Part shown: piece after piece, positions 1 to 64,000 of the stretch
How the letters are laid out: every line of letters begins with the position of its first letter
How positions within the stretch are numbered: the stretch's first letter is position 1
NCBI RefSeq assembly: GCF_032164335.1
Contig: NZ_CP134152.1
Span: 3,596,001 to 3,660,000, forward strand
DNA: 64,000 nucleotides
Origin: Winslowiella toletana
GTDB taxonomy: Bacteria > Pseudomonadota > Gammaproteobacteria > Enterobacterales > Enterobacteriaceae
Reading direction: 5' to 3'
The notes under the pieces: generated by a model
The model's input: the letters and a program-made list of their open reading frames with translations, nothing else
Database searches by the model: none
Told to the model about the DNA's origin: nothing
Program-made: the position numbers and the translations under genes

Positions 1-657
1 CTGATTATCGAGGTGATTCGCAAGTCTTATCCGCAACATACCATTATCACTGAAGAGAGTGGTGAATTGCCGGGCGAAGACCAGGATGTGCAATGGGTTA
101 TCGATCCACTGGATGGCACCACCAACTTCATTAAACGTTTACCACACTTCTCTGTTTCTATCGCCGTACGCATTAAAGGCCGTACCGAAGTGGCTGTGGT
201 TTACGATCCAATGCGTAATGAACTGTTCAGCGCAGTGCGCGGCCAGGGTACCCAGTTAAATGGCTACCGTCTGCGTGGCGGCACCGCTCGCGACCTCGAT
301 GGCACTATTCTGGCCACCGGTTTCCCGTTCAAACTGAAGCAGCACGCCACACCATTTATCAACATCGTTGGCAAACTGTTCACACAGTGTGCAGACTTCC
401 GTCGTACCGGTTCGGCTGCGCTGGATCTGGCTTACGTTGCGGCAGGTCGTGTTGATGGTTACTTTGAAATCGGCCTGAAGCCATGGGATTTCGCCGCGGG
501 CGAACTGCTGGTGCGTGAAGCCGGTGGTCTGGTAACCGACTTTGTTGGCGGCCACAACTATCTCTCTTCCGGTAATATCGTTGCCGGTAATCCACGCGTA
601 GTTAAAGCCCTGCTGGCGAATATGCGTGATGAACTGAGCGAAGCGCTGAAGCGTTAA
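1..657 (+). CDS. suhB: Inositol-1-monophosphatase SuhB, 3' part
   Basis: The frame is open from base 1, so the gene is cut by the window edge; 218 residues remain, against about 267 for the whole E. coli protein. The Mg-dependent phosphatase motifs are visible: EESGE near window residue 18, DPLDGTTN from residue 35, and WDFAAG towards the C-terminus. The family hydrolyses inositol monophosphate. In enterobacteria SuhB also joins the rRNA antitermination complex. The gene ends ten bases before a strong hairpin and converges on the metal-exporter gene. No upstream sequence is present, so its promoter and start cannot be judged. Confidence 0.95.
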   Translation: MIIEVIRKSYPQHTIITEESGELPGEDQDVQWVIDPLDGTTNFIKRLPHFSVSIAVRIKGRTEVAVVYDPMRNELFSAVRGQGTQLNGYRLRGGTARDLDGTILATGFPFKLKQHATPFINIVGKLFTQCADFRRTGSAALDLAYVAAGRVDGYFEIGLKPWDFAAGELLVREAGGLVTDFVGGHNYLSSGNIVAGNPRVVKALLANMRDELSEALKR

Positions 658-666
658 TTCGTTACG

Positions 667-692
667 TGCGGGCCAGTAACTGCTGGCCCGCA
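667..692. terminator. Hairpin between suhB and the NicO gene
   Basis: A perfect 10-bp inverted repeat (TGCGGGCCAG / CTGGCCCGCA, 6-nt loop) fills the gap between two convergent genes. On the plus strand it is followed a few bases on by an A-rich stretch rather than a clean T tract. It probably ends transcription from both sides. Confidence 0.6.
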
Positions 693-695
693 GAC

Positions 696-1697
696 TTAAA
701 AAATTCGACGTATCCCACCAGACATCGCCGGTTGAGCGGTTTGCCATAAGATAATACCCGCGACAATTAACACCACACCGCCTGCCAGACCGAGACTTTG
801 CAGCGCCACTTTTTGCCAGCCAGCGGTAGCCGAATGACGGCTCAATCTGATCGCCAGTGCGCGTGAGCTTTGCACCAGCAATGCCATCGTCGAGACGGTC
901 ACCGCGGTTCCCAGCGCCATTGCCACTGCCGATAACACTCCCCACAGATAGACACCGATGACCTTAGAAAACAGTAGCATCATTATTGCACCGGAACAGG
1001 GGCGCAACCCCATCGACAGCACAACTACCGCTTTAGTTTTCCAGCCCACTGCCTGCGCCAGCATCGCACTGTCAGGAACATGCTGATGGCCACAGCCGCA
1101 ATTGGCATGATGAGCATGATCGGCGGCGCGGATGGCGGAGATTTTCAGCGTTGTAACCGGCGGGCGCAACAGCGACCACAGCTTGCGCAATGCCCGTAGC
1201 GACAGCCATGCACCCAGCACGATCACCATCAGGTAGCTACCTTTTTCCAGCCAGTAACTGCTGAGATGAAGCTGGCGCGATGAGAGTTTCAGCACCACTA
1301 GCATCACTGTAACCAGCGCAATCGCCATGAATCCCTGCACAATGGCCGCTGCCAGCGTCAGCTGCAGACTGGTTTTCACTTTAGTCGGATGGGTGGCTAA
1401 AAAAGTGGCGATGACCACTTTGCCATGGCCGGGGCCCGCCGCGTGCAAAATGCCATACAGCAGGCTGAATCCAATAAGCGCCAGACCAGCCTGATGAGGA
1501 TTTAATGCCACCTGCTGTAGCAGTGCGGTCAATTGCTGGTGCAGAATTTTCTGCCACTGCACGCTCTGTAATAACAGCTGCGGCCACTGCTGCCATAGCC
1601 AGCCTGCGGCGATAATCAGCACCAGCACCAGCAGCAGCAATGGCCAGACGCTCAGCCAGCGCCGTCCCGTTTTACCCGGCAGCTTATTCACTGACAT
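696..1697 (-). CDS. NicO-family nickel/cobalt (or zinc) exporter
   Basis: This 333-residue membrane protein has about seven hydrophobic segments and the NicO-family feature HAAGPGHGK in an early helix. A histidine/cysteine-rich loop (HAHHANCGCGHQH, near residues 194-206) between helices is typical of RcnA-like divalent metal permeases. It likely exports Ni/Co or moves Zn; the substrate cannot be told from sequence. Its start overlaps the end of the upstream DUF1007 gene by 10 bases, so the two are translated as an operon. The pair sits between suhB and csiE, where E. coli has other genes, so it is a lineage-specific insertion in a conserved neighbourhood. Confidence 0.85.
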   Translation of the reverse strand: MSVNKLPGKTGRRWLSVWPLLLLVLVLIIAAGWLWQQWPQLLLQSVQWQKILHQQLTALLQQVALNPHQAGLALIGFSLLYGILHAAGPGHGKVVIATFLATHPTKVKTSLQLTLAAAIVQGFMAIALVTVMLVVLKLSSRQLHLSSYWLEKGSYLMVIVLGAWLSLRALRKLWSLLRPPVTTLKISAIRAADHAHHANCGCGHQHVPDSAMLAQAVGWKTKAVVVLSMGLRPCSGAIMMLLFSKVIGVYLWGVLSAVAMALGTAVTVSTMALLVQSSRALAIRLSRHSATAGWQKVALQSLGLAGGVVLIVAGIILWQTAQPAMSGGIRRIF

Positions 1698-2350
1698 ATC
1701 AGCGTCACCGTCTGGGCAAACTGACGGCCGAGATCCATATCTTCTGGTGGCGCATCGGCTTTATCCAGCGCCAATGCATAAGCTTTCATCGAAGCGCTGG
1801 GTTTCGGCGTTTTTAAGCTCAGCTTGCAGTGCTCCTGCCAGCCTTCAGGTAATTTCAGCGATTTTTCGTCGTCGTAAAACATATCTACAAAGTAAGTAGG
1901 ATCAAAGGTCAGAAAAGTGTAGGTCTGCCCCTTCACCTTTTGCGGCTCGGCCAGCGGCAGTACAAAAGTTAACACTGCCTGATGCCCTTCACGCGTCAGA
2001 TGATACTCAGTGGGCAGATTTTCAAACTTCACCGGCTTGCCGTCGTGCCAAATCTCGGTGAAATAGTGTTGGCCTAAAACATTAGCCATCACTTCCGCCG
2101 CCAGCTTCTTCCACACTTCCGAACCAGGCTTTGCATCTCCGGCATCGTACAGCAGGTCAGCGGAGGTGATTTCATCCATCTTCCACACCATCAGTAATCC
2201 ATTCAGGGTATCCGGCTGTTTGCTTACCAGCGTAGTGTTGACCGAGATAAAGCTATGTGGATGTGCCCAGACAACCGGCGCAAACAACGCCATGATAATG
2301 CCCAGAGTGCGCGACAGCTTAGTGTTATAATGTAACAAAATCCAGTTCAT
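1688..2350 (-). CDS. DUF1007 family periplasmic protein
   Basis: A 220-residue protein with a signal peptide: a hydrophobic stretch at about residues 14-29 ends in VWA, followed by HPHSF, the characteristic mature N-terminus of DUF1007 proteins. Members are regularly paired with NicO metal permeases, and here the two genes overlap by 10 bases. The histidine-leading mature N-terminus could bind metal and hand it to the exporter, which is inference. The chosen ATG has AGGAAAG seven bases upstream. No catalytic motif is evident. Confidence 0.85.
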   Translation of the reverse strand: MNWILLHYNTKLSRTLGIIMALFAPVVWAHPHSFISVNTTLVSKQPDTLNGLLMVWKMDEITSADLLYDAGDAKPGSEVWKKLAAEVMANVLGQHYFTEIWHDGKPVKFENLPTEYHLTREGHQAVLTFVLPLAEPQKVKGQTYTFLTFDPTYFVDMFYDDEKSLKLPEGWQEHCKLSLKTPKPSASMKAYALALDKADAPPEDMDLGRQFAQTVTLICQ

Positions 2351-2473
2351 CCGCTTTCCTGATTAAAAATTCTGTGACCCGCCTAAAACGTCTGAAGAAA
2401 AAACGGCCGTATCCCACGCGATGTAACGCTTTTTGTCTACTCTTAGCTCTGTTATGACCAACTGGAATAGCGA

Positions 2474-3745
2474 ATGATGCGTGATGCGCCACCTTCTGCA
2501 CCTCTCTTCTCCGGTTCACAGCGTCGTTGCCATCTGCTATTAGCACTTTATCTGCCTGATTCTGCGGTTACACTCGATTCACTCTGCCAGCTGAATGGCG
2601 TGGATCGGCAGCTTGCCCGGCAAGATATAGCCGAGGTTGGAGAAGAAATCCAGCGCTATCATCAGCTTGATATTCATCCTCTTCACGATGGCAGCTATCA
2701 GCTTAAGGGCGCTGAACTGGATCTCCGCCTGTGCCTGCTGCACTGGCTACGCCGTGCATTGCGACAGTCACCGGCGTTTGTCGAACAGCAGTTTGCCCCG
2801 GCTATTCGCCAATGGCTGAAAACGCGGCAGATTGAAAAAGCCGTCTGTGACGAGAAAAATTTGCAGGCGCTGATACAGCACTGCGCAGGCCGACTTAACC
2901 GTTGCTTTACCGAGCGCGATCGCCAACTGTTGCAGCTTTTTATGCAGTTTTCCCTCTGCCAACAAAGCTATGCTGATTTTACCCCAAGCCAACAGCAGTG
3001 GCTGGCCAGCAAAGCTGAACGGCTGGCGGCCGAAGATGTGGTCATACACTGGCAGAAGCGCTGCCGCACCGCGCCACATCCTAATGAAATCGATTTTTAT
3101 GCCCTGTTATTCAGCATCCTGCACGCGCCGACTATCGATAACATCCGGCATGAAAATGAGCGCCAGCTGATGCAGTCAGTACGGCAGTTAATTGAGCGTT
3201 TTCAGACGCTGTCCGGCAAGCAATTTGGCGATGAGCATGGGCTGAGCAGTCAGTTGTATACCCATCTGGCCCAGGCGCTCGACCGCAGCCATTTTTCTAT
3301 TGGTATCGACAATACGTTGACCGAAGAGATTATCCGGCTTTATCCGCGCCTGCTGCGCACCACCTGCCGCGCCATGGCACCCTTCGAAGCTGATTATGAC
3401 GTCCATTTTTCGCCACAGGAATCCGGGCTGATTGCGATTATTTTTGGTGCCTGGCTAATGCAGGAAAGCGTCATGCAGGAAAAACAGGTGTTACTGCTGA
3501 CCGGTAATAATCACCAGCTTGAGCAGGAAATTGAGCAGCAACTGCGCGAACTGACGCTGTTGCCGTTGAATATCAAATATCAGGATATGCATGAATTTCA
3601 GCGCGATGGCGCGCCGAAGGAGATAACACTGGTGATCTCACCTTACGCCACCCCACTGCCGCTCTTCTCACCACCGCTAATTCATGCGGAATTGCCGCTG
3701 AGTGAAACTCAGCAGCATCGTATCCAGTCTTTACTTGAGGCCTGA
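2474..3745 (+). CDS. csiE: Stationary-phase protein CsiE
   Basis: A 423-residue protein matching E. coli CsiE in length and in its conserved C-terminal stretch (ESGLIAIIFGAWLMQE, then EQQLRELTLLPLNIKY). CsiE is a stationary-phase-inducible protein with PRD-like regulatory domains (PTS regulation domains, as in BglG-type regulators). Its target is not established. Two adjacent ATG codons open the frame. The 3' end overlaps the convergent hcaT gene by 15 bases, so the stops of the two genes lie inside one another. In E. coli the gene responds to cAMP-CRP; no convincing CRP site was picked out here. Confidence 0.92.
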   Translation: MMRDAPPSAPLFSGSQRRCHLLLALYLPDSAVTLDSLCQLNGVDRQLARQDIAEVGEEIQRYHQLDIHPLHDGSYQLKGAELDLRLCLLHWLRRALRQSPAFVEQQFAPAIRQWLKTRQIEKAVCDEKNLQALIQHCAGRLNRCFTERDRQLLQLFMQFSLCQQSYADFTPSQQQWLASKAERLAAEDVVIHWQKRCRTAPHPNEIDFYALLFSILHAPTIDNIRHENERQLMQSVRQLIERFQTLSGKQFGDEHGLSSQLYTHLAQALDRSHFSIGIDNTLTEEIIRLYPRLLRTTCRAMAPFEADYDVHFSPQESGLIAIIFGAWLMQESVMQEKQVLLLTGNNHQLEQEIEQQLRELTLLPLNIKYQDMHEFQRDGAPKEITLVISPYATPLPLFSPPLIHAELPLSETQQHRIQSLLEA

Positions 3746-4888
3746 CGTTTTCGCGGCCACCTTCGGACGCAGGAACAGTGCCGGTAGCACCACCAGCGCC
3801 ATAACCCAGAACACGCCGCCCTGCAGGTGCTGGAACAATACACCGCACACCATGGTCATCACCGCAATTCCGCCGCCCATCGCCAGCGCCGAATAGACCG
3901 CCTGCAAACGAATAACTTCACTGCCCTGACGCGCGGCGATAAAGCGCATCGCGGCTAAATGACAAACGGTGAAGCTGCCACAGTGCAGCAGCTGCGCCAC
4001 GATTAGCCACGGCAGCGCGGTGGTTGCCCCCATCACACTCCAGCGCACCAGCGCGCATACCGCCGACAGTAGCAGCAGGTCGCGCGCGCTCCAGCGGCGG
4101 AACAGCCGCCCACTGGAGGCAAAGATAATGATTTCCGCCACTACACCCAGCGACCATAAATAGCCGACGGTACTGGCAGAGTAACCGGCCTCTTGCCAGT
4201 AAATAGCGCTGAAGCCGTAATAGGCCGCATGTGCGCCCTGTAGCAGCGTGACACAGAGTAAAAAACGCCACACCGCATTCTCTTTCAGCATGGTCAGCCA
4301 GACTTGCCAGCCGGCATGTTCACCCTGCCGGGTTTCCCCCACCGGCATTACCGCGGGTTTAATCATCATTCCGCTGAACAGGCTGACGACGCCAATCATC
4401 AACAGCATCAGTATCGCCTGCGATGACCAGGCGCTGACCAGCACGCCGGTCAGCGCTGAACTGACGACAAACGCCAGCGATCCCCACAGCCGCACCGGCC
4501 CGTACACCAGCGAGATTTGTTGTTGCCAGGTGGCAGCCAGTGCGTCACTGAGCGGCACTAATGGCGAGAAAAACAGGTTAAAGCCTATCATCACCAGCAA
4601 CAGCCAGACCCAACCAGCGCTGATCCAGAACCCCAGCACAAACAGCGCAGTTAACAGTGCCAGCAGGCGCAGCGCGGTAACTAACTGAGAGGGATTTTTA
4701 ACCTGGGAGGCGATAAGCAAGCTACCGACAAAACGCGCAATCATTCCGGCGCCAAGCAGTAAGCCGATTTTTTCCGCTTCAAGCCCGGTGCCTTTCAGCC
4801 AGACGGCCCAGAAAGGTAAGTAGACACCATAAGCGAAGAAATATGTGAAGTAGGCCAGACCCAGCCAGTATGCAGAACGGATTGCCAT
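3731..4888 (-). CDS. hcaT: MFS transporter HcaT (3-phenylpropionate-type permease)
   Basis: A 12-helix major facilitator of about 385 residues that follows E. coli HcaT closely, including LGLAYFTYFFAYGVYLPFW at the N-terminus and LLQGAHAAYYGFSAIYW in the second half. HcaT is annotated as a 3-phenylpropionate/H+ symporter of the LacY/NupG-like subgroup. No hca catabolic genes are in view, so the real substrate here is open. An ATG 42 bases further upstream exists, but the start at 4888 has GGAGGG just before it and matches the family N-terminus. It converges on csiE with a 15-bp overlap. Confidence 0.9.
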   Translation of the reverse strand: MAIRSAYWLGLAYFTYFFAYGVYLPFWAVWLKGTGLEAEKIGLLLGAGMIARFVGSLLIASQVKNPSQLVTALRLLALLTALFVLGFWISAGWVWLLLVMIGFNLFFSPLVPLSDALAATWQQQISLVYGPVRLWGSLAFVVSSALTGVLVSAWSSQAILMLLMIGVVSLFSGMMIKPAVMPVGETRQGEHAGWQVWLTMLKENAVWRFLLCVTLLQGAHAAYYGFSAIYWQEAGYSASTVGYLWSLGVVAEIIIFASSGRLFRRWSARDLLLLSAVCALVRWSVMGATTALPWLIVAQLLHCGSFTVCHLAAMRFIAARQGSEVIRLQAVYSALAMGGGIAVMTMVCGVLFQHLQGGVFWVMALVVLPALFLRPKVAAKTSGLK

Positions 4889-4954
4889 TTTCCCTCCGAC
4901 AATGAGGGCATCACTTTGGCAGACAGGCATTTAATAAGCAATCAGCAAAAAAAA

Positions 4955-4976
4955 ACGGGGCACAAAATGCCCCGTT
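4955..4976 (-). terminator. Terminator of glyA
   Basis: An inverted repeat (AACGGGGC / GCCCCGTT, loop ACAAAAT) lies just after glyA and is followed on the minus strand by a run of nine T. This is a textbook intrinsic terminator. Confidence 0.9.
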
Positions 4977-5010
4977 AACTCTGTTTATTGCCAGACCGGC
5001 AGCGATTTAC

Positions 5011-6264
5011 TCAGGCGTAAACCGGGAAGCGCGCGCAGATTTCCAGTACTTTCTGCTTAACGCGTTCGATATTGGCTTCATCGTTGATATTGTCGAGAAT
5101 ATCAACAATCCAGCCAGCCAGCTCACGCACTTCAGCTTCTTTGAAGCCGCGACGGGTCACGGAAGGTGAACCAATGCGGATACCGGAAGTGACAAACGGG
5201 CTTTTCGGATCGTTAGGCACGCTGTTTTTGTTAACCGTGATATTCGCGCGACCCAGCGCAGCATCCGCTTCTTTACCGGTCAGGTTTTTATCAACCAGGT
5301 CCAGCAGGAACAGATGGTTATGCGTACCGCCGGAAACCACGTTGTAGCCACGCTCCAGGAACACGTCAACCATCGCTTTGGCGTTTTTAGCAACCTGCTG
5401 CTGATAAACCTTAAACTCAGGCTCCATCGCTTCTTTCAGCGCTACCGCTTTACCGGCAATCACGTGCATCAGCGGGCCGCCCTGTCCACCAGGGAACACA
5501 GCAGAGTTCAGTTTCTTGTACAGTTCTTCGTCGCCGCCTTTCGCCAGAATCAGGCCGCCACGCGGGCCTGCCAGCGTTTTGTGGGTGGTGGTGGTAACGA
5601 TATGAGCGTGAGGAATCGGGTTAGGATAGACGCCTGCCGCAATCAGACCCGCAACGTGTGCCATATCCACAAACAGATAGGCACCGATGCTGTCGGCGAT
5701 TTCACGCATTTTTGCCCAGTCGCAGACGCCAGAGTAAGCAGAGAAACCACCGATGATCATTTTCGGTTTATGTTTCTGCGCCTGTGCCGCCAGCTCTTCG
5801 TAATCGATTTGGCCAGTTTCGTCGATGCCGTAAGGCACCACGTTGTACAGTTTACCGGACAGGTTAACCGGGGAACCGTGGGTCAGGTGACCACCGTGCG
5901 CCAGATTCATACCAAGAATGGTGTCGCCTGGCTGCAACAGCGCAGTGTAGACCGCGAAGTTAGCCTGCGAACCTGAGTGCGGCTGCACGTTGGCGTAATC
6001 AGCACCAAACAGCTCTTTTGCACGATCAATCGCCAGTTGCTCGACGATATCAACATACTCGCAGCCGCCGTAGTAACGTTTGCCCGGATACCCTTCGGCG
6101 TATTTGTTAGTCAGCTGTGAACCTTGCGCCTGCATAACACGCGGGCTGGTGTAGTTTTCAGAAGCAATCAGCTCAATGTGCTCTTCCTGACGCACTTTCT
6201 CTTGCTCCATCGCCTGCCACAACTCGGCATCATAATCGGCAATGTTCATATCACGCTTTAACAT
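5011..6264 (-). CDS. glyA: Serine hydroxymethyltransferase
   Basis: A 417-residue PLP enzyme, nearly identical to E. coli GlyA in length and sequence. It converts serine and tetrahydrofolate to glycine and 5,10-methylene-THF, the main source of one-carbon units. The PLP lysine lies in [14 protein letters not shown] at about residue 229. The start at 6264 is chosen over an ATG two codons upstream because AGGAG sits at the right distance and the family begins MLKR(E/D)MNIADYD. The gene is monocistronic with its own terminator. A PurR-like operator lies about 115-130 bases upstream. Confidence 0.98.
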
Positions 6265-6378
6265 CCGCATCTCCTGACTCAGCTAACTTAAAAAACGGCA
6301 GTGAATGGCCCCTCAGGGCTAAGGCCCACAGTTTAAACTGTTTTACCGGGTGATGGATAGCGTCAAACACAGCTTTTT

Positions 6379-6394
6379 ACGCAAACGATTGGCT
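6379..6394. promoter_or_regulatory. Candidate PurR operator of glyA
   Basis: The 16-mer acgcaaacgattggct keeps the left half of the PurR consensus (ACGCAAACGTTTTCGT) exactly and part of the right half. E. coli glyA is repressed by PurR from its promoter region, which fits the position. The rest of the 340-bp glyA-hmp gap holds the divergent promoters; no clear MetR dyad was found in it. Confidence 0.55.
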
Positions 6395-6552
6395 TCAATG
6401 CTGGCAAGGGTTTAATACAGTTTTTGCAAGCTTTTACTTCACGATTGTTCTTCATCACCAGTTGCGCTTTCTTCATGTCCAGTTAAATTCGTTAAGCTGA
6501 TAAAAAACCATTTTTAACCCGTGGTTATTTACAACCTGCCGCCCTTCGCTAT

Positions 6553-6575
6553 AAGATGCATTTAAAATACATCTT
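6553..6575. promoter_or_regulatory. NsrR operator of hmp
   Basis: Two 11-bp half sites, AAGATGCATTT and AAATACATCTT, are separated by one base and differ from perfect dyad symmetry at one position. This is the nitric-oxide-sensing repressor NsrR consensus. It ends 30 bases before the hmp start, where binding would block transcription until NO damages the NsrR cluster. Confidence 0.92.
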
Positions 6576-6605
6576 TAAGATTATCTCTTTGTGAGGAGTG
6601 ACACC

Positions 6606-7790
6606 ATGCTAGATGCACATACCATCGCCATCATCAAATCGACGATTCCGGCCATCGCTGCCACTGGTCCAAAACTTACCGCCCATTTTTATGACCGCAT
6701 GTTTGCCCATAACCCTGAACTGAAAGATGTGTTCAATATGAGCAATCAGCGAAATGGCGATCAGCGCGAGGCATTATTTAATGCTATCTGCGCTTATGCG
6801 ACCAACATTGAAAATTTGTCAGCAATCTTGCCGGCGGTGGAACGCATCGCGCAGAAACACGCCAGCATTAATATCCAGCCCCAGCAATACCAGATCGTCG
6901 GCCAGCATCTGCTGGCAACCATCGATGAACTGATGAGCCCGGGAAATGAGGTACTGGAAGCCTGGGGTAAAGCTTATGGCGTACTGGCGAACGTGTTTAT
7001 TCAGCGCGAAGAGGCCATTTATCAGCAGTCGGAGCAGAAACCCGGCGGCTGGCGTAATACCCGTGCATTTCGTATCAGCGCGATCAATGCTGAAAGTAGC
7101 CTGATTAACAGCTTTGTGCTGACGCCGGTCGACGGACAGCCGGTAGCCGACTATCTTCCAGGGCAATATCTTGGTATCACTATCAACGACGAGAGCTTTG
7201 AAAATCAGGAAATCCGTCAGTATTCACTGACCCGCTCTCCGGATGGCCAGAGCTATCGTATTGCGGTAAAGCGTGAGCCGATGGGCACCGTCTCTGGCTG
7301 GCTGCATCATAAAGCTCAGGTTGGCGACGTCGTTCAGCTGGCAGCGCCAGCCGGTGATTTCTTTATGGATATCAGCCCAGAGACCCCGGTAACGCTGATT
7401 TCAGCAGGCGTCGGCCAGACACCGATGCTGGCAATGCTGCATAACCTGGCTGACAATCAGCATCGCGCAGCAGTAAACTGGCTGCACGCGGCAGAAAATG
7501 GTCAGGTGCATGCGTTCAGGGATGAAGTTAACGCGCTGGGTGCCAAACTGCCCGCCTTCAACAGCCACATCTGGTATAACCAGCCTGAAGCAGCCGACAA
7601 AGGTCATTTTGACAGCGCCGGACTAATGGATATGGCTTCAACCGACGCGAATCTGGCCAGCGCTGAGATGCAGTTTTATATCTGCGGTCCGATTGGTTTT
7701 ATGCAGTTTGCGGTGAAACAGTTACTGGATGCAGGCGTGCGGTCGGCAAATATTCATTATGAAGTATTTGGCCCGCACAAAGTCGTGTAA
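6606..7790 (+). CDS. hmp: Flavohaemoprotein, nitric oxide dioxygenase
   Basis: A 394-residue protein with a globin domain (about 1-140, beginning [15 protein letters not shown]), an FAD-binding domain with the RQYSLTR motif, and an NAD(P)H domain with [10 protein letters not shown]. Hmp turns NO and O2 into nitrate using NAD(P)H, protecting against nitrosative stress in the cytoplasm. The start at 6606 is preferred to an ATG five codons upstream, because GAGGAG precedes it and the family begins MLDA. It is divergent from glyA and convergent with glnB. The NsrR box upstream indicates induction by NO. Confidence 0.97.
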
Positions 7791-7799
7791 TCCGGGCAC

Positions 7800-7819
7800 G
7801 GGCGGCGAGAACGCCGCCC
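7800..7819. terminator. GC-rich hairpin between hmp and glnB
   Basis: A perfect 8-bp inverted repeat (GGGCGGCG, loop AGAA, CGCCGCCC) sits between the convergent hmp and glnB genes. It has no T tract on either side. The same core, CGAGAACGCC, recurs in the hairpin at 18650-18667. Confidence 0.5.
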
Positions 7820-7826
7820 ACAAGGA

Positions 7827-8207
<381 letters not shown>

Positions 8208-8302
8208 TTAACTAGACGAGTTACGGACAGATAGCCGAATGCGGCCTGTCTCTCTGAGTGGCAGCTAAGCTAACATAACTCGATGCCGAAGCGGCATAAA
8301 AA

Positions 8303-9640
8303 CTACTCTTTAAAATCGGCGGCATCCAGCTCATGGCGCGACAGCAGCTTATAAAACTCGGTGCGATTACGCCCGGCAAGGCGAGCCGCATTTGTGACAT
8401 TGCCTTTGGTCATTTGCAGTAGTTTACGCAGGTAGTTGAGTTCAAACTGGTTACGCGCCTCGACAAAGGTCGGCAAAGCGGTATTTTCCCCTTCCAGCGC
8501 CTGCTCTACCAGCGCATCACCGATTACTGGCGAAGAAGTCAGCGCCACGCACTGCTCAATCACGTTGACCAACTGACGCACGTTACCTGGCCAGCTGGCA
8601 GCCATCAGCCGTTTCATCGCGTCGGTGGAGAAACTTCGCACCTGGGGTTTATGGCGGCTCGCCGACTGGCGCAGCAGATGATTAGCCAGCAGCGGAATAT
8701 CCTCCGCGCGCTCATGCAGTGCCGGAATACGCAGATTCACCACGTTCAGACGATAAAACAGATCTTCACGAAACTCTTTCTTCTCCATCGCTTTCGGCAG
8801 GTCGCGATGGGTAGCGGAAATAATGCGGACGTTAATCTCCAGATCGCGATTGCTGCCGAGCGGGCGCACTTTACGCTCCTGCAACACGCGCAGTAATTTA
8901 ACCTGCAACGTCTGCGGCATATCACCAATTTCATCTAAAAATAGCGTGCCGCCTTCTGCCGCCTGGAACAATCCTTCACGGGCACTGACCGCGCCGGTAA
9001 ATGCACCTTTGGCGTGACCAAACAGCTCGGACTCCAGCAGCTGCTCGGGCAGTGCGCCGCAGTTAATCGCAATAAACGCCTTTTTGGCACGCGGACTGGC
9101 AGCATGAATGGCCTGTGCCAGCACCTCTTTCCCGGTACCGCTCTGGCCGTTAATCAATACGCTGACATCCGACTGCGCCACCATCCGCGCCTGCTCCAGC
9201 AGCCTTAGCATTAGCGGGCTGCGCGTAACAATCGAATCCCGCCAGCTATCATCAGTGGCCGGTGCGCTGTGTGCCAGCGCTTCATCGATCGCTTTATACA
9301 GTGCGTCGCGATCGACCGGTTTAGTCAGAAAGCTGAATACCCCTTGCTGAGTGGCTGAGACCGCTTCTGGAATCGAACCGTGCGCGGTAAGAATAATCAC
9401 TGGCATTCCCGGATGCAGCTTCTGGATTTCACTGAACAGCGCCAACCCGTCCATTTCGTCCATGCGCAGATCGCTGATCACCAGCTCTACTTTCTCTTTG
9501 GCTAACTGGCGCAATGCCTCCGGCCCGCTGGCGGCGGTGGTTACCTGGAAGCCCTCGCTGGTCAGGCGCATCCCGAGCAGCTTGAGTAAACTCGGATCGT
9601 CATCGACCAGCAGTAAACGGGCTGATTTACCTTGAATCAT
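8303..9640 (-). CDS. glrR: Sigma-54-dependent response regulator GlrR
   Basis: A 445-residue three-domain activator. It has a receiver domain (about 1-120, phospho-acceptor Asp57 in LVISDLRM), an AAA+ domain with Walker A GQSGTGKE and the sigma-54 contact loop GAFTGA, and a C-terminal Fis-type HTH (GNVTNAARLAGRNRTEFYKLL). Phosphorylated by GlrK, it activates sigma-54 transcription of the sRNA glmY. Three candidate binding sites for it lie upstream of glmY in this window. Its start overlaps the qseG stop by 4 bases (ATGA), so the genes are translationally coupled. Confidence 0.96.
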   Translation of the reverse strand: MIQGKSARLLLVDDDPSLLKLLGMRLTSEGFQVTTAASGPEALRQLAKEKVELVISDLRMDEMDGLALFSEIQKLHPGMPVIILTAHGSIPEAVSATQQGVFSFLTKPVDRDALYKAIDEALAHSAPATDDSWRDSIVTRSPLMLRLLEQARMVAQSDVSVLINGQSGTGKEVLAQAIHAASPRAKKAFIAINCGALPEQLLESELFGHAKGAFTGAVSAREGLFQAAEGGTLFLDEIGDMPQTLQVKLLRVLQERKVRPLGSNRDLEINVRIISATHRDLPKAMEKKEFREDLFYRLNVVNLRIPALHERAEDIPLLANHLLRQSASRHKPQVRSFSTDAMKRLMAASWPGNVRQLVNVIEQCVALTSSPVIGDALVEQALEGENTALPTFVEARNQFELNYLRKLLQMTKGNVTNAARLAGRNRTEFYKLLSRHELDAADFKE

Positions 9641-10407
9641 GGGTTATCGCTCTCCGTTGCGCCTGCTGTTTGATCTGATGTTGACGGCACATAAGTCTCA
9701 TCTGCCTGCACTGCGCCTGGCGCATCCCCCTTCCCTGCCACATGGGCATTATCAGAAACATCAGCCGATTTGCGTGACGACAGTTGCCGTTCAATATCGG
9801 TCAGCGTTTCCAGTTTGCGTCGGGTATCTGCCAGCTCACGCGCCAGCAGATGCTGATGCTGTCGCAGAGCATCAAGCTCGCTGTCGCTGGTTTGTTGCAG
9901 ATGATAGTAGCGGGTTCGCTCCTGAGACAGCTGTAACTGCGCCGCCTGATTATCACGCCACAGTTGTAATAAAGGGCGAATTGATGGCGGATAAGCGAAG
10001 CTGAAGCTGTCCAGGTGCTCCATATACTGACGTCGCTCGACCGGCGTCACATTGCCGTTGCTCAGCAACACCCCCTGTTTAAAGGTATTTTGCCAGCTTT
10101 CTGCCGGCCACTCACGTGCATGCGCTCGCGCTTCCACCGGAGAAAGCCGCGTGCCGCAATCCATTACCCGCATCCAGTAAAGTGGATTTTTCATGCTCTC
10201 TTCGTCTTCTATCTGCAAGACACGATCGCAGCCTACCGACAGATAATCGACGATTTTGATTTCCGGCTCCACCACCATATTTTTTTTACTGTTGGATTGT
10301 GGTTGATGAGCTGGCTGGCTGCACGCTGCCAGGAGTACTGGCACAATCATCGCCGTGATCCTGCCAAACGGGCGGGAGACCACGGCAGAAAAAAATTGAA
10401 ATTTCAT
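9637..10407 (-). CDS. qseG: Outer-membrane lipoprotein QseG (YfhG)
   Basis: A 256-residue lipoprotein: a hydrophobic N-terminal segment ends in VLLAAC, a clear lipobox, followed by a serine/asparagine-rich linker. A coiled-coil-like middle (about residues 145-205) is rich in Gln, Leu and Arg. In E. coli it lies between glrK and glrR and modulates the kinase from the outer membrane; that gene order is the same here. It starts four bases after the glrK stop and overlaps glrR by 4 bases. The C-terminal tail is low-complexity and less conserved. Confidence 0.9.
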   Translation of the reverse strand: MKFQFFSAVVSRPFGRITAMIVPVLLAACSQPAHQPQSNSKKNMVVEPEIKIVDYLSVGCDRVLQIEDEESMKNPLYWMRVMDCGTRLSPVEARAHAREWPAESWQNTFKQGVLLSNGNVTPVERRQYMEHLDSFSFAYPPSIRPLLQLWRDNQAAQLQLSQERTRYYHLQQTSDSELDALRQHQHLLARELADTRRKLETLTDIERQLSSRKSADVSDNAHVAGKGDAPGAVQADETYVPSTSDQTAGATESDNP

Positions 10408-10411
10408 TCGA

Positions 10412-11839
10412 TTATTCTTTCCCGGCGGTTAAATTCAATTCGATACGGAAGCAGACATCTGCATCGTCTGCCGCCACCAGGTGAAGATCACCCTGCATTC
10501 GCCGTATACAATCTTTGGCAATACTCAACCCCAAACCACTGCCCTTTACCGCGCCTTTGCGTTGCAGGCTGCCCTGGAAAAAGGGTTCAAAAATCATTGC
10601 CTGTTCTCCTGCTGGGATTGGCGTGCCGGTATTAGACACATCAATAAAAATGCGCTGTCCTTGCTGATAACTGCGCAGCCAGATGTTACCGGATTCGCTG
10701 CCGTAGTGCACCGCGTTAGAGTAGAGATTATCGATGACACGCATTAATAAAGTCGATTCAGCACGGCAGTGTGTTACCTGCAGATCGATAGCGGTGTGGA
10801 TTAGCTTAGCGCGTGCGGTAAGACTGTGCGACGAGACAACAATATCGATGATTTCATCCAGCGCCACATCTTCCAGTTCGGTCGGGCCATCCGCCAGTTT
10901 GCGGTTGTAATCCAGCAGTTGCTCAATCAGCTTCTGCAGATGCCGACTACTCTGGTTAAGAATACTCACTACCTCTTTCTGATCGGCGGTCAGTGGGCCG
11001 GCCACCTGATCGGCCAGCAGCTCGGTTCCCTCACGCATACTGGCCAATGGCGTTTTCAACTCGTGCGAAATATGGCGTAAAAACTCATGGCGCTGTGACT
11101 CCAGCCACGCCAGACGTTCACTGAGCCAGATAATTCGCTGCCCCAGCGATCGAATCTCTCTTGGACCTTTAAACAGCACGCTGTCACCGAGCGGCCGCCC
11201 TTCTCCCAGCCGGTTTATCATCCGCTCGACCCCTTTTACCGGGCCGATGATCATGCGGGTAAACAGCAGCACCAACGCCAGGCTAACTAAAAACAGAATC
11301 AGTGCCTGCCAGCCAAAATACTGACCACGATCGGCAATCTCACGCTGCAACTGTAACCCGCGCGAGAATACCACTTCGCGTGTTGCCTGGACCATCTGCG
11401 CGTTAGCATTAGAAAAATCGTCCAGATTCTCCGCTGCCTCCTGCAGAGGGTTACTGTTTTGACAGTGTAATTGGGAGAGCTGAGTAAGAAGTTGCCGCAG
11501 GCTGCGGTAATAACGAATATCAGGCAGTGCCGGCGCATGCGCATCAAGCATTCGTGAATAGCGGCCGTGCTGAGTCTGATACAGGCGCGCCAGCATCGGA
11601 TCGTCCAGTACGCAATACTGACGATAACTACGCTCCAGCTCCAGCGCGGTACGCGCCATCGCCTCGCTACGACGTACATCGGTTAACGTCGTCCGGTTGG
11701 TATCTGCCGCGCGGTCACTCAACGCCGCCAGACTTTCCCATGCCTGCCATGCCAGTACCAGCAGTGGTAACAGTACCAGCAGAAAAGCCATCAAAACCAG
11801 TTGCCGCAATGAACGCGGAAAGAGCAGCCATTTCTTCAC
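10412..11839 (-). CDS. glrK: Sensor histidine kinase GlrK (QseE)
   Basis: A 475-residue inner-membrane kinase. It has a TM helix at about 13-35, a periplasmic sensor region to about 175, a second TM at 177-198, and a HAMP region. A dimerisation domain follows with the phospho-histidine at about residue 259 in HISHELKTPLASM. The ATPase domain carries N (VIDNLYSNAV) and G (GSGLGLSIAKDC) boxes. It phosphorylates GlrR and so controls glmY, whose gene lies directly upstream. First gene of the glrK-qseG-glrR unit. Confidence 0.95.
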   Translation of the reverse strand: MKKWLLFPRSLRQLVLMAFLLVLLPLLVLAWQAWESLAALSDRAADTNRTTLTDVRRSEAMARTALELERSYRQYCVLDDPMLARLYQTQHGRYSRMLDAHAPALPDIRYYRSLRQLLTQLSQLHCQNSNPLQEAAENLDDFSNANAQMVQATREVVFSRGLQLQREIADRGQYFGWQALILFLVSLALVLLFTRMIIGPVKGVERMINRLGEGRPLGDSVLFKGPREIRSLGQRIIWLSERLAWLESQRHEFLRHISHELKTPLASMREGTELLADQVAGPLTADQKEVVSILNQSSRHLQKLIEQLLDYNRKLADGPTELEDVALDEIIDIVVSSHSLTARAKLIHTAIDLQVTHCRAESTLLMRVIDNLYSNAVHYGSESGNIWLRSYQQGQRIFIDVSNTGTPIPAGEQAMIFEPFFQGSLQRKGAVKGSGLGLSIAKDCIRRMQGDLHLVAADDADVCFRIELNLTAGKE

Positions 11840-11915
11840 GAAGTTGATCCCTGTGCAAATTCTGCTGTTGATGCTAGCTGAGTGCGCAACGGGAGGAAAG
11901 CGCCAGAGCGCAAAA

Positions 11916-12144
11916 GAAAAACGGCAGATTCAAAGAATCTGCCGTTTATATCACGATGACACAGTGGTCATCGCAACTGAAGAGGTGGTGCCTAACTCAA
12001 CGTTGCGTCCGATGCTTGATAAAGTCACAAAGTGATCTGTTATCGGTTTGGTGGACGGCAGGCACCGTATTGTGCGTCATTCGAAGTTTTATGAAGCGCT
12101 TGTCCGCTTACGCAGGGCTGTCATAACAGGGTGAATGAGCCACT
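11916..12144 (-). ncRNA. glmY: Small regulatory RNA GlmY
   Basis: The 5' end (AGTGGCTCATTCACC, then TATGACAGCCC) matches E. coli GlmY as remembered, and the position between purL and glrK is the same. The 3' end is set by the perfect hairpin ACGGCAGATTC / GAATCTGCCGT (11921-11945) followed by TTTTTC on the minus strand. The length would be about 229 nt, somewhat longer than E. coli GlmY, so the exact 3' end is uncertain. GlmY titrates the adaptor RapZ, which stabilises GlmZ and raises glmS expression, linking this locus to amino-sugar supply. Confidence 0.85.
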
Positions 12145-12155
12145 GAATATAATAT

Positions 12156-12171
12156 AGCAATCGTCGTGCCA
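12156..12171 (-). promoter_or_regulatory. Sigma-54 promoter of glmY
   Basis: On the minus strand the sequence TGGCACGACGATTGCT carries the -24 (TGGCACG) and -12 (TTGCT) elements at exact spacing. It lies 12 bases before the predicted glmY 5' end. The TATATTAT just downstream overlaps as a possible sigma-70 -10 box, the arrangement known for enterobacterial glmY. Confidence 0.92.
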
Positions 12172-12267
12172 ACTTTTAAAATTAATTATAAACATATGAT
12201 TTTAATCATGAAAATTTTAAATTGATTTTTAACCCTTCGGCACGTTTGCCCGGACGATCTGCAAAAG

Positions 12268-12285
12268 TGTCGCCAAAAAGAAACA
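12268..12285. promoter_or_regulatory. Candidate GlrR site 1
   Basis: TGTC, ten bases, then AACA: one mismatch from the GlrR consensus TGTC-N10-GACA. It lies about 100 bases upstream of the sigma-54 element, a usual enhancer distance. Confidence 0.6.
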
Positions 12286-12330
12286 GTAGCGTTAAATTTA
12301 ATAAGATACTTTAAATATCATGAGCTTAAA

Positions 12331-12348
12331 TGTCTCCTTATGGAGACA
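12331..12348. promoter_or_regulatory. GlrR site 2 (perfect match)
   Basis: tgtctccttatggagaca is a perfect TGTC-N10-GACA and itself nearly palindromic. It is the strongest of three sites upstream of glmY. Confidence 0.88.
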
Positions 12349-12363
12349 CTAAAAACCACGACT

Positions 12364-12381
12364 TGTCGCAAATTTGCAACG
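12364..12381. promoter_or_regulatory. Candidate GlrR site 3
   Basis: TGTC, ten bases, then AACG: two mismatches in the right half. It is counted because E. coli glmY also has three clustered sites. The AT-rich DNA between these sites and the promoter (12172-12240) would suit IHF bending, but no IHF site is asserted. Confidence 0.45.
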
Positions 12382-12402
12382 CAACGAATTTACCCTAAAA
12401 AA

Positions 12403-12423
12403 AAGGCCGGAGAACCCGGCCTT
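12403..12423 (-). terminator. Terminator of purL
   Basis: AAGGCCGG / CCGGCCTT with a 5-base loop, followed by eight T on the minus strand, ends 17 bases after the purL stop. Confidence 0.92.
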
Positions 12424-12440
12424 TATCTTGTGGTGGTGAC

Positions 12441-15400
12441 TTAACCCAGCTGTTTACGCGCGTTACGGAAAATGCGCATCCACGGACTGTCTTCGCCCCA
12501 CTCGGCCGGATGCCAGGAATTGCTGACGGTACGGAATACACGCTCCGGATGTGGCATCATAATGGTCACGCGACCACTTTCATTGGATACCGCAGTGATG
12601 CCGTTTGGTGAACCATTAGGGTTCGCCGGATAGTTTTGCGTTACTTTACCGAAGTTATCGACGTAGCGCAGTGCCACCAGCCCCTGATTCTCCAGCGCGG
12701 CAAGATGCGCGTTATCCCGCACCTCAACAAAGCCCTCGCCGTGAGAGACGGCGATTGGCATACGAGAACCGGCCATGCCTTGCAGCAGCAGCGACGGGCT
12801 GGCTGCAACTTCTACCAGGCTGAAGCGCGCTTCGAAACGCTCTGACTGGTTACGCACGAAACGCGGCCAGTTTTCGCTACCCGGAATCAGTTCACGCAGG
12901 TTAGACATCATCTGGCAACCGTTACATACGCCCAGCGCCAGCGTCTGCGGACGATGGAAGAAGGTTTCGAACTCGTCGCGCACGCGGCTATTGAACAGAA
13001 TAGACTTCGCCCAGCCTTCGCCAGCTCCCAGCACATCACCGTAAGAGAATCCACCACAGGCCACCAGCGCCTGGAATTCTTCCAGACCACGACGCCCCGC
13101 CAGCAGATCGCTCATGTGCACGTCGACAGCATCAAAGCCAGCACGATGCCAGGCCGCTGCCATTTCGACATGGGAATTAACGCCCTGCTCGCGCAGCACC
13201 GCCACTTGAGGACGCGCACCCTTGGCGATAAACGGAGCGGCAATATCCTCTTCCGGTTTAAAGCTCAGCTTAACGTTCAGCCCCGGATCGTTGTCATCTT
13301 TCTTCGCGTCATGTTCCTGATCGGTACATTGCGGATTATCGCGCAGACGCTGCATCTGCCAGGTGGTTTCTGCCCACCAGGTACGCAGCGTAGTACGACT
13401 TTCGCTGTACACGGCACTGTCACCGGAACGGATAACAAAGCGGTCGCCGATTTGCGCTTTACCGAGGTAATGCACACAAGCTGCGAGGCCGTTATCAGCC
13501 AGTACCTGTTCGACTTGCGCACGGTCCTGCGCGGCAACCTGAATCACTGCGCCCAGCTCTTCGTTAAACAACGCAGCCAGCGTATCGCTGCCCAGCGCGG
13601 CAATGTCGGCTTCCACACCGCAATGGCCGGTAAAGGCCATTTCTGCCAGCGTAACCAGCAGACCGCCATCGGAGCGATCATGGTAAGCCAGCAGTTTTTC
13701 ATCGGCGACCAGCGTCTGAATAGCATTGAAGAAACCAGCCAGCTGTTGAGCATCACGGACATCGGCAGGTTTATCACCCAGTTGACGATAGACTTGCGAC
13801 AGTGCGGTAGCGCCCAAAGCATTCTGGCCCTGGCCTAAATCGATCAGCAGCAGCGCGTTATCCTGCTGCGGCTGCAGCTGTGGCGTTACGGTACGGCGCA
13901 CGTCTTCAACGCGGGCAAACGCGGTAATCACCAGCGACAGTGGCGAGGTCATTTCACGCTGTTCGCTACCCTGCTGCCAGCGGGTTTTCATCGACATTGA
14001 GTCTTTGCCCACCGGAATGGTAATACCCAGCGCCGGACACAGCTCTTCGCCCACCGCTTTTACCGCTTCATACAAGCCAGCATCTTCACCCGGATGCCCG
14101 GCTGCCGCCATCCAGTTTGCTGACAGCTTAATCCGCTTCAGCGAACCAATTTGGGTCGCGGCAATATTGGTCAGCGCCTCGCCCACTGCCAGACGGCCCG
14201 ATGCGGCGAAGTCCAGCAGCGCAACCGGTGCGCGCTCGCCCAGCGCCATCGCTTCGCCATAGTAGCTGTCGAGGCTGGCGGTGGTAACCGCACAGTTAGC
14301 GACCGGAATCTGCCACGGTCCAACCATCTGATCGCGTGCTACCATGCCGGTTACGCTACGGTCACCGATAGTAATCAGGAAGGTTTTCTCAGCCACGGTG
14401 GGCAAATGCAGCACGCGATTAACCGCGTCGGCAATGGAGATGCCGTCACGGATCAGCGCTTCGCCTTTCGCCTGTAAAGTGGTGACATCGCGGGTCATTT
14501 TCGGCGTTTTGCCTAACAGCACGTCCAGCGGCATATCGATAGGTTTGTTATCGAAATGGCTGTCGGAAAGCGTCAGATGCAGCTCTTCGGTCGCTTCACC
14601 GATGACCGCATAAGGTGCGCGTTCGCGTTGACACAGGCTGTCAAACTGCGCCAGCTTCTCCGGTGCTACTGCCAGAACATAGCGCTCTTGCGATTCGTTA
14701 CACCACACTTCCAGTGGGCTCATACCCGGCTCGTCGCTGAGAATATCGCGCAGGTTGAACTGACCACCGCGCTCACCATCACTGACCAGCTCCGGCATGG
14801 CGTTGGAAAGACCGCCAGCGCCCACGTCATGAATAAACAGAATCGGGTTATCTTCGCCCAGCTGCCAGCAACGGTCGATCACTTCCTGACAACGACGCTC
14901 CATTTCCGGGTTATCGCGCTGTACCGAAGCGAAGTCCAGATCGGCATCTGACTGGCCAGAGGCCATTGATGACGCTGCGCCGCCGCCGAGGCCGATATTC
15001 ATTGCCGGGCCACCCAGCACAATCAGCTTGGCACCCACAGTGATTTCACCTTTCTGCACATGGTCAGCACGGATGTTACCGATACCGCCCGCCAGCATAA
15101 TCGGCTTGTGGTAACCGCGCAGCTCAACGCCGTTATGGCTGTTTACCCGCTCTTCATAAGTACGGAGATAACCCACCAGCGCCGGACGACCAAATTCGTT
15201 ATTGAATGCCGCGCCGCCCAGTGGGCCTTCAGTCATAATATCCAGCGCGGTCACAATGCGATCGGGCTTGCCGAAATCTTCTTCCCACGGCTGTTCAAAG
15301 CCCGGAATACGCAGGTTGGATACTGAAAATCCTGTCAGGCCAGCTTTCGGCTTTGCACCACGTCCGGTCGCGCCTTCATCACGAATTTCACCACCGGAGC

Positions 15401-16331
15401 CGGTCGCCGCACCTGGCCATGGCGAAATCGCCGTTGGGTGGTTATGGGTTTCCACCTTCATCAGGATATGCGCGTCTTCCTGATGGAAATCGTAAACACC
15501 TTTATCAGCATCAGCGTAGAAGCGGCCAACCTGCGAGCCTTCCATTACCGCCGCGTTGTCTTTATAGGCAGACAGCACGTGATCCGGCGTTTGCTCAAAG
15601 GTATTTTTAATCATTTTGAACAGCGATTTAGGCTGTTGCTGACCATCAATAATCCAGTCGGCATTGAAAATTTTATGACGGCAGTGCTCGGAGTTTGCCT
15701 GGGCAAACATATACAGTTCGATGTCGTTCGGGTTGCGCCCCAGTTTTTCAAATGCCGCCAGCAGGTAATCAATTTCATCGTCGGCCAGCGCCAGACCCAG
15801 CTTCTGGTTAGCCTGCACCAGCGCATTGCGGCCTTCACCCAGCACGTCCACGCTTTGCAGCGGCTGTGGCTGATGATGGGCAAACAGTTGCTGCGCCTGC
15901 TCCAGTTCAGTAAACACCGTTTCCATCATGCGGTCATGCAGCAATCCGGCCAGCTGTGACCACTGTGCTTCAGTCAGCTGCGGTGCCTGAATATAGAAGG
16001 CCAGACCACGCTCAAGGCGCAATACCTGCGGCAGATCGCAGTTGTGGGCAATATCTGTCGCTTTTGAAGACCAGGGAGAAATCGTGCCTGGGCGCGGGGT
16101 CACCAGCAATAAACGCCCTTCCGGCGTATGCTCAGCGAGAGACGGACCGTACTTCAACAGACGCTGAAGGCGGCTCTTTTCATCAGCGTTTAATGGCGTG
16201 CTGACATCAGCAAAATGGACGTACTCGGCGTAAATATCACTCACCGGCAGGTGAGCGTCCTGAAAGCGGGTCAGCAATTTGTTAATACGAAATGCCGACA
16301 GAGCGGGCGAACCACGCAGAATTTCCATCAT
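12441..16331 (-). CDS. purL: Phosphoribosylformylglycinamidine synthase
   Basis: A 1296-residue single-chain enzyme of purine synthesis that makes FGAM from FGAR, ATP and glutamine. An N-terminal linker and the ATP-binding synthase domains ([26 protein letters not shown]) precede a C-terminal glutaminase. The glutaminase holds the catalytic cysteine in [12 protein letters not shown] and the His/Glu of [10 protein letters not shown]. Two adjacent ATGs (16331, 16328) match the family start [14 protein letters not shown]. The open frame runs 62 codons further upstream, but that part resembles no PurL and contains the PurR operator. Monocistronic, with a strong terminator. Confidence 0.98.
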
Positions 16332-16420
16332 CAAAGATCTCTCGTCTTCGAAGCGCCGGGCGACGCTTCTTTGGGCGCAACAGGGAAAACGGGCGCTATT
16401 ATAGAGAATCCGCGCAGCCA

Positions 16421-16436
16421 ACGAAACCGTTTGCGC
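16421..16436. promoter_or_regulatory. PurR operator of purL
   Basis: Read on the minus strand it is gcgcaaacggtttcgt, one base from the PurR consensus. It lies about 90 bases before the purL start, between the divergent purL and mltF genes, as in E. coli. Confidence 0.9.
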
Positions 16437-16599
16437 ATAATTTCTCGGATACCAGAATCGGCTTAAATTTGCGCAAATCCTGCTGAATAAGTTGCGGCGC
16501 GGCACTTTGTTGCGCAAAATGCCTCACGCTCTGGGAAATCTACCATAACTAATACTGCCGTAAGAGACAGAAGCCCACGGGCTACCGAGAGATAACTAT

Positions 16600-18057
16600 T
16601 TGAAACGCCTAAAAATTAATTATCTGCTGATCGGGCTGATCACCGTGCTGCTCGCGCTTGCGCTGTGGCCGTCGATCCCCTGGTACGGGAGTTCGGAAGA
16701 CCGAATTGCACAGATAAAATCGCGGGGCGTACTACGCATCAGCACGATAAATTCCCCGCTAACATATTTCACCATCAATAAATCACCAGCGGGTATGGAT
16801 TACGAGCTGGCAAAACGCTTCGCCGATTATCTCGGTGTCAGACTGGAAGTGACGGTTCGACAGAACCTCAGCGACCTGTTTGACGATCTGGATGATGATA
16901 AAGCGGATTTGCTGGCTGCCGGACTGATTTATAACAGTGAAAGACTGGAGCGGTTCCGCGCCGGTCCTGCTTACTATTCGGTTTCACAGCAGCTGGTGTA
17001 CCGTATCGGGAAGCCGCGACCAAAAAGCCTCGGCGATCTGAAAGGACGTCTGACGGTAGCTTCCGGCTCCGCCTACTTATCCACACTGCGCAATATCAAA
17101 GAGAACGAGTATCCCGATCTCGACTGGGCCATCTCGACCGATCAAGGCCCGAAGGCGCTGCTGGAAGCGGTAGCTGACGGCAAACTCGAATACACCATCG
17201 GCGATTCCGTGACTGTCGGATTGCTGCAACGCATTCATCCGCAGCTGGCCGTGGCTTTTGATATTACCGATGAAGAGCCGGTAACCTGGTATTTGCAGCG
17301 CGATGAGGATCATAGCCTCGATGCAGCGATGCTGGACTTCTTCAGTCAGATGAGTGAAGAAGGCAGCATGGCGCGACTGGAAGAGAAGTATCTTGGTCAC
17401 GTCGGCACCTTTGACTACGTTGATACCCGCACCTTCCTGCGTGCCATCGACGATATCCTGCCGGATATCAAACCGTTGTTTAAACAATATTCCAGCAATA
17501 TTGACTGGCGCTTGCTGGCGGCTATCTCCTATCAGGAGTCGCACTGGAATCCGCAGGCGACCTCCCCTACCGGCGTGCGTGGTCTGATGATGCTGACGCG
17601 CAACACAGCGGACAGCCTCAATGTCGATGATCGGCTAGATCCCGAGCAGAGCATTCGCGGTGGCAGCGAATATTTACAGCGGATGATGGAAAAAGTGCCA
17701 TCGACAATCCCGGAGGACGAACGCATCTGGTTTGCGCTGGCGGCCTATAACATGGGATACGCGCATATGCTGGATGCGCGCCGGCTGACTGAAAAGCAGC
17801 AGGGGAATCCGGACAGCTGGGCCGACGTAAAGACGCGTCTGCCAATGCTCAGTCAGAAACGCTATTACAGCCAGACCACCTACGGCTATGCACGCGGCCA
17901 TGAAGCCTATGCTTACGTAGAAAATATCCGTAAATATCAGATTAGCCTGGTAGGATACCTGCAGGAGCAGGAGCGGAAAATTGCGCAGCGTGCGGCGCTG
18001 GAAGCGGAGCTGGGCAAGGGTTATCCGGCGGTGCAGCCGGATATTGCAATGCATTAA
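16600..18057 (+). CDS. mltF: Membrane-bound lytic murein transglycosylase F
   Basis: A 485-residue protein with a single N-terminal signal/anchor helix (about 8-26) and a solute-binding-like domain of the ABC periplasmic type (about 40-265). A C-terminal lytic transglycosylase domain follows, with catalytic Glu313 in SYQESHW and the family motif [10 protein letters not shown]. It cleaves peptidoglycan to 1,6-anhydromuropeptides at the outer membrane. The start codon is TTG at 16600, the first codon of a frame matching the E. coli N-terminus (MKKLKINYL). No nearer ATG fits. Divergent from purL. Confidence 0.93.
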
Positions 18058-18061
18058 TAGG

Positions 18062-18084
18062 TAAGGCGGCGCGAGCGTGTCGCC

Positions 18085-18087
<3 letters not shown>
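18062..18087. terminator. Hairpin between mltF and tadA
   Basis: TAAGGCG and CGCCTTA form an inverted repeat that overlaps the tadA stop codon and begins five bases after the mltF stop. It is GC-rich with no T tract. It may serve both convergent genes. Confidence 0.5.
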
Positions 18088-18630
<543 letters not shown>

Positions 18631-18649
18631 CTAACTGAAAGCTGTTACA

Positions 18650-18667
18650 GGCGACGAGAACGCCGCC
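18650..18667. repeat. GC-rich palindromic element between tadA and pgpC
   Basis: GGCG-a-CG, loop AGAA, CG-c-CGCC forms a hairpin with one mismatch. It shares the core CGAGAACGCC with the hairpin at 7800-7819. It may be a small dispersed palindrome or a pgpC terminator; there is no T tract. Confidence 0.4.
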
Positions 18668-18683
18668 CGTAGAATTGACCGGT

Positions 18684-19322
18684 TTATTCCAGCTGTTGCA
18701 GCTTACCTTCCGGGGTCACGCGCCAGCGATGCTGGCAGAAGAACAGCAGCGGGTTATCCTGCTTACTGTCGCTGTAACCACTGTGCAGCTGTAGCGGCGT
18801 GCCAATCTGCTCTTCCAGCTGCGCAACTTTTTCATGGCCTAAACAGCGCATCGACAGTACCCGCCCGCCATAACCGCGCGTCATCTGGCTGGCGATTAAC
18901 TTCACCCGCGGCAGAAACGCCGAGTCATAGTAAACTTGCTCAACCAGCGGCTGCGGCGACCCGGTGATCAACCAGACATCGGCATCCTCGCTGCTGAGGT
19001 ACTCCTTCAGGCGTTGTTGCACCACCGGAAAGGCCGTCACGCGCTGGCGAAACCACTGGGCAAAAGCTTTTTCGCGCTGCTGTAATCGCGCTTCGCTGTG
19101 ACCAAAGGTAATCGACCACAGCAGCAGACTCATCGGCCAGCGGGCTGCACGACCTTTTATTAACAGCCCCAGCCCTATCACTGGCAGCAAAGGCACCACT
19201 AATAACAGGTTGATCGGCTGACGCCACAGCAGATAGCGCATATAAGTGCCAAACATATCCTGTTGATGCAGCGTACCGTCTAAATCAAAAAATACTACGC
19301 GCCTTGGTGTTCCCTTAGTCAA
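18684..19322 (-). CDS. pgpC: Phosphatidylglycerophosphatase C (YfhB)
   Basis: A HAD-superfamily phosphatase of about 212 residues. Motif I is FFDLDGTLHQQDMFG near the N-terminus, motif II LITGSPQP, and motif III/IV GYSDSKQDNPLL. A hydrophobic hairpin at about residues 37-60 anchors it in the inner membrane. It dephosphorylates phosphatidylglycerophosphate to phosphatidylglycerol. The TTG at 19322 is favoured as start, with an AGGAGAGAGG stretch just upstream and similarity to the E. coli N-terminus. A TTG at 19361 gives a 13-residue longer form. Confidence 0.9.
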   Translation of the reverse strand: MTKGTPRRVVFFDLDGTLHQQDMFGTYMRYLLWRQPINLLLVVPLLPVIGLGLLIKGRAARWPMSLLLWSITFGHSEARLQQREKAFAQWFRQRVTAFPVVQQRLKEYLSSEDADVWLITGSPQPLVEQVYYDSAFLPRVKLIASQMTRGYGGRVLSMRCLGHEKVAQLEEQIGTPLQLHSGYSDSKQDNPLLFFCQHRWRVTPEGKLQQLE

Positions 19323-19567
19323 ACCTCTCTCCTCAGGACAATAAATCCATAAATCAGGCAATCTGCGTCGCCATCGTCAGGGTTACAGTAACAAGTGTAG
19401 TCAGAAGCGGTAAAGCCGATCGGGGTTTATGCCGATGATGTTTCCATACCACTTAACCTTTTTACCTGCTTTAATCATGGATCGCACAGTGTGGCACACT
19501 AGACTAAGTTATTCATATTCAGGGCTTCATGATTATCATCAGGTCGCACCAATCAGAGGAAAACAGA

Positions 19568-20407
19568 ATGAGTTCACTGCTGCGCATTCGTCAGCTGTAT
19601 CCCACACTGGCGCTGAACGAACGGCGACTGGCGGATTTTTTGCTGTCACAGCCGGATCGCGCGCGTCATCTCAGCTCGCAAAAGCTGGCGGAAGAGTCCG
19701 GCGTCAGTCAGTCCAGCGTGGTTAAATTTGCGCAAAAGCTGGGCTATAAAGGCTTTCCGGCGCTGAAACTGGCCTTGAGCGAGTCGCTGGCCGAAAAAGA
19801 TGCGATCACTGTACACAACCAAATTTTAAGCGATGACCCGCTCAAAGTGGTGGGGGAAAAGTTATTTGCCGAAAAGCAGTCGGCAATCCGCGCAACGCTG
19901 GATATTAACAGTGAAGAAAAACTGCTGGAGACTCTGCGGCTGCTGAAATCGGCACGCCGTATAGTGCTGGTTGGTATCGGCGCTTCCGGGCTGGTCGCAA
20001 AAGATTTTTCATGGAAGCTGATGAAAATAGGTATCAGCGCGGTGGCAGAGCAGGATATGCACGCGTTGCTGGCCAGCGTGCAGGCGCTGAGCACCGGCGA
20101 CTTACTGCTGGCAATCTCCTATACCGGTGAACGACGTGAAATTAATCTTGCCGCACAAGAGGCACAGCGCGCCGGCGCCAGCGTGCTGGCATTTACCGGC
20201 TTTACGCCAAATACCCTGCAACAGTGTGCATCCCACTGCCTGTATACGGTAGCGGAGGAGCAAAGCACGCGCAGCGCAGCCATCTCTTCGACCACCGCTC
20301 AGCTGGCGCTGACCGATCTGCTGTTTATGGCGCTGGTTCAGAACGATCCGCAGCGCGCCTCCAGCCATATTCGTCACAGTGAAGAGCTGGTGAAAAAGTT
20401 GGTCTGA
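19568..20407 (+). CDS. yfhH: MurR/RpiR-family transcriptional regulator (YfhH type)
   Basis: A 279-residue regulator with an N-terminal RpiR-type HTH (about 1-75, QKLAEESGVSQSSVVKFAQKLGYKGFPALK) and a C-terminal SIS sugar-phosphate isomerase-like domain (GIGASGLVAKDF, then AISYTGERREI). Members repress sugar-phosphate or N-acetylmuramate catabolism genes and respond to a phosphosugar. The ligand here is unknown. The ATG at 19568 is preceded by GAGGAAAA; a longer frame from 19529 lacks family similarity. Syntenic with E. coli yfhH, between pgpC and yfhL. Confidence 0.9.
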   Translation: MSSLLRIRQLYPTLALNERRLADFLLSQPDRARHLSSQKLAEESGVSQSSVVKFAQKLGYKGFPALKLALSESLAEKDAITVHNQILSDDPLKVVGEKLFAEKQSAIRATLDINSEEKLLETLRLLKSARRIVLVGIGASGLVAKDFSWKLMKIGISAVAEQDMHALLASVQALSTGDLLLAISYTGERREINLAAQEAQRAGASVLAFTGFTPNTLQQCASHCLYTVAEEQSTRSAAISSTTAQLALTDLLFMALVQNDPQRASSHIRHSEELVKKLV

Positions 20408-20464
20408 TTAGCCGTGCGGCGTATAACACCCGCGCATTTAATCCTGTTATTGATTGAGAGGGTT

Positions 20465-20635
20465 ATGCCGCGGCCGATCACCAAAAAATGTTTTAACTGT
20501 GAGATGCGAGGCCGCCTGGTTTGCATTTCAGCAACGCAAAACGCTTGCCAAATCTCAAGCCATCCACAAGGGCATGCTGGAATTGGGCTTACACTCCTCC
20601 GCTCGCGAGAAGGCTGCTTTATGACGGGGATCATT
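20465..20635 (+). pseudogene. Possible decayed yfhL-like fragment or small frameshifted gene
   Basis: After a good ribosome site (GAGAGGG) an ATG opens a frame beginning MPRPITKKCFNCEM. Residues 5-14 match the YfhL ferredoxin start ([10 protein letters not shown]) at seven of ten positions with three conservative changes. The similarity then stops and no cluster-binding CxxCxxxCP pattern follows. In the +1 frame from here to the TGA near 20633 the codons read like protein (AWFAFQQRKTLAKSQAIHK), so a one-base indel in the A6 run at about 20482 may have broken a roughly 50-residue gene. I do not recognise a product. The rest of the 408-bp gap holds AT-rich DNA (20700-20815) that should carry the yfhL promoter. 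Confidence 0.3.
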
Positions 20636-20791
20636 GGGGGCAATTTCTTTTTGTGTTATCGTCTGCGACACAGAAAATCCCTGTTTTTTGCCGACTGATA
20701 TACTGTGCTCATATATGAGGGTAATCCGATCAGCTTTTGCCGTGTGTGCTGCTGCAAAGGATTTTAACAGTATATAACCAACTGATTTTAA

Positions 20792-21070
<279 letters not shown>

Positions 21071-21081
21071 TGATGCAACAA

Positions 21082-21101
21082 CGGCGGCAGTTACGCCGCC
21101 G
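21082..21101. terminator. Hairpin between yfhL and acpS
   Basis: CGGCGGC and GCCGCCG with a 6-base loop lie between the convergent genes. The hairpin is GC-rich, without a T run. Confidence 0.5.
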
Positions 21102-21113
21102 GTATAGCCGTAC

Positions 21114-21494
21114 TCAACTTTCGATTATCACCGTTGCGCAGGCATAGTTGCGCTCATCCGCCAGCGTCACGTGCACATGTTTGACCCCAAGCTTCTCCGC
21201 CACTTCGGCTGCATGCTGGAAAAAACGCAGCCCAGGTTTGCCCAGCTCATCGTTGTACACTTCGAACTGATTAAATGCTAACCCCCCACGAATCCCCGTA
21301 CCAAAAGCTTTGGCAGCGGCTTCTTTGACGGCAAAACGCTTGGCGAGAAAACGCAGCGGCTGCTTATGTGCCTGATATTGTGCCCACTCATTGGCACTCA
21401 GCACCCGCTGGGCAAGGCGATCGCCAGAACGAGAGATCACCCCTTCAATGCGCGCAATCTCAACGATATCTGTGCCGAGGCCGAGAATAGCCAT
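21114..21494 (-). CDS. acpS: Holo-[acyl-carrier-protein] synthase
   Basis: A 126-residue phosphopantetheinyl transferase of the short AcpS type. The Mg-binding residues are in GLGTDIVEI (Asp9) and in the [13 protein letters not shown] block (Glu58 region). It loads the 4'-phosphopantetheine arm from CoA onto acyl carrier protein. Its ATG shares one base with the pdxJ stop (TAATG), so translation of the two is coupled, as in E. coli. Confidence 0.97.
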
Positions 21495-22225
21495 TAGCGT
21501 CGCGCTTCCCGCATCAGCTGCTTCATCTCTTTCACCGCATCTGCCAGCCCGCTCATTACCGCACGGCCAATAATCGCATGACCAATATTCAGTTCATGCA
21601 TTTCCGGCAGCGCAGCAATTGGCAGCACATTATGATAGGTCAGCCCGTGTCCGGCATTCACCTTCAGGCCTTTACCCGCTGCATAAGTAGCAGCATGGCT
21701 GATTCGGGCCAGCTCAGCATCACGCGCCGCGCCCTCTTCGGCTTCCGCATAGGCACCGGTATGGATTTCAATATAGGGTGCGCCGGAGGCCACGGCTGCA
21801 TCAATTTGCGCTTCATCCGCATCGATAAACAGTGAAACCAGGATGCCGACCGCGTTCAGACGCGTTACCGCAGCGCTGATTTTTTCCAGCTGACCGGCAA
21901 CATCCAGCCCCCCTTCCGTAGTGACTTCCTGACGTTTTTCCGGCACCAGGCAGCAAAAATGGGGTTTGATTTCACAGGCAATATCGACCATCTCGTCGGT
22001 TACCGCCATCTCCAGATTCATCCGCGTCTGAATGGTCTGACGCAAAATGCGCACGTCGCGGTCGGTAATATGACGACGATCTTCACGCAGGTGAACGGTA
22101 ATACCGTCTGCGCCAGCCTGTTCGGAAACAAAAGCCGCCTGAACCGGATCGGGATAGTTGGTGCCACGCGCATTACGCACGGTAGCCACGTGATCGATAT
22201 TGACGCCTAACAACAACTCAGCCAT
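21494..22225 (-). CDS. pdxJ: Pyridoxine 5'-phosphate synthase
   Basis: A 243-residue TIM-barrel enzyme that joins 1-deoxyxylulose 5-phosphate and 3-amino-2-oxopropyl phosphate to make pyridoxine 5'-phosphate. The sequence follows E. coli PdxJ throughout ([43 protein letters not shown]). The start at 22225 is preferred over an ATG eight codons upstream because GAGGA lies at the right distance and the family begins [12 protein letters not shown]. It follows recO by 74 bp and is followed by acpS with a one-base overlap. Confidence 0.97.
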
Positions 22226-22299
22226 GACAATCCTCAAATTTTTTGCCAACGTTAGATGCAGTTTACAACGTTCAGCGCCAGAGGCGGTATGACCTGCTG

Positions 22300-23037
22300 C
22301 TATTCCCCGGCGGGTGGCGATGCGTCTGCGCGTTTTTTCGGCACAAACTGACGAAAAAGCTCCTGGCTTTTAAGCGGCTTGCCGCCAAGATAGGGTTTTA
22401 GCGCGATGCGGGTAAAGCGTTTCGCCGCGCGTAAACTGTCGGCATCCGGAAACTCACGCTCATACAGCGCGCGCAAATGGCGGCCGGTAAAGCTGCGGTT
22501 ATTAACCACCATGCTGGCGATAAAACCTCGCTCTTCACGATAGCTGTAGGTCATCTCATCGGCTACCTCTTCCCCGCTGCCTGCGCAGTGAAGAAAATCA
22601 ACGCCATAGCCAAGGTGGCCCAGCATCGCCAGCTCAAAGCGGCGCAGCGCGGGTTCAGGTGAACCGCTGGCAGCGGCCAACGACTGGATGCAATGGAGGT
22701 AATCGAAGAACAGTTCAGAAAAGGCGGTTTCGTGCTGAAGCACGCGGGAGACCAGCTCATTGACGTACAGGCCGCAGTAGAGCGTAATGCCGCTTAGCGG
22801 CAACGCCAGCGACACCGCTTCGGCACCGCGTAAGGTTTTCACTTCGCCGCGCCCACCCCAGCGAATCAGCAGCGGGGTGAAAGGCTGCAAAGCACCTTTC
22901 AGGCTGGAGCGTTTTGAGCGGGCACCTTTCGCCAGTACCCGCACGCGACCGTGACTTTCGGTAAACAGATCTAACAGCAGACTGGTTTCGCTGTAGGGGC
23001 GTCCATGCAGGACAAACGCGCGTTGCCAGCCTTCCAT
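22300..23037 (-). CDS. recO: DNA repair protein RecO
   Basis: A 245-residue protein beginning [19 protein letters not shown], with an N-terminal OB-fold (about 1-80) and a helical C-terminal domain. With RecR and RecF it loads RecA on gaps coated by SSB. It starts seven bases after the era stop, in the rnc-era-recO order of enterobacteria. The C-terminal residues [13 protein letters not shown] are not conserved. Confidence 0.96.
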
Positions 23038-23044
23038 TTAGCGC

Positions 23045-23946
23045 TTAAAGATCGTCAACGTAGCCCAGGCTGCGCAGCGCACGTTCGTCATCCGCCCAAC
23101 CAGACTTCACTTTTACCCACAGTTCAAGGTGCACTTTCGCCTCGAACATATCTTCCATATCTTTACGCGCTTCAATACCGATAGTTTTGATCTTGGCACC
23201 CTTGTTACCAATCACCATCTTCTTCTGGCCTTCACGCTCAACCAGAATCAGGCCATTGATATCATAGCCGCCACGTTCGTTGGTAATAAAACGCTCAATC
23301 TCAACCGTTACCGAGTACGGCAGTTCAGCACCGAGGAAACGCATCAGCTTTTCACGGATGATCTCCGAGGCCATAAAGCGCTGCGAACGGTCGGTGATAT
23401 AGTCTTCCGGGAAGTGATGGATCGCTTCCGGCAGACGTTTACGCACCAGGCTGGCAATAGTATCGACATTCTTACCGCTTTCGGCAGAAATCGGCACCAT
23501 ATCCATAAAGTCCATCTGCTGTGAGAGGAACTGCATATGGGGCAGCAAAATGCTTTTATCCGTGACGTTATCAACCTTGTTGATCGCCAACAGCACCGGC
23601 ACTTTGCCATCTTTAAGCTTGTTCAACACCATTTCATCGTCAGCGGTCCAGCGCGTGCCTTCAACCACAAAGATCACCAGCTCAACATCACCGATAGAGC
23701 TGCTGGCGGCGCGGTTCATTAAACGGTTAATGGCGCGCTTCTCTTCCATGTGCAAGCCCGGCGTATCCACATAGATCGCCTGATAAGCGCCTTCAGTGTG
23801 AATACCCATAATACGGTGACGGGTGGTTTGCGGTTTACGCGAGGTGATGGAAATCTTCTGCCCCAGTAACTGGTTCAGCAGTGTCGATTTTCCAACGTTT
23901 GGGCGGCCTACAATAGCTATAAAGCCGCAATGGGTCTGTTGTTCGC

Positions 23947-23950
<4 letters not shown>
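23045..23950 (-). CDS. era: GTPase Era
   Basis: A 301-residue ribosome-assembly GTPase. The G1 motif is GRPNVGKST (15-23), followed by DTPGLH, NKVD and a C-terminal KH domain ([20 protein letters not shown]). It binds the 3' end of 16S rRNA and checks 30S maturation. The ATG overlaps a TGA in the rnc frame by ATGA. In E. coli this is the genuine rnc stop, but here rnc already stops 60 bases earlier (see the duplicated segment 23947-24050). Confidence 0.97.
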
Positions 23951-24690
<740 letters not shown>

Positions 24691-24811
24691 TTACCAATTT
24701 CAAGAATGCGTCAATTATTCTGCACACGGAACAGGGCTGACTGAAAGACCAACACTAAACAGTTTCGTTTGCAGTGGCTTCCCGCAGGAAGCCAACCTTT
24801 AAATCTTTGTT

Positions 24812-24829
24812 GCCCGCATCATTGCGGGC
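24812..24829 (-). promoter_or_regulatory. Hairpin in the lepB-rnc spacer
   Basis: GCCCGCA, loop TCAT, TGCGGGC lies four bases after the lepB stop on the same transcript as rnc. It could be a partial terminator or the RNase III autoregulation site known in the enterobacterial rnc leader. The sequence alone does not decide. Confidence 0.45.
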
Positions 24830-24833
24830 GCAA

Positions 24834-25808
24834 TTAATGAATACCGCCAATACGACTTAAACGCACGCCGGTCGGCCACTCACCTTCTTGCTTCTCAAAG
24901 CTCATCCAGATCGCCGTCGCTTTACCGACCAGATTCTTCTCCGGAACGAAGCCCCAATAACGGCTGTCTGCGCTGTTATCGCGGTTATCGCCCATCATAA
25001 AGTACTGGCCCTGCGGCACCACCCACGTTGACTGTGGCTGACCCGGCTGACGATAGTACGCGTCTGGCTGGCTTGGCACTTGAAGCGTCATCAGAATGTT
25101 GTGCTTCACGTCACCCAGCGTTTCTTCACGCGTGGCAAGGCGCAGGCCACCCTTCATCGATTCGCCCTGCGGTACCTGGAAGAATCCGCTGCCGGATTCA
25201 TTGCCATCAAAACCGCTGAAGGTCTGAATAAAGCCGCTTGGCTGCACGTCGGTGTAAGTCACCGCCAGCGCTTTGTCGCAAGGCTGGCCATTATCACAGG
25301 CCGGATTAATCGTCAGCGTTTTGCTGTCCGGATCGTAGCTGACACGGTCACCAGGCACGCCGATTACCCGTTTAATATAATCCACACTCGGCTGTTTAGG
25401 GTATTTAAACACCGCAACATCACCACGTTTCGGATGCCCGGTCGGGATCAGCGTAGTCTGGGTGATCGGATCTTTAATTCCGTAGGCAAATTTCTCCACC
25501 AGAATAAAATCACCGATCAGCAAAGTTGGCATCATTGAACCGGAAGGGATCTGAAAGGGTTCGTAAACAAACGAACGCACAATAAATACCACTGCCAGCA
25601 CCGGAAATACCGAGGCTGCCGTTTCGACCCAACCCGGCTGTTTAGCCACTTTGGCCAGCGTTTTTTCATCGACAGCGGTGCCGGTTTGCGCCCGCACCTC
25701 AGCCTGCTTCGCACGGCGCGCAGGCGCCCATTTGAACTTATCGATACACCAGATGATGCCGGTCACCAACGTTGCCAGTGCCAGGATCAGGGCGAAAGTA
25801 TTAGCCAT
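24834..25808 (-). CDS. lepB: Signal peptidase I
   Basis: A 324-residue inner-membrane serine peptidase with two N-terminal TM helices (about 4-22 and 62-80). Catalytic Ser91 is in PSGSMMPTL and Lys146 in DYIKRVIG; box E is GDNRDNSADSRYWG. It removes signal peptides on the periplasmic side of the membrane. It follows lepA by 12 bases in the lepA-lepB-rnc-era-recO operon. Confidence 0.97.
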   Translation of the reverse strand: MANTFALILALATLVTGIIWCIDKFKWAPARRAKQAEVRAQTGTAVDEKTLAKVAKQPGWVETAASVFPVLAVVFIVRSFVYEPFQIPSGSMMPTLLIGDFILVEKFAYGIKDPITQTTLIPTGHPKRGDVAVFKYPKQPSVDYIKRVIGVPGDRVSYDPDSKTLTINPACDNGQPCDKALAVTYTDVQPSGFIQTFSGFDGNESGSGFFQVPQGESMKGGLRLATREETLGDVKHNILMTLQVPSQPDAYYRQPGQPQSTWVVPQGQYFMMGDNRDNSADSRYWGFVPEKNLVGKATAIWMSFEKQEGEWPTGVRLSRIGGIH

Positions 25809-25820
25809 TAACCGATTTCC

Positions 25821-27620
25821 TTATTTGCTATCTTTTCCGACGTGCAGAATAGCGAGGAACGCTTCCTGAGGCAGTTCAACGTTACCGACCTGCTTCATAC
25901 GTTTCTTACCGTCTTTCTGTTTCTGCAACAGTTTCTTCTTACGACTGACGTCGCCGCCGTAGCACTTGGCCAGCACGTTTTTACGCAACTGCTTAACGGT
26001 TGAACGGGCAATAATGTGCGTGCCAATCGCCGCCTGAATAGCGATATCAAACTGCTGACGTGGAATCAGATCTTTCATTTTTTCCACCAGCTCACGGCCA
26101 CGATACTGCGAGTTTTCGCGGTGGGTAATCAACGCCAGCGCATCAACACGTTCGGCGTTGATCAGTACGTCGACACGTACCATGTCAGAAGTCTGGAAAC
26201 GCTTAAAGTTGTAATCGAGCGACGCATAACCGCGTGAGGTCGATTTCAGACGGTCAAAGAAGTCGAGAACCACTTCCGCCATCGGAATTTCATAAGTCAG
26301 TGCCACCTGGTTGCCGTGATAAACCATATTGGTCTGCACGCCGCGCTTCTCGATACACAGAGTAATCACGTTACCGAGGAACTCCTGCGGCAGCAGCATA
26401 TGACACTCTGCAATCGGTTCACGCAGTTCAGCGATGTTATTCAGCGCTGGCAGCTTCGACGGGCTGTCAACGTACACCGTTTCACCGCTGGTGGTTTCCA
26501 CTTCATACACCACCGTCGGTGCGGTGGTGATCAGGTCCAGATCGTATTCACGTTCCAGACGCTCCTGAATGATCTCCATATGCAACAAGCCGAGGAAGCC
26601 ACAGCGGAAGCCGAACCCCAGCGCGGTAGAGCTTTCTGGCTCATAGAACAGTGAAGCGTCATTCAGGCTCAGTTTGCCGAGCGCATCGCGGAAGGCTTCA
26701 TAATCGTCAGAGCTGATTGGGAACAGACCGGCATACACCTGCGGCTTCACTTTTTTAAAGCCAGGCAGTGCTTTATCCGCTGGATTACGCGACTGAGTCA
26801 GGGTATCGCCCACTGGCGCACCGAGAATGTCTTTGATCGCACAGACCAGCCAGCCTACTTCGCCACAGTTCAGCACATCGCGATCAACACGTTTCGGGGT
26901 AAAAATACCCAGACGATCGGCGTTATACACCTGACCGGTGCTCATCACTTTAATTTTGTCGCCTTTGCGCATGGTGCCGTTTTTAATACGCACCAGTGAA
27001 ACCACGCCAAGGTAGTTATCGAACCATGAGTCGATGATCAGCGCCTGCAGTGGCGCATCCGCATCACCTTCCGGCGCCGGAATATCACGCACTAAACGTT
27101 CCAGCACTTCCGGTACGCCAACGCCGGTTTTCGCAGAACAGCGCACCGCATCGGTGGCATCGATACCGACGATATCTTCGATTTCCTGAGCAGCGCGATC
27201 GGGATCGGCCGCTGGCAGATCGATCTTATTCAGCACCGGCACCACTTCCAGATCCATTTCCATAGCGGTGTAGCAGTTCGCCAGGGTCTGAGCTTCAACG
27301 CCCTGTCCTGCATCAACCACCAATAACGCGCCTTCACAAGCGGCCAGCGAACGCGAAACCTCATAAGAGAAGTCAACGTGGCCCGGCGTATCGATAAAAT
27401 TGAGCTGGTAAGTTTCACCGTTCAGTGCTTTGTAATCGAGCGTTACGCTCTGCGCTTTAATCGTAATGCCACGCTCACGTTCTAAATCCATTGAATCCAG
27501 AACCTGCGCAGCCATTTCGCGCTCGGTCAAACCGCCACAGATTTGAATCAGACGGTCAGAAAGCGTCGATTTACCGTGGTCAATGTGAGCGATGATGGAG
27601 AAATTTCGTATGTGCTTCAT
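25821..27620 (-). CDS. lepA: Elongation factor 4 (LepA)
   Basis: A 599-residue translational GTPase with G1 [17 protein letters not shown] and NKIDLP, EF-G-like domains, and the C-terminal LepA-specific domain (lysine-rich [15 protein letters not shown]). It acts on ribosomes in initiation and in back-translocation under stress. The ATG at 27620 has a weak ribosome site. The 243-bp gap up to rseC holds a hairpin directly after rseC (27835-27863) and otherwise the lepA promoter region; no protein was recognised in it. Confidence 0.97.
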
Positions 27621-27834
27621 TATGGAGACTTTTCTGCCTTACAAATTCTGGAACTCTCGCGACGGGAAATCCTGGAGAGTATCATTTCACAGGCGGACTT
27701 TTGTCCGAAAGGCTGCATTCTACACTACATATCAGAGTCGTGGAATCATCGTCAGCAAGCGATAAACGTAAGAAAAAGCAAGTTGAGGAATTTTTAGCAG
27801 GATTGGGGGGGAAATTGCGGGCTGTAATCGATAA

Positions 27835-27863
27835 CTGGCCGCCGCTACAGCGGCTTCGGCCAG
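27835..27863 (-). terminator. Hairpin after rseC
   Basis: CTGGCCG...CGGCCAG encloses a second stem CCGCT / AGCGG directly after the rseC stop. It has no T tract on the minus strand, so it is a processing or attenuating structure at least as likely as a terminator. Confidence 0.5.
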
Positions 27864-28328
27864 CTAAACCTCACTCTCAACGCGCAGAATATCAGGCGGT
27901 AAAGAAACGCTTAAAATAACCGGCTGGAAGGCTTCACGGTCACCAAAACGGCTGGAAATTCCTTTCGCTACGATAAAACCACCGATACCCCCCAGCAATG
28001 CGCCAACCGCCGCCGCCAGATCGCTGTGGAACAGACTCTGAAACACACCGGCCAGCACAAATAACCCCAGTAATGGCGTCATATACACCAGCAGTGCCGA
28101 TCCCAGCAGGCTGCTCTCTTTGATACCCAGCTCGATACGCTGCCCGGCTTGCAGCGGCTTTTCGCTGGCAATATGCATCACATGGGCATTTTTCGGCCCA
28201 AGTTTATTCAGCATATGGCTGCCACAGCCCTTACGCGCTGAGCAACTGTTACATGAGGTTTTAATCTCGGAATGTAGCGTAGCGATTCCGTCTTGCCACG
28301 AAACCACCGTGGCCCATTCTCTCATCAT
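27864..28328 (-). CDS. rseC: Sigma-E regulatory protein RseC
   Basis: A 154-residue inner-membrane protein with a cysteine-rich N-terminal part (CNSCSARKGCG) and two TM helices (about 75-95 and 100-120). In E. coli it has a mild positive effect on sigma-E and links to SoxR reduction and thiamine synthesis. The ATG overlaps the rseB stop by 4 bases (ATGA), so translation is coupled. Last gene of the rpoE-rseABC operon. Confidence 0.94.
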   Translation of the reverse strand: MMREWATVVSWQDGIATLHSEIKTSCNSCSARKGCGSHMLNKLGPKNAHVMHIASEKPLQAGQRIELGIKESSLLGSALLVYMTPLLGLFVLAGVFQSLFHSDLAAAVGALLGGIGGFIVAKGISSRFGDREAFQPVILSVSLPPDILRVESEV

Positions 28329-29278
28329 CGTTTGGTTCCAAAATCAATACTGTCAGCAATGCGTTTAGTGGTTGATGGCGGAAGCTCACCGACCACGGTA
28401 ATTTCAGCATTATCGCGCACTACAGTCTGCACCGTACGACGTCCTGTGCGCAATAGCTGCGCAGAACTGCTTTTATCGGCCGGGCTGATATTAATCGAGA
28501 AACTAAACAGACCATCAGAGTAAAGCCGTGATTCAACGGGTTTATTCAGCGATGGAATCGTACGGCGACTCTGGGAAATCTGCTTCATACCGCCCGGCAA
28601 CCAGTCTGGTTTCCAGTTCAGCGTTACCTTTTCCATCGCAGGAACCGAAAGCGATGGCGGCAGGCTGGCTTTTTCCAGCCCCTGCATCAGGTTACGCACA
28701 CCTTCATCAACCGCAAAGCTCACCACGCGATACTGTTCCAGTGTCTCACCGTCACGATCCAGTAAGTCAACGCGCAATGGCAGCTTAGTTTCGCTGTCCA
28801 TCCAGACAATATAGCTGTAGCGCGTGCCATCGCGTGCCACGATACGAATCACTTCACACATCTGATCGGCAATACGCGTACGGCCGACGGCGATAAAGTC
28901 ATAGCTGTCAGTTAATTTCTGGAAATCGGCATTAACCACTGACGGCAACGAATCAATAATATGCGACCCTGCCAGGGTGAAAGGCTCAAGGCCGGGTTCG
29001 AAATAGCTAATATCGTTACCACGCTGAATGATTTCACGACGCGGTCCGTCCATCTGCAACAGCTGTGCAAAGACTTTTTCGTCGATAACCGCATGGCGAT
29101 AACGTAGCGATTCGATCCCCAGTCTGGAGACGTTGATATAGGCAAGTTCGTAATTGAGAGACTGACTAGCCTGCTCCATCTGCTGTAATAGCGCCCCGGA
29201 CGTGGTTTGTGCCGGGGCGACAGATGAATACAACAGGCTACCAGCCATAAGGCTGACGGCACACCAGAATTGCTTCAT
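28325..29278 (-). CDS. rseB: Periplasmic sigma-E regulator RseB
   Basis: A 317-residue periplasmic protein with a signal peptide (residues 1-23, ending SSVAPAQ). The lipoprotein-carrier-like N-terminal domain and the smaller C-terminal domain bind the periplasmic part of RseA and shield it from DegS. Lipopolysaccharide intermediates release it. Its ATG shares one base with the rseA stop (TAATG) and its stop overlaps the rseC start. Confidence 0.95.
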   Translation of the reverse strand: MKQFWCAVSLMAGSLLYSSVAPAQTTSGALLQQMEQASQSLNYELAYINVSRLGIESLRYRHAVIDEKVFAQLLQMDGPRREIIQRGNDISYFEPGLEPFTLAGSHIIDSLPSVVNADFQKLTDSYDFIAVGRTRIADQMCEVIRIVARDGTRYSYIVWMDSETKLPLRVDLLDRDGETLEQYRVVSFAVDEGVRNLMQGLEKASLPPSLSVPAMEKVTLNWKPDWLPGGMKQISQSRRTIPSLNKPVESRLYSDGLFSFSINISPADKSSSAQLLRTGRRTVQTVVRDNAEITVVGELPPSTTKRIADSIDFGTKR

Positions 29279-29931
29279 TACTGCTGTTGAATTCCTAAAG
29301 ACTGATTTCCTGGAACCTGAACAGCCGCTTGCTGTGGCGTGTTCTGTTCAAACTGCAGCTGCTCTGAGTGCAAACGGCGTTGCAATTCATAATCCTGCAA
29401 CAACGCATTGACCCGACGACGCTGTTCCTGCACCTGCTGAGGCGCATTAGAGGCATTCGCATTGTCGGCCGGCACGCCAAGGCTCACCGGAGAGGCTTTC
29501 CCCATCATCGGTAAAGTATTGAATACCGGAGATTCAGATTGCTGGCTACCATCCTGCTGTGGTTGGTTATAGTGCTGCACACCGACGATAACCGCCAGTG
29601 AGACACATGCCGCAACCCCCACCTGAGTGATTTGCGCGGCCCACGGACGCACTTTGGCCCAGAATGGCATTTTTTCCCAGCGTTCAGGCTTGGGCTGCAC
29701 TTCCGGAATCAGTGTAGTGACTTTACGAACAGGCTCATTTTCGATGGCCGCAGCAACGCGTGCTGCAATATCAAAATGCACAACCTCTCCGACATCGCCA
29801 CGCAAAGTGTCGCGGATAAGATGATAGCTTTCCCAGCTTTGTTGCAGTGTGGCGTCTTTAGACAATGCGGATAAAACTTCGTTATCCAAAGCCTCACCGT
29901 CCATTAAAGCGGAAAGTTTTTCTTTCTGCAT
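29278..29931 (-). CDS. rseA: Anti-sigma-E factor RseA
   Basis: A 217-residue inner-membrane anti-sigma factor. The cytoplasmic N-terminal domain (MQKEKLSALMDGEALDNEVL) holds sigma-E; a single TM helix lies at about 101-121 and a glutamine-rich periplasmic domain follows. The DegS/RseP proteases cut it on envelope stress. The C-terminus (LGIQQQ) differs from the E. coli tail. It lies 29 bp after rpoE. Confidence 0.96.
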   Translation of the reverse strand: MQKEKLSALMDGEALDNEVLSALSKDATLQQSWESYHLIRDTLRGDVGEVVHFDIAARVAAAIENEPVRKVTTLIPEVQPKPERWEKMPFWAKVRPWAAQITQVGVAACVSLAVIVGVQHYNQPQQDGSQQSESPVFNTLPMMGKASPVSLGVPADNANASNAPQQVQEQRRRVNALLQDYELQRRLHSEQLQFEQNTPQQAAVQVPGNQSLGIQQQ

Positions 29932-29960
29932 GCCTTAGTACCTTCCTGTGTCCGTTATCG

Positions 29961-30536
29961 CTAACGTTGGATAAGCGGTTGAACTTTATTATCGATAGCT
30001 TCACGCGCACGAAAGATGCGTGAACGTACCGTACCCACCGGACAATCCATTATAGCCGCTATCTCTTCATAGCTCAGGCCATCCAACTCACGTAGCGTTA
30101 TCGCCATACGCAGGTCTTCAGGGAGTGACTCAATGGTACGAAAAACTATCTGTTTCAATTCTTCAGACAACATTAAGTTCTCAGGGTTCGAAATTTCTTT
30201 CAACGCACCTGCACTTTCGAAGTTTTCAGCATCGATGGCATCCACGTCACTGGATGGCGGACGACGCCCCTGAGCAACCAAATAGTTCTTCGCTGTATTC
30301 ACCGCGATGCGGTACAGCCAGGTATAAAATGCGCTATCGCCACGGAATGACTCCAGTGCGCGATACGCTTTGATGAATGATTCTTGCACCACATCAGGCA
30401 CATCGCCCGATGGAACGTAGCGCGAAACCAGGCTTGCCACTTTATGCTGGTAACGAACAACCAGTAAATTGAATGACTTCTGATCTCCATTCTGCACTCG
30501 CTCGACGAGAACCTGATCCGTTAACTGCTCGCTCAT
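29961..30536 (-). CDS. rpoE: RNA polymerase sigma-E factor
   Basis: A 191-residue ECF sigma factor, nearly identical to E. coli RpoE, with region 2 (FYTWLYRIAVNTAKNYL) and region 4 (ITLRELDGLSYEEIAAIMDCPVGTVRSRIFRAREAI). It directs envelope-stress transcription. The ATG has GGGGAG upstream and overlaps the stop of a 37-codon leader ORF (ATGA), which implies coupled translation. Confidence 0.98.
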   Translation of the reverse strand: MSEQLTDQVLVERVQNGDQKSFNLLVVRYQHKVASLVSRYVPSGDVPDVVQESFIKAYRALESFRGDSAFYTWLYRIAVNTAKNYLVAQGRRPPSSDVDAIDAENFESAGALKEISNPENLMLSEELKQIVFRTIESLPEDLRMAITLRELDGLSYEEIAAIMDCPVGTVRSRIFRAREAIDNKVQPLIQR

Positions 30537-30646
30537 CCGAGGTAATGTCTCCCCAAATTTGTCTCCACGCGTAACTGAAATACCAGCAATGACTCAACTT
30601 TCTGAGCAAGCACTCGCTTAGAGTAACCATTCTGTCGTAAGTTCAT
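30533..30646 (-). CDS. rseD: Leader ORF coupled to rpoE (RseD-like)
   Basis: A 37-residue frame starting MNLRQNGYSKRVLAQK and ending NLGRHYLG. Its TGA overlaps the rpoE ATG as ATGA, and an in-frame TAA directly precedes its ATG, fixing the start. E. coli rpoE has a comparable short leader ORF (rseD/ORF51) whose translation is coupled to rpoE and is the target of CsrA control. The GGA in the rpoE ribosome site is a possible CsrA contact. Assignment to rseD rests on position and coupling, not on alignment. Confidence 0.65.
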   Translation of the reverse strand: MNLRQNGYSKRVLAQKVESLLVFQLRVETNLGRHYLG

Positions 30647-30983
30647 TTACACCATCATATTAGTCGTACCGCCGGGTTTTTTAACACTTCGGATGGTTAT
30701 TTTGCTTTCTCATGAAGTGTATGCCACCACCATTCCTTTCACATCTCAACCTGATATGAATCCCGACGGACGCCCGCAGAGTAACGCATGAAGCCGCGCT
30801 TTTCATCTCTAAAAGCCGTTTATTCGCTAAAGTTCGCAATAATAAACAGAGCACGGCTAAAGCTGAGGTAAAAGCGACGAATCACAAACCTCAGAATAGC
30901 AAGCTCATCAGCAGCACGCGTCGAAAGCTCAGAAAAAAGACTTTTTTCCTGCTGAAATTGAGTGTTATGCTCAGCAAACAACC
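30647..30983. other. rpoE-nadB divergent promoter region
   Basis: This roughly 340-bp AT-rich gap must hold the rpoE promoters and the nadB promoter. A GAACTT on the minus strand (30831-30836) could be a sigma-E -35 box for autoregulation, but no good -10 box was found at the right distance. No gene was seen in it. Confidence 0.4.
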
Positions 30984-31001
30984 TGTTTAGTAAATTAAAC
31001 A
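30984..31001. promoter_or_regulatory. NadR box of nadB
   Basis: TGTTTA, six bases, TAAACA: a perfect NadR dyad ending two bases before the nadB ATG. The NAD-sensing repressor NadR would block initiation or elongation here when NAD is plentiful. Confidence 0.92.
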
Positions 31002-31003
31002 CC

Positions 31004-32614
31004 ATGACCCATTCGACCGACTACAGCTGTGACGTATTGATTATAGGCAGCGGCGCCGCCGGGCTGTCACTGGCATTACGGCTGGCCGCGAAGCATCAGG
31101 TTACCGTGCTGAGTAAAGGGCCGGTGAACGAAGGCTCAACGCTGTATGCGCAGGGCGGCATTGCCGCCGTGTTCGACGAAGCCGACAGCATTGAATCGCA
31201 TATCGAAGATACGCTGATTGCCGGCGATGGCCTGTGCGACCGCGAGGCGGTGTCGTTTATCGCCACTAATGCGCGCCACTGCGTACAGTGGCTGATAGAC
31301 AATGGCGTCGCCTTCGATACCGAAACCCGCGCCAATGGCGAGCAGCACTATCATCTGACGCGTGAAGGCGGCCACAGTCATCGCCGCATTCTGCACAGCG
31401 CCGACGCCACCGGCAGAGCGGTCGAAACCACGCTGGTCAGCCAGGCACTCAGTCACCCGAATATTCATATTATCGAACGCAGCAATGCGGTCGATCTGAT
31501 CGTCTCAGATAAAATCGGCATCGCCGGTCCGCGCCGGGTCGTCGGTGCTTATATCTGGAACCGTAATCGCGAAAAAGTGGAAACCCTGCGCGCCGGTTCA
31601 GTGGTGCTGGCGACCGGCGGTGCCGCCAAGGTGTATCAGTACACGACCAACCCGGACGTCGCCTCCGGAGACGGAATCGCCATGGCCTGGCGTGCCGGCT
31701 GTCGGGTCGCCAATCTTGAGTTTAATCAGTTCCACCCTACCTGCCTGTTCCATCCGCAGGCACGCAACTTTTTGCTGACCGAAGCGCTGCGTGGCGAAGG
31801 CGCCTGGCTAAAACGCCCGGACGGTACGCGTTTTATGCCGGATTTTGATCCCCGTGGGGAACTGGCGCCGCGTGATATCGTCGCGCGTGCCATCGATCAT
31901 GAAATGAAACGCCTCGGCGCTGACTGTATGTATCTTGACATCAGCCACCAGCCGGCCGATTTTGTCCGCGCCCACTTCCCGACCATCTATGAAAAACTGC
32001 TGACGCTGGGCTTTGACCTGACCAGCCAGCCGATTCCCATCGTCCCTGCCGCCCACTATACCTGTGGCGGCGTAATGGTCGACCAACATGGCCGCACCGA
32101 TGTCGACGGGCTGTATGCCATTGGTGAAGTGAGTTACACCGGCCTGCATGGCGCAAATCGCATGGCATCCAACTCGCTGCTGGAGTGTCTGGTGTACGGC
32201 TGGTCAGCGGCAGAAGATATCATGCAACGCCTGCCGCAAATCGCAACGGTAAACGAATTACCGGCATGGGATGAAAGTCGGGTGGATGATTCTGACGAAC
32301 GGGTAGTGATTCAGCATAACTGGCATGAGCTACGGCTGTTTATGTGGGACTATGTGGGCATTGTCCGCACCAGCAAACGGCTGGAGCGAGCGCTGCGCCG
32401 CATTACCACCCTGCAACAGGAAATCGACGAGTATTACGCCAATTTCCGCATTTCCAACAATCTGCTGGAACTGCGTAATCTGGTACAGGTGGCAGAGCTG
32501 ATGGTGCGCTGCGCAATGGCGCGTAAAGAGAGCCGGGGCCTGCATTTCACCCTCGACTACCCCAACCAGCTGGCGCAAGCGCTACCGACCATATTACAAC
32601 CTGAGGCTATCTGA
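31004..32614 (+). CDS. nadB: L-aspartate oxidase
   Basis: A 536-residue flavoenzyme of de novo NAD synthesis that oxidises aspartate to iminoaspartate for NadA. The FAD-binding [13 protein letters not shown] is near residue 15; substrate-site motifs include [16 protein letters not shown] and AAHYTCGGV. The ATG at 31004 is chosen because the family begins a few residues before [10 protein letters not shown] and the NadR box abuts it. An ATG 14 codons upstream would put the operator inside the gene. Confidence 0.97.
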
Positions 32615-33344
32615 ACAGGTAAAAATCCCGGGTCAGACTGCAATGCGCTTCTGAATAGCGCTGGTCTGGCCCACGAATCACCATGCTGTCGTAAAATTGT
32701 TCACCCGACTTCGGCGACAATGCCAGCATGACCCGATTCGGCGGCCGGGTTTCATTATCCGCGATATCGGTGCGATAGCGTAAAAACCAGCCGCGCTCGC
32801 AGGCCATCTCTACAAAGCGGTTGCCGACATCCGCTGGCAGCACCACGCAAAAAAAGCCGTCCTCGTCGATTAACGACTCGGCGCAACTTAATAAAGTCGG
32901 GTGATCTAGCGTATCGGTATAGCGCGCGGCGGCCCGCTCGGGTGACGCACAGGCCGATCCTGCCGCAAAATAAGGCGGATTGCTGACGATCAGGGAATAG
33001 CGCCACTGACACTGACTGGCCCACTGGCTGATATCCTGCTGATAAATGGACAGCCGCGTGGCCCACGGCGAAGCCGCGCAGTTTTCCTGCGCCTGCGATG
33101 CTGCTTCCGCATCCAGCTCGACGCCATCCACCATCACGCTTTGTCCGGTGCGCTGCGCCAGCATCAGCGCAATCAGGCCACTGCCGCAGCCAATATCCAG
33201 TACCCGCTTCACACCGGCTACCGGTGCCCAGGCTCCCAGTAAAACGCCGTCAGTGCCGACTTTCATTGCACAACGATCGTGAGCGACAAAAAATTGTTTA
33301 AAAGTAAAACCGTTGGCGCGCAAAGTAGCCTTTTGTTGAGACAT
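32607..33344 (-). CDS. trmN: tRNA1(Val) (adenine37-N6)-methyltransferase (YfiC)
   Basis: A 245-residue Rossmann-fold methyltransferase with SAM motif [17 protein letters not shown] and catalytic NPPY (IVSNPPYF). It methylates A37 of tRNA-Val. The start at 33344 ([18 protein letters not shown]) agrees with E. coli; the open frame extends 32 codons upstream without similarity. Its 3' end overlaps the nadB 3' end by 8 bases in convergent orientation. Confidence 0.94.
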
Positions 33345-33476
33345 AACACTGACCTGAAGTGGAAACGGCGCTAGCATAGGACAATATAAGGCTTGAGAAA
33401 AGTCATCAACTGAACACAAACAGATGAAGATCGTGTTCAATCTGTCTATAATCAGCGCCCCAAACTGAGGTAGAAC

Positions 33477-34802
33477 ATGACTGTAACCACTTTTTCCGAA
33501 CTCGAACTTGATGAAAGCCTGCTGGGTGCCCTGCAGGAAAAAGGCTTCACTCGCCCAACCGCGATCCAGGCAGCAGCAATTCCGCCCGCGCTGGAGGGCC
33601 GTGATGTTTTAGGTTCGGCGCCAACCGGCACCGGAAAAACGGCTGCCTTCTTGCTACCGGCATTGCAGCATCTGCTCGACTTTCCGCGTAAAAAATCCGG
33701 CCCGCCGCGTATTCTGGTGCTGACGCCAACGCGCGAACTGGCGATGCAGGTTGCCGAACAGGCACGTGAACTGGCGAAAAATACCCATCTGGATATTGCT
33801 ACCATCACGGGCGGCGTGGCGTTTATGAACCACGCGGAAGTGTTCAGCGAAAACCAGGATGTGGTGGTCGCCACCACCGGACGCCTGCTGCAATACATTA
33901 AAGAAGAGAATTTTGATTGTCGCGCGGTTGAAACGCTGATCCTCGATGAAGCTGACCGCATGCTGGACATGGGCTTCGCGCAGGATATCGAAACCATCGC
34001 GGCCGAGACCCGCTGGCGCAAACAGACCATGCTGTTTTCAGCCACGCTGGAAAGCGAAGCGGTCACGGAGTTCGCCAAACGTATTCTGAATGAGCCGGTA
34101 GAAGTAGAAGCCGATCCGGCGCGGCGCGAACGCAAAAAAATCCTGCAATGGTACTATCGCGCTGACGACATTAAACATAAAACCGCGCTGCTGATTCATC
34201 TGCTGAAGCAACCGGAAGTGACGCGCTCTATTGTCTTCGTGCGTAAACGCGACCGCGTGCATGAACTGTGCGGCTGGCTGCGTGAAGCAGGTATCAATAC
34301 CAGCTATCTTGAAGGCGAGATGGTTCAGGCGAAGCGCAACGAAGCCTTTAAGCGTCTGAGCGAAGGCCGGGTGAACGTGCTGGTTGCCACCGACATCGCC
34401 GCGCGCGGGATTGATATTGATAACATCAGTCACGTATTTAACTTTGATATGCCGCGCACTGCCGATACCTATCTGCACCGTATTGGCCGTACCGGCCGCG
34501 CCGGTAAGAAAGGCACGGCGCTGTCGCTGGTTGAAGCCCACGATCACCTGTTGCTGGGCAAAATTGCCCGCTATATCGATGAGCCGCTGAAATCTCGTAC
34601 CATTGATGAGCTGCGCCCGACCACGCGTGTGCCAAGTGAGAAGCTGAAAGGCAAGCCATCGAAAAAAGTATTAGAGAAGCGTAAAGAGAAAAAAGCCAGC
34701 GAAGAGACGAAACCGCGCGTTAAGAATCGTCACCGTGATACTAAAAATATCGGAAAGCGCCGCAAACCAAGCAGCGAAGTCAAAACTGATAATGCCGAAT
34801 AA
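33477..34802 (+). CDS. srmB: DEAD-box RNA helicase SrmB
   Basis: A 441-residue helicase with the Q motif (GFTRPTAIQ), Walker [14 protein letters not shown] ([12 protein letters not shown]), SAT and [10 protein letters not shown] motifs. The basic C-terminal tail ([17 protein letters not shown]) binds RNA. It assists early 50S assembly. It is divergent from trmN and ends in a strong terminator. Confidence 0.97.
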
Positions 34803-34820
34803 TCGCACCGCTTAACAAAT

Positions 34821-34846
34821 AAACCGCCTTATAAGGCGGTTTTTCT
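34821..34846 (+). terminator. Terminator of srmB
   Basis: AAACCGCCTT / AAGGCGGTTT with a two-base loop, continuing into a T run on the plus strand. Confidence 0.92.
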
Positions 34847-35009
34847 TTATCGATACGTACTGAATTAAGGGTTTTGCAAGCCTGTAGAGGCCCCGGCAGG
34901 GATAAATCTAATTCACAGGATGATACGCAGGATATACTTACTTATATCATAATGATTTATAACATATAAACCTGCCAGCAGACTGATGACAGTTTGTACT
35001 ACACAATAA

Positions 35010-35033
35010 AAAAGGAGCCAGAAGGCTCCTTTT
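35010..35033 (-). terminator. Terminator of grcA
   Basis: AAAGGAGCC, loop AGAA, GGCTCCTTT. On the minus strand the stem is followed by TTTTT. The 160 bp between this and the srmB terminator show no gene. Confidence 0.9.
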
Positions 35034-35046
35034 TCTGTTGTTACTG

Positions 35047-35430
35047 TTACAAGCTTTCGGTAAAAGTACGCGCAATCACGTCACGCTGCTGCTCAGGGGT
35101 CAGCGAGTTAAAACGCACCGCATAGCCAGAAACACGAATGGTCAGCTGCGGATAGTTTTCCGGATGCTTAACCGCGTCTTCCAGCGTCTCACGGCGCAGC
35201 ACGTTAACGTTCAGATGTTGCCCACCTTCCACGCGTACTTCCGGCTTAACTTCCAGCGGAACTTCGCGATACTCAATCTGGCCAAGATCGCTCAGCGAAA
35301 CCAGTTGATCTTCGCTGTAGCCTGCTTTTGCGCACACGCAGCGCGCCTCTGCTTTTTCATCATCCAGCAACCAGAAAGAGTTCAGCAGTGCACTATCGTT
35401 AGCTTTAGTGATTTGAATTCCAGTAATCAT
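35047..35430 (-). CDS. grcA: Autonomous glycyl radical cofactor GrcA (YfiD)
   Basis: A 127-residue spare glycyl-radical domain, close to the C-terminus of pyruvate formate-lyase. The radical glycine is in [13 protein letters not shown] near residue 102. It restores PFL activity after oxygen cleaves the enzyme backbone. Transcription should be anaerobic: two FNR-type sites lie upstream with the spacing known for E. coli yfiD. Confidence 0.97.
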
Positions 35431-35530
35431 GTCGTGCCTCCCAGGCGTTTCAGCGCTGGCATCGCGGCCAGCGACGGTTTGATTAAATTGACATTACTAA
35501 GGTTTATATCAACTGCGCCGCCATGCAGCC

Positions 35531-35544
35531 TTGATATAAATCAA
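35531..35544. promoter_or_regulatory. FNR site of grcA, proximal
   Basis: ttgatataaatcaa is a perfect TTGAT-N4-ATCAA. With a TATAAA -10 box (minus strand, 35503-35508) giving a start near 35497, the site centre falls at about -40.5, the activating position. Confidence 0.9.
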
Positions 35545-35583
35545 TCTATAGGCCGAACTTCAGCGGCTGTTTTAGTCAACTTT

Positions 35584-35597
35584 ATGATTTACATCAC
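35584..35597. promoter_or_regulatory. FNR-type site of grcA, distal
   Basis: atgatttacatcac matches TTGAT-N4-ATCAA except at the two ends. Its centre is 53 bp from the proximal site, hence at about -93.5. That is the same pair of positions described for E. coli yfiD, where the distal site dampens expression. Confidence 0.7.
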
Positions 35598-35734
35598 TAT
35601 TCAGCCCATAGCGATTTATGATTATTTTTGTAAATTTCAACTAATTTTTAAATTTTTGCCTGCTGTCGATAAACGTTAAACTACGCCATCAAACTGGAGT
35701 CAGCCTGTTCAAACAGGCCCTAAGGGAGAATGTT

Positions 35735-36415
35735 ATGGTCAACGCATTAACCTGGCACGATGTGCTGGCAGAAGAAAAGCAAAAGCCCTATTTCATCGAA
35801 ACGCTTAGCGCAGTAGCCAACGAGCGGGCGGCGGGCAAAACCATCTATCCACCGCAAAAAAATGTGTTTAATGCGTTTCGCCTGACGGAACTGGGCGCAA
35901 TTAAAGTGGTCATTCTGGGCCAGGATCCCTATCACGGGCCGAACCAGGCGCACGGTTTAGCCTTCTCAGTACTGCCTGGCGTGGCGGTTCCGCCCTCGCT
36001 GGTCAATATGTACAAAGAGCTGGTGACTGATATCGAAGGTTTTGAGCGCCCCACTCACGGCTTTCTGGAAAGCTGGGCAACACAAGGTGTGATGTTGCTG
36101 AACACCGTGCTGACCGTTGAAGGTGGCAAGGCGCACTCCCATGCACGCTTTGGCTGGGAAACCTTCACGGATAACGTAATTGCGGCCATTAATCAGCATC
36201 GTGAAGGCGTGGTGTTTTTGCTGTGGGGTTCACACGCGCAGAAAAAAGGCAGCATTATCGATCGTCAGCGCCATCACGTGTTGCAGGCTCCTCACCCTTC
36301 GCCACTGTCGGCACATCGCGGTTTTCTGGGGTGCGGCCACTTCTCAAAAACTAATGCTTATCTTAGCCAGCGGGGTGAAACCCCAATCGACTGGACGCCT
36401 TATCTGCCGGCATAA
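35735..36415 (+). CDS. ung: Uracil-DNA glycosylase
   Basis: A 226-residue family-1 UDG with catalytic Asp64 in [10 protein letters not shown] and the [10 protein letters not shown] motif carrying the catalytic histidine. It removes uracil from DNA and starts base excision repair. It is divergent from grcA, and ends on a perfect bidirectional terminator shared with grpE. Confidence 0.97.
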
Positions 36416-36420
36416 AAAAA

Positions 36421-36438
36421 AGCACCGATATCGGTGCT
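36421..36438. terminator. Bidirectional terminator of ung and grpE
   Basis: AGCACCGAT / ATCGGTGCT flanked by an A run on the left and a T run on the right, so it works for both convergent genes. Confidence 0.92.
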
Positions 36439-36483
36439 TTTTCGTTAAATCATCATGGCCGACAGCATCAGCCACTAAAGCAT

Positions 36484-37062
36484 TCAGGATTTGGCTTTCG
36501 CGACGGCAACCATCGCCGGACGTAACAGACGGCCATTAAGCGTGTAACCACGCTGCATCACCATCAGTACGTGATTAGGTGCCACATCTTCAGACTCCAT
36601 CATTGACATCGCCTGGTGAACTTCCGGGTTGAACGGCACATTGATATCGCCAACCACTTCAACGCCGTATTTACGCACCGCATCAAGCAGTGACTTCAGC
36701 GTCAGTTCGATACCTTCGATCATCGCAGCCAGCTCAGGGTTGGCTTTATCCGCCAGCTCCAGCGCACGCTCAAGACTATCGATTACCGGCAGTAATTCGT
36801 TAGCAAATTTTTCCAGTGCAAATTTGTGCGCTTTCTCGACGTCCAGCTCGGTGCGACGACGAATATTCTCAATTTCTGCCTGCGCACGCAGCTGTGCTTC
36901 ACGCACGCCGCCCTGAGAAATCGCCAGTTCAGCTTCAAGCTGAGCGATACGCTCATCACGCGGGTCCACCTCGTTTGCTGTATCCGCCTGATTTTTCATT
37001 TGTTCCATCTCAATCTCATCTGAGACTTGCTCGTTTGGTGTGTTCTGTTCTTTACTACTCAT
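36484..37062 (-). CDS. grpE: Nucleotide exchange factor GrpE
   Basis: A 192-residue DnaK cofactor with a long N-terminal coiled coil (about 40-90) and a C-terminal beta domain ([18 protein letters not shown]). It speeds ADP release from DnaK. The start at 37062 (MSSKEQNTP) agrees with the family and has GGAG upstream; an ATG nine codons earlier is in frame but lacks a ribosome site. A heat-shock promoter lies 44-71 bases upstream. Confidence 0.97.
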
Positions 37063-37105
37063 GAATTTCTCCGCGTTTTGCACATTCATCTCGCTGGTTC
37101 GCTTA

Positions 37106-37133
37106 TTATGGGGATCAGAATCGCGGTTTCAAG
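37106..37133 (-). promoter_or_regulatory. Sigma-32 promoter of grpE
   Basis: On the minus strand: CTTGAAA, 13 bases, CCCCATAA, an almost perfect heat-shock promoter. Transcription would start near 37100 and run into grpE. Confidence 0.92.
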
Positions 37134-37186
37134 GGAAGCCAGTCACATTGTCGGGGCAGAATATCCCCCAGAGGAATACCAGCATA

Positions 37187-38065
37187 ATGAACAATCATTT
37201 CAACTGCATTGGAATTGTCGGCCATCCACGCCATCCAACCGCTCTGACGACGCATGAAATGCTCTATCGCTGGCTAACGGCAAAAGGCTATGAAGTGATA
37301 ATCGAGCAGCAGATTGCCCGTGAACTGGCGCTGGAAAATGTGGAAACCGGCACGCTGGCGGAAATTGGCCAACGCGCCGATCTGGCGGTGGTGGTTGGCG
37401 GTGACGGTAATATGCTGGGCGCCGCACGGGTACTGGCGCGTTACGACATCAAAGTGATCGGCATTAACCGGGGTAACTTAGGATTTCTGACCGATCTCGA
37501 TCCGGATAACGCCCAACAGCAGCTCGCCGATGTACTGGAAGGCCAGTATATCGTTGAAAGCCGCTTTCTGCTGGAAGCACAGGTATGCAGAAAAGATAAT
37601 GCTCCGCGCATTGGTACTGCCATCAATGAAGTGGTGCTGCATCCGGGTAAAGTAGCGCATATGATTGAATTTGAAGTTTATATTGATGAAAACTTTGCCT
37701 TCTCTCAGCGCTCAGACGGCCTGATTATCTCAACGCCAACCGGCTCAACCGCGTATTCGCTGTCGGCAGGCGGGCCGATTCTGACCCCGTCACTGGATGC
37801 TATCGCGCTGGTGCCGATGTTTCCGCATACGCTGTCGGCCCGGCCGCTGGTGATTAACAGCAGCAGCACTATTCGCCTGCGTTTTTCCCATATGCGCAAC
37901 GACCTGGAAATTAGCTGTGATAGCCAGATTGCACTGCCCATTCAGGAAGGTGACGATGTGCTGATCCGCCGCAGCGATTATCGGCTCAACTTGATTCATC
38001 CTAAAAACTACAATTATTTCAATACCCTTAGCTCAAAGCTTGGCTGGTCGAAAAAATTGTTTTAA
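37187..38065 (+). CDS. nadK: NAD kinase
   Basis: A 292-residue kinase that phosphorylates NAD to NADP. The GGDGNML motif and the NE/D motif (INEVVLHPG) mark the active site. Length and start ([17 protein letters not shown]) equal E. coli NadK. The frame is open for 49 codons further upstream, but that part overlaps the grpE promoter and shows no similarity. Divergent from grpE. Confidence 0.97.
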
Positions 38066-38086
38066 AAATCGTCCCCAGCCACTTTA

Positions 38087-38142
38087 CTGTATATAAAACC
38101 AGTTTATACTGTATGAAAACCCATATCTGTGTTTGTATACAG
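38087..38142. promoter_or_regulatory. Cluster of LexA boxes of recN
   Basis: Three SOS-type boxes precede recN: CTGT-N8-CCAG (38087-38102), a weaker CTGT-N8-CCAT (38109-38124), and a perfect CTGT-N8-ACAG (38127-38142) ending 10 bases before the start codon. Several LexA boxes are known for E. coli recN and give tight repression. Confidence 0.88.
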
Positions 38143-38152
38143 GAAAATAATT

Positions 38153-39814
38153 ATGCTGGCACAACTGACCATCAGTAACTTTGCTATCGTTCGTGAGCTG
38201 GAGATTGATTTTCAACGTGGCATGACGGCGATCACCGGCGAGACCGGCGCGGGTAAATCGATTGCTATCGATGCCCTCGGCCTCTGCCTCGGCGGTCGTG
38301 CTGAAGCAGATATGGTGCGCCAGCAAGCGGCGCGAGCAGATATCTGTGCGCGCTTCTCACTGAAAGACACGCCATCGGCGCAGCGCTGGCTGGAAGAAAA
38401 CCAGCTGGATGAAGGCAGTGAATGCTTGCTGCGCCGGGTAATCAGCAGTGATGGTCGCTCGCGTGGCTTTATCAATGGCACCTCTGTGCCGCTCTCTCAG
38501 CTGCGTGATCTTGGTCAGTTGCTGATTCAGATTCACGGTCAGCACGCTCATCAGCTGCTGTTAAAACCCGATTATCAGAAACATCTGCTGGATGCTTACG
38601 CCGATGAAAGCCTGCTGACGCAAGCCATGGCGGCACGTTATCGCCTCTGGCATCAGAGCTGCCGCGAGCTTGCACGTCATCAGCAACTGGCACAGGAACG
38701 CGAAGCACGTCGCGAACTGCTGCAATATCAGCTGAAAGAGCTGAATGAGTTTGCGCCAGTAGCCGGTGAGTATGAAAATATCGACGAAGAGTATAAGCGC
38801 TTAGCCAACAGCGGGCAGCTGTTGTCCATCAGCCAGCAAACCCTTCAGTTACTCGCCGACGGCGATGACAGCAATCTGCAAAGTCAGCTGTATAACGCCC
38901 GTCAGATGATGGGTGAATTAATCAGCATGGATGACAAACTGAGCGGCGTATTTACTATGCTGGAAGAGGCCGCGATTCAGATCAGTGAAGCCAGCGATGA
39001 ACTGCGCCATTACTGTGACCGTCTGGATCTCGATCCTAACCGGCTGTATGAACTGGAACAGCGCTTATCACGTCAGATTAACCTGGCGCGTAAACACCAT
39101 GTGACGCCTGAGGAGCTGCCGGTCTTCCATCAGCAGTTGCTGGCAGAACAGCAGCAGTTATCGCAGCAGGAGAGCGATCAGGAAGAACTCTCCGGCGCAG
39201 TAGCCTTACATCACCAGGCGGCACTGGAAACCGCGCAGCAGCTGCATCAGCGCCGCGCACATTATGCCAGCGAACTCAGCCAGCTGATTACTGAAAGTAT
39301 GCATGCCCTGTCTATGCCGCACGGTAAACTGGCGATCGATGTTCAGTTTAACGCCGAACAACTGACCGCCGATGGCGCCGATCGCATCGATTTTCGCGTC
39401 AGCACCAACCCCGGGCAGCCATTGCAGCCTCTGGCGAAAGTGGCGTCTGGCGGTGAACTTTCCCGTATTGCGCTGGCGATTCAGGTAATTACCGCGCAAA
39501 AAATGGATACGCCGGCATTGATTTTTGATGAGGTGGATGTCGGAATCAGTGGACCTACCGCTGCGGTTGTGGGCAAGATGCTGCGTCAGCTTGGCGAATC
39601 GACTCAGGTAATGTGTGTGACGCATTTGCCGCAGGTAGCCGGTTGCGGCCACCATCACTTCTTTGTCAGTAAAGAAACGGATGGCGCAGTGACAGAAACG
39701 CATATGCAGGCGCTGGATAAGCGTGCCCGCCTGCAAGAACTGGCGCGTTTACTGGGTGGAAGCGAGGTTACACGCAACACCCTGGCGAACGCTAAAGAGC
39801 TTTTAGCGGCATGA
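38153..39814 (+). CDS. recN: DNA repair protein RecN
   Basis: A 553-residue SMC-like ATPase with Walker A GETGAGKS (about 29-36), two coiled-coil arms, signature [14 protein letters not shown] and Walker [14 protein letters not shown]. It tethers DNA ends in double-strand break repair. The start at 38153 ([15 protein letters not shown]) has AGGAAAA upstream. It belongs to the SOS regulon by its LexA boxes. Confidence 0.97.
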
Positions 39815-39991
39815 CCCAGCACTTTTTTTTATTCCTGTGGTCATAAGCTTGCTCTGTAAAGGTTTCAAACTGCGGTAAGGTTTATTATCATCGGCATCTT
39901 ATCGATGTGCGAAACCAGAGCTTAAAAAGGCTTAGTGACCCGGGTGAAGTCGCCTCATGCAAGGCGTCGAGCCCCAATAAGGAATCAATTA

Positions 39992-40339
39992 ATGCGCTGT
40001 AAAACGCTGACTGCTGCTGCAGTGGTACTTCTGATGATGACCGCTGGCTGTTCCACTCTGGAGCGAGTGGTTTACCGTCCAGACATCAACCAGGGCAATT
40101 ACCTGGTTGCTAATGATGTATCAAAAATTCATACCGGCATGACGCAACAGCAAGTTGCTTACACGCTGGGTACCCCGATGATGCGCGATCCGTTTGGCAG
40201 CAATACCTGGTATTACGTGTTTCGTGAACAGCCGGGCCATGAGCCGGTGAAGCAGCAAACCCTGACGCTGACTTTTGACAGCAACGGTACGCTGGCCAAC
40301 ATTGATAACAAACCTAAGCTGACCACTCCCGAAAACTGA
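39992..40339 (+). CDS. bamE: Outer-membrane assembly lipoprotein BamE (SmpA)
   Basis: A 115-residue lipoprotein: signal peptide with lipobox TAGC (Cys20), then the conserved [18 protein letters not shown]. It is a subunit of the BAM complex that inserts beta-barrel proteins. The start at 39992 has AAGGAA before it; an upstream ATG at 39935 is not supported. The gap after recN (39815-39991) presumably holds its promoter. Confidence 0.96.
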
Positions 40340-40360
40340 TTGTCAGCGGCGAGTAAAAAA

Positions 40361-40383
40361 AAAGGCGCTCAACCGGCGCCTTT
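40361..40383. terminator. Bidirectional terminator of bamE and rnfH
   Basis: AAAGGCGC / GCGCCTTT with A run and T run on either side. It overlaps the rnfH 3' end. Confidence 0.88.
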
Positions 40384-40668
40384 ATTTTTTGCTGCTCGTT
40401 CCGCTCGCTGGCGCCGTAGCTCTTTCGGATCGGCGATCAATGGACGATAAATCTCAATGCGATCGCCATCCTGTACCTCATCGCCCAGCTTAACGGGCCG
40501 GCTAAAAATGCCGACTTTGTTTTCGCTAAGATCAATATCGCGACGCAGCTCAAGGACGCCTGAAGCCTGAATTGCCTGCTCCACCGTGCTACCTTCAGCC
40601 AGTTTTACCGCAAGCTGATACTGTTTTTCGGGCAATGCGTACACTACCTCAACCGCGATATCAGGCAC
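40369..40668 (-). CDS. rnfH: UPF0125 protein RnfH
   Basis: A 99-residue ubiquitin-like beta-grasp protein ([21 protein letters not shown] to [22 protein letters not shown]). Its role is unknown; with RatA it was proposed to form a toxin-antitoxin pair, but evidence is mixed. The GTG at 40668 is the start by family length, with AGAGG upstream. It overlaps the end of ratA by 8 bases. A longer frame to 40833 is only ratA shadow. Confidence 0.92.
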
Positions 40669-41095
40669 GATAAACCTCTTTCGCCCGCAGGGTAAAGGCT
40701 TGCACCATACTGCTGGCCAGCTCTTTAAACACACGACCAAAAGCCAGCTCAACCAGCATATTGGTGAATTCAAACTCGAGGTTGAGTTCAACCTTGCAGG
40801 CATCTTCGCTGAGTGAGGTGAAGCGCCAGCCACCGGTTAACTTGCGAAATGGCCCATCAACCAGCTGCATATTAATGCTCTGATTATCCGTCAGCGTATT
40901 GCGGGTAACAAAGGTCTTACTGATGCCGGCTTTAGAGACATCAACCGCTGCCGTCATCTGATGATCACCGGACTCCAGCACGCGGCTGCCGGTGCAGCCC
41001 GGAAGAAACTCGGGATACGCATCGACATCATTCACTAACTGGTACATCTGCTCAGCGCTATAGGGCACAAGTGCTGAACGGCTAATCTGGGCCAT
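40661..41095 (-). CDS. ratA: RatA, START/coenzyme Q-binding family protein
   Basis: A 144-residue START-like protein ([31 protein letters not shown]). Homologues act as coenzyme-Q chaperones (Coq10). The E. coli protein was reported to block 70S formation, hence the name ribosome-association toxin. The start at 41095 has AGGAA seven bases upstream; seven more codons are open to 41116. It is followed by rnfH with overlap. Confidence 0.93.
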
Positions 41096-41254
41096 AACGA
41101 TTCCTGTTAATCTCAAAACATGTAAATAATATCATTCCCGGCCATCAAACAAAAATTCTCTACCGCCAATGGCGTGCTAAAATAGCGTATTTCCTCGACT
41201 GGTTTTGGTCAGGGGATGCCATTATTCACTGCTTGATGTAGACTAAGCCGCACT

Positions 41255-41737
41255 ATGACAAAGAAAAAAGCAAATAAACCCGGTTCCGCTACCATTGCCA
41301 TGAACAAACGTGCCCGCCATGAATATTCCATTGAGGAAGAGTTCGAGGCAGGACTTTCGTTACAAGGATGGGAAGTCAAATCACTCCGCGCCGGCAAGGC
41401 CAACATCAGCGACAGCTATATTCTGCTGCGCGATGGAGAGGCTTATCTGTTTGGCTCAACATTCCAGGCCCTGAGCGTGGCATCTTCGCACGTGGTCTGT
41501 GACCCAACCCGCAGCCGTAAGCTGCTGCTGAAACAGCGCGAGCTGGATTCGCTGTATGGCCGCGTAAATCGCGAAGGCTATACTGTGGTTGCGCTGTCTA
41601 TGTACTGGAAAAATGCCTGGGCCAAGCTAAAAATCGGCGTGGCTAAAGGTAAAAAAGAGCACGACAAGCGCGATGACATCAAAGATCGCGAATGGAAGTT
41701 AGACAAAGCACGTATTATGAAACACGCAAATCGCTAA
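41255..41737 (+). CDS. smpB: SsrA-binding protein SmpB
   Basis: A 160-residue RNA-binding protein with the conserved core ([28 protein letters not shown]) and basic C-terminal tail. It binds tmRNA and brings it to stalled ribosomes. Directly upstream of ssrA, its partner, 49 bp away, in the usual smpB-ssrA order. Confidence 0.98.
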
Positions 41738-41786
41738 CCCTCTGGTGTAACGACTGCTTTTTCTGATATACTGCTTCACAGTACTT

Positions 41787-42150
41787 GGGGCTGATTCTGG
41801 ATTCGACGGGATTTGCGAAGCCCAAGGAGCATGCCGAGGGGCGGTTTGCCTCGTTAAAAGCCGCAAAAAAATAGTCGCAAACGACGAAAACTACGCACTA
41901 GCAGCTTAATAACCTGCTCAGAGCCCTCTCTCCCTAGCCTCCGCTCTTAGGACGGGGATCAAGAGAGGTCAAATCCAAAAGAGATCGCGTGAATATCCTG
42001 CCTGGGGTTGAAGCGTTAAATCTAATCAGGCTAGTTTGTTAGTGGCGTGTCCATCCGCAGCTGACAGGCGAATGTAAAGATTGGACTAAGCATGTAGTGC
42101 CGACGGTGTAGTAATTTCGGACGCGGGTTCAACTCCCGCCAGCTCCACCA
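41787..42150 (+). ncRNA. ssrA: Transfer-messenger RNA
   Basis: A 364-nt tmRNA from GGGGCTGATTCTGGATTCGA to the encoded CCA end. The tag frame starts at the resume codon GCA (41877) and reads ANDENYALAA then TAA TAA, the enterobacterial degradation tag. The tRNA-like 3' end (GGGTTCAACTCCCGCC AGCTCCACCA) is intact. It rescues stalled ribosomes with SmpB. Its 3' end serves as the attachment site of the neighbouring integrase. Confidence 0.98.
42127..42150 (+). other. Presumed attL: 3' end of ssrA
   Basis: The T-loop and acceptor end of tmRNA is the target of P4/CP4-57-type integrases, and such an integrase gene begins 205 bases downstream. The duplicated copy expected at the far border was not found in the window, so the core length is not defined. 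Confidence 0.6.
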
Positions 42151-42196
42151 AAATTCTCCATCGGTGATTACCAGAGTCATCCGATGAAGTCCTAAG

Positions 42197-42230
42197 AGCC
42201 CGCACGGCGCAAGCCCTGCGGGCTTTTTTG
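42197..42230 (+). terminator. Terminator after ssrA
   Basis: AGCCCGCA / TGCGGGCT followed by six T on the plus strand, 46 bases after the tmRNA end. Confidence 0.9.
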
Positions 42231-42283
42231 TGCCTTGAATTTGTCCCGCGAAGTCTGATGCCAACTAATTAAATCCGAACCTT

Positions 42284-42336
42284 TTAGGCACCTTGTTAGG
42301 CACCTCATAAAGCTTTATTGTTTTTGAGGTGCCTAA
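42284..42336. promoter_or_regulatory. TTAGGCACC repeats upstream of the integrase
   Basis: TTAGGCACC occurs twice in direct orientation (42284-42292, 42296-42304). The second copy forms an 11-bp inverted repeat with GAGGTGCCTAA at 42326-42336. The position between attL and the integrase gene fits arm-type integrase sites or an autoregulatory operator. A -10-like TTTATT lies between the arms. Confidence 0.55.
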
Positions 42337-42354
42337 AACTATGGAAACCCGGCA

Positions 42355-43596
42355 ATGGCAAGACAAACCAAACCTCTATCCGTTAAAGAAATCGAATCTG
42401 CTAAACCCAAGGAAGCGGACTACGTTCTCTATGATGGCGATGGCCTTGAGCTACTGATCAAATCTAGCGGGAGTAAAATCTGGCAGTTTCGCTACATTCG
42501 CCCTGTCACCAAGAAACGTGCGAAGAAGAGCATAGGCCCCTACCCGTCAGTTACGCTTGTCGATGCCAGAAACTATCGCGCAGAGTCTCGTTCTCTTCTG
42601 GCGAAAGAAATCGACCCTCAGGAACATCAACAAGAACAACTTCGCAGTTCGCTGGAAGCTAAAACCAATACTTTCCAGCTCGTGGCTGAACGTTGGTGGA
42701 ATGTGAAGAAAGCCAGCGTGACAGAGGACTATGCCGACGATATCTGGCGCTCTCTTGAGAGAGATGTTTTTCCCGCGATTGGCGACATTAGCGTTACAGA
42801 TATTAAAGCTCACACACTGGTTCAGGCCGTCCAACCGGTTCAGGCCAGAGGAGCACTGGAAACCGTTCGTCGCCTGTGCCAGCGCATTAATGAGGTCATG
42901 ATCTATGCCCAAAACACAGGGCTGATTGATGCTGTTCCCAGCGTTAATATCGGTAAAGCCTTCGAGAAGCCTCAGAAAAAGAACATGCCCAGCATTCGAC
43001 CGGATCAGCTACCTCAACTGATGCAGACAATGCGAACAGCCAGCATCAACCTTTCCACACGCTGCCTGTTCATGTGGCAACTTCTTACAATCACCCGCCC
43101 CGCCGAAGCGGCTGAAGCTCGCTGGGAAGAGGTAGACCTGGAAGCACGAGAATGGAAGATTCCTGCCGCACGCATGAAAATGAACCGCGATCATACTGTT
43201 CCATTGTCAGATGAAGCAATTGCGATATTGGAGATGATGAAGCCGTTGAGTGAAAATCGAGAATTTATCTTTCCCAGCCGTATCAAGCCAAACCAGCCGA
43301 TGAACAGCCAAACAGTTAATGCCGCACTCAAGCGCGCCGGTTTAGGAGGCGTACTCGTATCTCACGGCTTGCGTTCTATCGCAAGTACAGCTCTCAATGA
43401 GCAAGGGTTTCCGCCTGATGTTATTGAGGCCGCACTTGCTCATGTGGACAAAAATGAGGTACGTCGCGCTTACAACCGCAGTGATTACCTTGAGCAACGT
43501 CGTCCTATGATGCAGTGGTGGGCTGATTTTGTTAGTAAGGCCGACAACGGGAGCATTGTTGAAACCGGGAAAACGGGGTTAAAACTTGTGGTCTGA
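42355..43596 (+). CDS. intA: P4/CP4-57-type tyrosine integrase
   Basis: A 413-residue tyrosine recombinase with the DUF4102 arm-binding N-terminus (about 1-85), a core-binding domain (about 105-200) and the catalytic domain. The catalytic set is visible: Arg248 (TITRPAE), His337 and Arg340 (SHGLRS), His363 (LAHVD) and Tyr373 (RRAYNRSDY). It inserts and, with an excisionase, removes the island at ssrA. All active-site residues are present, so it may be functional. No alpA/xis-like excisionase gene is seen next to it. Confidence 0.94.
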   Translation: MARQTKPLSVKEIESAKPKEADYVLYDGDGLELLIKSSGSKIWQFRYIRPVTKKRAKKSIGPYPSVTLVDARNYRAESRSLLAKEIDPQEHQQEQLRSSLEAKTNTFQLVAERWWNVKKASVTEDYADDIWRSLERDVFPAIGDISVTDIKAHTLVQAVQPVQARGALETVRRLCQRINEVMIYAQNTGLIDAVPSVNIGKAFEKPQKKNMPSIRPDQLPQLMQTMRTASINLSTRCLFMWQLLTITRPAEAAEARWEEVDLEAREWKIPAARMKMNRDHTVPLSDEAIAILEMMKPLSENREFIFPSRIKPNQPMNSQTVNAALKRAGLGGVLVSHGLRSIASTALNEQGFPPDVIEAALAHVDKNEVRRAYNRSDYLEQRRPMMQWWADFVSKADNGSIVETGKTGLKLVV

Positions 43597-43702
43597 GTTT
43601 CTAGCTGGACAAGTGTTTTACCGGCAAAGGTACATTGGCTCAAACCTGACTTGGAGTAATCGTAGATAGATCGCAATCGAATCTGACAGTCTGGTTTGTG
43701 CC

Positions 43703-43733
43703 AGAAGCGGGCGTAGCTGACATCGGAATGACT
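43703..43733. repeat. Dispersed motif, copy A
   Basis: AGAAGCGG, five bases, GCTGACATCGGAAT. Related copies are at 44423 and 53343, each in a gap beside an accessory gene. The 237-bp gap 43597-43833 shows no gene. Confidence 0.55.
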
Positions 43734-43833
43734 AATCTGTGGGGGCTGGTCAGCGCAATATGGCAACTACGGTGTTGTCGTGGCATCAGCTTGTAAAGTA
43801 GCATGAGTTCTTCTGTCACACTTTGGATGCTCA

Positions 43834-44394
43834 ATGACATTAAAAGCGACCTATCTTGAACAGCCTACGCCCGGTGATGAAACGGAAAGTGTTTCGATCA
43901 TCGACGTCAATCCTTTTGGCCCTAATGGAGAAATGGATCGGCGACTGCTAATCAGTAAGGATGCTGAGCCCATTCTGATTTTACAGTTGTATGTACGTGC
44001 AAATGAGGATGGCTGGCTGATTTCCAGCGCCTTTTCTGAATTTCTCCTGAATGAATCCCACGTGGCAATCATTTGTGGTGATCACTTTTATGTTTTTGAC
44101 ATGGTCACTCGCTCGTTCAGAAACTATCCACTAGATGATAACGTTGGCCATATTTATTCAGTTCCTGACATCCATTCTGACAGGCTACATGATCAGGTTT
44201 TGGTCACCACTTACTGCCACGTTTTTTTGATTGATATTTCAGCTGGCATTCTCTGGAAATCGAGTCAGTGCGCTATTGATGGCGTGCTCATTACGTCAAT
44301 AGATAATGATACGGTGCTTGGTCGGGGAGAGTGGGATCCTCCAGGAGGCTGGGAATCTTTTAAGCTCGATTTCAAAACGGGTATCCCGATTTGA
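43834..44394 (+). CDS. Hypothetical protein, immunity-like
   Basis: A 186-residue acidic cytosolic protein without TM or signal peptide. It is rich in beta-strand-like alternation, with HVAIICGDHFYVFDMVTRSFRNYPLDD and a Gly/Trp-rich end, GRGEWDPPGGWESFKLDF. I do not recognise a named domain. Proteins of this size and look are often immunity proteins beside Rhs or CDI toxins, but no toxin gene is next to it. Lower GC than the core genes. It starts an accessory block directly after the integrase and is bordered by two copies of a dispersed motif. Confidence 0.7.
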   Translation: MTLKATYLEQPTPGDETESVSIIDVNPFGPNGEMDRRLLISKDAEPILILQLYVRANEDGWLISSAFSEFLLNESHVAIICGDHFYVFDMVTRSFRNYPLDDNVGHIYSVPDIHSDRLHDQVLVTTYCHVFLIDISAGILWKSSQCAIDGVLITSIDNDTVLGRGEWDPPGGWESFKLDFKTGIPI

Positions 44395-44422
44395 TGAAGG
44401 GGTTACCCTCACAGTAACTGCT

Positions 44423-44453
44423 AGAAGCGGATTTTGCTAACATCGCAATATCT
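44423..44453. repeat. Dispersed motif, copy B
   Basis: AGAAGCGG, five bases, GCTAACATCGCAATATC; differs from copy A mainly in the five-base spacer and at four other positions. Confidence 0.55.
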
Positions 44454-44487
44454 AAATTTATGGGAAGCAGTTCATGGAAGCAAAATG

Positions 44488-44724
44488 ATGAAGCATGAGC
44501 TATGGACAAACGAAGGTGGTTTAGATTTGTTTTGTCTTGCCGGTCCACGGGGAGACTCTGCTCGTAAAATGCTGGATCCAGACTACAGATTAGTGTGGAC
44601 ATGTGACACAGATTCCCATCTTGAAGCAATGAACAAATATTACGCGTTTCGTAATTGGGGAGAATATCAAACTGATTTTCCTGAACAGGACAGTAAGACC
44701 TACAAAGAAATGGGATGGGAGTAA
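44488..44724 (+). CDS. Small conserved hypothetical protein linked to toxin loci
   Basis: A 78-residue soluble protein beginning MKHELWTNEGGLDLFCLAGP and ending FRNWGEYQTDF...YKEMGWE. The pattern (E-L-W, FCLAGP, ARKML, WGEY near the end) recalls small proteins often found among Rhs/CDI immunity genes in Proteobacteria; this is from memory. GGAAG lies seven bases upstream of the ATG at 44488; the ATG at 44485 is also possible. It has its own copy of the dispersed motif upstream. Confidence 0.65.
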   Translation: MKHELWTNEGGLDLFCLAGPRGDSARKMLDPDYRLVWTCDTDSHLEAMNKYYAFRNWGEYQTDFPEQDSKTYKEMGWE

Positions 44725-44963
44725 AAGCACAACACCCATAACATAGTCGCTCAGTATTCTAATATTTCCGCGATGTCCGCTCTTCGCTCATAGCAGACCT
44801 CGCGACACTGCAGGTAGTCCGCTGTATGCCAGGAGCGGAACCAAATGTGCCAGAGACTATCTAAAAGTTGATGGTTCTTTTTGTAGGGATACTTACACGT
44901 TTATCACGTGCAGATTCCATTACTTTCTCCTTATCGCAGAACGTTTGTATAGGCTTCTAGCCT
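44725..44963. other. Gap with repeat debris
   Basis: No gene is visible. The stretch holds fragments such as TGCCAGGAGCGGAA (about 44826-44839) that resemble the dispersed AGAAGCGG motif, so it looks like decayed repeat sequence at the 3' end of two converging modules. No clear terminator was found for the large minus-strand gene. Confidence 0.4.
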
Positions 44964-47900
44964 TTATTCAAACCGCTGTTCCCTTTCACTATCTTCCCTT
45001 TGTTCCCGTTCTTTTTGGCGTTCGACCCACTGACTCATTTTTTCACAAACTGTTTTGGCAGCCTCGGCGATATCTGGACGCTCGTGTTTACTCAGCGCAC
45101 CGATGACGCTTAATCTAGCTTGCATTATGTTCGCCAGGCTACCAGTCCAGGAGGATGGAGTGATTCGCTCAGCAAAAGACTCCAGCACAGCTAATGGCTC
45201 AGGAGAGGCCTCTAACAGTTCTATAGCAGCTTCGTGTAGGGTTAGTACATTCTGTTCATCATTCTTTGACCAGAGAGTCACACCAGCCGCAATGGCAGCC
45301 CAAACACTGGGATCATTTCTGGCACGGCACCATTCAATCAAGACGCTAGTACTTACATCAGCAAGAGGATAACGGCGTAAACTGCCACGACGAATAAAGA
45401 ACTGTCTTCCCTGCTGCTGTTCCTCGGTGCATTCAAAAATGCAATTGAGAAATGATTCAGGCATTAACGCAACAGTTGTTGCTATAGTCTTCTCGAATCC
45501 CAAAAAATATCCATAGTGTTCATCAATGACATTGAAAATTGCGTCCAACCACTCAATTTTTTTTGCCTCATTACCATCGAAGCGCAATGCGGCATCGATA
45601 ACTCGCTCCATGTAAAAATCAATTGTCCCTCTTTGGCCTCTGTCGCTGTTTTTAATCCTCTGGATTGCAGCAGCAAGACCAATCAACCGAAAGTCTGCGC
45701 CAAGCGTATTTGCCGATTTGTCTTTACCATGCAGTCTCATGGAGAGCGCATGCAAAATGACATTATCTCCGCTTGCTTTACTCAGGAGTTGCTCAGCAAG
45801 CTCGAGAAGACGAATTCTCGGCAAATTGGCATATTGTTCTCGCCATAGAATAGGCTCATACATGAAAGGGCTAATTTCTGGATCATCCAAATGCTTTATG
45901 CAGCGATCCAAATCAGTTACCGTAAATGTCCTCCAAGGATGCAAGCCAACCAATACCTGTCGAAGTTCAGGATGTTGCGCACATAGGTCGAGAAAATTCT
46001 GAGCTAATGATGGATCGACAGAGTCAACTTCTTCGATGAACCCCCCAATAACTCCAAAGTCTTTGTTAGCATCTGGCTGTTTTTCAATTTGTTCAACAAG
46101 TCGCTGCCAGCCAATACGTAGATCATGTGCCCCTTGAGCAAGTCCTCGACCAAAGGCAGCACGATAAGGCATTCCACCGATGGAGAACAGATCTGTTCCT
46201 AACTCCTCAAGCACATGATTTGATAGGGCAAAGTCCTGTCCCAATTGAAGTGCTTTAGCTTCAAGTCGTTTTCCGGCTGCGGTATATTTATCGGAGTCCT
46301 CATGATCAAAATCCGCATCAAGTGCCCAATAATCATGATTTGTACTCAACACGTATGTCTTTATTGTTGGAATTAACGCAATGGGCTCCAACTCCTTCTC
46401 TAAGGCAGCAAGATTATCCGGCAACGGCTCAACATCATCTCCATCGCCATGCTTGGTATAGTCAAAATAGACCGTTGAACGAACGGCTTTCCAACCTTCC
46501 CCCCAAGGACTTAAAGCATTTAATGTACGGGCAGCATCGACGAGTTTGTCTCGCATTGCTTCTTGAAACCAAATTCCCCTGAATTTGTCAGCTAAGATTG
46601 TTCTTGCAGGCCTTTCAAGCTCAGGATCTCCGGATGCCGCTAATTGGATAATGACGTCAATAAAGGCGCTGCGCCATTCGACAAGTTCATCATAGTTGGG
46701 TTCGTATCCATAGTCTCTTGGTCGAGCTCCAAACTCACTAATCCCAACCCCTGACCACGGTGGGCCATACAGGGCGGTTGACAGCATCTTGAAGCCCAAA
46801 GATCTACGCGTAAGAATACTTGATGCAATGCATTCGTTCATTAAAGCAATACGCTGGCTTAGGGAGGCATGAGTACCAGACAGATACGCCTGGAAAAACC
46901 TTGGGACCATGTTTCGAGCAGAATCCAGGTCATTATTATCGGCTTCGTCCTCTGCCATTTGAATAAGAAGCTTGGCGCATCGCTCAAAAGCGTTCGGTTC
47001 GTATGCCATCAATTGTAAAAGACGCAGAATACTACGTCGCTGCAGATTGTAGCCCAGTTCCATACCTTTAAAATCAGATGATGAGAGTACGACCTCAATT
47101 CTGTTTAGCAATGCTTCAGGTGCAACCGGCCCTATATACCCAAGTATTCGTGACGAAATATCATTTAACTCGGCTATTCTTCCTAGCATCCCTTCAGGCT
47201 GAAGCCAGGCTTCTACAATTTCTTTCGCAACAGGATGGTCATGCAACAACCCTAGGCGATGGGAAAAAGACATTAATAAACGCTCACAATCCGGAGCTTC
47301 AAAAGTCGCCCTAAGTTGATCAACGGGAATACTGTCGAGTGCGGATGCTGCCAATCTATTAGCAATGGCATGAGGTAAGATAGCTCTCCAGTGAGATCTT
47401 TTCTGAACGATATGACGTTCCATCAGCTTCGTAACGGCTTTAAATAACTGGGTTCTGGAATACCCAAAGAGCGCCCCTAATATCTCCAGTTCATCGGTAG
47501 CAGCATCTGGACTAGATACCGAGAATGAATACACCAGTGACAATATTTCAGCTTGCTCCCGTAAATTACCATCAGGGTGATTACGCTGTTCAAACAAGCG
47601 ATTAAACAACTGTGCATCAGAAAGTAGAGCCAAACTCTCGCCTTCCTCCCCTCTCTCAGCTATAGCCAAAGCAACTCTTGCATTCCCATCTGCAAACTCA
47701 GCAATACGACGGGCATTATTCTTACCAATAGAAGGGAAGCGACGGATGAGAAGTTGCTCTGCCACCTCTGGACCATCTGTCTCAATATGGATGACCTCAG
47801 TTGTCTGTGGTTTGTCATCCCTTATGTCGTACTCGATTGTGATGAGGCTTACTTCTTTTCCTGCGGCTGATACCTTGCTGGCAAGCGAAGCATGGAGTTC

Positions 47901-48815
47901 TGATGGACAATTATCAAGGATCATAATTGCTCGTCGGTCCTCAGCAATCAGCTTATCAAGCATTGCTTTAGCCGACGGTACTGGCTCAGAGCCAGTATCA
48001 GCATAAATAGCAACGGTCCGGTCAAGCGCATCTGTTCCAACAGTTTCATCAAAGAGCGCCTGAACGATCCGAGTCTTCCCGACACCAGACAATCCTGTAA
48101 TGCGAACTGCCTTATTCGTCGAACGAATAAGGGCACGCATTGGGCTAATTGCTTCATCAATTTTAAGTTTTTGCCCCTTTCCCGACGGTAAAGTAATGGT
48201 TACGCCTGGGGCTGAGATTAAAGTGTCTGTAACGCCTTGGGGTGGATTGCTCCAGGCTCCGTAGGGTTGCCAACCGGAATACCCTTGTCCAAGCTTCCCT
48301 TTTACCCACAGCATGACTGATGAATGTTGGCGCAGCCATTGAATGAGTTTGGAACGGTCGTAAAAATCGAGATGAAGATTGCTTTTGTTAGGATCATCTT
48401 TTACTGCATCCCTCATCGCTTTGAGACGATCCGCCTTTCCTGAGGGCGAGCAATCATCACCCAGACTGACAATGATGTAGCTGCCTTGTTTTCTGGCTTG
48501 TTCAGATATGATGGGTGAAAGCGTTTGGCCGATGCCCATTTCCTTCTCAATTGTAGCCTTTGGCATTTTATGTTTCTTTGCCTGAAATATCGTATTAGGC
48601 CTTACAAGAAAGCTTGGTTTCAGTTGATCAACTGGAACCTGAACATGGATATCAATCCCTCCGTCAGGTGCTGTAATTGAGCCAGACCAATTTACACATG
48701 CAGGGCTATGACCATGTATTGCCACTTCAGCTTCTGCTAGCCGAGCTATCAGCTCTTCTAGCTGAGTATCGGAGAGCCGAAGTAATTCATCCTTTTCAAT
48801 GTCAAAAATTGCCAC
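44964..48815 (-). CDS. PD-(D/E)xK nuclease-STAND NTPase, Avs-like
   Basis: A 1283-residue protein. The N-terminal domain (about 1-180) has DGGID at 51-55 and FQAKK at 77-81, the Mrr/PD-(D/E)xK nuclease pattern. A STAND/NACHT-like NTPase follows with Walker A GLSGVGKTR (241-249) and Walker B AIMILDNCP (296-304), then a winged-helix-like part. About 700 residues of helical C-terminus could be a sensor. This order is that of antiviral STAND (Avs) proteins, whose C-terminal parts recognise phage proteins and whose N-terminal nucleases then act. It starts at a GTG preceded by AAGG, 41 bases after the reverse transcriptase stop, so the two are probably co-transcribed. Lower GC than the core. The exact family is unresolved. 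Confidence 0.8.
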   Translation of the reverse strand: MAIFDIEKDELLRLSDTQLEELIARLAEAEVAIHGHSPACVNWSGSITAPDGGIDIHVQVPVDQLKPSFLVRPNTIFQAKKHKMPKATIEKEMGIGQTLSPIISEQARKQGSYIIVSLGDDCSPSGKADRLKAMRDAVKDDPNKSNLHLDFYDRSKLIQWLRQHSSVMLWVKGKLGQGYSGWQPYGAWSNPPQGVTDTLISAPGVTITLPSGKGQKLKIDEAISPMRALIRSTNKAVRITGLSGVGKTRIVQALFDETVGTDALDRTVAIYADTGSEPVPSAKAMLDKLIAEDRRAIMILDNCPSELHASLASKVSAAGKEVSLITIEYDIRDDKPQTTEVIHIETDGPEVAEQLLIRRFPSIGKNNARRIAEFADGNARVALAIAERGEEGESLALLSDAQLFNRLFEQRNHPDGNLREQAEILSLVYSFSVSSPDAATDELEILGALFGYSRTQLFKAVTKLMERHIVQKRSHWRAILPHAIANRLAASALDSIPVDQLRATFEAPDCERLLMSFSHRLGLLHDHPVAKEIVEAWLQPEGMLGRIAELNDISSRILGYIGPVAPEALLNRIEVVLSSSDFKGMELGYNLQRRSILRLLQLMAYEPNAFERCAKLLIQMAEDEADNNDLDSARNMVPRFFQAYLSGTHASLSQRIALMNECIASSILTRRSLGFKMLSTALYGPPWSGVGISEFGARPRDYGYEPNYDELVEWRSAFIDVIIQLAASGDPELERPARTILADKFRGIWFQEAMRDKLVDAARTLNALSPWGEGWKAVRSTVYFDYTKHGDGDDVEPLPDNLAALEKELEPIALIPTIKTYVLSTNHDYWALDADFDHEDSDKYTAAGKRLEAKALQLGQDFALSNHVLEELGTDLFSIGGMPYRAAFGRGLAQGAHDLRIGWQRLVEQIEKQPDANKDFGVIGGFIEEVDSVDPSLAQNFLDLCAQHPELRQVLVGLHPWRTFTVTDLDRCIKHLDDPEISPFMYEPILWREQYANLPRIRLLELAEQLLSKASGDNVILHALSMRLHGKDKSANTLGADFRLIGLAAAIQRIKNSDRGQRGTIDFYMERVIDAALRFDGNEAKKIEWLDAIFNVIDEHYGYFLGFEKTIATTVALMPESFLNCIFECTEEQQQGRQFFIRRGSLRRYPLADVSTSVLIEWCRARNDPSVWAAIAAGVTLWSKNDEQNVLTLHEAAIELLEASPEPLAVLESFAERITPSSWTGSLANIMQARLSVIGALSKHERPDIAEAAKTVCEKMSQWVERQKEREQREDSEREQRFE

Positions 48816-48856
48816 GCCTTCACCTTGGTTAAAAATTTTTTTCTCTGGTTCTTACA

Positions 48857-49828
48857 CTATGTATACATATTCGTGCGCCCCGCACTCTTAAGAGCAAGCA
48901 AGCGCTGTTTAAGTTTTTTTGCTTTGCCAGGATGGAATCTGGCCAATAAATGAACCAGTCCCAATGTTTGTGCATAAAGGCCCTTATCGAACTCGATAAT
49001 TTCGCCCCTAAGAATGGCTTGCTCCAAATGATGGACTGCCGATCGTATCTGACTTTGCTTAGCGGAAGAGAGACCAGGTTTTGAATTGACCGAAAGCCTG
49101 GTAACTTCCATCCGTTGCCCAGATGTTCTGATTTCGTGTTTAGCTCGTTTAGGCTGGTAACCGTGCCTGGAAAGCATGCCATAAATCGAGGCTATCACAT
49201 TCGTTTTAGCCGGTTTATCAAGAAAGTTTACTGACGAGACGGCGATATCATCAACGTAGCGGGAATAAATTACTCCTCTTGCCCGAAAACTGGCTTGCAG
49301 TGCCGGTTCATCTTTCCAAAACGCTAGGTTAGCCAGAAATGAACTAGTGATGGCCCCCTGAGGTAGCTCCCCTTGTCGGGTCGTCAGCTTGGTCAAACAT
49401 TCAGCTACTTCATTATCGAAGCCAAAGAAATGTTGCCATATGTTATGCACTATTGTGACTGAAGTTGACGGGAAAAAACGCGTAATATCTTCATTAATAA
49501 CAATCGTAGAACCAGCGTGTAAAGTTGCATTAGTTTTATAATCACAACCTTTCAGACTACCTGTCAAATATGCTGGATAAACAACGTAATCAAGAATATT
49601 GCGCCTGATATTGCGTTGTAATTTTTTTAGAGGTGCATATGCATCCCAAGTCTGACGCGTACTTCCGTCAGGCTTAGTGATAGTGCTGGCGAGTCGGTAC
49701 ATATTGTCCGCACGATTGGCTAGATTAAGTAGTTCGATAGGAGAGATGTTCAGCGCTTTTGATAGCGCTGTCATACTGCTGATGCGTCGTTTGCTATAGA
49801 AGGGTGAGTCAGACAGAGTGTGAATCAT
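48857..49828 (-). CDS. Retron-type reverse transcriptase
   Basis: A 323-residue RT with the retron hallmarks: NAxxH (NATLH, 100-104), EDITRFF (113-119, catalytic Asp114), LPQG (155-158), YVDD (191-194) and EVTRLSVN (241-248, the region-Y VTG motif with R for G). The N-terminus SPFYSKRR...LSKAL is also retron-like. Such RTs copy part of a partner RNA into msDNA and usually guard an effector. The ATG at 49828 overlaps the end of the XRE gene by 20 bases and has GGAG upstream; a longer frame to 49951 lies inside the XRE gene. No frameshift is seen, so it may be active. Confidence 0.9.
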   Translation of the reverse strand: MIHTLSDSPFYSKRRISSMTALSKALNISPIELLNLANRADNMYRLASTITKPDGSTRQTWDAYAPLKKLQRNIRRNILDYVVYPAYLTGSLKGCDYKTNATLHAGSTIVINEDITRFFPSTSVTIVHNIWQHFFGFDNEVAECLTKLTTRQGELPQGAITSSFLANLAFWKDEPALQASFRARGVIYSRYVDDIAVSSVNFLDKPAKTNVIASIYGMLSRHGYQPKRAKHEIRTSGQRMEVTRLSVNSKPGLSSAKQSQIRSAVHHLEQAILRGEIIEFDKGLYAQTLGLVHLLARFHPGKAKKLKQRLLALKSAGRTNMYT

Positions 49829-50099
49829 TAAGCAGCTCCAACGCAGTACGCGCAAGTTCTCCTTGGAGTCCCTTATCAATACCGTTAAGATCACCGGCCT
49901 CTGCTGCAATAAAGAAAATAATGCTGACAGGAATGTTGAGAGCAGAAGCAATGCTGTTAAGGGTTGAAAGCGTCGGATCTCGCTTATTGTTTTCGAGCAT
50001 GGAAAGATAAGAAACAGAACATTCTGCCTTCCGAGCTAAATCCGTCTGTGATATTCCCCTTCTGGTTCGGCATAACTTGATAGCCTGTCCGATATTCAT
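49809..50099 (-). CDS. XRE-family HTH regulator in the retron operon
   Basis: A 96-residue protein with a Cro/CI-type HTH (about 5-60: IKLCRTRRGISQTDLARKAE, SVSYLSMLENNKRDPTLSTL) and a short C-terminal helix region. It overlaps the reverse transcriptase start, so translation is coupled. It may repress the operon; the long palindrome at 50757-50793 is a possible operator. GGAG lies six bases upstream of the ATG. HTH partners are known in some retron types, where they can also be the effector. Confidence 0.88.
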   Translation of the reverse strand: MNIGQAIKLCRTRRGISQTDLARKAECSVSYLSMLENNKRDPTLSTLNSIASALNIPVSIIFFIAAEAGDLNGIDKGLQGELARTALELLNDSHSV

Positions 50100-50150
50100 A
50101 ATTAACTCCGCAAATAAATATTGGGCCTGCTGCGTCTTGGCTCTGTTGCA

Positions 50151-50390
50151 TTATTTCATCCAATCATCAATGTTTGTGATCAGACGAACCACAACGTCAA
50201 TAATACGCAGTGCCCGGAAGACGATATCGTCAAACCGGAACCCGCTTCTTACCGGGCTGTCACGATGTCTGCGTAACTGACGCAATACATCTTCCAGCTC
50301 TGCCAGAGCGCCAGCATCGAGTTGGCTGCAGTGAGCATCGCGCAGCTTTTCAAGCGTTGCGATGGTGTTCTTTAAAGTATCGTGATTCAT
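50151..50390 (-). CDS. Small protein at the head of the retron operon
   Basis: A 79-residue protein starting MNHDTLKNTIATLEKLRD, with a helical N-terminal half (about 1-42) and a hydrophobic/amphipathic C-terminal helix (FDDIVFRALRIIDVVVRLI, about 54-72). I do not recognise the family. AAAGGAG lies seven bases upstream of the ATG but can pair with CTCCTTT 43 bases further upstream, so translation may depend on leader folding. It precedes the XRE gene by 51 bases on the same strand. Confidence 0.6.
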   Translation of the reverse strand: MNHDTLKNTIATLEKLRDAHCSQLDAGALAELEDVLRQLRRHRDSPVRSGFRFDDIVFRALRIIDVVVRLITNIDDWMK

Positions 50391-50730
50391 GTTGCTCTCC
50401 TTTGAATCGGCAAAACGCCGAAGCCCCGTAACAAGGCGATGGCCGAAAGGAGCCAACCCGATGCGCAAGCCCAACACCAGTCTTCGCGACGATGAAGCCC
50501 CGTTAATTCCGATAGTGCAGTTGCCTAGTAGCCGCGTATCGCGACTGGCTACAAATCACTATCATGACGAACGTGCTTCAGACTGACCGATGACGCTAGT
50601 CTGCCCGTCAAATCTCCAACACCGGATGAAGGAGCGGCCTGGTAAACAGGCAATTACGCTAGACCTTCGCTGTTACGATGAGAACAATCATTTTAAAGAA
50701 CACAGCTCAGGCGGAACGCCTGACCTGTGA
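50391..50730 (-). ncRNA. Structured leader, candidate retron ncRNA (msr-msd)
   Basis: No protein is seen on either strand, but the minus strand has a series of hairpins. They are CACAG/CTGTG with CAGGCG/CGCCTG (50701-50729), GCCTG-TTTAC-CAGGC (50637-50651), CAGACT/AGTCTG (50579-50603) and GTAGC/GCTAC with an inner CGCG stem (50528-50552). An end stem CTCCTTT/AAAGGAG (50446-50452 with 50397-50403) covers the ribosome site. CGTAAC...AAGG near 50664-50677 can pair with CCTTGTTACG at 50427-50436 as a possible a1/a2 stem. Just inside it lies TAGC (50658-50661), as at the start of known msr. This is a suggestion from position and folding by eye. Confidence 0.4.
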
Positions 50731-50756
50731 TAAGTAAAGCATTATTTTCGATTTTT

Positions 50757-50793
50757 GGCAATGAAATTTCACTGACAGTGAAATTTCATTGCC
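50757..50793. repeat. Perfect 37-bp palindrome
   Basis: Two 18-base arms (GGCAATGAAATTTCACTG and its exact complement) flank a single central A. It lies between the minus-strand retron operon and the plus-strand KAP gene, so it could be a shared operator or a cruciform. The AT-rich arms and absence of a T tract speak against a terminator. The flanks 50794-51007 contain no gene and presumably the KAP promoter. Confidence 0.85.
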
Positions 50794-51007
50794 TATTCAG
50801 TACACCTTTTATCTGCGGCTTCATGATGAGTAGGCAGAACCGCTATACTGGCTTGCGTTTGCAGCGGGTCCCCTTCAGTTTGCTTACGTAATAAGTTGAA
50901 CTGGTGCAGACAAGGCTCGAACGGGCATTAACTTGCTCTGTCTGTGAACCAGTGAAGCTTCTAACAATAGGACGATTGATACATGCATTTTTGGGAGATG
51001 GTGTGCG

Positions 51008-53344
51008 ATGAGTAAGCTGTTGTTCCGTCTGGCGGCATGGCGTGCTCGCCGTCGCGCGAAGCCTAATGCTGATATGGTAAGGAACGAGCAGCCGGACGGA
51101 GGGATTGGGGCTGAAGCGCCGATTCGGACAGCATCCGAAGATCGCCTTAGAAGGTCCGGATTCGCGGCTCGTATAGCCGACGTGCTTTCGGAGCTTAGTT
51201 TGCGCGAAGGCCGAGTGTTCGCTATTCGTGGGGGATGGGGCTTCGGGAAATCATCAATGAAAAACCTTATCACCGAACGGCTCGATGCCAAGAGCAGTGG
51301 AGCGGACTGGCTCGACTTTAACCCATGGCAATGGGGAGACGGCGATGCAATCTCCCGCGCGCTATTTGGCCAGATAGCAGATCGATTGGGAGGCGAGCAT
51401 TCGAAGGCTGCGCTCGATCGTGCCGAAGCACTGCGACGCTACGGAGCGATCCTTAACGGGGTCAGTAAGCCTCTTAAAGAGGCTGGGAGTTCAGGTCTTC
51501 TAATCTCGACGGTGCTAACAAATGCTTCGGTTATAGCTATCGCGTCGGCTATTGGATATGACCTTCCGACAGTTGCAAAGGTTGCGGCTGTTCTTGCCTT
51601 TCTCTCGGTCGGAGTACCTCTTCTCGGACGCGTACTATCGTATCTCGGGCGTGACCATAGCGGCGAGTCTCTCGACAAGGTACGCAAAGCGCTTGAGACT
51701 CGTCTTCGCGAACTTGACCGGCCGCTGGTTGTCTTCGTCGACGACATTGACCGGCTCGAGCCTGATCAGATCAGGGTGCTGCTTCGGCAGGTAAAGGCGA
51801 ATGCTAATCTACCGAATATTGTTTTTGTGCTCCTGTTCCAGCCCAGTATCGTAGAGCGAGCGCTAGATCCGGTTGCAGACAACGACGGTCGAGCCTTCCT
51901 TGAAAAGATCGTGCAGGCTAACTTTGATTTACCAGCCGTACCGACATCTTTCGTGCATCGTATGTTCGAGGAAGAACTCTCTGAAATAGCGGGCCCATAC
52001 GCGACTGAGGCCAACGGGTTCTCTCAGAGACGCTGGGGTAACGCTTGTATTGGCTGCATCCAGCCCCTCCTTCGCAACATGCGTGATGCACGTCGTCTCA
52101 TTTCTTCCATTGCTGTTCACATGCCACTGCATGTGGTCGGCGACGTGTTCGAGGTGAACATTGTAGACTTCCTGCTTCTGGAAACACTCAGGGTCTTCGA
52201 ACCTGACCTCCACGATGCACTGTTCCGTGAGAGAGGATTGGTTCTCCAGGAAGGACGCTTCTCCCGTGATGGCCGACGGAAGGTGGACCAAGCAGCGGCT
52301 AAGGAGCTGCTTGAGATCGTCTCAGAGGAGCGCCGCAATATCATTTGTGATGCGCTTAAAGACTTATTTCCCCCCCTCGAATGGGCGTATGGGGGGACAA
52401 ACTATGCAGACGGCTTCCATCGCCGGTGGTTGACGGAGAAACGAGTATGCACTTCGCGCTACTTCCCACGTTACTTTGAACTGCAGACGTCGGTTGGAGA
52501 AATATCTGAGCGCCGTTTCGTTGATTTTCTCAATGCAACAGCGACAGAGGACGAGCTCTTTGCTGAAATCGCAGCCATCGAAGCTGACGGGCTGCTGAAT
52601 TCGCTCGTTGCGAGGCTCGATGAATCCGTCGACCGATTACCAACCGAGAATGCTGCTGTTCTGCTCCCAGGAATGTTCAGAATTGCTGAAAAACTCGCAG
52701 GCACGAACAGCGGCTCTTTCGACTCGTTATATGTAGCAGCATGGCGAGCGACAAGTTGGTACTTGAAGCGAATTCCTGAGGATGTTCGAGGCGGTTTAGC
52801 TCTTGAAGCACTCCGTAAAACTGAAGCGCTATCCGTTACCTCCATCCTGATCCATCTCAGCGATCCCACCGATCGGAATGAGGGCGAGAGTGGAGCGTTC
52901 GAGCCAGCGTTAGATCTCCACACCGTAGTGGCAATGAAGACTGAATGGCTACGGTTGATAAGGATCCGCGCAGCAGACGACGCCCTGATTACTGAACCTG
53001 ATCTCATATCACAGCTCTATCGCTGGAAAAACTATACAGATTCAATGGACGAACCCAGAGAGTGGGTAAGGAAAGCAATTCAAACCGACTTGGGCTTCGC
53101 AACCATGGTCACACGCCTGATGAGCCGAGGTTCGAGCCATACCTACGGTGATCGCGTCTCCACGCAGCACAACAGTTTCAACAAAGAGACAATTGACGAC
53201 TTTATTGGCATTGATGTGGCGAAGGCCAAGTGTGATGCAATTAATCCCGCCCAGTTCCCTGAGCACGTAGAGGCCCTGCGAACGCTGCTTAGATATCTCG
53301 AAAAGTGGCTCGGATTGAGGACAAACGACATTTCCGATTTCTAG
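51008..53344 (+). CDS. KAP-family P-loop NTPase with membrane insertion
   Basis: A 778-residue protein. Walker A is GGWGFGKSS (75-83); two TM helices (about 163-183 and 188-213) are inserted before Walker B LVVFVDDIDRLE (240-251), the layout of KAP NTPases (Kidins220/ARMS, PifA). The membrane insertion would place the NTPase on the cytoplasmic face. The family includes the phage-exclusion protein PifA, and members are common in defence islands. The C-terminal 400 residues are helical without known motifs. It is divergent from the retron operon, across the palindrome. Confidence 0.85.
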   Translation: MSKLLFRLAAWRARRRAKPNADMVRNEQPDGGIGAEAPIRTASEDRLRRSGFAARIADVLSELSLREGRVFAIRGGWGFGKSSMKNLITERLDAKSSGADWLDFNPWQWGDGDAISRALFGQIADRLGGEHSKAALDRAEALRRYGAILNGVSKPLKEAGSSGLLISTVLTNASVIAIASAIGYDLPTVAKVAAVLAFLSVGVPLLGRVLSYLGRDHSGESLDKVRKALETRLRELDRPLVVFVDDIDRLEPDQIRVLLRQVKANANLPNIVFVLLFQPSIVERALDPVADNDGRAFLEKIVQANFDLPAVPTSFVHRMFEEELSEIAGPYATEANGFSQRRWGNACIGCIQPLLRNMRDARRLISSIAVHMPLHVVGDVFEVNIVDFLLLETLRVFEPDLHDALFRERGLVLQEGRFSRDGRRKVDQAAAKELLEIVSEERRNIICDALKDLFPPLEWAYGGTNYADGFHRRWLTEKRVCTSRYFPRYFELQTSVGEISERRFVDFLNATATEDELFAEIAAIEADGLLNSLVARLDESVDRLPTENAAVLLPGMFRIAEKLAGTNSGSFDSLYVAAWRATSWYLKRIPEDVRGGLALEALRKTEALSVTSILIHLSDPTDRNEGESGAFEPALDLHTVVAMKTEWLRLIRIRAADDALITEPDLISQLYRWKNYTDSMDEPREWVRKAIQTDLGFATMVTRLMSRGSSHTYGDRVSTQHNSFNKETIDDFIGIDVAKAKCDAINPAQFPEHVEALRTLLRYLEKWLGLRTNDISDF

Positions 53345-53373
53345 AAGTCAGCTGCTGCTGACATCGAAATATC
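53343..53373. repeat. Dispersed motif, copy C
   Basis: AGAAG, nine bases, GCTGACATCGAAATATC, starting within the stop codon of the KAP gene. The right half is close to copies A and B. Confidence 0.5.
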
Positions 53374-53394
53374 AATTTGAGTATTAACCGAAAC

Positions 53395-54357
53395 GTAAGC
53401 ATCCGGTGAACTCGAGTTGCTGTGCAACGCGAGTTGTGATCGGTTTTTGAAGGGGGATTACTGCTGAGGTTTCCGGGCATAAGGCAGCAACTCATCCAGC
53501 CGGTTGTTGGGCCATGGCGGCAGTTTTTCCAGTACATCACGCAGCCATGCCCACGGCTCCAGTCCGTTCAGCCGCGCCGTTTCCAACAGGCTCATCAGTC
53601 CCGCCATCCGCTCTCCCGCACGCTGCGAACCCGCGAACAGCCATTTACGCCGGCCCTGAGCCACCGGCCGCATCACTCTTTCATACCGGTTATTGTCCAC
53701 CGGCACACGCCCATCTTCCAGATACGTCTGCAGCGAAGGCCACCGCTTCAGCGCATACGTCACGGCCTTATGCAGCGCGCCGCCCGGCGCACTGCCTGCC
53801 TCCTGTTCCACAAGCCACGCTCGGAACGCCTCCAGCTGCGGTTTCGCATACCGCTCTCACCATCGTCGCTTCTGTTCCGCCGGCCGCTGCCGGATACTCT
53901 CCTCCAGCCGGTACAGGTATCCGATGCGCGTCAGCGCTTCCTTCACCGGCACCGGCGTGTCGCCTTCCGGCCTGAACAGCGCTTTGTAGCCTCCATAGTC
54001 GTCAACCATCAGAGTGCCCGACCAGCCCGCCAGCATGTCGCGGGCATGCTGCCCGTTGCGCCTGGCGCAGCAGTCGTACACCACCACCTGCGCCAGCAAC
54101 CCGGGGCCGGGCTGGCCTTTTTCGATAAGTGAGGGAGGAAGCGCCGCGCTGTGCACCTTGTCACAGCCCGGGCAGCCTTACTGCGGCCGCACCGTTTTCA
54201 GCACCACGAAGTGCGCCGGCAGCTCACTGCGTACCGGCTTTTGTTTCGGGGTATCGCGCTCCGACAACAGCTCACGGAGCTGGCGGCTGATGTCCGCACG
54301 GTCGGCTGCGGTGTCTTCTTCTGCGAGCTGGCGCTGCTCACCGGAATACTCTGTATC
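53395..54357 (-). mobile_element. Decayed IS66-family element
   Basis: GTAAGCATCCGGTGAA at 53395 looks like an IS66 terminal repeat. Inside lie pieces of one IS66 TnpC transposase on the minus strand. The N-terminal end is missing, replaced at about 54357 by another transposase fragment on the other strand. No accessory tnpA/tnpB genes are left. Confidence 0.8.
53458..54357 (-). pseudogene. IS66 transposase (TnpC) remnant
   Basis: Three pieces in one frame: ADRADISRQLRELLSERD to KTVRPQ (54178-54270 region), GCPGCDKVHSAALPPSLIEKG to LLAQVVV, joined to DMLAGWSGTLMVDDYGGYKAL, and the C-terminal PQLEAFRAWLVEQEAG to the end at 53458. Two in-frame nonsense codons separate them: TAA at 54178-54180 and TGA at 53857-53859. 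A segment of roughly 100 residues or more is missing between LLAQVVV and YDCCA. The protein cannot be made. Confidence 0.85.
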
Positions 54358-54360
54358 ACC

Positions 54361-54732
54361 AAGGTTTACCGCAAGATCCTTAACGACCATACGTTCAGCT
54401 ACGGCAATAAACTCTGTTTTATTGAATCACCGCTCAAGCATTCTATCGCCAATCATAAAATCGAAATCCGAGCAGGAAAAGATAAACAGTTCAGCGCCTA
54501 TTTTGCAGGCAGACAATTACAGGTATCAGAGGTAACCGAGCCTGTAAAAGCCTCAATGAAAGAGACTGATGTTCAGAAAAAACTCGATGTACTGGGCCTG
54601 GCTGACAAGCTGAGTACTGTCGCTGAAGCATCACGCCTGAGCGGTGTGTCTCGCGATACAATTTACCGCCACAGACGACTTCTTAAAGAAGGTGGGAGCC
54701 GCCCACTTAAACGGCAGGAAACGCCTATCTGA
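54361..54732 (+). pseudogene. Transposase fragment with HTH
   Basis: An open frame in the plus direction reads VYRKILNDHTFSYGNK, then FSAYFAGRQLQVSEV, then an HTH (NLADKL-like: VAEASRLSGVSRDTIYRHR). The first part recalls the C-terminal end of an ISNCY/IS481-type transposase and the HTH the start of an integrase-core transposase. It has no proper start, since its 5' end is cut by the IS66 remnant, and it ends after ten residues beyond the HTH. Treated as debris. The 120 bp up to the next gene show nothing. Confidence 0.6.
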
Positions 54733-54855
54733 GGCGTAAAAACTGCACTGATATAAGCATTGAGAATAAGGTTGTGCACAAAACCACAAACTCCCGCCTA
54801 AAAACGACAGTTCGCCCCGCCCTGCCATGTCATATTCCCCCATAATTTTATTTTT

Positions 54856-57800
54856 ATGACGGATTTACCCATGCTCAACCCCTCTATGACTAACCTCACC
54901 CAGCGCCTCCGGCAGGGGCTCACCCCGCCCCTCCCACAGACGCCTGCAACGCTGCCCGATGCCCGCTTACGGCTGAACAGCGCCATGAGCCAGGCGGGAG
55001 AGAGCTGGCGCGACGCCCCCGCCGTCTGCGCGGCGCTCAGGGATATGCTGACCCTGTCGGGTGACTTCCGGCAACAGTTGGAGACCGCCACCGGGTTAGC
55101 ATTTTCCGCCACGCTGCCGGAGCGTCCCCAAAAAATGGAGGACCTGCTGGACCGCGCCGGCTTTATCCACGATGACGCCCTCAACAAACTCAGCGCCGCG
55201 CTCCTCGGCCTGAAGGGCGCTTCACTCTCCGCTCCCGCGCGCTCACCGGCGTTCGCCCCGGCGCCTATTCTCTCCGACGCAGTAAAGGAGGCGGCGCTCG
55301 GTATTCTGCTGGAAAGCGGGCTCAAACTGACCGGGATGTCCCGGGACCATGCCCAGGCGGTGCTGCCGCTGATTAAACTCGTCCGCAACGCGCTGGCCGT
55401 GGTGAGTGAGAAAGAGACCACCCTGGCCGACCGGCTGAAGAGCATCACGTTTAAGCTGAACACCGCACAGGCCAGCCTGAAGCAGGCCAGCCCGGACTCG
55501 GCCGCCTGCCGCTGGGTCAACGCGCTGTGTGACACCGTGGACGTGCTGAGTCAGGGCCTGTCGGTCGGTGCGCTCAAAGACTCGCTGTCAAAACTGCAGA
55601 CCATCCGCGAGCTGGGGCTGTCAAATATCTGCGCGACGCTCACCCCCCTGCTCGAGCAGGCAGAGATGTTTCAGCAGTGGAAAGAGGGGAAACTGACCAA
55701 CGACGCGCTGGCCGTCCGGGTGCTGGAGAGCGTGGCACCGCAGCAGGTGCCCCTGATGCTGAACGTCGCCAGGAAGCTCAACACCGCCGCCGCGGAGGGC
55801 GGCGCGCTGTCGGCATTAGGCCGTGAGCTCCCGCCCATGCCCGGGAAGGCGTCAGCAGGCGCCTCCCTGCGCTGGATGATGGAGGCTGTGCAGTCTCCTG
55901 CCCTGCGTGAAAAGCTGGAGGCAAATGACGGGCAGTGGCTGCGGACCGGCCTGAAGCTGGATGACAACGAGGCCACCTTTGTGCAGGAGGGGCTGCTCAG
56001 GCATGCCCAGGCGCTGGCCGATTTCCCGTTCAAAGGCACGCCGGCGGCCCAGCTCAGCGCGCTGGCCCGCATGCCCGGGCTGGCGGGCCTGTTCGGCATG
56101 ATGAACGTCTCTCTGAATGACACGGTCCCGCTGCTCGGCCCCCTGATGAAGGATGGCCTGCACCTGTCGGACCTCGGCGGGATGGCCAACGCCTCCGGTA
56201 CCTGGGAACAGGCCCGGGAGCTTGCCGGCCTGATGGACGGCAAAAAGGTCGGCTACGCGACCGGTGAGGCGCTGCTCGGCAGCAGCCTCGCGGTGCTGAA
56301 AAAGTGTGGCGGCGCACTGTATGATATCGCCCAGGCGGCCAGCCTGCCCGCCAAAAAAGCCTACGGCTTTTACAAGAGTGAACATGCCCCCGGCAGCACT
56401 ACCAGCGTCAACACCTTTTACCGCAGCCTTATCCACTATATTCAGGACGATTATAAGAGCCACCCCGCGGACTACACCTTCGACACCCTGAGCACCCTCT
56501 CGGCCATCGTCTCCGGGACCCTGAAGTGCGCCAGCGGCGTCAGCGCGCTGATAGGGAAAAATACCGCCGAGCTGCTTGAGGAGTATGCCCGCACCGATCC
56601 GGCCACCTTTTCGCGGCTGGAGCATACCCTTATCCATGCGGTGCTGGATACGCGGCTGGCTGTCGAAATCCGCGACGCCCTGCAGAGCGGAGACTACGTT
56701 CAGGCCAGAAAACTGCTGGAGCCGCTGGGCCGGGCGCTGGAGAATAGCGCCGGCGATCGCCTGTTCCTGCGCAGGATGGCCTCGCTGGTGACCTTCCTCC
56801 CCGCGCTGTGCGATATCCACCAGGCGGTCAGGGACAGCAACACCCCCAAGCGCGAGCTGAGCGGCCGCCTGCAGCAGCGGCAGACCATCATGCTGAAGCA
56901 TCCTGAGTTGCTGAGCACCCTCCCACCGCTGACGATGCTGCAACGGGACCTGGCCCGCCTGCAACAGCAGAGCGGTATCCGCGTGACGCCGTCAGACCAA
57001 TTGCTGGCCGACGGTGAGGTGCTGCGGGCCGCCGTCGCCCGCCTCCCCGCCGGGGAGCAACGCAGTCGTCTGCAAAACGAACTGGAGACGCTGGAGCCGG
57101 GCCTGGCTGCCCTGAAGGCGCAGGGGGAGGCGTCGGGACTGCTGCCGACCCAGACGCGCCTGCATGACGCCGTGCGCCAGACGCTGGCAGAAGAGGGGGT
57201 GCCCGCACAGAACATGGCGCTGGCGCAGGTGGAAAATATGAAAAAAATGCTGAGCCAGGTGCCGGACACGCTCGCCCTGCCGTCGCTCACCTCGTTTTCC
57301 TCTCTGTCGTCCCTCCCTGCCCTGGCCATGGATGTTATCGCGCTGCTGCAGGCCAGCAAAAAACCGGGACTGGAGGCCGCGGTGGCGAAGTTGGAGACGC
57401 TGCTCACCAACGCCGCGTCAGACGCTATTCACGACGGCGTCCACTGGGTGGCCGGCAAAACCGCCCAGCTGTTCACCAAAGAGGTGGAGCTGACGGCGGA
57501 GGAGAAGGCGCAGGGCTGGTTCGTGATGGAAAGAGAGCTGTCGGTGGGGCAGTTGGCGACGGGAGCGGCGGCAGGGGCCGCGTCGGGCGCGCTGCTGTCG
57601 GCGATGTTCCTGCTGCTTTCCAGAGAGGGCGAGCCGGGCATAAAAGGGACCGCGGGTGACCGGCCGGTCACCCTGAACAGGACAGTGACGACCTCTGACG
57701 GGGAGAGCGGCGCGCAGATCGTGCGGCTGTCGCCGTCGCGTGCGGGGGTGTACGGGCCCACGACCCAGCCTGTCGCTCAGGCGGGCGGCGAGTGGAAGCG

Positions 57801-60126
57801 GTGGTTGGCGCTGGCGCTGCCGGTTGTGGCGGGGGCTGCGGCGGGGGCCGGGGTTGCCGCGGCGGTGAACCCGGCGATCCGCGAGAAACGGGGCGAGCAT
57901 GACGTGCCACAGGGGATGAACACGGCGCTGACCGGGCCCGGACGCTTGCACAGGGTGTTGGGTGAGGACGGGGTGACGAAGGGGATTATTCTGGCGGAGG
58001 GCGCGAACCCTGCGCAGGAGGATGCCGGGTTGCAACAAAGCAACAGCCGTGTAAAACGATCGAATTTTGTTACCCATACCATGAAGGTAAGAGAAACCAA
58101 AATTCAAAAGATCGCTGCAGAAGAAAAGTTACACGAACAGGCACGCATTGCCGGGCAGGTGCGCATTGACAACATCAGAAACAGCTGGTCAGAAGCCTAT
58201 CTGGAAGGGAAAGTGACAACCTGGCTGCAGGGGGTGCAGGAGGGGGCCGTGATCCGAATGGGCGCAGAGTTCGCCCCTGAACAGTTTATCCGTAAATTTA
58301 TCCAGGACATTATTGATAAGCACCCTGAGGCGGCGAAGCGCGACGAGCTGACGTCGCCGGACAGTGTCATCATCATGAGAGAGGGCAAAGCACCCGGCAA
58401 GGGAAGCACGCCCGTTACGCTGATCGATCTGGCGATGGGGAAATTTAATTATTTAGCGAAATGGCCGGAGTGGAGAGGTGAAAAACAGGCATTCTACACC
58501 AGCGCTGAGACGGTGGCGTTTCGTACGGCATTACTGAATGATGCCAGCCCCTATATGAGCAGGGGTGGCTATAACCTGCCAGGAGGAGCAGGGAGGGCCC
58601 TACCTGATCGTGTCCAGAGTGCCTTTATCGACCAGCTTGACAGCATCAAATCTGACGGTACAAAAAGAGAGAAGATGGCTAAATTCTACTCGCTCTCTTT
58701 TTATAAAACCGCGAAAGCATTAGCGGTTGATCCCGGCCTGGCGGTGTTCAAACCGCAGCTTGAACAATATCTGAAGGGGGAGATAAAGCCACACCAATTA
58801 ACTTTCCATGATGAGTGCTTAACTGAGGTTGTTGCACTGCGTGCAGGCAACAATGTGCTGGCATGGGACGCCGCTGGCACCATGTTACCTTTTATCGAAA
58901 CAGAGCAGGGAATGGGTAAGAAGAATGTTCAGGACTGGATCCTGAAACACCTATCGGCTAATACACAATATACCTGTAGAGATCCAGATAAAAGAGCCCA
59001 GAATTTTAATTTTCGTAACATTTCAGAAGGTTGGAGTCATCTTGGGCCGCTAGAATATGGCAGTCCATTATCTCTTGAAAAAATAGAAAACATTGGCCAG
59101 GATACCGTAGCAAACCTGCTGAAGCGGGCAGAGCAGGACATCAAGAGTACGATATCCACCAGGAGTGAGTTTTTTCTTGATGGTCTGATTGATGGTCTGT
59201 TTATCGGCGCAGGGATCGTTTTGTCGTCGGTGGTTCCCGGATCTGGCATCGCGTTACTCTTAAAACAGGTCGCTCTGGCCGCAGGGCTGACGTTGAAGAA
59301 AGATCTCGTCAAACTGGCATTCGCTGATAGTAGGGAACAAGCGGAGGGTATTATCTCAACCATACCTGCGAACTTGCTGGCCAGCCTGCTTGTGGACGGC
59401 AGCATCACCCTGGGGCTCCCGCTGGCAAAAAAAATACTGGCGAAGGGAAACATCAAAGTCCCGTGGGCCAAAGAGTTAAATACCGTGAAAGACACCATGG
59501 TAGGTGTTCCCGGATATAACCTGGCGAACGACGTGGGTTCAAATATAGGTAAGTTTATCAACAAGGATAACGCTGGGAGTACGAATACCCGCACTCAACT
59601 ATCCGTTCATATCTGGGGCCAGCCGGATAAAAATGGTCATAAAGGAGATCTCTATTTTTGTGAGTCAACAAAAGGCTATTTTACCTTAAAAAAAGATGGG
59701 GATTATGGCTACTTCCCGACATCAAAAACAGATAATGAATGGTGGCATTTTACAGATCATTCTGCCCTACCCTTCCATATCTGGGGCCAGCCGGATAAAA
59801 ATGGTCATAAAGGAGATCTCTATTTTTGTGATACAATAAAAGGATATTTTACCTTAAAAAAAGATGGGGATTATGGCTACTTCCCGACATCAAAAACAGA
59901 TAATGAATGGTGGCATTTCACAGAACATTCTGGCCCACCCTTCCATACCTGGGGACAGCCGGATAAAAATGGCAATAAAGGAGATCTCTATTATTGCGAG
60001 ACAACAAAAATGTATTTTACCTTAAAAAAAGATGGGGATTATGGCTACTTCCCGACATCAAAAACAGATAATGAATGGTGGAATTTTATAGGTTATGCTA
60101 CTGACAATAATATTAAAAATAGATAA
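54856..60126 (+). CDS. Giant modular protein, toxin/effector-like
   Basis: A 1756-residue protein. Residues 1-890 are helical, with no signal peptide. Two Ala/Gly-rich hydrophobic helices lie at about 896-925 and 983-1006, and a third hydrophobic hairpin at 1438-1478 (GLFIGAGIVLSSVVPGSGIALLL). Base composition changes from very GC-rich to clearly lower GC near codon 1065 (after NSRVKRSN). The C-terminus carries three 56-residue Trp/Tyr-rich repeats (1585-1750). The layout recalls large DUF6543/dermonecrotic-toxin-like proteins of plant-associated bacteria; the family call is tentative and no catalytic site was identified. There is no good ribosome site before ATG 54856; ATG 54874 is an alternative. 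Confidence 0.7.
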   Translation: MTDLPMLNPSMTNLTQRLRQGLTPPLPQTPATLPDARLRLNSAMSQAGESWRDAPAVCAALRDMLTLSGDFRQQLETATGLAFSATLPERPQKMEDLLDRAGFIHDDALNKLSAALLGLKGASLSAPARSPAFAPAPILSDAVKEAALGILLESGLKLTGMSRDHAQAVLPLIKLVRNALAVVSEKETTLADRLKSITFKLNTAQASLKQASPDSAACRWVNALCDTVDVLSQGLSVGALKDSLSKLQTIRELGLSNICATLTPLLEQAEMFQQWKEGKLTNDALAVRVLESVAPQQVPLMLNVARKLNTAAAEGGALSALGRELPPMPGKASAGASLRWMMEAVQSPALREKLEANDGQWLRTGLKLDDNEATFVQEGLLRHAQALADFPFKGTPAAQLSALARMPGLAGLFGMMNVSLNDTVPLLGPLMKDGLHLSDLGGMANASGTWEQARELAGLMDGKKVGYATGEALLGSSLAVLKKCGGALYDIAQAASLPAKKAYGFYKSEHAPGSTTSVNTFYRSLIHYIQDDYKSHPADYTFDTLSTLSAIVSGTLKCASGVSALIGKNTAELLEEYARTDPATFSRLEHTLIHAVLDTRLAVEIRDALQSGDYVQARKLLEPLGRALENSAGDRLFLRRMASLVTFLPALCDIHQAVRDSNTPKRELSGRLQQRQTIMLKHPELLSTLPPLTMLQRDLARLQQQSGIRVTPSDQLLADGEVLRAAVARLPAGEQRSRLQNELETLEPGLAALKAQGEASGLLPTQTRLHDAVRQTLAEEGVPAQNMALAQVENMKKMLSQVPDTLALPSLTSFSSLSSLPALAMDVIALLQASKKPGLEAAVAKLETLLTNAASDAIHDGVHWVAGKTAQLFTKEVELTAEEKAQGWFVMERELSVGQLATGAAAGAASGALLSAMFLLLSREGEPGIKGTAGDRPVTLNRTVTTSDGESGAQIVRLSPSRAGVYGPTTQPVAQAGGEWKRWLALALPVVAGAAAGAGVAAAVNPAIREKRGEHDVPQGMNTALTGPGRLHRVLGEDGVTKGIILAEGANPAQEDAGLQQSNSRVKRSNFVTHTMKVRETKIQKIAAEEKLHEQARIAGQVRIDNIRNSWSEAYLEGKVTTWLQGVQEGAVIRMGAEFAPEQFIRKFIQDIIDKHPEAAKRDELTSPDSVIIMREGKAPGKGSTPVTLIDLAMGKFNYLAKWPEWRGEKQAFYTSAETVAFRTALLNDASPYMSRGGYNLPGGAGRALPDRVQSAFIDQLDSIKSDGTKREKMAKFYSLSFYKTAKALAVDPGLAVFKPQLEQYLKGEIKPHQLTFHDECLTEVVALRAGNNVLAWDAAGTMLPFIETEQGMGKKNVQDWILKHLSANTQYTCRDPDKRAQNFNFRNISEGWSHLGPLEYGSPLSLEKIENIGQDTVANLLKRAEQDIKSTISTRSEFFLDGLIDGLFIGAGIVLSSVVPGSGIALLLKQVALAAGLTLKKDLVKLAFADSREQAEGIISTIPANLLASLLVDGSITLGLPLAKKILAKGNIKVPWAKELNTVKDTMVGVPGYNLANDVGSNIGKFINKDNAGSTNTRTQLSVHIWGQPDKNGHKGDLYFCESTKGYFTLKKDGDYGYFPTSKTDNEWWHFTDHSALPFHIWGQPDKNGHKGDLYFCDTIKGYFTLKKDGDYGYFPTSKTDNEWWHFTEHSGPPFHTWGQPDKNGNKGDLYYCETTKMYFTLKKDGDYGYFPTSKTDNEWWNFIGYATDNNIKNR
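59608..60105 (+). repeat. Three 168-bp tandem repeats in the 3' end of the giant gene
   Basis: Units begin at 59608, 59776 and 59944, each 168 bp (56 codons). Each encodes (H)IWGQPDKNGHKGDLYFC, then KGYFTLKKDGDYGYFPTSK and TDNEWWHF. The DNA is nearly identical between units, so the duplication is recent. The module's conserved Trp, Tyr and GDLY resemble small carbohydrate-binding repeats. Confidence 0.9.
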
Positions 60127-60160
60127 TTTACCAAGATCGTGAATAGGCTCTTTGTCAGAA

Positions 60161-60274
60161 ATGAAAGACAGGCTCAATATGAGTCATTCTGATTATCTCA
60201 TTAAATGGGGTGGCGGTGAATATCACACTCCAGTACCAGCTAATATCAAGAGTTATATAGAAAAAGGAGCCTAA
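60161..60274 (+). CDS. Possible 37-residue protein after the giant gene
   Basis: ATG at 60161 opens MKDRLNMSHSDYLIKWGGGEYH, ending KSYIEKGA; a second ATG at 60179 gives 31 residues. There is no strong ribosome site. It may be the stump of a longer gene or an immunity peptide remnant. I do not recognise it. Confidence 0.3.
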   Translation: MKDRLNMSHSDYLIKWGGGEYHTPVPANIKSYIEKGA

Positions 60275-60778
60275 TTAATATGGTGTAATTGCCTGTTTTT
60301 GATATCTTCATTCCGATAACGGAGAGAGGTAATTGTATGGAAAATCAGGATACTTAAAGCACCGTCGCTAAGGATGCCTTTTACTGACCCCCGTGGGGTG
60401 AGCCGTCGACCGGGGCGGAGAAAATACATTGATATCTTCTCCTCCCCTGCCCCGGCCAAGGTTGATGGCAGACGATAAAACAGCAAAACTAATCAACATT
60501 GGAGCACGCTCAGGTACACCTATTAAAATGAGATTCATAGAAATTTCAGGCATCCCGTTGCTCACTAAACTCAGCTTCCGCCAGCTCTTGATAGCGACAA
60601 AAGCTTTAATCTAGTTTATTCAGCATCATCATAATCCAGACTTTCCCGTCAACAGCATCAATATCAACTGCAGATGTGGATTATGTGCATATAAGCCCTC
60701 GCGCGGGCGCATACTTCTGTGTTACCCCCCCTACATAATCAGACTAAATCCTTATCTCTTTTTTATCCATCGGATACG
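60275..60778. other. Gap without recognised genes
   Basis: No convincing gene in this half kilobase. It contains an imperfect inverted repeat CCGGGGC-GGAGAA / TTCTCC-(six bases)-GCCCCGG at 60410-60455 and a CCCC-GT-GGGG at 60388-60397. An ATG after GAGAGG at about 60337 yields only six codons. Composition is mixed and it looks like old junction sequence. Confidence 0.5.
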
Positions 60779-60809
60779 AAAAAGCGCCATGTTTAACCAT
60801 GACGCTTTT
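60779..60809 (-). terminator. Terminator of the Slp lipoprotein gene
   Basis: AAAAGCG-c-CATG / CATG-a-CGCTTTT, followed by T on the minus strand, 18 bases after the gene. Confidence 0.8.
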
Positions 60810-60826
60810 GACAATACAAATGAGAA

Positions 60827-61411
60827 TTACGGCTCCAGATAAGTATTCTGGGTCACGACTTCAGGAGCTCCGTAGAAATATCCCGGTGGTGGTGCAATGC
60901 CCCACTCCGGAGACCAGGCATAAACCCAGCCACTGGCAGGCATCACAGTCGTATCAAGCTGCCATACCTGATAACCCACAGCAGACATCTTCAGGAACGG
61001 GTAAGGACGCTTACCAATCAACTGATTTTCTGTTCCTTCCATTTTTCCGAGCACGGTGACAAAGCGATTACGGAAATTATCAGGATCGAGGAATTTGTCC
61101 GTGTAGACTAAAACGCGGCCCTGATATGCCTCGTGAATTTTCGGACGGGCATATTCATTGAGTGGCAATACCGCTAACTCAAGAATCGTTTTGGAGGGAA
61201 GATTAATCACATTAATTACTTTACCACCGACACGAACTTCCTGCCCCTGGTATAAACTAGGCGCCATAGCAAGTTGCTGATAGGTCGCAGGATTGACCGC
61301 CCCTTCGGCTCCGCTGATGCTTTTCGGTATTGATGAGCAACCGGATAACAGTAGCGCGGATACCACAGCCAGGCCCGCCAGCGTTCTTTGAACATCTTTT
61401 TTCTTCAACAT
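60827..61411 (-). CDS. Slp/YeaY family outer-membrane lipoprotein
   Basis: A 194-residue lipoprotein with a signal peptide and lipobox LLLSGC (Cys25). The Slp domain follows: SLYQGQEVRVGGKVINVINLPSKT..LELAVLPLN and GRVLVYTDKFLDPDNFRNRFVTVLG. Slp proteins rise in carbon starvation and stationary phase and are placed in the outer membrane; their exact function is unknown. It is monocistronic with its own terminator. The 279-bp gap to emrB holds AT-rich DNA with the promoter and no gene. Confidence 0.92.
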   Translation of the reverse strand: MLKKKDVQRTLAGLAVVSALLLSGCSSIPKSISGAEGAVNPATYQQLAMAPSLYQGQEVRVGGKVINVINLPSKTILELAVLPLNEYARPKIHEAYQGRVLVYTDKFLDPDNFRNRFVTVLGKMEGTENQLIGKRPYPFLKMSAVGYQVWQLDTTVMPASGWVYAWSPEWGIAPPPGYFYGAPEVVTQNTYLEP

Positions 61412-61690
61412 AGTTTTCTCATGACGTAAAGTTTTAATTGGCTATGTAATCCATTAAGTTACATAGCGCCGGGAATTAAATTCGTAATAGCATTGACTCT
61501 AAAAACCATAGCGCAGCATAGGCACTATTCTATAAAATTATAAAAGTCAGAAATATAGGACCGTGGATAACAGTTTGTCATCACAGTCTTACAAACGTAA
61601 TCAATACCAGATCAGGTACGCAATCCGAATATTCATACCAACAACTTACTTCACTAAAATAGAGTCATAAAAATAGTTAAGCTGCGTCGG

Positions 61691-63223
61691 TTATTTTTTC
61701 GCAGTAAAAGGAGGTTTAGCAAACCACACCAGAATCGTCAGCATCACAAAGGCTATTGCAGAGAGACGGAAAATTTCGTTGGCAGAAATGAGCATCCCCT
61801 GCTGCGTGATCATATTGTTTATTTCATTCAGTTCCTGAGAAAAAGAGATTCCGGAAGATTCGATACGCTGCGAGAATGCGTTATATATCGGGTTAAACGG
61901 GTTTATCGCCCCCGTCAACACGCTGTGCTGCCCTGACTCCCAGCGACTCCACAGCGTCATTGTCAGCGCGGTGCCAATCGAGCCTGATAAGGTACGGAAA
62001 AAATTGCTGATACTGGAGGCATTGGCAAATTTATTATCCGGCAAACCTGAAAGAGAAATAGTGGTCAGTGGCAGAAAAAAACACGCCACTGCGCAGCCTT
62101 GTAACAGCTGAGGAGAGATAATCCCCATAAAATCAATGCCGGTGGTGAAGGTGATCGAACGCCAGTAATAAGATATCGCATAGACGATAAAACTGAACGT
62201 CACCAGAACACGCATATCAATTTTATTACCATAGAAGCCGATTATCGGTGACAAAATCAGCGGCGCCAATCCGATTGGCGCATAGGCCAGTCCTGCCCAC
62301 ATGGCATCGTACCCCATGGTTTCCTGAAGCAACTGCGGCATCAGTACGATAGCGCCAGAGTAGAACAGAAAGGCGCAGGTGATGCAGACGATACCAATGG
62401 TAAAATTACGCGATTTGAACAAACTGATATCGATAATCGGATTTTCATCGGTTGATTCCCAGATAATCAGGGAAATCAGCGAAACGCCGGACACTATCGC
62501 CAGAGTAATAATCGTGGTGGAGTTAAACCAGTCCAGATCCTTACCCTTATCAAGCATCAACTGTAGCGCACCGACGCCCAGCACCAACAGCACCAGACCG
62601 ACGTAATTCATTTTCACCGACTGCGTTTCTGTCTCTCGGCCTTTCAGCAAAGTTCCGCACAGTGAAACGGCAATTATGCCCATCGGGACATTGATGAAAA
62701 ATATCCAACCCCAGCTAAAATTGTCGCAAATATACCCACCCAGTATCGGCCCACAAATCGGCGCAATAATCACCGTCATCGACCACATGGATAAGGCGAA
62801 GGTGCGTTTTTCCGGTGGATAATTCCTCAGCAGCAGGCTCTGCGACAGCGGAACAAGCGGCCCTGCCATCAGCCCCTGAATCACCCTGAAGAAAATGAGC
62901 ATATCAAGGCTGGTTGAAAGCCCGCACGCCAGCGATGCCAGAGAAAAACAGACAACTGACAGAAGAAACAAGCGCAACTCGCCGAACCGTTGCGACAGTC
63001 GCCCGGTCAGAGGAATTGAGATCGCGTTTGCTACGCCAAACGAGGTGATGACCCATGTCCCCTGATCCGTTGAAGCTCCCAGAAAACCTGAAATCGTCGG
63101 GATCGCCACGTTGGAAATGGTGGAGTCCAGCATCTGCATAAATGTCGCCAGCGACAGTGCAAAGGTCATGCAGATCAACATTGCCCCACGTAATGGGGCT
63201 GGCAGTGATTTCACGGTTTCCAT
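61691..63223 (-). CDS. emrB: EmrB-type DHA2 multidrug efflux permease
   Basis: A 510-residue MFS protein with 14 predicted TM helices, motif A-like GRLSQRFGELRLFL and motif C-like GPILGGYICDNFSWGWIFFINVP. It exports hydrophobic drugs or uncouplers in a tripartite pump with an EmrA adaptor and an outer-membrane channel. The start ATG shares one base with the upstream adaptor gene's stop (TAATG), so translation is coupled. It is not the usual emrAB chromosomal locus (no emrR, mprA or gshA in sight), so this is an extra paralogue. Confidence 0.93.
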   Translation of the reverse strand: METVKSLPAPLRGAMLICMTFALSLATFMQMLDSTISNVAIPTISGFLGASTDQGTWVITSFGVANAISIPLTGRLSQRFGELRLFLLSVVCFSLASLACGLSTSLDMLIFFRVIQGLMAGPLVPLSQSLLLRNYPPEKRTFALSMWSMTVIIAPICGPILGGYICDNFSWGWIFFINVPMGIIAVSLCGTLLKGRETETQSVKMNYVGLVLLVLGVGALQLMLDKGKDLDWFNSTTIITLAIVSGVSLISLIIWESTDENPIIDISLFKSRNFTIGIVCITCAFLFYSGAIVLMPQLLQETMGYDAMWAGLAYAPIGLAPLILSPIIGFYGNKIDMRVLVTFSFIVYAISYYWRSITFTTGIDFMGIISPQLLQGCAVACFFLPLTTISLSGLPDNKFANASSISNFFRTLSGSIGTALTMTLWSRWESGQHSVLTGAINPFNPIYNAFSQRIESSGISFSQELNEINNMITQQGMLISANEIFRLSAIAFVMLTILVWFAKPPFTAKK

Positions 63224-64000
63224 TAAAGCTGCCCATTACGTTTAATAATGTTGGCGATAATGGTATCTACCGGGGCGGTATCGATGACCAGCGCATCGCT
63301 GAGGTATGCCGGTGTGATGGCCGCCTTAGGCGAAAGCTCGTGAAGGGAGGTGCTGTTCACCTCGCCGGTCTCTATGGTGGCATTCATTGACAGGCCGATA
63401 CGCAGCGGATGCTGGCGGAGTTCGCCCTCTTCCAGTACCACCTTGACGGGTACCCGCTGAACGACTTTGATCCAGTTCCCTGAGGCATTCTGTGCCGGAA
63501 GCAGTGCAAATGCATTACCGGTACCCATATTGACGCCTTTGACATAGCCGTGAAAAACGACGTTGTCGCCATACAGGTCGCTGGTCAAAGTGACCTGCTG
63601 GCCAATACGAACATTCGTCAACTGGGTTTCTTTAAAATTGGCATTGACCCACATTTCCTGGGCCGGAATCACCGCCATCAGCGCCTGAGCAGGATTAATC
63701 GTCTCCCCAACCTGCACGCTACGTTGAGCGACATAGCCGGTAACAGGGCTACGAATATCAGTACGCTGAAGCGAAAGCCATGCCTGTTTCACCTGATCGG
63801 CTGCTTGCAGCACCTGCGGCTGATGGTCAAGAGGCGTGTTCATGATCAGCGCCCTATTCGCTTTATAAACCTGGATAGCCGCATCCAGCGAAGCCTGGCT
63901 GCTTATTGCAGTGTCTTTTGCATGCTCAAGGTTTTCTCGGGTGATTACGCCCTTACCCACCAGCTCCAGCCGCCGCTGATAATCCTCCGACGCCTGCTTA
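63223..64000 (-). CDS. emrA: EmrA-type membrane fusion protein, partial
   Basis: The frame is open to the window edge (259 codons seen), so the N-terminal anchor and start are missing. The coiled-coil hairpin (AISSQASLDAAIQVYKANRAL), lipoyl half (RTDIRSPVTGYVAQRSVQVGETI) and beta-barrel (VNANFKETQLTNVRIGQQVTLTSDLYG) are those of HlyD/EmrA adaptors. It bridges the EmrB pump to an outer-membrane channel. Overlaps emrB by one base. Confidence 0.93.
   Translation of the reverse strand, partial: KQASEDYQRRLELVGKGVITRENLEHAKDTAISSQASLDAAIQVYKANRALIMNTPLDHQPQVLQAADQVKQAWLSLQRTDIRSPVTGYVAQRSVQVGETINPAQALMAVIPAQEMWVNANFKETQLTNVRIGQQVTLTSDLYGDNVVFHGYVKGVNMGTGNAFALLPAQNASGNWIKVVQRVPVKVVLEEGELRQHPLRIGLSMNATIETGEVNSTSLHELSPKAAITPAYLSDALVIDTAPVDTIIANIIKRNGQL

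Follow-up and report, generated by a model that had tools for sequence, protein, structure and literature searches.

A probable composite defence operon in Winslowiella toletana: a type VI retron followed by PD-λ-4 protein A

Introduction

The type VI class of retrons reportedly goes back to Mestre et al. 2020. As described in PMC8541194, which cites that class, a type VI retron consists of an RT gene, the gene of a DNA-binding protein and the gene of a small auxiliary protein. PD-λ-4 is attributed to Vassallo et al. 2022 by a table in PMC10952713; the term PD-lambda-4 was not found in the accessible portion of PMC9519451. A table in PMC13268207 places a retron and PD-Lambda-4 in different strains. 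Among the open-access matches listed, no recognised treatment of a retron–PD-λ-4 pair was found.

The window analysed here is a stretch of 64,000 nucleotides from W. toletana (contig NZ_CP134152.1, positions 3,596,001 to 3,660,000). It contains genes of both systems side by side.

Results

Organization of the locus

The minus-strand cluster at 44964..50390 consists, by ORF coordinates, of four tight genes, which encode a 79-aa protein, an XRE regulator, an RT and a 1283-aa protein. The XRE gene (49809–50099) and the RT gene (ATG 49828 to 48857) share 20 bases, and a gap of 41 bases separates the RT gene from the large STAND gene (GTG 48815 to 44964). This is the layout given by the initial annotation; its coordinates and gene order, together with the RT and nuclease/STAND motifs, are confirmed, with scores that exceed chance. 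In five other loci the RT–STAND gap is 39–40 bases (six measured, window included). The terminator scan found no terminator between RT and STAND, and the promoter read by eye was absent from the output of the promoter scan. The features of the locus are as follows.

42355..43596, plus strand: integrase of the presumed island, adjoining the tmRNA at 41787–42150
44897..44920, minus strand: scar of the PD-λ-4 B gene, retaining the first 8 codons (MESARDKR) and followed by unrelated DNA
44964..48815, minus strand: PD-λ-4 protein A, 1283 aa (PD-Lambda-4_A, 2537.2 bits over residues 1–1283)
48857..49828, minus strand: type VI retron RT, 323 aa from ATG 49828
49809..50099, minus strand: XRE/HTH regulator HTH_VI, 96 aa (PADLOC HTH_VI, 106.3 bits; Pfam HTH_3)
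50151..50390, minus strand: small protein SP_VI, 79 aa (PADLOC SP_VI, 135.4 bits)

Relatives of the integrase at no less than 92% are present in L002, L005, L011, L062, L085 and L094. No direct repeat of the tmRNA end of at least 13 bases, as a far island boundary, was found within the window. It should be mentioned that the ncRNA (50427–50729), the palindrome (50765–50785) and the scar of a deleted fifth gene (44897–44920) had been overlooked initially.

The type VI retron genes

The first three genes are the type VI retron triad (SP_VI, HTH_VI and RT_VI) by PADLOC profile. The RT had been described as retron-type, and its motifs NATLH (for NAxxH), LPQG, YVDD and EVTR are indeed present by eye in the translation. 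It falls in the type VI clade, RT_VI ranking first among the PADLOC profiles at 239.7 bits and RT_V second at 211.1 bits. Its closest solved relative in a structure-database search is the Ec86 RT, and SP_VI showed no real match to solved structures (best E of 0.31). The dN/dS values among six close RTs, window included, were 0.12–0.39. No close RT was found in viral contigs, nor in phage records at 1e-30.

The noncoding block and the palindrome

A noncoding block of about 350 nt lies upstream of SP_VI, with 95% column identity across six loci. Its predicted fold resembles retron msr-msd RNA (z of −3.35), and it matches no Rfam family. A homologue is also located upstream of L066, a retron on a Pseudomonas plasmid with an RT of only 64% identity. 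Single-base indels relative to L066 rule out that the 3' portion of the block encodes a protein. The following elements were assigned.

50427–50729, minus strand: ncRNA, by fold, conservation and covariation
50701..50729, minus strand: leader hairpin that opens the block, 12 pairs, 2 changed on both sides
50662..50677, minus strand: a1 arm, pairing with a2
50661–50658, minus strand: UAGC after the a1 arm, putative place of the priming G
50614..50651, minus strand: two predicted msr hairpins, whose pairs never vary and hence offer no covariation test
50494..50579, minus strand: long msd stem, five pairs changed on both sides between Enterobacterales and Pseudomonas copies (helices 6–8)
50427..50444, minus strand: a2 arm, identical in the L066 copy except for one inserted base
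50765..50785, no strand: operator-like perfect palindrome AATTTCACTGACAGTGAAATT (plus strand)

The a1 and a2 arms are paired in 97.5% of the cells over eight sequences; 11 of the 15 pairs never vary, and none is changed on both sides. UAGC is complete in six of the eight rows (UGGC in L085 and CAGC in L066) with an invariant G-C, and its position after a1 is presumably that of the priming G in retrons. Over the whole alignment, 96.9% of the cells are paired and seven pairs are changed on both sides, against 0–2 for slid structures; this covariation depends almost entirely on one sequence, L066, and the alignment scored here is also the one that yielded the structure. Further pair types numbered 16, against 16.6 in shuffles, so that one of the five measures gave no support. 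Fold, conservation and covariation point to a candidate msr-msd RNA with a1/a2 arms and a priming G. A crude arm search missed even the aligned arms of L066 and is therefore uninformative on the other distant type VI loci.

The palindrome has a single match within the window at up to three mismatches (0.06 expected in shuffles), and its core also occurs upstream of L066, which belongs to type VI. It is likely to be an operator for the XRE protein.

PD-λ-4 protein A

The 1283-aa protein is the known PD-λ-4 protein A and no new Avs. Among the PADLOC models only those of PD-Lambda-4_A matched, and the Avs profiles gave no match at E up to 0.1; Avs membership was ruled out on this ground. The STAND protein, earlier labelled "Avs-like", is already described. 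No solved relatives of the STAND protein were found at E up to 1.

The protein is composed of a D-QxK nuclease pattern, a STAND NTPase and a variable C-terminal half. The joining of a PD-(D/E)xK nuclease pattern to a STAND NTPase, as originally proposed, is borne out by an alignment of 18 sequences, window included, with identity down to about 32%: the nuclease residues Asp51, Gly52, Gly53, Asp55, Gln78 and Lys80 are invariant, and so are GLSGxGK (241–247), Asp301 and Asn302. With an E. coli copy the window protein shares 71.5% identity.

The two halves of the protein differ in their divergence. Among the window, L005 and L008, residues 1–500 show dS of 0.15–0.29 and residues 501–1283 show dS of 1.5–2.3 between retron-bearing copies, with an RT dS of about 0.1 or less. 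High divergence of the C-terminal half against low divergence of residues 1–500 is as expected of a swapped sensor. Three different C-terminal alleles are present among retron-bearing copies.

The missing partner protein B

In PADLOC, PD-λ-4 consists of protein A and a partner, protein B, each with its own model, and the partner protein of E. coli matches PD-Lambda-4_B at 653.2 bits. In the window, protein B was not found beyond its first 8 codons. By protein search alone this scar is weak (10 residues, E of 0.55); its position and DNA agree with other loci. The B gene is deleted in the window, the gene start alone remaining. Protein B is absent from the retron-bearing window, L004 and L086, and from L010, L063 and L093, which lack the retron. 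Whether a copy has lost B showed no relation to whether it carries the retron.

Conservation of the pair

In all eight genomes found with a close RT (seven genera), PD-λ-4A is located directly downstream. Beside more distant type VI retrons no STAND gene was found (0 of 11 loci), which rules it out as a general type VI effector. The 11 loci comprise the HTH_VI matches at E < 1e-20 (nine places, minus the window and L041), L035 from the SP_VI search, and three of five plasmid records, H32 and H34 being left out as near-twins of H31 and H33. L041 was dropped because it has the HTH with no RT found, and three RTs of the window's genus at 29–34% identity are outside this set.

The STAND gene occurs without the RT in many genomes, E. 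coli included, where PD-λ-4 is present without a retron. In L010, L011 and L059 only a scar of the RT is left beside a persisting STAND gene. A fourth such scar, in L092, is doubtful: the match, 26 residues long, lacks collinearity with the RT end, and weak counterparts of it occur in L058 and L060 (E of 0.047). In a STAND tree of 27 rows, none of the 12 rows outside the retron-bearing clade has an RT match, and the clade itself contains six rows with the retron, three with an RT scar only and six without a clear RT. The tree omits the broken or partial copies L003, L007/L065, L085, L098 and L101, as well as duplicates and the distant L089–L091.

Of the coupling of retron and STAND nuclease originally suggested, the tight pair stands, on the evidence of the eight close-RT genomes. 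A role of the STAND protein as effector in a joined type is unsupported, given the 11 distant loci, the many genomes with STAND alone and the three RT scars.

Discussion

The gene content and order are established, as are the conservation of the ncRNA block, the integrity of the RT and nuclease/STAND motifs, and an adjacency conserved within one clade. The locus is, on balance, best explained as a composite defence operon on an island that is presumably mobile and lies beside the tmRNA gene, with a complete type VI retron followed by a PD-λ-4 A gene from which the partner B has been deleted. Since the pair is kept in several enterobacteria yet each half occurs alone elsewhere, it seems to represent two known defences sharing a promoter and not a new machine.

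In the composite operon, retron RNA and genes would be co-transcribed from a promoter beside the palindrome, the probable binding site of the XRE protein. The RT would produce msDNA from the ncRNA, with SP and/or XRE as the effector arm that belongs to the retron itself. PD-λ-4A would be a separate sensor-effector: its C-terminal half might recognise a phage product, upon which the STAND domain would assemble and the N-terminal nuclease would cut DNA. The retron and PD-λ-4A would share expression and transfer, and neither would need the other. Against this reading, the pairing in all eight genomes with a close RT is more than pure independence demands, a pattern that could also stem from the recent spread of a single island; and the window STAND may be non-working without protein B.

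The two genes might instead be mere neighbours, that is, co-spread island modules with a promoter of its own for STAND and a meaningless order. This is unlikely. The tight same-strand gap without a terminator speaks against it, and the adjacency persists although the RTs of the window and L006 have diverged to a dS of about 0.5. In the same comparison, however, RT dS is 0.52 and STAND dS 0.23–0.31, which is unequal and contrary to strict joint descent. The closely related integrases at several loci, and L010, in which a NERD-NTPase gene lies ahead of the RT scar and STAND, also fit mere neighbours.

It is improbable that the locus is decaying, with the retron alone working and the window STAND as dead cargo after loss of B. 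The scar of B, the existence of separate A and B models, and the absence of B behind STAND in L004 and L086 are consistent with decay. However, the frame of the window STAND and all the invariant residues are intact, residues 501–1283 show dS of 0.098 and dN of 0.033 relative to L004, which also lacks B, and STAND homologues without detectable B are known (L063 and L093).

A single coupled system, in which the retron RNP silences the STAND nuclease or phage attack on the retron frees it and two sensing principles are thereby united, is quite improbable: retrons are said, in PMC12548924, to sequester a toxic effector, and the close RTs adjoin STAND in all eight genomes, at 39–41 bases in the six measured, but against this stand the STAND genes without an RT or beside RT scars, the distant loci without STAND, the three C-terminal alleles and L085, where an intact RT adjoins a frameshifted STAND. 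A speculative and comparably improbable variant of the composite operon is a functional link by way of common expression: XRE and the retron RNP would control the operon together, so that a phage disturbing the retron would raise PD-λ-4A. In such a two-stage alarm, sensing by the retron would arm a nuclease that itself senses proteins, as a substitute for the lost B. Taken together, the locus looks like two separately competent systems in one mobile operon, with true coupling possible.

The template RNA proposed here for this type VI retron, which no Rfam family matched, makes the retron type directly testable. In addition, the loci with a retron, with a scar and without a retron form a natural experiment on whether stacked defence modules cooperate or merely co-travel.

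Avs (AVAST) proteins, for whose long C-terminal half direct sensing is presumed, share with the window protein a nuclease, a STAND NTPase and such a C-terminal half, whereas the window protein lies outside the Avs profiles at the threshold above and belongs to a separate PADLOC family. With type VI retrons the window shares the SP-HTH-RT order, the three proteins RT_VI, HTH_VI and SP_VI, and the ncRNA upstream; it differs by the nuclease-STAND gene 41 bases after the RT, which none of the distant loci has. With PD-λ-4 it shares the full-length protein A. However, the known form is a stand-alone A–B pair, whereas in the window B is missing and a retron lies upstream.

Gene content and typing

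The minus-strand gene cluster has exactly the four-gene layout, with the positions, overlaps and gaps, given by the initial annotation. The features discussed here are as follows:

50151..50390, minus strand, small protein (PADLOC type SP_VI)
49809..50099, minus strand, XRE regulator (HTH_VI)
48857..49828, minus strand, reverse transcriptase, RT (RT_VI)
44964..48815, minus strand, 1283-aa STAND protein (PD-Lambda-4_A, 2537 bits across its whole length by PADLOC)
50391-50742, noncoding block upstream of the small protein gene
50765-50785, perfect palindrome ahead of the noncoding block

The likeliest start of the RT is the ATG at 49828, preceded by GGAG; an alternative TTG frame is longer and extends back through the XRE gene. 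The Avs-like identity suggested for the large protein was not borne out: no Avs model matched at E 0.1, and PD-Lambda-4_A was matched instead. This protein gave only sub-threshold matches in Pfam, and a sequence search against solved structures gave none. Across 18 aligned sequences, no variation occurs in D51-G-G-x-D55, Q78-x-K80, the Walker A motif or D301-N302. Protein B, which PADLOC pairs with PD-λ-4A, is lost in the window: ATGGAATCTGCACGTGATAAACGT corresponds to the start of B in other loci, after which the sequence diverges.

Conservation of the RT-STAND pair

Gene content, order and conservation are directly observed. RT relatives were found at eight loci in the genome-contig search, and by the family search 8 of 392 genomes, from seven genera, carry the RT: those of the window, of six contig-search loci (L004, L005, L006, L007, L008 and L009) and of the new locus L085. 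The initial annotation had considered a retron coupled to a STAND nuclease; this adjacency holds in all eight genomes with a close RT, where PD-λ-4A lies directly downstream, but in none of the 11 examined type VI loci that are more distantly related. RT identity to the window is 84-96% (best segment) in the other loci of the family search; in L007, where the RT is broken, its first part has 73% identity. Both genes are frameshifted in L007, only the STAND gene in L085, which has an intact RT, and the L009 RT is split by what seems by eye to be a Mu-like prophage, the far half of the RT being located in L086. The dN/dS values among six close RTs are 0.12-0.39.

Searched at 1e-3 over 12-19 kb per locus, the distant loci (L035-L040, L042, L043, L066-L068) yielded no match to the STAND. 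RT_VI was the best model by E-value in nine of the ten RTs profiled (L035-L040, L042, L043, L066 and L067), all but tied with RT_V in L043; RT_V was ahead in L042. A small protein of 68-85 aa precedes the XRE gene in eight of the 11, and none was found there in L037, L039 and L040. Most of these proteins have, by eye, a hydrophobic C-terminal stretch, and they are candidate effectors. At L036:3223-7777, the retron adjoins Tn7-like transposition genes (by eye).

Conversely, PD-λ-4A occurs without a clear RT match in E. coli L002, in L058, L060, L062, L063, L064 and L093 (with a doubtful 26-residue match in L058 and L060), on four plasmids (L069-L072) and on eight IMG/VR contigs, one with just 830 bases upstream. 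The query was matched in part by 141 of 5426 E. coli genomes; among the matches listed (30 of 141), all lay over the 5' part of the STAND gene, and the RT-noncoding RNA region had no match in the 5426 genomes.

Noncoding RNA and palindrome

By computation, a noncoding RNA, overlooked in the initial annotation, is found in the block upstream of the small protein gene. Its elements are a leader hairpin, the a1 arm and, after it, UAGC (complete in six of eight rows), a pair of msr hairpins, the long msd stem and the a2 arm. The mean column identity is 95% in an alignment of six loci that includes about 60 less conserved bases upstream of the block. Compared with 100 shuffles, the fold of the block lies 3.35 sd lower; one shuffle did as well. 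A homologue is present in the Pseudomonas plasmid L066, whose RT is 64% identical. Over eight sequences, 96.9% of cells are paired, and seven pairs changed on both sides versus 0-2 in slid structures, as tested on the same alignment from which the structure was derived; nearly all of this covariation comes from L066 alone, because the other seven rows are near-copies. In these sequences, further pair types showed no excess over shuffles, and no pair in the a1/a2 helix or the msr hairpins changed on both sides. Coding through the 3' part was ruled out by one-base indels in L066. The Rfam search gave a single match at chance level.

The palindrome is the sole copy in the window, and its core is also present in L066; it is a putative XRE operator. 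Its arms reach 17 bp (50754-50790), and their outer positions co-changed in L004 and L005, as would happen if a hairpin or cruciform had been maintained. A candidate promoter beside it, TTGCCA-17-TTTACT, was read by eye and is absent from the promoter scan output.

History of the pair

Only the RT end is left before the STAND gene in L010 and L011, the other two contig-search loci, and likewise in L059 (47 residues, 89%, E 2e-19); L092 is doubtful as such a scar. At L004:5256-5390, adjoining a KAP-family NTPase gene, a second scar comprises the RT end followed by the beginning of another STAND gene. The scar starts nearly coincide in L004, L011 and L059 (AGGGGCGAAAT..ATCGAG), as if at a recombination point.

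An N-terminal tree of 27 STAND proteins places every row with the retron or a scar in a single 15-row clade (100/100); the other 12 rows are all retron-less. The C-terminal tree did not resolve this clade; the full-length tree was made by a quick method only. Retron-bearing rows require four changes on the STAND tree. A single joining followed by several losses is the favored history, with repeated exchange between islands as a possible alternative.

Within the clade, each 100-residue segment of STAND residues 1-500 shares 86-100% identity with the window, and residues 501-1283 form three alleles: the window, L004, L006 and others; L008, L002 and L062; and L005 and L011. Every allele is seen both with and without the retron, the L005/L011 allele without it solely as a scarred copy. 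Between the window and L005 or L008, dS is 1.5-2.3 in residues 501-1283, whereas it is 0.23-0.29 in residues 1-500 and about 0.1 in the RT. This difference suggests that the sensor may have been swapped through recombination inside the STAND gene.

Neighboring genes

51008-53344, plus strand, KAP-family NTPase gene divergent from the retron (PADLOC PifA, 264 bits)
53458-54156, disrupted frames resembling a transposase (IS66-like by eye)
54856-60126, plus strand, protein of 1756 aa bearing three repeats (HIWGQPDKNGHKGDLYFCE-like) in its C-terminal part; Pfam and NCBIfam searches at E 0.1 gave no match

The KAP gene adjoins the retron in L004, L005 and L009 too, and lies on the opposite side of the STAND gene in L010. 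In L010, a NERD-NTPase protein of 1104 aa (L010:2887-6201) lies ahead of the RT scar and STAND gene; it matches Avs2 weakly (E 2e-4). Large proteins of 1568 aa (L011:4146-8852) and 1541 aa (L009:482-5107), each ahead of an RT-end scar, had no Pfam or PADLOC match.

Proposed mechanism and comparison with known systems

The RT-STAND gap is 39-41 bases in six loci and no terminator was found in it, which suggests that retron and STAND gene would be co-transcribed. The XRE protein might regulate its own operon, the retron would produce msDNA, and the small protein and XRE might form its effector arm; PD-λ-4A would act as an independent sensor-nuclease. A passage of PMC8541194 describes the type VI retron as an RT, a DNA-binding protein and a small auxiliary protein; by that description, the retron should be complete without STAND. 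The likeliest reading, held with moderate confidence, is that the retron and PD-λ-4A are independent but co-expressed modules. Among the matches listed from the open-access literature on retrons and PD-λ-4, the conserved composite and the noncoding RNA were not found described; the type VI retron and PD-λ-4A are each already known.
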